In this document: piece after piece, positions 1-23,517 of the stretch
Layout: the number at the start of each line of letters is the position of its first letter
How positions within the stretch are numbered: position 1 is the first letter of the stretch
Program-made: the position numbers and the translations under genes
The notes under the pieces: model-generated
What the model saw: the letters and a program-made list of their open reading frames with translations, nothing else
Databases searched by the model: none
Told to the model about the DNA's origin: nothing
Source: a virus
Virus record (IMG/VR): IMGVR_UViG_3300008266_001103
Span: 1-23,517 of that record
Length of the DNA: 23,517 bases
Reading direction: 5' to 3' (one strand)

Positions 1-3000
1 GGCTCCCCTACGCAGCCAACGAGGCATATCCTGCATGGCAGCACGCAACCCGTCCTTGATGCGCGTAGTAGGCGCAGGCAGGTTGTTCGGGATGTTGCCG
101 ACTTGGCGGATTACGGACCTGCCAGCCTCGCGCTGCTCTCGTGCCGGGGTGGGGGCAAGAGAGAACGAAGCCAGATCAGAGTCCAACGAAGTGGTTGGAG
201 TTCCCTTAAGTTTAGGCACATATACGCCTTCGGAGATCTCCTGCATAACAAACCGCTGTACGGGCAACCCATACTTTTGGAACTCTTGAGAAAGTTCTTT
301 CCAAGTAGGTGCAGTTTCAGGGGCGGTGCTTGACCGCTCTACAAGCAAATCAATCGTCTTATTAGTATTTTTTAGTTCTTTAAGACTCTCAATTATATCA
401 GCATTACGCCGCTCTTTTACACGATCAAATTTGCCGTCTGTAACAGCATCTGGCAGCGACTCTTTGATCCTATCAAGTACTTCTATACCGTCTTTGCCGT
501 AAGCAAAAAGGTATTTATTTATAGCAGATTCATCTACTCCATAACTTGCAAGTTTCTTTTCAAGGGTTTCTTTTTGAGCAAGCCGCTTGTTTACGGTGTC
601 TTCAAGTTGCGACACCGTTTTTTGTGTTTCAGCAGTAGTAGTATCTGTAAGGATAGCGATAGGCTTTGCCTTTTTGCGGGTCAGTCCGTCATTTTGATAC
701 TTCTTGCTAATCGGGTCTACATCTTCTTTGCGGAAGACGAGGATCACCGCATCATCATCAAACGCCTGTCCGCTCTCATCAAGGCTTACATTTGTGCCGG
801 GCAAGAGTCCATTATCTACTATGTCTTGGATGTCTTCCTTGTTCCTAACGTTGTGGTATACGTACTTACCCGGCGCAAGATAGTCTTCGACAGTTTTTGT
901 AGAAACTGAGGCCGGACCTTCAAATTTTTCGTTAGTCCAAGCCCCAATTGCGAATGAGGTAGACAGAGGCCCCATAGAATCGAGGAACTCTTTGACGGAT
1001 TTGGCCGGTACAAACTTGTTGCCGGTAAGCAGTCCAACGAGTTGCCGCAACTTCTTAGCAAGTTCCGAGAAGAACTTGTCTACGACGCTAAGAGGCTTTT
1101 CGCTGGTGGTGACCCACTTGGAGGTGTTATCGGCAAACCATTCACCAAAACTTTTCCAATACCCTTCAAGGTTGGCAAGTTGTTTATCCCCGATGATAGC
1201 GGTTTGAACTTCGGCAGTTCTCCTGTTCCGAAGCGCTTCAATCATCTCGCGTCCGTCTTTACCTTTGACTTTCTCCAGCCAAGCGCGGAACTCGGCTTCT
1301 ATAGCCTTTTTGGTTTCAGGAGGGGCATTGTTGTACGCAACCCGCTCGATGATGTGGCCAAGTTCGTGGGAAATGATCTCCAAAGCAAGTTCTTCAGGGA
1401 ACGTAGAATCTATAGAGATGTAGAAGTCTTTGAGTTTGGGTCCAAAAGGACGGGTACTTCCCATCTCATTAGGATCAATACCAGCAGAAAGAGCCGACCG
1501 CCAATTCCCATAGAGATTATACTTTGCTTCGTTTCCACGAAGATCCTTGGAATCAAACAAAAAGACGTTGATCTCTTGCATTCCCATGTCTTTCATGAGA
1601 TCTGCCAAGAACTCTACGTACTTCTTTTTGACCGAGTCCGAACCTACGACATTGGAGGTTGCATCAGTAAACGGACCATCAGGCTTTCTTTTCGCGTTAT
1701 CAGCATCTTCTTTTTCAATGCGTTCACGAGCAGCCAGCAGGCGTTTCTTTTCCTCTTCGGTAAAGGCATCACCAGTAAAGTTTTTGATGTCTACCTTGGT
1801 ACGGCCTTTAGTTTTGTGGATTCCCACATAGACTGGTTGCCCATTCAGAACAGAAACCCCTTGCAACAAGGCTACATGAGCATCTGCATACACTATCTTC
1901 CCATTTGTATCTTTTTCAAACGTTGTTGCCCATTCAGGGCGCAAAAGTTTGGCTACCTCCGCGTCAAAAGCAGCAAAGGCGGCATCCTCAAACCTAGTTG
2001 AGTCCGGTCCAAAAGTATTTTCTTTTAGAGTCTCACGGATGTTGTCACTTAAAGTGTCTATTGTGTCTTGAAGACTTCCATGCTCGTTAGGAGAGTCGAA
2101 CGCATTCTGAGCAGAGCGCCTAGCAAAACTTTCAATCTCTTTTTGCTGCTCATTGCGCGCCTTTTCCTGCCGATCAAGTTCAGCAACCTCGGCATCAAGT
2201 TCTTCTTGAGTCTTTTCCTTCTTCGGCGCAGCCTCTTCCTTCGGCGCAGCCTCCTTCTTCGGCGCAGCCTCTTCCTTCGGCGCAGCCTCCTTCTTCGGCG
2301 CAGCCTCCTTAGGCGCAGCCTCTTTCTTCGGCGCAGCCTCCTTAGCCTCCTTTTTCGGCGGAGCCGGGCGCTTTACAGCCTCTTGCAGGAAAGCAGCAGC
2401 CTTCTGGTTTTCCTTCTGGTTGCGGCTTGTAAGCCCATTGACGACAGCCTCATACTCTTCGACAGAGATCCTGCCAGACTCAGCAAGGGCCTTAGCACCC
2501 TTCATAAGTTGTTCGACCAACTTGATCCGCTTCTTCCGCTTCTCATCCTTGCGGGTATCGGCCTTTTCCTCCTTTGCACCTTCTTCTTGCTGCTTAAGCC
2601 ACTTGTCTGCAGCATCGCCCTCCACATACTCGTCAAAGCGTGAGGTAGGCGCTTCCTTCTTGGTAGGCGCAGTCGAAGCAGTCTTTTTGCTTTCCCCGGT
2701 CAATTGCCCGATAGCGTCTTTGTCACCAGCAATGACGCGCTGGATCAACCCAAAGTTTGGCGTAGCGCGCTTAAGTTGGGACATTACCGCCTGATACACC
2801 TTAAAGTTGATGACATCGTCACCATAGGCATCAGCGGCTTGGGTGCTGAGTCGTGAGATCAGTGCAGTATCGCTTGCTCCCGCTCCTGCAGCAGGTCCTT
2901 GAGGAGTTTTGACAGCAGGAACCACTCCACCGGGCTTAGTTCCTTGAGTTCCGGGGACTCCGGGGGCCTGCTTTCGTACAGACACTCCAACGCCTGCTCT

Positions 3001-5040
3001 ACTGCGCTTAGGCTTAGATTCTGGACGAACTCGTACATCGCCTTCTCCTGCAGAAGTGAGTTTCCACTCCTTTTCTTTCGAGTCAAACTGGATCCTGCCT
3101 TGGCTCTTGAGCGTATTCAACGCACCAAGGATCTCCACAGGGCGCAACTGGGTTGCAAACTGAAGATTGTCCTTGGTCTTCTTGTCTTCCGAGATACGCA
3201 TCGCTCGCAGGACACGATCCGTAGGGGGCAGTTGCTCCATAGGGATGCCCGGCAAGTCCATCCCATATTGTTCCTTGGGAACCTCCTGCACATCTTCAAC
3301 CTGCGGAGTTTCCTGCTGGATCGGTACAGTTGACCCCGGAGGGACAGGTGCAAACTCCGTTTCTCCAAACAAATTTTCGGTAGGCTGACCTACTCGAGTT
3401 TCAAGTGGGAGTTCGGCTTTGCGCTCTTCCGGTACCACATCGGCAGCAAGGTATCGCGGAACAAACTGATTGGGCTTGAGATCCCCCTTGGCATCAACCT
3501 TCAGTCCAAGTTCTTTGGCCAACGCCCGATAGGGCTTGGAGCGCGGCTTAAAACCAACCGCTCCAAACACGTCCGCAGCAGGTACGTACATCGACGGAGT
3601 AGGTTCTTGGGTTTCGCCAAACAGAGGAAGTTCGACCTGAGCCTCACCACCCGTCAACGGCAGTTCTTTCTGCCACGGTTCAAAATCGACATCCTTAGCG
3701 GATTCTTGCCGCGCAAGTTCTTCCTCGTACGCTTTGATGCGCGCCGGGATGTCTGTCAAATACTGATCCTGTGCCTGTGCTTCTGCAGCCTCTTTCTCTT
3801 TCTGCTTTTTTGCTTCCATTGCAGCCACACGGGCTTCTCGCCCCTGCGCGGCTTTTTCTCGCAATGCTGCTGCTACATCAGCCGGAACAGTCTGCCCCGG
3901 TACGATCATTCCACGACGATCTACCTGTAAGTTCAGTTGCTTTACGAGAGTCGGATACGGTATTCCTAACCCACCAAGAACTTCACCGACCAGTTTTTCT
4001 GCAGGTACAACATCCGGCGCTTGAGTAGTGGCTTCTCCTTGCACTTGTTCTTGAGCAGCCTGTTCTTCTGCTTCTTCTGCAGCACGCTTCCGAGCCGTAC
4101 GGACTTCGGCGGCTCCACTGACACCGCCCATGAGCGGGCCAAGGATGGCTGCGCCAATCGCAGCCTGTTTGAACTCCCCCCGTGCTTCTTCATCGGTAAG
4201 AGATAGCCCAGCCTGCCACCGCTCCAACGCGGTCTGCGCAACTTCTTGCGGGACTTCAAACAACACGCCCTTACCCGCACCTTTGGCGATACCACCAGCA
4301 AAGGTCAACGTACCGCTACGAGCGGCATCGGTAAGGACTTCAGCAGCCTCGTCGCTACCTCCGACAAGATTGCGTACCAACGGGAACGCTTCAAACAACG
4401 GACGAAGAACACGGAACCCGACTACATCAAGCGCGGTTGAACCCGCAGCGGCAGCGGTGGCTTTGCCAAGACTGAACTCTTCAGGAGTACGCCCTTCAGC
4501 AAGGGCACGCTCTTGCTCTTCAGCCTGACGCCGGATGTTTTCGATCTCATACTGGGAGCCAATAGTTGTGGCACCTGCTGCCATACCTGCAAATGGAGTA
4601 GCAAGAGACCCTGCTGTAGCAGCGACTGCGGGAGCAACCAAGAAGCCAAGCGATCCACCAAGCAACTGCCTGAACGCCGCCCAGTTCTCGCCTTCACCAA
4701 ATCCCACGCTACGGAACTTGGACTCACCCGCAGCAAGCAGCGCCTTGCGGTTCTCTTCGGTCGGATTGGCTGCAAACACCGCAGCCTCATCAGCAAGACC
4801 AAGGGTCTTAGCAGAAGCAAACAAAGAGTCCCAAAACCCACCAAGCGGCTTTTCTTCCGGCTGCTCTACCGGTTGACCAGCACCATACAACTGCTGGTAG
4901 TAGTCATTTTGGGAAGCAGGTTGCGCTCTACCATACTGCGTATCGTAGATATACCGGATAGCATCCTGAGAAGAAGCCCCTTCAGGAGTGTTGACTTTAA
5001 ACGTCTTTCCATCGGGACCTTTAACGCTATATACCGGCAT
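1..5040 (-). CDS. Giant polyvalent virion protein with zinc metallopeptidase motif (C-terminus beyond window)
   Basis: The minus frame beginning with ATG at 5040 stays open for 1680 codons to the window edge. It starts one base inside the previous stop (TGATG) behind a strong GGAGGAG site. Residues 1-45 form a short domain (MPVYSVKGPDGKTFKVN...) often seen at the start of large phage internal proteins. Residues about 128-155 are a glycine/alanine-rich hydrophobic stretch. A 47-residue module occurs twice (about 345-391 and 486-532). Lysine/glutamate-rich AAPKKE/AAPKEE repeats fill about 900-942. HELGH at 1225-1229 with E1300 in SFGEWFAD matches a zincin zinc site. Around 1390-1450 lies a region with YVYHNV and GLLPGT that may be a second enzymatic domain. 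Large proteins of this type are thought to be packaged and ejected with DNA, like T7 gp16. The role here is inferred from position and architecture; the openness and the HExxH motif are seen directly. Confidence 0.88.
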   Translation of the reverse strand, partial: MPVYSVKGPDGKTFKVNTPEGASSQDAIRYIYDTQYGRAQPASQNDYYQQLYGAGQPVEQPEEKPLGGFWDSLFASAKTLGLADEAAVFAANPTEENRKALLAAGESKFRSVGFGEGENWAAFRQLLGGSLGFLVAPAVAATAGSLATPFAGMAAGATTIGSQYEIENIRRQAEEQERALAEGRTPEEFSLGKATAAAAGSTALDVVGFRVLRPLFEAFPLVRNLVGGSDEAAEVLTDAARSGTLTFAGGIAKGAGKGVLFEVPQEVAQTALERWQAGLSLTDEEARGEFKQAAIGAAILGPLMGGVSGAAEVRTARKRAAEEAEEQAAQEQVQGEATTQAPDVVPAEKLVGEVLGGLGIPYPTLVKQLNLQVDRRGMIVPGQTVPADVAAALREKAAQGREARVAAMEAKKQKEKEAAEAQAQDQYLTDIPARIKAYEEELARQESAKDVDFEPWQKELPLTGGEAQVELPLFGETQEPTPSMYVPAADVFGAVGFKPRSKPYRALAKELGLKVDAKGDLKPNQFVPRYLAADVVPEERKAELPLETRVGQPTENLFGETEFAPVPPGSTVPIQQETPQVEDVQEVPKEQYGMDLPGIPMEQLPPTDRVLRAMRISEDKKTKDNLQFATQLRPVEILGALNTLKSQGRIQFDSKEKEWKLTSAGEGDVRVRPESKPKRSRAGVGVSVRKQAPGVPGTQGTKPGGVVPAVKTPQGPAAGAGASDTALISRLSTQAADAYGDDVINFKVYQAVMSQLKRATPNFGLIQRVIAGDKDAIGQLTGESKKTASTAPTKKEAPTSRFDEYVEGDAADKWLKQQEEGAKEEKADTRKDEKRKKRIKLVEQLMKGAKALAESGRISVEEYEAVVNGLTSRNQKENQKAAAFLQEAVKRPAPPKKEAKEAAPKKEAAPKEAAPKKEAAPKEEAAPKKEAAPKEEAAPKKEKTQEELDAEVAELDRQEKARNEQQKEIESFARRSAQNAFDSPNEHGSLQDTIDTLSDNIRETLKENTFGPDSTRFEDAAFAAFDAEVAKLLRPEWATTFEKDTNGKIVYADAHVALLQGVSVLNGQPVYVGIHKTKGRTKVDIKNFTGDAFTEEEKKRLLAARERIEKEDADNAKRKPDGPFTDATSNVVGSDSVKKKYVEFLADLMKDMGMQEINVFLFDSKDLRGNEAKYNLYGNWRSALSAGIDPNEMGSTRPFGPKLKDFYISIDSTFPEELALEIISHELGHIIERVAYNNAPPETKKAIEAEFRAWLEKVKGKDGREMIEALRNRRTAEVQTAIIGDKQLANLEGYWKSFGEWFADNTSKWVTTSEKPLSVVDKFFSELAKKLRQLVGLLTGNKFVPAKSVKEFLDSMGPLSTSFAIGAWTNEKFEGPASVSTKTVEDYLAPGKYVYHNVRNKEDIQDIVDNGLLPGTNVSLDESGQAFDDDAVILVFRKEDVDPISKKYQNDGLTRKKAKPIAILTDTTTAETQKTVSQLEDTVNKRLAQKETLEKKLASYGVDESAINKYLFAYGKDGIEVLDRIKESLPDAVTDGKFDRVKERRNADIIESLKELKNTNKTIDLLVERSSTAPETAPTWKELSQEFQKYGLPVQRFVMQEISEGVYVPKLKGTPTTSLDSDLASFSLAPTPAREQREAGRSVIRQVGNIPNNLPAPTTRIKDGLRAAMQDMPRWLRRGA
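2219..2345 (-). repeat. Tandem 15-18 bp repeats coding for AAPKKE/AAPKEE
   Basis: The plus-strand core GGCGCAGCCTC occurs seven times at roughly 18-base spacing, with one shortened unit. Read in the minus-strand gene it encodes AAPKKE and AAPKEE hexamers. This is a coding low-complexity linker inside the giant virion protein, probably an extended charged helix or disordered spacer between its N-terminal half and the metallopeptidase half. Confidence 0.9.
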
Positions 5041-6923
5041 CACTCCTCCACAAGTGTTGCGCTAAAACCAGAATACGGGTTTTCCATACCACCACTTGCA
5101 CCAGACAAAGTACCACCAGAAACCATTTCATCTCGCTGCATTCGGATCATTCCCATTTTTGCACGAGCCTGTGCGCGTTCAGTCGAAGATCTAGCCACAT
5201 CGTTTGCAATATCTTGCTGATCTTTGTAATCCATATCCAACCCGGCTACTTTCATCCTAAGAAGCCCAAGAGTACCAGAACTTGACCCAGAACCGGCCCC
5301 CCGTGCTGATGATGCTGCGGCGGCAATTTTTCTTCCCTCAAGGTCAAGGTCCTGCCCACGCACCATAACTGCGAGCCTACGCGCATCCATATCCATCATA
5401 TCAGCGTGTTTCTTACGCTCAAACAACTCAGTTCTGTACTGCTGATCAATTTGCATAGCAGTCTTAAAGTCGCCTTCTTTACGGGCTTCCTCTGCCTGAC
5501 GCAATTTGATCATAGCCTCTCGCATGGCACGACGGTTGGCATCCATCTCCTTGTTGAGGCCGCGAAGAGCCTGCGTACCCGAAATGGCACCTTCCGACAA
5601 GGCACCCAAGAACGTAGCGCCCGGACGCGAAGCGGCAGCGGCCATCTTGAACCCGGCTTCAGCGAACGCAAGCATCTTGTCCTGACCGAACTGCTTGGTA
5701 AGCCTCTCGTTCTCTTCAGACAGGAACGACCTCATCTGCTCATCGGCCTGCCCGATACCCTGTGCTTCACGCCACTTAGCCAATGCCTCTGCCGCAGGCC
5801 CCGCTCTCTTGATCAATGCTTCAGGAGACAGGTCTTCGGGTGCAGCAGGAGCCACAGCCTGACCGGGACGCGCAGCAGGAGCCACAGCCTGACCGGAGCG
5901 CGCAGCAGGACCCGCAGGACGACGCGGAGGCGTAGCAGGCAGGCCAGCCGGAGCAGCCGGAGCAGCCTGATTATTTGAAGAAGGAGTGGTTGGAGTTTCT
6001 TGTCTTTGGAAAAGCCTATACCGTGCAACAAGTTCTTGTACTTCAGGAGACTCCCATGACCCAGTTTGCTTTACAAGATTTTTAATTTGTTCTGCAAGTT
6101 TCTTTTGAGTAGGAGAAAGGTTGAGTTGAACCCCACTAGAAGGATCTTGGAGTTGTGCAATACGTTCTCCTGTACGCTCTACGGCTTTTTCAAGCGGAGT
6201 AGTGTACAAAAAACTTGTAGGGAGTGCAGATTCCAGAGTGCCTGTAAACGTAGCCAACCCTGTTTTAAATTTGCTTTGTGGGTTTACATCCATGCCCAAC
6301 TGCGCAAGTCGAGAAGTTTCCTGAACACTTTCAGGATCGCTTCCAGCGGCTTCAAATGCTCCAAGACCTGCACCAGCAACAGCGCCAAGTTTGGCGGCTT
6401 TTGTTGCGTACTTACCGACAACACCATCCCCAGAACGAGCCATTAATGCTCGTCCCCACTTAGAAAATGTGGGCATATTCTTGTCAGCCCATTCAAGAAG
6501 TCTAGCGCGCTGCTGAGGATTGGCTTCCTGAAACTGCCTATTCCAATTATCCCAGTCAAATAGTTCATCGGTAGCATTTAGGCCGCCATCCGAGAACGCC
6601 ACGATGCCGCCGCCTGCGAACTGAGCCTGCTCCATGACCGGAGCCGGGAGGCTGGCAACACCCTGCTGCATCATCGCCTGCTGCTGTTCCGCCATGTTCA
6701 ACTGGTCGCGGATAGTCGGCGGGGTCTGCGGAGCCTGTGCGGGCTGCTGCTTCAGTCGCTGGAACTGATTCATCATGGCGTAGAGGTCCGCCAGAGGAGC
6801 CACGCCCTGCGTAGCCATGCTCTTGACGTACTGGATGGCCTGATCAGGCGGCATACCTTTCTGCATGGCCTGCTGAAGCGAAGCCATCATGGCGCGACCC
6901 GTACCGCTGACTGGACCGATCAT
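5040..6923 (-). CDS. Internal virion protein with FAGGG motif and coiled-coil C-terminal half
   Basis: This 627-residue protein starts at ATG 6923, overlapping the previous stop by four bases (ATGA). The first 100 residues are methionine/glutamine-rich helices. FAGGGIVAFSDGG at 102-114 is a motif I recognise from internal proteins of metagenomic aquatic phages. Residues about 120-330 are less biased and noticeably more AT-rich in DNA. About 330-380 is a proline/alanine linker containing a ten-residue repeat (GQAVAPAARP). The rest is charged, alanine-rich helix, likely coiled coil, ending in a glycine/serine stretch and a short methionine-rich tail. It sits between a glutamine-rich protein and the giant terminal protein, in the place where podoviruses encode ejection (inner core) proteins. 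No catalytic motif is visible, so a capsid-internal or ejection role is inferred. Confidence 0.88.
   Translation of the reverse strand: MIGPVSGTGRAMMASLQQAMQKGMPPDQAIQYVKSMATQGVAPLADLYAMMNQFQRLKQQPAQAPQTPPTIRDQLNMAEQQQAMMQQGVASLPAPVMEQAQFAGGGIVAFSDGGLNATDELFDWDNWNRQFQEANPQQRARLLEWADKNMPTFSKWGRALMARSGDGVVGKYATKAAKLGAVAGAGLGAFEAAGSDPESVQETSRLAQLGMDVNPQSKFKTGLATFTGTLESALPTSFLYTTPLEKAVERTGERIAQLQDPSSGVQLNLSPTQKKLAEQIKNLVKQTGSWESPEVQELVARYRLFQRQETPTTPSSNNQAAPAAPAGLPATPPRRPAGPAARSGQAVAPAARPGQAVAPAAPEDLSPEALIKRAGPAAEALAKWREAQGIGQADEQMRSFLSEENERLTKQFGQDKMLAFAEAGFKMAAAASRPGATFLGALSEGAISGTQALRGLNKEMDANRRAMREAMIKLRQAEEARKEGDFKTAMQIDQQYRTELFERKKHADMMDMDARRLAVMVRGQDLDLEGRKIAAAASSARGAGSGSSSGTLGLLRMKVAGLDMDYKDQQDIANDVARSSTERAQARAKMGMIRMQRDEMVSGGTLSGASGGMENPYSGFSATLVEE
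5043..5049 (-). promoter_or_regulatory. Strong ribosome binding site for the giant protein
   Basis: The minus strand reads GGAGGAG just before the TGATG stop/start junction at 5042-5038. It lies in the last codons (VEE) of the preceding gene and supports both the ATG at 5040 and independent initiation on top of coupling. Confidence 0.7.
5842..5910 (-). repeat. 30 bp coding tandem repeat (GQAVAPAARP)
   Basis: A 25-base block starting GCAGCAGGAGCCACAG occurs at 5842-5866 and again at 5872-5896, followed by a partial third copy from 5902. The period is 30 bases, ten residues, so length changes keep the frame. It encodes the alanine/proline linker of the 627-residue virion protein. Confidence 0.85.
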
Positions 6924-8476
6924 CGACCACCCCCGCTACCAAGGCTACCGAAGAGACTGCCAAGCCCCGCCCCCGCCCCTGCGATCTGAGCGAACAGGTT
7001 AGGCGACTGCTGATAGAGTGTACCAGTCTGGCCCGTCGCCGGAATACCCCGCAGGAGGCCCATGCCGAACTCAGCCTGCTTGTACGGGAACTGCTGCTGG
7101 TTGATGAAGTCCTGATACCTCTGGTTAAGCATCTCCTGCTCCAGAGCCTGACCCTGAGCGCCCGCACCCAACTGAGCCTGCGTGATGCCCATGCCCTGCT
7201 GGTACCGTTGCATCCCAAGCCCGCCAAGCGCACCCGCCGCAGCCAACTGCTGCTGAAGGCCCTGAAGACCGAGGTTGGCCCCGAACTGCCGGGACTGCTC
7301 CATCATCTGCTGCGCGGCTTGGTTCTGACCCAGACCCATCTGAAGAGTCTGCAACCCGCTCTGCTGGTTGGCCAACTGAGACTGCAAGTTCTGGCCCGAC
7401 CCCAACTGCTGGACGCCAAGGAGTGCAGCGAGATTCTGCTGTCCCGTCGTGAGGCCAGCCTGCTGATTCGCTAGAGCCGCTTGTAGCCCCATCTGACCCG
7501 TCTGGAGACCCGCAGCCTGATTCAACTGCTGGGCGGTCATGCCCATCTGAGCCGCCTGCTGGGCCGCTGCCTGATTCGCCAATTGCGACTGGAGTCCGGT
7601 CTGCGTCCCCAACTGCTGCGTAGAGAGCAACGACGCAAGATTCTGCTGTCCCGTCGTAAGACCTGCCTGCTGATTTGCCATACCCGCCTGCATGGCCGCT
7701 GCGCGGTCAGCGCCGAACTGCTGCTGGGCCTGCTGAAACGCGCCCTGACGACCCGTGGCCTCGATGCCCTGCAACTGCCCCTGAAGGTTGCGGTTTGCTT
7801 CCGACTGAAGCAGCGCTTCACGAGTACCGCCTCGTCCGCCAACCCGAGCCGCCGCAGCGCCGATCCCCGGCAACTGCCTACGATAGTCTTGGATGGCACC
7901 CCGCTTCTGCTGCTCGACCACGTTCTCCATGTACGGAGACATATACTCCGCAGCCTGCGCACCACCGAACCGCTCGGCACCGACACGCTCTGCCGGACCC
8001 ATCTGGAAGGTACTGACCCCCGGCGCGTTGACACGCTCAAACCCGGACGGCCCTGTGACACGCTCAAAGCCCCCCGGACCGCCGACACGCTCTGCCGGAC
8101 CCATCTGGAACTGCTGCAACTGCGGAGCCTGCGTACGAAGGAAGTCCAGTCCCATCGACTGATACTGCATTGGCTGGTAGGACATCCCCATCTGTCCGGA
8201 CATCCGACCCGCAAGGCTTGCCAAACCTGACGCTTCTCCCATTTCGGGAGCGACCTTCATTCCGGCAATGCCTTCCATTCCCTGCTGCTGAAGCGGGCTA
8301 AATCCTGCTACGCGCTGCTTGCCATACGGCTGGTACCCCTGCCCAACAAGGCCGGGGCGAAAAGCCCCCGTAGTAGGGTCACGACCGCCAAAGACGCTAC
8401 CTAGCAACTGACTTGCGTAAGGCTGCGCCCACGACGGGATAGTTGAAGTGATCTGTTCGGTTTGGGTCGGTGTCAT
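6920..8476 (-). CDS. Glutamine/alanine-rich internal virion (ejection) protein
   Basis: This 518-residue protein starts at ATG 8476, with AAGGAG about 12 bases upstream. It begins with a tryptophan/proline-containing head (PSWAQPYASQLLGS) and a GYQPYGKQRVAGFSPLQQQG segment. Near residues 120-170 it repeats the decamer FQMGPAERVG. Residues about 180-440 are a long glutamine/alanine/glycine helix region in which a 35-residue unit recurs (about 265-300 and 337-373, core QQAGLTTGQQNLA and LQSQLANQ, 72 residues apart). The C-terminus is hydrophobic and glycine-rich (FAQIAGAGAGLGSLFGSLGSGGGR), which could insert in a membrane. Glutamine-rich helical proteins of this kind in podoviruses are typically ejected before DNA, comparable to T7 gp14/gp15. 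No enzymatic motif is seen. Function is inferred from composition and position. Confidence 0.88.
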   Translation of the reverse strand: MTPTQTEQITSTIPSWAQPYASQLLGSVFGGRDPTTGAFRPGLVGQGYQPYGKQRVAGFSPLQQQGMEGIAGMKVAPEMGEASGLASLAGRMSGQMGMSYQPMQYQSMGLDFLRTQAPQLQQFQMGPAERVGGPGGFERVTGPSGFERVNAPGVSTFQMGPAERVGAERFGGAQAAEYMSPYMENVVEQQKRGAIQDYRRQLPGIGAAAARVGGRGGTREALLQSEANRNLQGQLQGIEATGRQGAFQQAQQQFGADRAAAMQAGMANQQAGLTTGQQNLASLLSTQQLGTQTGLQSQLANQAAAQQAAQMGMTAQQLNQAAGLQTGQMGLQAALANQQAGLTTGQQNLAALLGVQQLGSGQNLQSQLANQQSGLQTLQMGLGQNQAAQQMMEQSRQFGANLGLQGLQQQLAAAGALGGLGMQRYQQGMGITQAQLGAGAQGQALEQEMLNQRYQDFINQQQFPYKQAEFGMGLLRGIPATGQTGTLYQQSPNLFAQIAGAGAGLGSLFGSLGSGGGR

Positions 8477-8491
8477 AGTCGTGTTCGCTCC

Positions 8492-9092
8492 TTAAGCAGG
8501 CAGTAAGCGGTCGGTCTTCACAGCGGGGGCTTGGTTTGTCTTGCCCGTCCGCGCCTTCCGCACTCGTGCCATCATGTCGTAGAGTTTCTTTGCTCCAGCC
8601 TTGGTGGAGCCGTTACCAAGATGCGATACCACATCAGCAGGGATTACGAACTCGCCATCAGCCAACGCAGCACGTTGTACTCCCTTGCCACGGATCACGG
8701 CAGGGATGTCATCGGACATACCGTCACCCGGCCCATCAAGCAGTTTACCACCCGCCTGATACTCACCGGGCATACCGCCACCTGCGAAGCCGAAGTTGTA
8801 GTCCTCGCCCACGGCACCGCCGTAGTTGAACGCTTTGCCCGTCTTCGGAGTCCGCTTACGCGGACGCGGCTCTTCCTCTTCCTCATCGATGATGCGAGGC
8901 ATATACGGAGTCGGTTCCGGCTCGCTGAACGGAGTTCTCGGAGGAGGCAAAGACTCTGTAGGCCAAATCTCCTCCCGCTCAGGCGGGGGAGTAATGCTAT
9001 CCGGAGTCGGAACGACCTTCGGCTGCGGCGGCGGAGCCGGGGGTGCAGGTTCCTCATCGATGATGCGGGGCATATACGGAGAGTTCTGAACT
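8492..9092 (-). CDS. C-terminal segment (third frame) of a frame-broken ~1140-residue virion protein
   Basis: This frame opens after TGA at 9094-9092 and ends at TAA 8494-8492. Its first ATG is at 9073, but that ATG lies inside a conserved-looking PYMPRIIDEE segment that recurs 57 residues later, and no good ribosome binding site precedes it. It is therefore more likely the continuation of the protein encoded upstream than a separate gene. It contains a proline/glutamate linker, GGAVGEDY, FAGGGMPGEY, then KLLDGPGDGMSDDIPAVI and a region (DGEFVIPADVVSHLGNGS, KAGAKKLYDMM) that is a familiar C-terminal signature of large internal proteins in aquatic metagenomic phages. The preceding frame continues to 8695 only as arginine-rich nonsense. 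Some pipelines would call 8492-9073 as a stand-alone 193-residue gene. Confidence 0.75.
8880..8910. repeat. 31 bp direct repeat, copy 1
   Basis: The 31-base block beginning TCCTCATCGATGATGCG recurs at 9051-9081 with one mismatch. On the minus strand both copies encode PYMPRIIDEE. The copies are 171 bases apart, a multiple of three. Confidence 0.92.
9051..9081. repeat. 31 bp direct repeat, copy 2
   Basis: This is the partner of 8880-8910, differing at one base. Its upstream edge (on the coding strand) coincides with the place where the reading frame changes between the second and third segments of the large virion protein. Confidence 0.92.
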
Positions 9093-10508
9093 CATCACGT
9101 CCGATACCCCGGAAAGCGTCAGGTCGGCCTTGGAAGCCCGCAGGCATCTGACCCTGCATCTGCATATCAGACGGCGGCGTACCTGCGTAAGTAGGCTTCT
9201 CGCTCACGATCTTGAACTTCTTGTCGCCCTTGACCTGCGCGTTGCTGATCGGAGCGCCGCGCATAAAGTTGTAGACCATGTCGGTCATCATGAAGTCTTG
9301 GATTTTACGGGCATCCTCGTTCTTCGGACCCGGACCCATCTCACTCAGCCACGGCTGTACAACCTTTTCGTAGATGGTGGAAGCATCGGCTCCCTTGTCT
9401 ACCTTACCTTCCTTGACCGCGTTGTTGATGACCTGCGTCATGTCGTACACGAAGTCTTCGTTGCCCGTTCGACCGTACTTGGCCTGACCGGGGAACTCGT
9501 TCTTGTTCGTACGGAAGAAGTTGATGAAGCCCTGCGCAAGTTCTTCAGGCGGCGCTTTACCAAACCCGCGCCCCTGATCGACCGCCTTCCAGTAGTTTTC
9601 CAGAGCCTTGTCACCGTACTCCTTGGTGTTGACCATCGAAGAGCCAAGTGCAGCAACAGCAGCAGCAGCAAGACCGATAGGACCCAACGCCGCAAGTCCG
9701 CTATACCCCATCAGGCTTGCCGCACCAGTTGCTGCGCCAAACCCACCCAAGGCAGACTGAACTTCATTACCCTTGCGGATACCTTCATAGGCTTGATGTA
9801 GGCCAAGCGCGGTCTGAAGGCCGGGGATGATCGCAGCCTTGCCAGTAAGAGGCGCACCTTTCTCAAGGCCGAAAATGCCCGTACTTGTACCGCTAGCCCC
9901 GCCCGCACCAGCCGCACCGCCCGCACCCGCACCAGCCGCACCGCCCGCACCAGCCCTAGCAGAGTTAGCAACACTAGAGCCTATAGCATCCCCAACGGTT
10001 TCAATTCCTTCAATCAAAACTTGACCAGTTCTACCAGCAGTCGGTAAAAGCATAGCGCCGCCACCCATAACTCCCGCACCGATTGCAGCGGGCATGGATG
10101 TGCTAGAAGTTCTGTAGTCCGGACGCGATTCAGGCGCGTTAGGGTCGTTGTTCAATCCTTCTTCATCGATTGTAACTTTTCCAGTCCGACCAGAGGGCGG
10201 CACAAGACTAGCCACGCCACTAGCAGCGCTGATAGCAGCGGGAGCAACATTCGTAGCAGGGACTTTTGTTACTTCTACAGGTCTGTTCCCAATCTCAGCA
10301 CGTTCGTCAGTAGCAAGTTTGTCTTTAATGACGTCAACGCCCTTACCGATTCCTCTGTTGATGAGGTCATTTGCGATGATGCCGCCTACAACACTACCCG
10401 CGCCGCCACCGCCGCCACCGCCGCCACCGCCACCGCCACCCGTAGACGGACCGGGAACATACGGCTCATTCGTGCCACCCAGACCCTGACCGCCCGGATA
10501 GGCAAAGT
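9080..10508 (-). CDS. Middle segment (second frame) of a frame-broken ~1140-residue virion protein
   Basis: The frame opens after TGA 10512-10510, has no ATG before about 10215, and only offers an internal GTG at 10215 without a convincing ribosome binding site. It begins sensibly at FAYPGGQGLGGTNEPYVPGP, then thirteen glycines, then a mixed region, alanine/glycine repeats near 9895-9960, and a hydrophobic segment (AALGPIGLAAAAVAALGSSM). After that comes a better-ordered domain with NYWKAVDQGRGFG, GFINFFRTNKNEFPGQ and WLSEMGPGPKNEDARKIQDF. Around 9092-9080 meaningful coding passes to the next frame; the open frame runs on to 8695 as low-quality sequence. Together with its neighbours it most simply forms one ejection-type protein. 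It could instead be a genuinely split set of genes. Confidence 0.72.
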
Positions 10509-11912
10509 CTCAGGGTTCTTTGCGCGGCGATTTAGGTCTTCGATGTACGCACGAGTCGCTGCAACGTTGGGATCAGCCACAGGATTGGTGAAGTACGGGC
10601 TGAACGGAGTCTTAGGAGGCGGGGGTAGCAATACGTTACCGCCCGGATCGCCGTGAGGCGGTTGAATGCTTCGCCGCAAAGTTTCTATGTCCCAAGACGG
10701 CATAGTTAAGAAATTTCCGCCCGGATCGCGGTTAGGGTCTACAAAACCGCCATCAGCAAAACGTTCTTCTCCTGTGTACGGATCAACGGGGACGCTATAT
10801 CCCGAAAACATCTCTCGGCTCTGCGGTGCGCTGAGAGAGGAAGAACTCGGCACCGTGCCAGAAAGCGGGTAAGTGTTGTTGTTGGCAGGGTACTGCTTGG
10901 TCTGGTACGGAAGAACGCGGGAAGAATCGACATCGCCGCCATTTGCATAGCCCGGAGCCAACGCGAACGGATCAAACGGCACCAAGCCCTTCGGGGTACG
11001 CTTGTAGTACTTACCCGGCAACTGATACGGCTGATCACGCCCCGTACCGTAGAGCGGGTTGAACTCACCGGGGATGTAGACGTAGTCCTCGCCCAGCGCC
11101 CCACCAGTCGGGACTTTAGGCGGCTCAGGGGTCATGGCGTTGAGCGCACCCATGAAAGTGAGGTTCTTGGACATATTCTGCATAAACGGAGACTTGAACC
11201 CGCCACCCAAGGCTTCACCAAACGCCGTGCGAGACTCAGGCGAAGTGAACAAACTCTTGATGCCGCCCATGACGGAGGGCTGTTGAAGAGTAGGAAGTTT
11301 GTTGGTAGCAACTTCTGCGAGAGGGTTGACACTCAATCCCGGAAGAGCCTTACCAGCAAGAGGGTCAGTAAGTTCTTTGATTTTAGACGTTGCCAACTGC
11401 GGGGCGCTTGTCGTGCCTCCGACTTGTTCAGCAATTTTAGGAAGTTCCTGAAGTTTTTTCAGTTCCTCAGCCCCGATTGCCGGGGCTTGAGATGCAGCAG
11501 CATTCGCAGCAGCCGATGCCGCTCTCAACGACTGGGTGATGTTCGCACCGCTGTATGCGCCAAGGCCCGCTTCAAGACCCTTCTTGAGGTCGCCCTCGAT
11601 GAGCGCGGTAGCGCCGCCGACCAGCAGTCCCGTACCCAACGTGGCGTTGCCGAACCCGATGGTCTTGGCGAGCGATCCAAGACCGGGGATGCTAGGCACC
11701 ACCGCGCCGATGATGGTCGGCAGGATCTTCTTGAGGATGTTGGCCTCGTAGAGTCCGGTCTGCGGATTGATGGTCAGACTGCCGCCGTGGGCCAGCGCAA
11801 GAGCCTGAAGACCCTTGACCTCTTCGGGGGCCATGTGGACAAGCATGGAGTCACCACGCCGACCACGCGAAGCGAGGGTAGACGCTATTCCAGATTCAGG
11901 GGCACGATACAT
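10386..11912 (-). CDS. N-terminal segment (first frame) of a frame-broken ~1140-residue virion protein
   Basis: The start is ATG 11912, one base after the TAG of the C1q-like gene, with AGGAG about eight bases upstream. Residues 21-27 (DSMLVHM) and 41-50 (AHGGSLTINP) form an N-terminal signature I know from internal virion proteins of aquatic metagenomic phages. Residues about 55-115 are a long hydrophobic, glycine-rich segment (LPTIIGAVVPSIPGLGSL) suggestive of membrane insertion. GGALGEDY near 270 resembles GGAVGEDY in the third segment, and YANGGDV and RFADGGFV are ADGG-type motifs. Sensible coding stops near 10505 (AKNPET); the remaining residues to the stop at 10386 are an arginine/valine artefact of reading a poly-glycine tract out of frame. 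Likely a membrane-active ejection protein, by inference. Confidence 0.8.
   Translation of the reverse strand: MYRAPESGIASTLASRGRRGDSMLVHMAPEEVKGLQALALAHGGSLTINPQTGLYEANILKKILPTIIGAVVPSIPGLGSLAKTIGFGNATLGTGLLVGGATALIEGDLKKGLEAGLGAYSGANITQSLRAASAAANAAASQAPAIGAEELKKLQELPKIAEQVGGTTSAPQLATSKIKELTDPLAGKALPGLSVNPLAEVATNKLPTLQQPSVMGGIKSLFTSPESRTAFGEALGGGFKSPFMQNMSKNLTFMGALNAMTPEPPKVPTGGALGEDYVYIPGEFNPLYGTGRDQPYQLPGKYYKRTPKGLVPFDPFALAPGYANGGDVDSSRVLPYQTKQYPANNNTYPLSGTVPSSSSLSAPQSREMFSGYSVPVDPYTGEERFADGGFVDPNRDPGGNFLTMPSWDIETLRRSIQPPHGDPGGNVLLPPPPKTPFSPYFTNPVADPNVAATRAYIEDLNRRAKNPETLPIRAVRVWVARMSRMFPVRLRVAVAVAAVAAVAARVVL
10402..10440 (-). repeat. GGT/GGC tract coding for thirteen glycines
   Basis: Thirteen consecutive GGT or GGC codons on the minus strand form a poly-glycine hinge in the second frame of the large virion protein. 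Read in the first frame the same bases give a valine/alanine string ending at 10386, which marks that tail as out of frame. Confidence 0.9.
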
Positions 11913-11913
11913 A

Positions 11914-12513
11914 CTACGCTCCTAGGCCAGACATCCAAGTCACCGTCACGATGACTGAAGGAATCTCAGGGATATTGCCAGACGCAGGAGCAGCCAATAG
12001 CACTACATCGGTGCTAGGGGACTCCCATGCGATCTCTATATAATCATTCTGTTTGAGGGTCAATAGCCAGTTCCATGCAGCGACTTTCTCGTCGTTGTTG
12101 CCGGAAATGATCATCTTGGTAGCCGAATGGGGGAGGTTCTCACCGTTGACGCGGAGCCAGATATAGCAGGTCGCGCTACCGCCTCCCGTCTTGTCCAACT
12201 GGGCCGAGAACTGGACGTTGTACACACCTGTCTGCGACACGTAGATCCGGTCACTATCACGCCTGATGGCGAACTGGGTCACCCCGTTCACCTCGTAGAC
12301 GTTGTTGAACTGCATCAAATTGACCGCGCTAGCCACCGGGTTTGTCTGCGTAGTCGTGTCGTAGAACGACCCATGAGGCAACGGCGAGTTGACCTTGTTC
12401 GTCAGCGCGATGAAGAAGAGCCGCAGCACGTTGGCGAACTGGTCGTGGTACCGACCGTCATACTGGTTCGGCGCATTCGGCAAGTTCGGCGGGACGATGT
12501 TCAAAGCGGGCAT
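11914..12513 (-). CDS. C1q/TNF-like jelly-roll virion protein
   Basis: The 199-residue protein starts at ATG 12513 (MPALNIVPPNLPNAPNQYD), chosen because it forms a TGATG overlap with the preceding stop and has GGGAG just upstream; a start at 12564 would run 51 bases back into the upstream gene. The second half has the strand pattern of C1q/TNF-like domains: DRIYVSQTGVYNVQFSAQ, then YIWLRVNGENLPHS, a loop, WNWLLTLKQNDYIEIAWES and a final strand VIVTVTWM. Such domains occur in phage tail and head decoration proteins and usually trimerise. It sits between the large modular tail protein and the ejection proteins, so a tail-tip or decoration role is plausible. The fold assignment is by pattern only. 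Confidence 0.85.
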   Translation of the reverse strand: MPALNIVPPNLPNAPNQYDGRYHDQFANVLRLFFIALTNKVNSPLPHGSFYDTTTQTNPVASAVNLMQFNNVYEVNGVTQFAIRRDSDRIYVSQTGVYNVQFSAQLDKTGGGSATCYIWLRVNGENLPHSATKMIISGNNDEKVAAWNWLLTLKQNDYIEIAWESPSTDVVLLAAPASGNIPEIPSVIVTVTWMSGLGA

Positions 12514-14804
12514 CAGCGTCTCCCATCCGGACGGACATCGATACGCATTGAACCCATCTGCCACGCTACGCCAAGCGCCGTGGACTCGATCCGGAATGCC
12601 ATCTGCCTACCCCGGATGCGGGTGTAGACCTGCCCGGTGTATTGCTGGATCGGTATGGTCGTCGTGCGGGTCACCGTTGGCATATCGGCAGCGTCATAGT
12701 TGGACCCCGAGTTCTGCCGGGGCTTGACCGTCAAGACGACCTGCGGGTTGTTCGCCGTCGAACCGATGAAGTTCACGTCAGGCACGATACGCCAGACATA
12801 CCCGAAAGTGTGTCCGTCTTGGATGTCGAAGTCCGACGATTCAGCATACGCCTCGATAGCGCGTGGCGTAGCGGTAGACAGATCGTCGTTGCCAAACTCA
12901 TGCACCACGACCTGATTCGGGATGACAAAAGGTGCAGGTGTGTATGCAGTATGAGACGCTGCCGTGGTTCCGTTGACCCCTCGGATACAGCCTGTCAGAG
13001 TGTTACTGTTCTTACCGCTATAGGTGATCTGCTCGGAATCGATGGTGATGGTCCCTGCATTCGGATATGTCGAAGCGTCCGTCAGCGAGATCGTGGCGAT
13101 GCTGGAGTTGATGTCGGACGACAGATACGACGTCTGGATGCTGAACACCGCAATCGGGTAGTTCCGCTGGGTGTGGTCCGCCCACGCAGTACGCACAAGC
13201 GTGCCGTAGTACCACGTCTTTTCCAGATAATTGTAGACCACATAGCGGTCGTTTACGGTGCTTGTAGCAGACGGGTAGCACCACCAGATTTCGTTGAACC
13301 CCTCATTGGCACCCGCAACGACCTGACCCATCTGGTCGAAATTGATATCGCTGAAGATGTACTGACGCAGGGTGCAGGGCAGCGTCTCGACGCGGCCTGA
13401 ATACACGAAGAACTTGTCCCGCCCCATCCAGTAGACGACGTTGTTCACAGTCATCACGGCGTTCTGGGACGAGATGGTCACATCATGGTCAAGCGGATTG
13501 AACGACCAGACGAACGGCGGACCGACATACTGCATGGAGAAAAGCGCAGTATCGGTCCAGATGAGGATCTCCTGACGGGTGTTGGTAGCCGTCACGATGT
13601 AGGAACCGTGCGAGAGTTTGGTCTCACCGGACTGGTTCGTGGTCTCCGGCACCCACTCGTAGGCGTTGCCCTGATCTGCCCAACGGACGAGAAGCGGGTC
13701 GAATGCCGTGTTGAAGTTCGTAGGGTCGTAGGGCGTAGAGCCACAAGCGATGATGAAATCGTTGGTCGGAGAGTCGATGATGACGTTGACCTTGTTCGGG
13801 ATGTGCTGCCCAGCAAAACTGAAATCGACCGGAGTGTTCGACAAGGATGAAGTGGTGGCGATGGAGATAGGCACCGAAGCGCTGCCGTCCCAAGCCGTGG
13901 TGACATACGCTCCTGCGGGGATCCCGGTACCCGTCACGATTGCGCCCGTGTTGATGCCCGAAGTGTCCGATACCGTGAGGGTTGTCACGCCCGAGCCAGC
14001 GGTCGCCGTGGTGCCGAACTTGATGGCTGCATTGGCCTTCGCTTCAAGCGTAACAGCCTTGTTCCAGTTACCGACGTCCAGCGTCCAGAAATAGATCTCG
14101 CCGCCCCGCTCCGCGAAGATGAGGTCGTCGTTGTAGTTGAACATCGACCAGAGCCGCATATTCACGCCGACACCGGAGACAGAACCCCAGCCGCCAGCAC
14201 CCCACGGCGGACCGCCCCAACCCACACCAGAACTGTAAAGCGCATTGTCTGCGTTGATGTCGAAGGAGGCGATCACAACTGAGCCACCGCCTGTGGTCGT
14301 TGCGTTGGCAGGGGTGGAAGTGTAGATGGTGAAACTGTTCGCGTCAGGTACGGTCTGGATCTCGTACGCACCGTTCAAGGTCAGTCCAGCCACCGCTGTC
14401 GCGCCAGAGAAAGTGACATAGGTACCGCGAGTAGCCCCGTGGTTCGACGCGGTGACCGTGACGATCTTGCTGCCATTGGTCGTGGCAAAGGGGGCAGCGC
14501 CCAGAGCCAGAGTGCTACCGAGCGGCGTGATGTCGTAGTAGATCCCGCCCATCTCGACGTAGAACTTCTGGTTCGTCCCCATGCCAAGCAGGTTCTGGCC
14601 GAGCGTGGTCACCCAGTTCCAGACGTTGCGGCACACACCTTTGAAGGTGCTGCCCTCGGCATTCAGCCCCTGCCAGCCGCCGATCTTCTCAGCAAAACCT
14701 GAGCGCCACCGTACCTTGTCGCAGGCGTAGTACCCGCCTTCGTTGGCATACGATGTCGATTCCCGGTTTACACCGGGACGCAACTCAAGTTTTTGAAGGG
14801 GCAT
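12513..14804 (-). CDS. Large modular tail/hub structural protein (stabilisation-protein-like)
   Basis: This 763-residue protein starts at ATG 14804 with GGAGAG upstream, overlapping the end of the endolysin gene by 20 bases. The N-terminus (LRPGVNRES, EGGYYACDKVRWRSGFAEKI) and the repeated blocks with tryptophan, aspartate and glycine resemble a family of aquatic phage tail proteins sometimes called phage stabilisation proteins; a beta-propeller-like core is plausible. Three embedded modules look like mobile tail domains: about 105-170 (GSKIVTVTASNHGATRGTYV), about 255-330 (GSGVTTLTVSDTSGINTGAI), and about 575-630 (STYPNAGTITIDSEQITYSG then LTGCIRGVNGTTAASHTA). The C-terminal region has a GHTFGYVWRIVPDVNF and RGRQMAFRIES pattern. 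It follows the lysis genes but belongs to virion assembly. Exact location in the tail is unknown. Confidence 0.87.
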   Translation of the reverse strand: MPLQKLELRPGVNRESTSYANEGGYYACDKVRWRSGFAEKIGGWQGLNAEGSTFKGVCRNVWNWVTTLGQNLLGMGTNQKFYVEMGGIYYDITPLGSTLALGAAPFATTNGSKIVTVTASNHGATRGTYVTFSGATAVAGLTLNGAYEIQTVPDANSFTIYTSTPANATTTGGGSVVIASFDINADNALYSSGVGWGGPPWGAGGWGSVSGVGVNMRLWSMFNYNDDLIFAERGGEIYFWTLDVGNWNKAVTLEAKANAAIKFGTTATAGSGVTTLTVSDTSGINTGAIVTGTGIPAGAYVTTAWDGSASVPISIATTSSLSNTPVDFSFAGQHIPNKVNVIIDSPTNDFIIACGSTPYDPTNFNTAFDPLLVRWADQGNAYEWVPETTNQSGETKLSHGSYIVTATNTRQEILIWTDTALFSMQYVGPPFVWSFNPLDHDVTISSQNAVMTVNNVVYWMGRDKFFVYSGRVETLPCTLRQYIFSDINFDQMGQVVAGANEGFNEIWWCYPSATSTVNDRYVVYNYLEKTWYYGTLVRTAWADHTQRNYPIAVFSIQTSYLSSDINSSIATISLTDASTYPNAGTITIDSEQITYSGKNSNTLTGCIRGVNGTTAASHTAYTPAPFVIPNQVVVHEFGNDDLSTATPRAIEAYAESSDFDIQDGHTFGYVWRIVPDVNFIGSTANNPQVVLTVKPRQNSGSNYDAADMPTVTRTTTIPIQQYTGQVYTRIRGRQMAFRIESTALGVAWQMGSMRIDVRPDGRR

Positions 14805-15168
14805 CCGTCACTCTCCGCCACTCAGGCTTGCCAATACCGCGAGAGAAGTGCGGAGTATCCACCAGACGGACTCCGTTGCCGCCCCATGAGTTCAAGGGAT
14901 GGAGCGATTCCCAGTACGCCCCGAGGGGGGCGAGAACGCCCTTATCGTAGCACAACTTCCCGTCCTTGAAGAAGTTGAAGTCGATGGCGCGACGGGAGAG
15001 ATGCAGGCTGTTCATGGTCCGGCTGCGACCCGCCTTGATGTGGATCTGCTGCTGCTCCGGGGTCCGGTAAAGTTCTCCCCCTGTGACGAGGAAGCCCATC
15101 TCCCGCGCCTTCTGGATGAGAAGGGCGACATCTTGCAGAAAGTCTGCCTGTTCTTCGACGTTGCTCAC
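14785..15168 (-). CDS. Endolysin, M15-type zinc D,D-/L,D-peptidase
   Basis: The 127-residue protein starts with GTG at 15168, overlapping the holin stop as GTGA, with AAGGAG nine bases upstream. It has the layout of VanY/M15_4 peptidases that cut cell-wall peptide cross-links: RTPEQQQIHIKAGRSRTMNS before the first zinc ligand, SLHLSRRAIDFNFF giving H56 and D63, GAYWESL, and a C-terminal DTPHF giving the probable catalytic acid/base D104 and third ligand H107. Many relatives read GGxFxDxxHFE here; this one has GGNGVRLVDTPHF, a small variation with the ligands kept. There is no signal peptide, so export depends on the adjacent holin. Activity is inferred from the intact motif set. Confidence 0.9.
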   Translation of the reverse strand: MSNVEEQADFLQDVALLIQKAREMGFLVTGGELYRTPEQQQIHIKAGRSRTMNSLHLSRRAIDFNFFKDGKLCYDKGVLAPLGAYWESLHPLNSWGGNGVRLVDTPHFSRGIGKPEWRRVTDAPSKT

Positions 15169-15707
15169 TTCATCATCTCCTTGATCTGGTCGGACTTGTC
15201 CCGGCTACCCTGCGACGAGCCGAAGTAGTACGAGATGATCTGGGTAGCGATGGCCGACAGGACGCCCAAGATGTAGATGAGAATGTCCTTGCGGGTCGGT
15301 TCCACAGGCTGATCATCGAACATCACGATGCCGAACAGACCGAAGGTCATCAGGAGAAGGGACAGCGCGAGAACGGGGGTCACGATCTTGTTGAGCAAGG
15401 GGGCTTTCTCAGAAGTGGAGATCTGTACCTCCCGCTCCCGCGCTGAATTCACATCCTTCATGTACAACTCAAGTTCGGCCAAGCCCAACTTGTTCTCTTC
15501 GATCTTGAGTCGGAGCAGTTCCTCTTCATGCTCCATCTCTGCGGACTTCAACCGGATGATCTCGTCAGCCGTCATGTCCGGCTTAAGTTCGACACCCAGT
15601 TTCTTCTCTACATACCCCTTGCCCTTGGCAAGGACGGCGTTGGCCACCAGCCCCAGCCCATTGGCAAGGAGCGGCTTCAGAAGTTCAAGGACTGCTGCTT
15701 GGATCAT
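15165..15707 (-). CDS. Holin, GTA-type three-segment family
   Basis: The 180-residue protein starts at ATG 15707, overlapping the upstream 57-residue gene as ATGA, and ends overlapping the endolysin start as GTGA. It has a hydrophobic/amphipathic N-terminus (about 1-26), a long charged helical section (about 45-95) and two clear membrane segments at about 108-130 and 141-163, followed by a charged tail (DKSDQIKEMMK). The section ISTSEKAPLLNKIVTPVLAL is typical of the holin family known from gene transfer agents (GTA_holin_3TM). It would form inner-membrane lesions that release the endolysin. The immediate endolysin neighbour supports this. Confidence 0.87.
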   Translation of the reverse strand: MIQAAVLELLKPLLANGLGLVANAVLAKGKGYVEKKLGVELKPDMTADEIIRLKSAEMEHEEELLRLKIEENKLGLAELELYMKDVNSAREREVQISTSEKAPLLNKIVTPVLALSLLLMTFGLFGIVMFDDQPVEPTRKDILIYILGVLSAIATQIISYYFGSSQGSRDKSDQIKEMMK

Positions 15708-15877
15708 AGTGAGAATCCTACACTTTGTTCAGGAGGACGGATGGTGTTGTTGAACGGCGGGATGACAACGCTCCAATAAGTATAAGTGCTTGGATTAAGT
15801 CCGTTAACAATTAAAATACTTTGCGACCGTGGCTCGGCAGGTGGCGTGGCAAGTTGAAAAGCAGGAATCATAGCCAT
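15704..15877 (-). CDS. Small conserved-looking 57-residue phage protein
   Basis: ATG 15877 opens a 57-codon frame ending in TGA 15706-15704, which overlaps the holin ATG as ATGA. A GGGAG site lies six bases upstream, inside the last codons of the previous gene. The product (MAMIPAFQLATPPAEPR..., then TYTYWSVVIPPFNNTIRPP) is proline-rich, with no membrane segment or cysteine. It fills exactly the only interval between tail genes and holin, so it is very likely real although short. Its pattern of short beta-like stretches suggests a virion component or a lysis accessory; I do not recognise a family. Confidence 0.75.
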   Translation of the reverse strand: MAMIPAFQLATPPAEPRSQSILIVNGLNPSTYTYWSVVIPPFNNTIRPPEQSVGFSL

Positions 15878-15880
15878 GAT

Positions 15881-16774
15881 CTACTCCCAAAGAATGGCGA
15901 GTCTGTACGTACAAAGATTGTTAACTCCGTCATTTATTGCTCCGTAATAAGTGTCGTCAAGAATAAGATACCTACGTGGAGTTGTGCCTACAATAGTCGT
16001 TGTAAAAGTACTTAATGCTGGAGTTTCAGACCTTAATACGCTGCATACTTGCGTCGTAGGATACACTCTTGGGAAAGCCCCCCAATGCGCAAAACATTGA
16101 GTATCCGTATCAACAACAGACGAAGTAATGTTCTGCGGTACTACACAAAACTGCCCGTCTACAATAGTGTTGCTAGCGACGTTAGTTTGGAAATTAAGGC
16201 AAGCAGCATTTGGAAAGCGTGAATTACCAGAAGTATTAGATACGCCTCCCCAATAAACTACTACACCTACATTGTTCGCGTTTCCGTTAGCATCTGTTGT
16301 TTTGGCTATCGCCATTCCAGCCCAAATACCGTCGTTTCTAGCATTTTTCCATCCAAAAAACGCAAAAAATGTAGGTGTTAATACCATGTATGAGAAAAAA
16401 TTACCCATACTTGGACTGGTACCTCCAGTACCCCAAGTAGTTGCATCAGTTACAGTTGCTCCTGTAAGCGTTCCTGAACCGTTACTTCCTGAACCTACAC
16501 TTAGCCGCAAAGCAAGCCCTAGTGCCGATACTGAAGTACTACTACACCCATAGTCTATCCTTATAAAAACAGATGAATCTGAAAATCGCCAGATTTCATA
16601 CCCCGCAAATAAACCCTGACCGGGCGATGTCACAGTAGTCCAGTTGATCTGCCCAGTATCGCTGGTTTGAATAAGACCAATTGATGCAAAACGTGAGGAT
16701 AAATTGGACCCGTTAGCGCGAAAATCAGCGGTAGTAGTCGCGTTAAGAGATGACGACCAGACAAGAGTAGTCAT
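15881..16774 (-). CDS. Tandem paralogous virion/tail protein, downstream copy
   Basis: The 297-residue product starts at ATG 16774, two bases after the stop of its paralogue. Over the first 75 residues it closely matches the upstream neighbour: MTTLVW, FRANGSNLSSRFASIGLI, TSDTGQINWTTVT and FAGYEIWRF are shared with few changes. The C-terminal parts also align (QCFAHW.A.PRVYP, TTIVGTTPRRYLILDD, YRLAILWE), while the middle diverges. Secondary structure looks all beta. Located between the tail fibre and the lysis cassette, it is probably a fibre-associated or receptor-binding protein, by inference. Its DNA is more AT-rich than the flanking genes, which suggests separate acquisition of the pair. 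Confidence 0.85.
   Translation of the reverse strand: MTTLVWSSSLNATTTADFRANGSNLSSRFASIGLIQTSDTGQINWTTVTSPGQGLFAGYEIWRFSDSSVFIRIDYGCSSTSVSALGLALRLSVGSGSNGSGTLTGATVTDATTWGTGGTSPSMGNFFSYMVLTPTFFAFFGWKNARNDGIWAGMAIAKTTDANGNANNVGVVVYWGGVSNTSGNSRFPNAACLNFQTNVASNTIVDGQFCVVPQNITSSVVDTDTQCFAHWGAFPRVYPTTQVCSVLRSETPALSTFTTTIVGTTPRRYLILDDTYYGAINDGVNNLCTYRLAILWE
15884..15888 (-). promoter_or_regulatory. Ribosome binding site embedded in terminal LWE codons
   Basis: GGGAG on the minus strand is formed by the TGG and GAG codons of the terminal tryptophan-glutamate of the 297-residue protein. It is six bases from the ATG at 15877. The same arrangement recurs at 16780-16784. Confidence 0.75.
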
Positions 16775-16776
16775 GA

Positions 16777-17694
16777 TTACTCCCAGAGCATCGCTAATTT
16801 GTAGTTAAATATTCCGCTATTATTAAAGGTATTTATGATCGCTCCGGCATTTGATAGATCTAAACCAAGATATGTTCTAGGAGTAGTGCCCACGATAGCG
16901 GTACTAAAAGTTGATCCAAAAGAGACTTCGTTTGTTACAACGGTACACACGCCAATTACTGGATATACGCGCGGAGTCGCCATCCAATGAGCAAAACATT
17001 GCGTGTCAGAACCTACTAGTGACGATGTAATATTAAAAGGCACCATACAATAAGTACCGACTCTATATGGACTAACATTTGGGGAGTCTTGCAACTGCAT
17101 CGCAGTATTTGTCGCAAGATTTAAAATCTGATTTGGAGCATATTCTGCAATACCTGACTGGGTATTCCAATACACTATAGCGCCGTTATTTGTAAAAACG
17201 CCATTCGCGTCTACAGTTTTGCACACCGAAAAAAATACGTTTGACTTGTCTGGTGCCGCTGAATAATTGCTATAGCCTAAAAACCCAAAGTACCCACCTG
17301 TGTGGCACATATAAGAAGTTTTGGGCGTAGTTGCATTACTCAAGGCTCTTGAAAGAGATGCAATAACTGTACTGGTTACTGCGCCAGTCAAAGTGCCGGA
17401 ACCGTTGCTACCTTGTCCTACTGCAATACGTATAGCAGGAGTAGACTGGTTAGATCCTGAACCGGACCCATATTCCCATCTCATAAAAATAGTAGAGTCT
17501 GCAAACCGCCAGATTTCGTACCCGGCAAAATTTCCAGCAGCGGGACGAGTCACCGTAGTCCAATTGATCTGACCAGTATCGCTAGTTTTGATAAGCCCAA
17601 TCGATGCTAAACGCGAGGACAGATCAGACCCCCACGCCCTAAATGAGGCGTCATCTATACTATTAATTACTTGGTTCCAAACGAGCGTTGTCAT
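16777..17694 (-). CDS. Tandem paralogous virion/tail protein, upstream copy
   Basis: The 305-residue product starts at ATG 17694, overlapping the tail fibre stop as ATGA. It is the paralogue of the next gene: both begin MTTLVW, share SSR.ASIGLI.TSDTGQIN and FAGYEIWRF.DS, a GSGSNGSGTLTGA-type block near residue 95-110, and end LA.LWE. This copy has a longer middle section (GGYFGFLGYSNYSAAPDKSN). A globular beta-rich, tail-fibre-associated role is likely from its position. I do not recognise an enzymatic motif. The pair probably arose by tandem duplication followed by divergence of the central exposed part. Confidence 0.85.
   Translation of the reverse strand: MTTLVWNQVINSIDDASFRAWGSDLSSRLASIGLIKTSDTGQINWTTVTRPAAGNFAGYEIWRFADSTIFMRWEYGSGSGSNQSTPAIRIAVGQGSNGSGTLTGAVTSTVIASLSRALSNATTPKTSYMCHTGGYFGFLGYSNYSAAPDKSNVFFSVCKTVDANGVFTNNGAIVYWNTQSGIAEYAPNQILNLATNTAMQLQDSPNVSPYRVGTYCMVPFNITSSLVGSDTQCFAHWMATPRVYPVIGVCTVVTNEVSFGSTFSTAIVGTTPRTYLGLDLSNAGAIINTFNNSGIFNYKLAMLWE
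16780..16784 (-). promoter_or_regulatory. Ribosome binding site embedded in terminal LWE codons
   Basis: GGGAG on the minus strand overlaps the last two sense codons (TGG GAG) of the 305-residue protein, five bases from the ATG at 16774. It has the same design as the site at 15884-15888 after the other paralogue. Confidence 0.75.
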
Positions 17695-18626
17695 GGAATG
17701 TCCTGCAACGTGATGTAGATCGTGACTTTGGAGAACACACTTGACGATTGAAGACGGAAAGTCAGCAGATCGCCGGGATTGAACGTAGTAGAAGTCCAGC
17801 CCGTAAAGTCGGTACTGAAAAGGTTTGTACCATTCGTGATCGTTGGTTTATTCGTGCCGCAGATACTGTTCAGCGAAGTCGGAATGGTAGGCTTCGCCGC
17901 TTTCCACAAGTCGATGACACAGGATCCCTGCGCGGCTTCAGTCAAAATGACGATTGAAGTGATCTGAGATTTGGAAGCGATCTCTACAGTTTGGCTAAGT
18001 GGAGCGACGATAGCCCCACCAAGCGTTGTAGCCCAACCTGCTCCGCGAGAAGCGCTGACAGTCTTGCTAACCGCGTTTTTGCTGCCATCAAGCATCAAGA
18101 ACTGACCTGCCGTCAGCCCAGAAAACGTCGCCGTACCTGAGATGTCCACCGTATCAAGCGTGGTAGGTCCATTGACGTCCAAAGAGTCGGTTGTGACGCC
18201 CGCAATGGTGAGGTTCGGGAAGTAGTTGATGGCAGGGACCGCATCCGTCCCGTTGCAAACCAGCAACATCTTTCGCCCGTTGGGGATGGAGACTCCGGTC
18301 TGTCCGGAGACCTTGACCGTGACCTGCCCTGCCGAGGTGTTGTTGTAGATGAAGTAGAGTTTCCGGTTCGCCGGGATGACGAGATTGGTGTTCGCCCCGC
18401 CTGTCCCGGTCAACTCAATGGTCATGTTGCGGGCTACTGCATTCGACCCGTTGGGCATCGCCAAGACCGTGTCGATCCCCGTAGTAACCGCTTGAGTGAC
18501 GTATCCCGAGATGGCCTGCTCGATGAGCGTGCCAAGATTCCGATTGGTCGTGTTACCCCACGAACCTGCCTGATCTTCGTTACCGATCAGTTCCAGCGCA
18601 AGATTTGATGAATATGTGCTTGCCAT
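17691..18626 (-). CDS. Tail fibre protein
   Basis: The 311-residue protein starts at ATG 18626 with GAGG upstream. Its N-terminal 130 residues are a very common tail-fibre module of aquatic phages: SSNLALELIGNEDQAGSWGN, TTNRNLGTLIEQAISGYVTQ, then LYFIYNNTSAGQVTVKVSGQ and a VSIPNGRKMLLVCNGTDAV segment, probably the virion-attachment part. A short repetitive stalk follows (VTTDSLDVNGPTTLDTVDIS). The C-terminal 110 residues form a separate beta domain (SCVIDLWKAAKPTIPTSLNS, then FTGWTSTTFNPGDLLTFRLQ) found at the ends of other phage fibres and likely to touch the host surface. Domain identity is by recognition; the receptor is unknown. Confidence 0.88.
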   Translation of the reverse strand: MASTYSSNLALELIGNEDQAGSWGNTTNRNLGTLIEQAISGYVTQAVTTGIDTVLAMPNGSNAVARNMTIELTGTGGANTNLVIPANRKLYFIYNNTSAGQVTVKVSGQTGVSIPNGRKMLLVCNGTDAVPAINYFPNLTIAGVTTDSLDVNGPTTLDTVDISGTATFSGLTAGQFLMLDGSKNAVSKTVSASRGAGWATTLGGAIVAPLSQTVEIASKSQITSIVILTEAAQGSCVIDLWKAAKPTIPTSLNSICGTNKPTITNGTNLFSTDFTGWTSTTFNPGDLLTFRLQSSSVFSKVTIYITLQDIP

Positions 18627-18637
18627 CGTCTACTGCC

Positions 18638-19354
18638 TCACGCTGCAATCTCTGTCCAGTTCGGGTTCTGCGTCGTAGGTATGTCGTTCCAATTCGGGGT
18701 CTGCGCCGTACCGATCCCTGTCCAGTTGGCGTTCTGGGTAGTGTTGATGATATCCCAAATGTCCACCCGGCTCACGTAGCCCGTAGCCTGCACACCCAGC
18801 GGGATGATGACCACCCCGAGGGACGCACCGACCGTACCGACCTGCCCCGTAGCGGAGACCCCGGTCACTTGGACCAGTACACGCTCGCCTACCTCGACAG
18901 TACCGACGTACCCCGTTACCTCCAGTCCGGTGACTTGGATGATGTTCTCGGAGATGACCGTGATGGCCCCGAGCGCCGTAGTACCCACGACCCCGGTAGG
19001 CTGGACAACCGTCTCAGCCAGTACTGTGACGGTACCAAGAGCGGTCGTGCCCACAACCCCGGTAGGCTGCACCAGCGCCGCAGCGGCGACCGCTACCGTC
19101 CCGACTTCACCTGTAGCCGAGACTCCCGTAGGGGTGACAAGCGCCACTCCGACGACCGTGACCGTGCCTACGGAGCCTGTAGCCGAGACCCCCGCGACCG
19201 CGAATACGCAGTCGGTGACAACTGTCTCGTTACCTATGACGCCAGTTGCTGAGACCCCGGTGACAAGGACCGTGACCCCAGCAGCCGCTGAGATATCGAA
19301 CGCCGAGGTTGAGAACGCCGACGTCGAGAATGACGCCGACGAAAATGCGCTCAC
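18638..19354 (-). CDS. 22-residue-repeat structural protein with NW-motif tail
   Basis: The 238-residue protein starts with GTG 19354, overlapping the previous stop as GTGA. After a serine/alanine/phenylalanine-rich head of about 24 residues it consists of about eight 22-residue repeats with consensus (P/V)TGVSATGxVGTVTVxxxxxVQ; two adjacent copies both carry PTGVVGTTALG, and their DNA is also close. The last 34 residues are three 11-residue units ending in NW (QNANWTGI, QTPNWNDI, QNPNWTEI). Regular alternation of glycine turns and beta strands suggests a beta-solenoid or fibrous spike. It lies directly before the tail fibre, so a tail-spike shaft or adaptor is plausible. No enzyme motif. Confidence 0.85.
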   Translation of the reverse strand: MSAFSSASFSTSAFSTSAFDISAAAGVTVLVTGVSATGVIGNETVVTDCVFAVAGVSATGSVGTVTVVGVALVTPTGVSATGEVGTVAVAAAALVQPTGVVGTTALGTVTVLAETVVQPTGVVGTTALGAITVISENIIQVTGLEVTGYVGTVEVGERVLVQVTGVSATGQVGTVGASLGVVIIPLGVQATGYVSRVDIWDIINTTQNANWTGIGTAQTPNWNDIPTTQNPNWTEIAA

Positions 19355-19710
19355 GGCGTTCCGCGCCAGAGATCTCCAGACGTGCCATCGCCATACACGG
19401 TGGCATTGTTCATCTTGGAGACGTTAACGCTCTCAATAGCCGCAACTACCTCCTCACGGACATCTGTCGGGTCAGCACCGCTGGCCGTGATGTGCAGAAC
19501 GAAATCACCGAGGGTGTCGGTGTTGCCCGTAGTCAGAGCGATGCTGTACCAGCCATCACCGCGCTCAGTAACGGTTGGGCTGATGGATGCGAACGCCGCG
19601 CCGTTCTTCGAGAGCGTGATCGTGAGCGTGGCCCCGGTCTTGCCCGTGATGTGGTCAGACGAGTCCGTCATGAGGACCATCAGATTCCGCGTCGTATTCT
19701 GTTTAAGCAT
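19351..19710 (-). CDS. Conserved beta-sandwich-like phage tail protein
   Basis: The 119-residue product starts at ATG 19710 behind AGGTGAT, three bases after the upstream stop, and overlaps the next start as GTGA. The pattern LMVLMTDSSDHITGKTGAT, TITLSKNGAAFASIS, GDGWYSIALTTGNTDTLGDF and LHITASGADPTDV is one I recognise from many phage structural operons: a small immunoglobulin-like or baseplate-type beta domain, followed by a helix (REEVVAAIESVN). Probably a tail accessory component. No specific function is known to me. Confidence 0.85.
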   Translation of the reverse strand: MLKQNTTRNLMVLMTDSSDHITGKTGATLTITLSKNGAAFASISPTVTERGDGWYSIALTTGNTDTLGDFVLHITASGADPTDVREEVVAAIESVNVSKMNNATVYGDGTSGDLWRGTP

Positions 19711-19713
19711 AGA

Positions 19714-20967
19714 TCACCTGTTCACAACGCGAGAACGAGAATAGGTATTGCCGCTTGCAGCGGGCGGCGGGTAGTGCAGAAGGACGGCTTCGATGTCGTA
19801 GTTGACAAATGTCGAGGTGTTGCCGACAGCCTGCGTACCGGCAGTATTCACAAAAGTGCCAGCGACAAGGCCAAGGCCGTCGCCGGGCTTGATGATGATG
19901 CCCTTGCCGGGTTCTGCATCGAACATCATGTCGTCATTGAGGGTGCCGACGCGAACACCGCCCGGAGTCTCGCCTATGGCGCGAAAGTTCTGCGTCATCG
20001 TGGCGCGGTTGAAGGTTCCGGCGTCGATCTGCGCTTTGTTCCATCCTTGTATGGCTGTTCCGGCACCACCGTAAAGACTGCCGTGCGTCGTGTAATAGTC
20101 GGCCTGCCACTCGCCCGCGATGCGCGGCTGGAAGGAGCCGGACACGATTTGCAGCGCAGACGGGACGCTCTTGCTGGTGTCGGGTCGGATGGGCGTCACC
20201 GTGTTGCCACCGAGGGCAATTCCCGCGATACGACAGAGTCGTAACTGTGGAAGCGTAATCGCCTCGCCGTCCATCGGCAGCACCCAGAGTTTCACCGCCA
20301 GCGTCACGCCCGAGCCGCTGCCGTTGAAGATGGCGAAAGTTGCTTCGTTTAGTCGGCGGTCTGTCGAAAGGTCGGTCGAGCGGCAGATGTAAGTCGCCCC
20401 GGTTGCCGTGTTCGTCACGACGGCAGCAGTCTGCATCGAATGCTGCGTACCGTACTCGTCTTGGAAGATGGCGAGGCCCTGCCCTTCGCGCAGGATGATC
20501 GGCTCGACATCCGCATTCTCGCCGCCACGCCAGATGTCAGCATAGTGGGACTTCTGGTGCGTCACCATCGAGCCGCCGTAGGTGCGAGACGAGAACTGCG
20601 TGTTCGCCACCGTGCTGGAGTACGCCGGGGCGTCCGCGATGCGCCGGAAGATGTCGCTTGCAGTCACGCTGTCGGGGTCGTTGCGGACCAGTACCTGCGC
20701 CGGAAGCGCAGCGTCTGCCGTGTCCATGCGGATGGGCGTTATCGAATCGCCGCCCGACAGCGCGGTGATGCGACGGATGGACATGGCGGCAGAACGACCG
20801 ACGCCCGCCGTCGTGTTCGACAGCGGCGCAGACGGCGACACCCGCAGCGACACCAACTCGAAATACCGCCGATCATCCGTCGTCTCGTTGTTGAAGATGC
20901 CAAGCAAGCCATCTTCCAACGGGCGGACATCGACAGCATCCAACTTGATGTACAGCGTCTCAGCCAT
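19714..20967 (-). CDS. Virion protein with two copies of a beta domain shared with a neighbouring gene
   Basis: The 417-residue product starts at ATG 20967 behind AAGGAG and overlaps the zinc-ribbon gene by eight bases. It carries two related halves: SITPIRMDT at 75-83 with IFRRI at 106-110 and ADIWRGGENADVEP near 143-156, and TVTPIRPDT at 256-264 with a preceding RLCRIAGIALGG. The 173-residue protein encoded two genes earlier has a third copy (AVTPVKHDT, IFRRF, AEIWNAGYGDTNVEP). Composition is all beta with few charged clusters, as in phage tail or decoration proteins. The C-terminus (YSRSRVVNR) is basic. Role as a structural component is inferred. Confidence 0.85.
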   Translation of the reverse strand: MAETLYIKLDAVDVRPLEDGLLGIFNNETTDDRRYFELVSLRVSPSAPLSNTTAGVGRSAAMSIRRITALSGGDSITPIRMDTADAALPAQVLVRNDPDSVTASDIFRRIADAPAYSSTVANTQFSSRTYGGSMVTHQKSHYADIWRGGENADVEPIILREGQGLAIFQDEYGTQHSMQTAAVVTNTATGATYICRSTDLSTDRRLNEATFAIFNGSGSGVTLAVKLWVLPMDGEAITLPQLRLCRIAGIALGGNTVTPIRPDTSKSVPSALQIVSGSFQPRIAGEWQADYYTTHGSLYGGAGTAIQGWNKAQIDAGTFNRATMTQNFRAIGETPGGVRVGTLNDDMMFDAEPGKGIIIKPGDGLGLVAGTFVNTAGTQAVGNTSTFVNYDIEAVLLHYPPPAASGNTYSRSRVVNR

Positions 20968-21148
20968 CGCTTTGCAACTCCTTCACGACCTCAAAGCGCG
21001 AGTACCTGTCTTTTGTCGAACAACTTGGGCAAGTGACGGGGGGCGAAGAGCCGCCTACCCCGCCGTTGAGGTCCTGCTCAACACGGTTTGCCAACTCCTC
21101 CGACACCTGCCATTCATGGCCGCAGGTGATATGCCGGAGTGTCGCCAT
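20960..21148 (-). CDS. Small zinc-ribbon protein
   Basis: The 62-residue product starts at ATG 21148, three bases after the TAA of the upstream gene, and its stop lies eight bases inside the next gene. It has C9 and H11 in TCGHEW and C40/C43 in CPSC, fitting a C-x-H plus C-x2-C zinc site, separated by a helix (SEELANRVEQDLN) and a glycine-rich loop. The ribosome binding site is weak, so translation is probably coupled. Tiny zinc-ribbon proteins occur in many phages with no settled role. It is unusual in sitting between two genes that share a virion domain. Confidence 0.8.
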   Translation of the reverse strand: MATLRHITCGHEWQVSEELANRVEQDLNGGVGGSSPPVTCPSCSTKDRYSRFEVVKELQSDG

Positions 21149-21151
21149 GTA

Positions 21152-21673
21152 TTAAGTCGCCGCGTCGGTGAACTCGATTTCGAGGTCAGCCGTGCCAACC
21201 GCAGAGGTACCAGAGTGGAACAACTGGAAGCCCTGCGTAGCGCGGCAGGTGACAGGTTCGACGTTGGTGTCGCCGTAGCCCGCGTTCCAGATCTCCGCAA
21301 ACGGCACCAGCGTCAGCCAGTTGGCCTGCGTGGTACCTGCAACGATAGGCTCCTCGTTCACGAACAGGAAGCGACGGAAGATATCCGTGCCAGTCGTCGT
21401 CTGGTTCGTTCCGCAGGTCGTGTTGGCGTCGAGGTTGCTGCTGTTCGTGTCGTGCTTGACCGGGGTGACCGCAGTACCAGCAGACGCTGCGGTGATTCGA
21501 CGAACCTGCCCAGTCGTGATGACACCAGTTACCGCAGCGGTGCCGTTGTTGAACCAATACCCGCGATAGACGCGGATGATGCGCGCCGACGAGGTGCCAT
21601 TGAACACGTTGAGCATATCCTTGCTGGACGCATAGGCGATACCGCCGCCCGTTGCTCTAAATGTCGCTGCCAT
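21152..21673 (-). CDS. Small beta-rich virion protein, single copy of the shared domain
   Basis: The 173-residue product starts at ATG 21673 behind AGGAG. It includes LNVFNGTSSARIIRVYRGYW, VRRITAASAGTAVTPVKHDT, IFRRFLFVNEEPIV and AEIWNAGYGDTNVEP, and ends in a strand-rich DLEIEFTDAAT. The same ordered blocks occur twice in the 417-residue protein downstream. It is probably a tail or head decoration component with a jelly-roll-like fold; the fold is a guess from strand pattern. The three-base spacing to neighbours fits tight co-translation. Confidence 0.85.
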   Translation of the reverse strand: MAATFRATGGGIAYASSKDMLNVFNGTSSARIIRVYRGYWFNNGTAAVTGVITTGQVRRITAASAGTAVTPVKHDTNSSNLDANTTCGTNQTTTGTDIFRRFLFVNEEPIVAGTTQANWLTLVPFAEIWNAGYGDTNVEPVTCRATQGFQLFHSGTSAVGTADLEIEFTDAAT

Positions 21674-21676
21674 GTC

Positions 21677-21982
21677 TTAAACTCCTAGAGTGATGATCTT
21701 TCCCGTACCCTGCGTGGTACGGAACACTTCGATTTCGCCGCTGCCGTCCATCTGCGACCCAGCAGCCCATTGCTGGACCTTGCCTTCGTTGAGCGCCTTC
21801 ACGCTTGCATCGAGATCGTCCCGAGTATCTCCCGGCATCAAACCCAGACGTCGCGCAGCCTGCACCTTGAGCATAAACTCGATGCACTTTTTGACCGCCC
21901 ACTCGGGCATCGGGGTCTCGGTACGGAGAAGCCACGACCCCAACGTCGGACGCCACTCCATCGCGGGCTGCTTGCGGAGCAT
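21677..21982 (-). CDS. Conserved hypothetical phage protein, 101 residues
   Basis: The chosen start is ATG 21982 (MLRKQPAMEWRPTLGSWLL), one base after the TGA of the upstream gene with AGGA about ten bases before. The longer frame to 22093 would overlap the upstream gene by 110 bases and its extra N-terminus is arginine/serine-rich nonsense. The protein has a helical centre (AVKKCIEFMLKVQAARRLGL), an acidic section (DTRDDLDASVKALNEGK) and a beta-like end (SGEIEVFRTTQGTGKIITLG). Its location in the connector/tail module suggests a virion or assembly role; I cannot name a family. Confidence 0.8.
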   Translation of the reverse strand: MLRKQPAMEWRPTLGSWLLRTETPMPEWAVKKCIEFMLKVQAARRLGLMPGDTRDDLDASVKALNEGKVQQWAAGSQMDGSGEIEVFRTTQGTGKIITLGV

Positions 21983-21983
21983 C

Positions 21984-22433
21984 TCAGGCAATCCTGATGA
22001 TGGCGTTGCTTGCGTCTGCCACCGGAAACTGGATGGTGAAGTTGCCGCCCGAAGACGACTTGTCGCTACCGAACGCCAGCACAGCCACCGCACGGTTCGA
22101 CTGCGTGCTGTTGTAGATCAGCGCACCGTTCGCCGTGATGGTCGAAGTGGACCAAGTGGTGTCGTTGAAGTCGAGGAACGCCGTCGTACCCGACGAGGTC
22201 GGGGCCACCGTGGTCAGGGTGTTACCACCCGCCGAGTAGCCGCCGCCAGTCGCCACTTCGTTGGTCGTGGAGTATGCCGTGGTCGAGGCGTCGAGTGTAG
22301 CCGACGAAGTGTAGAGGGCGATCTTGAAGGTGTCCGCTGCCGTGGTACCACGGGTGACGGAAGTGCCGAAGGCGTGGAATCCGTTGAGGATCTCGACCTT
22401 GAAAGAGGTCGCCATTGCTTGGGTGATAGGCAT
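21984..22433 (-). CDS. Conserved phage structural protein of beta-rich type
   Basis: The 149-residue product starts at ATG 22433 in a TGATG overlap; an alternative start is the internal methionine at residue 7. It shows a pattern I know from many phages: SFKVEILNGFHAFG, DTFKIALYTSSATLDASTTA, YSTTNEVATGGGYSAGGNTL, then FLDFNDTTWSTSTITANGAL and IYNSTQSNRAVAVLAFGSDK. The whole is a compact beta protein and is usually found among head-tail or tail genes. Probably a tail or decoration protein. Specific function unknown. Confidence 0.88.
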   Translation of the reverse strand: MPITQAMATSFKVEILNGFHAFGTSVTRGTTAADTFKIALYTSSATLDASTTAYSTTNEVATGGGYSAGGNTLTTVAPTSSGTTAFLDFNDTTWSTSTITANGALIYNSTQSNRAVAVLAFGSDKSSSGGNFTIQFPVADASNAIIRIA

Positions 22434-22720
22434 CAGAGTTCTCCGATCAAATCTGCGATTTCAGGATACCCGGTCTCACGGAGACGGGCTTGGATGGTCA
22501 TGCGCTCGTTGCGCTGGGCTTCATTGAGGTAGTGGACAAGCACCTTGCGGATGTTGTCCTTGAATGCGTGGGCCTGCGCGGAGACGAGCGGATGGCTCTT
22601 GTCCCCCACATAGATGATCTTGTCGAGGGCGCGGTCTGCGATCTCCTCAGCCGTGAACCCACGGTTCTCGGTCGTAAAGACCTTGACTACACCAAGCCCG
22701 CTGATCGATTCGATGCTCAT
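22433..22720 (-). CDS. Conserved hypothetical helical phage protein, 95 residues
   Basis: It starts at ATG 22720 in an ATGA overlap with the adaptor gene and ends in a TGATG overlap. The sequence opens with a strand (GLGVVKVFTTENRGFTAEEI), followed by helices (ADRALDKIIYVGD, AQAHAFKDNIRKVLVHYLNE, AQRNERMTIQARLRETG). It resembles small proteins commonly placed after the adaptor gene in aquatic podoviruses. It may help connector assembly or packaging. No motif decides this. Confidence 0.83.
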   Translation of the reverse strand: MSIESISGLGVVKVFTTENRGFTAEEIADRALDKIIYVGDKSHPLVSAQAHAFKDNIRKVLVHYLNEAQRNERMTIQARLRETGYPEIADLIGEL

Positions 22721-23355
22721 GTGACAGGAGTCCTCACTTGGCCAGAACGGTAAGCATCCTGACGGTTGAGGCCGTCACCCAGACGCTTGAGTTGCGCGAT
22801 ACCCTCTTGGTACTTCGCCTCGTAGTTGTTGATCATGTCCCCCTCGCCTTTCAAGAAGGTATAGGCTTCGCGGAGACATCCGTACAGCAAGACCTGCTCA
22901 AAGTTGTCCCCCACCCAAGTATTACCTGCACTTACGATGGACTGTGGGTAGTAGTAATAGTGCAGTTCTACCTGATAGTTCGCATCAGGAGTGGGGCCTA
23001 GCAGCATACTGCCGTCATCCCAGATGGCGTAGTACTTCGGCTTCCCCTGCGTGCCCGGAGGGGGGTACGCCGCACGGATGAAGTTCACGTCCTTGTTGAG
23101 CAGGTACTCGTACTCGTTGGTCACCGGGGCGATCACCGCAATGGAGAACGTGGACAGCCAGTCATTCGGAAGGGACAAGTACTTCTGCCCCGACGTCATG
23201 ACACCTGTCACGTTCTTACGGAGCGCAGGGATCTGAACGGAGTTGTAGATCCGCTCTTCTGCGATCTGCACGAAGTTCGGGATATTGGCTACAAAGGCTT
23301 GCTCTGTAGATTCGCAATAGTCCTGAATCGCGGTTGAAAGTTGGGTGTAGTTCAT
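22717..23355 (-). CDS. Head-tail adaptor / tail tubular protein A-like
   Basis: The 212-residue product starts at ATG 23355 (MNYTQLSTAIQDYCES), sharing its first base with the previous TAA (TAATG); a TTG two codons upstream is less likely. Helical N-terminus (FVANIPNFVQIAEERIYNSV) is followed by a beta core (QIPALRKNVTG, YLSLPNDWLSTFSIAVI, YYAIWDDGSMLLGPTPDANY, VELHYYYYPQSI) and C-terminal helices (VLLYGCLREAYTFLKGEGD). This matches adaptor proteins that sit beneath the portal, comparable to T7 gp11. It is the strongest indication of a podovirus-like connector. Its position ahead of small tail genes fits. Confidence 0.87.
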   Translation of the reverse strand: MNYTQLSTAIQDYCESTEQAFVANIPNFVQIAEERIYNSVQIPALRKNVTGVMTSGQKYLSLPNDWLSTFSIAVIAPVTNEYEYLLNKDVNFIRAAYPPPGTQGKPKYYAIWDDGSMLLGPTPDANYQVELHYYYYPQSIVSAGNTWVGDNFEQVLLYGCLREAYTFLKGEGDMINNYEAKYQEGIAQLKRLGDGLNRQDAYRSGQVRTPVT

Positions 23356-23517
23356 TACCAACCAGCAGAGAGTTTACCGCGCCTGTTGAGGTTGATCTGC
23401 GAGACGAACTTCTTGCCCTTCGTGGCTGCACCAGCACCACGCATGGTGGAATGCGTGATACCGACGTTGATGTCCTTTTCAGGGTAGCCGTTCTGGCCCG
23501 TGGACTCTTTGTTCGGC
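23355..23517 (-). CDS. Small conserved phage protein, C-terminal 53 residues only
   Basis: The frame enters at the right window edge and ends in TAA 23357-23355, which overlaps the adaptor ATG. The visible residues include NGYPEKDINVGITHSTMRGA and GAATKGKKFVSQIN, with a basic end (NRRGKLSAGW). Small glycine/lysine-rich proteins with MRG.GAA.KG are common just before the adaptor gene in aquatic podoviruses. The start lies outside the window, so full length is unknown. Function not established; likely virion-associated. Confidence 0.75.
   Translation of the reverse strand, partial: PNKESTGQNGYPEKDINVGITHSTMRGAGAATKGKKFVSQINLNRRGKLSAGW

What the first reader, a model, noticed from the sequence alone, without database searches (positions are those of the whole stretch)
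1..5040. Giant open frame with a buried zinc metallopeptidase signature
A single minus frame stays open for at least 1680 codons and exits the window. HELGH at residues 1225-1229 (bases 1368-1354) followed 71 residues later by SFGEWFAD with E1300 is the usual HExxH...E arrangement of zincins. Large phage polyvalent proteins can carry peptidase domains, but the substrate is unknown; it might process the other low-complexity ejection proteins or act inside the host after injection.
Basis: partly seen in the sequence, partly recalled or inferred. Interest (0 to 1): 0.62.

Follow-up and report, generated by a model that had tools for sequence, protein, structure and literature searches.

The report
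Swappable protease in phage ejection protein
This phage gene makes a giant protein, probably injected into bacteria with the viral DNA, that carries a real zinc-protease domain of a group missing from the family libraries searched; close relatives have swapped that domain for other proteases or lack it, which suggests an optional injected tool rather than a core structural part.

Summary
A minus-strand ORF runs from an ATG at base 5040 off the window edge (at least 1,680 codons). HELGH (1368-1354) is followed 71 residues later by the Glu of GEWFAD. Composition predicts 0.002 HExxH motifs; the protein has only six His.

The domain (residues ~1040-1365) is a zincin. HExGH and the Glu are kept in all 50 non-redundant relatives, median dN/dS is about 0.085, and a 47-sequence AlphaFold2 model reaches pLDDT 91. 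Its nearest folds are zincins and polyvalent-protein models. The clade has no Pfam, NCBIfam or confident PHROG model, but zincins in phage polyvalent proteins are a known kind (Iyer 2017).

The main new result is modularity. The N-terminal module (roughly 30-65% identical) occurs with this peptidase, with other HExxH contexts, or with none. L100 and L097 share the N-module and a 58%-identical C-terminal body, but only L097 carries the roughly 600-residue peptidase+ART cassette. The contig ends just inside that body.

I favour an injected effector acting in the host (~0.5) over obligatory self-processing (~0.3). Catalysis, packaging and substrate are unproven, and the metal-ligand distances could not be measured.

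The parts
1..5040 (-). Giant polyvalent / probable ejection protein, N-terminal 1,680 aa; C-terminus beyond the window (expected total about 2,540 aa by comparison with L097)
   Evidence: open frame without stop; C-terminal residues align with the start of the body of L097
4021..5040 (-). N-terminal module (residues 1-340), Ala/Gly-rich hydrophobic stretches; residues 262-309 (EVPQEVAQTALERWQAGLSLTDEEA...) shared most widely
   Evidence: 33 further phage loci found with it; segment BLAST
2216..2340 (-). KEAAPK-type tandem-repeat linker upstream of the peptidase
   Evidence: Tandem Repeats Finder, 36-base period, 3.6 copies
946..1923 (-). Zincin metallopeptidase domain with its small N-terminal subdomain (residues 1040-1365)
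   Evidence: 47-sequence alignment, AlphaFold2 pLDDT 90.9, pTM 0.87, fold searches
1354..1368 (-). HELGH: predicted Zn ligands H1225 and H1229, general base E1226
   Evidence: 50 of 50 representatives
1129..1146 (-). GEWFAD: predicted third Zn ligand E1300, invariant D1304 (ExxxD, as in gluzincins)
   Evidence: 50 of 50 representatives; conservation partly selected by the scan patterns
166..903 (-). Unidentified insert (residues 1380-1625) at the place where L097 has an ART-PolyVal domain; resemblance to an ADP-ribosyltransferase (YVYHNV...GLLPG) is by eye only
   Evidence: no relatives found; single-sequence model unusable, pLDDT 43
34..165 (-). FSLA junction and start of the C-terminal body (residues 1626-1669)
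   Evidence: 36% identical to L097 1230-1273, E 1e-4, immediately upstream of its LPD39 match
5040..8476 (-). Two genes directly upstream (627 and 518 aa, low complexity), candidate partner ejection proteins
   Evidence: kept upstream of the giant gene and on the same strand in relatives

Best explanation
The window encodes a giant, probably virion-packaged and ejected 'polyvalent' protein of a podovirus-like phage. An N-terminal module and a C-terminal LPD38/LPD39-type body form the constant frame. Between them sits a slot for enzymatic cassettes, here a zincin metallopeptidase (HELGH...E, predicted Zn ligands H1225, H1229, E1300) followed by an unidentified domain. The most likely mechanism is that the protein leaves the capsid with the DNA, the peptidase refolds in the host envelope or cytoplasm, and it acts there as an injected effector protease on host proteins. 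Well supported: zincin domain, conserved active site, purifying selection, cassette modularity. Inferred: packaging and ejection, from genomic position and relatives. Inferred and least certain: catalysis, and a host rather than a self substrate.
For: Invariant HExGH...E; dN/dS median 0.085 in the domain; confident model and zincin-type fold matches; LPD38 in 18 of 22 relatives and ART-PolyVal in 3; last gene of a co-directional virion cassette, at the position annotated 'DNA transfer protein' in syntenic Phage DSL-LC04. Cassette behaviour: the same N-module occurs with this peptidase, with other HExxH contexts, or with none, at least 5 state changes on its tree; L097 and L100 differ by a clean ~600-aa peptidase+ART block. 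27 of 44 relatives have no extra cargo between peptidase and body, so the peptidase is often the only enzyme there.
Against: No catalysis, packaging or ejection was shown. Ligand distances were not measured. Swapping and loss would also fit optional self-processing. DSL-LC04's gene at this place is not detectably homologous. The window's own C-terminal body is almost entirely missing.
Confidence: 0.5

Rival explanations
1. Self-processing: the zincin cuts its own polypeptide, in the capsid or after ejection, to separate N-module, cargo and C-body.
For: Proposed for polyvalent-protein zincins in general, with P1 DdrB shortened before packaging (PMC5512222). The peptidase sits between flexible linkers and next to a conserved xFS[VL]S junction in the window-near clade. 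In L097 the peptidase and ART form one block that L100 lacks as a whole.
Against: Peptidase-less proteins with the same N-module and a 58%-identical body exist, so the frame does not need it. FS-type motifs are not enriched as repeated sites. 27 of 44 peptidase proteins have no cargo behind it. N4 vRNAP with an HExxH domain is packaged unprocessed according to PMC5512222, and the N4 structure preprint saw no degradation of the recombinant protein.
Confidence: 0.3
2. Virion maturation protease that cleaves other structural or low-complexity ejection proteins during assembly.
For: The gene lies in the virion cassette next to low-complexity proteins.
Against: The domain is absent or replaced in relatives that keep the neighbouring genes. 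No test of cleavage sites in the partners was made.
Confidence: 0.1
3. Structural zinc or pseudo-enzyme domain needed for packaging or folding, not for proteolysis.
For: In N4 the region that holds its HExxH domain is required for encapsidation while no cleavage is known (PMC5512222).
Against: The general base E1226 is invariant along with the ligands, and the domain is dispensable in relatives.
Confidence: 0.08
4. Chance HExxH motif in a long low-complexity protein.
For: None beyond the protein's length.
Against: Expected count 0.002, full conservation, confident fold.
Confidence: 0.01

Closest known systems
Zincin-like metallopeptidases (MPTase) of polyvalent proteins, Iyer et al. 2017 (PMC5512222)
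   Same: HExxH helix followed by a helix with the Glu ligand; placed inside giant phage proteins with LPD38 or LPD39 and ART domains; encoded among virion genes.
   Different: No significant match to any Pfam, NCBIfam or (for the window) PHROG model; sequence signature HExGH...Y[W]xSFxEWxADxxSRW; could not be compared with their 12 clade alignments.
UUJ74515.1, 2,441-aa protein of Microcystis phage Mae-Yong1326-1 (annotated 'peptidoglycan transglycosylase')
   Same: Same peptidase family: HELGH...SFQEWAAE, HMM E 9e-18, hhalign probability 97.4%.
   Different: About 24% identical over the domain; Glu instead of the invariant Asp of ExxxD; carries a second HExxH (HEWAH) further on.
Escherichia phage N4 virion RNA polymerase gp50, C1 domain (PMC12633501)
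   Same: HExxH domain inside a giant ejected protein; weak alignment at the same motif.
   Different: hhalign probability only 13%, and not significant with the HMM; attached to an RNA polymerase; reported without processing.
PLxRFG / DarB-like antirestriction giant proteins (Klebsiella phage LASTA and relatives)
   Same: The C-terminal body of the peptidase protein L089 is about 50% identical to a segment of them.
   Different: They lack this peptidase, carry other cargo annotations (methylase, helicase, transglycosylase), and have the shared segment mid-protein rather than at the end.
Lethal-factor-type (M34), IrrE/M78, SprT and M48 zincins
   Same: Fold class and HExxH + Glu architecture; weak structural and subthreshold profile matches.
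   Different: No significant sequence membership in any of them.

Membership tests
Zincin metallopeptidase superfamily | HExxH motif, conserved | tested here: met
   50 of 50 representatives, 88 of 88 loci with an HExGH in the domain
Zincin metallopeptidase superfamily | Third ligand Glu on a later helix | tested here: met
   E1300 invariant, at the start of helix 259-273 of the model; partly selected by scan patterns
Zincin metallopeptidase superfamily | Fold similarity to solved zincins | tested here: met
   top PDB match is a zincin at E 0.017, probability 0.84, with low TM-score; weak IrrE-, SprT- and M34-like viral matches
Zincin metallopeptidase superfamily | Ligands converge on one Zn site | not testable with these tools
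   model coordinates not available
Zincin metallopeptidase superfamily | Zinc-dependent proteolysis | not testable with these tools
   needs an experiment
Phage polyvalent proteins (Iyer 2017) | Multiple domains of different activity in one giant protein with LPD-type domains | tested here: met
   met in homologues: LPD38 18 of 22, ART-PolyVal 3, LPD39 in L091, L097, L100; in the window itself the body is cut off and no Pfam domain is significant
Phage polyvalent proteins (Iyer 2017) | Encoded among virion genes | tested here: met
   synteny and conserved neighbours
Phage polyvalent proteins (Iyer 2017) | Packaged and delivered with the DNA | not testable with these tools
   inferred from position only
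One of the 12 MPTase clades of Iyer 2017 | Placement in their alignments or tree | not tested
   their supplementary alignments were not available here
N4 gp50 C1-type MPTase | Profile similarity | tested here: not met
   hhalign probability 13%; HMM not significant
Peptidase_M78 (IrrE), M48, SprT Pfam families | Profile match above the curated cut-off | tested here: not met
   best E 0.0078, 0.093 and 0.17 among members, all subthreshold

The most novel reading that the evidence does not exclude
Phage ejection proteins of this type contain a dedicated effector slot between a constant N-terminal module and a constant C-terminal body, in which different zincin proteases and ADP-ribosyltransferases are exchanged as injected anti-host tools. 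The window's HExGH...GEWxAD clade would be one of them, cutting a host (for example defence) protein in the first minutes of infection.
Probability: 0.4. Interest if true: 0.65.

Novelty: new member of a known kind. Interest (0 to 1): 0.42.

Why it matters
What the peptidase domains of phage polyvalent proteins do has been open since they were described: self-processing, or attack on the host. The natural plus/minus pairs found here (for example L097 and L100, with a matching N-module and a 58%-identical body but with or without the cassette) turn that into a direct comparison. The clade has at least 129 viral loci in IMG/VR, yet no Pfam or NCBIfam model covers it, and one isolate's member carries a name that does not describe this domain ('peptidoglycan transglycosylase').

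Tried and rejected
Chance motif: rejected. Repeated FS[LV]A-type linker as a multi-site cleavage signal: not enriched (z 0.2); only a single junction is conserved in the near clade. Direct family assignment of the window protein by Pfam, NCBIfam, PHROGs and PDB sequence: nothing significant. Insert 1380-1625: pattern scan, tblastn, PDB sequence search and single-sequence AF2 (pLDDT 43) gave nothing usable; 'ART-like' is by eye only. An ART-looking stretch in L115, which has no HExxH and would argue against cargo release, was not confirmed by Pfam and is not used. N4 C1 as a direct homologue: not significant. A genus-wide search around the Acinetobacter locus failed for lack of a genome handle and was not repeated. 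The PHROG 'minor head protein and DNA pilot' lead was not traced to a phage. FSR and SFS enrichment probably comes in part from conserved motifs and was not pursued.

Full report
Observation. The minus strand carries one open frame from 5040 (ATG, overlapping the stop of the previous gene as TGATG) to base 1, 1,680 codons without a stop. HELGH lies at bases 1368-1354 (residues 1225-1229) and the Glu of SFGEWFAD at 1143-1141 (residue 1300), 71 residues after H1229. With six His in 1,680 residues, 0.002 HExxH motifs are expected from composition. The window is a 23.5-kb virus record, a fragment.

What the domain is. No Pfam, NCBIfam, PHROG or PDB sequence match to the window protein is significant. 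Scans of IMG/VR with the domain and then with a profile found 13 and then at least 129 loci, plus two genome contigs labelled Legionella MAG and Acinetobacter sp.. In 50 representatives left after 85% redundancy removal, H1225, E1226, G1228, H1229, A1239, R1271, Y1294, E1300, W1301, A1303, D1304, S1307 and F1323 are invariant. The scan patterns included YWKSFGE and W[YF]AD[QN]VSR, so the conservation of GEWxAD is partly selected; HExGH was not in the patterns. Close pairs of the domain show dN/dS of 0.03-0.18, median 0.085. An AlphaFold2 model from 47 sequences has mean pLDDT 90.9 and pTM 0.87, with HExxH in helix 177-195 and the Glu at the start of helix 259-273 of the domain. Foldseek finds a lethal-factor-type zincin first in the PDB (E 0.017, probability 0.84, low TM-score) and IrrE/PprI weakly. 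In the viral library it finds 'Large polyvalent protein associated domain-containing' proteins (E 7e-13 and 2e-11), then weaker IrrE-, M34- and SprT-like proteins. Some members match PHROG 87 'metallo-protease' and PHROG 4529 'minor head protein and DNA pilot' weakly. The zincin assignment is secure at the level of motif and predicted fold; ligand distances could not be measured.

What the protein is. Full-length relatives are mostly 2,000-2,700 aa. LPD38 is found in 18 of 22, ART-PolyVal in three, and GNAT, LPD23, LPD39, SNF2 and methylase-type matches in single members. These are features of phage polyvalent proteins, in which zincins are the commonest domain and are proposed to self-process or to act in the host (PMC5512222). 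The gene is last in a co-directional virion cassette whose upstream genes are kept beside it in dozens of loci, always on the same strand. The window is syntenic with Phage DSL-LC04, where the gene at this position is annotated 'DNA transfer protein' (1,068 aa, no HExxH, not detectably homologous). Packaging and ejection are therefore inferred, not shown.

Modularity. A search with the N-terminal 340 residues found 33 more phage loci. Their giant proteins fall into three groups: with the same peptidase (L095-L098, HMM E 1e-65 to 1e-71); with HExxH in other contexts (HEAxH...EFVSxAxTN; HEILH; and the six-residue HESLGH) that the peptidase HMM does not match; or with no HExxH at all. That the second group are zincins too is inferred from the motifs only. 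Profile comparison does not relate the window's clade to the HEAxH group. On an N-module tree these labels need at least five changes, and the nearest N-module by identity (L100, 65%) has no HExxH. L100 and L097 share 47% identity over about 500 N-terminal residues and 58% over about 880 C-terminal residues; L097 residues ~630-1248, holding the peptidase (746-1026) and ART-PolyVal (1066-1230), are missing from L100. The window's last residues 1626-1669 align with the start of L097's body, so the contig stops just inside it and the expected full length is about 2,540 aa. No separate copy of this peptidase lies in the fetched flanks of the peptidase-less loci.

Mechanism. The peptidase is conserved where present but dispensable to the frame that carries it. 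That argues against an obligatory role in maturing the ejection machinery and favours an optional, exchangeable activity. Self-processing remains open: Iyer et al. favour it, P1 DdrB is shortened before packaging, and the window-near clade shares an xFS[VL]S junction between peptidase and body. Against it: no repeated site is enriched, 27 of 44 relatives have no extra cargo behind the peptidase, and N4 vRNAP with its own HExxH domain is reported unprocessed. I commit to an injected effector protease acting on host proteins (about 0.5), with self-processing at 0.3. Neither catalysis nor substrate is shown.

Known or new. The closest isolate sequence is the 2,441-aa UUJ74515.1 of Microcystis phage Mae-Yong1326-1 (HELGH...SFQEWAAE; HMM E 9e-18, hhalign 97.4%). 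The kind is known; this clade has no curated model in the libraries searched. Whether it coincides with one of Iyer's 12 clades could not be tested. I therefore class it as a new member of a known kind, with the plus/minus cassette pairs as the useful new result.

Noticed in passing
window 8492-11912 (minus strand), breaks near 10401-10440 and near 9090: A tape-measure-like gene appears in three pieces in different frames. In relatives L107 (1,110 aa) and L098 (1,270 aa) it is one ORF, and the DSL-LC04 tape-measure protein matches both outer pieces. The first break falls in a Gly-codon repeat, so sequencing or assembly error is likely; a real disruption is not excluded.
   Followed up: partly
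L010, protein residues 1797-1801; P0002 (Microcystis phage) after residue 1079: Some giant proteins carry a second HExxH (HELGH in L010, HEWAH in UUJ74515.1) outside the first peptidase domain, so several peptidases may sit in one chain.
   Followed up: no
L100:541-599 and L115:446-502 (protein residues); possibly window residues 605-660: FtsK_gamma-type winged-helix domains lie in the middle of several of these giant proteins (Pfam E 4e-19 and 1e-18), suggesting DNA binding. The window's own stretch looks similar by eye but has no significant match.
   Followed up: partly
L089 (Acinetobacter sp. CFCC 10889 contig): A cultured-strain genome carries a 2,580-aa relative whose body is about 50% identical to DarB-like/PLxRFG giant proteins of Klebsiella, Pseudomonas and Erwinia phages; probably a prophage, context not examined.
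   Followed up: partly
A3 members against PHROG 4529: 13 of 47 domains match PHROG 4529 'minor head protein and DNA pilot' (best E 1e-7, C-terminal third of the profile), hinting that a smaller DNA-pilot protein carries a related domain.
   Followed up: no
window 14785-15707 (minus strand): Lysis pair: an M15-like endolysin candidate (Pfam M15_4 just below cut-off) and a holin-like protein 44% identical to the DSL-LC04 3TM holin, next to the stabilization protein.
   Followed up: partly
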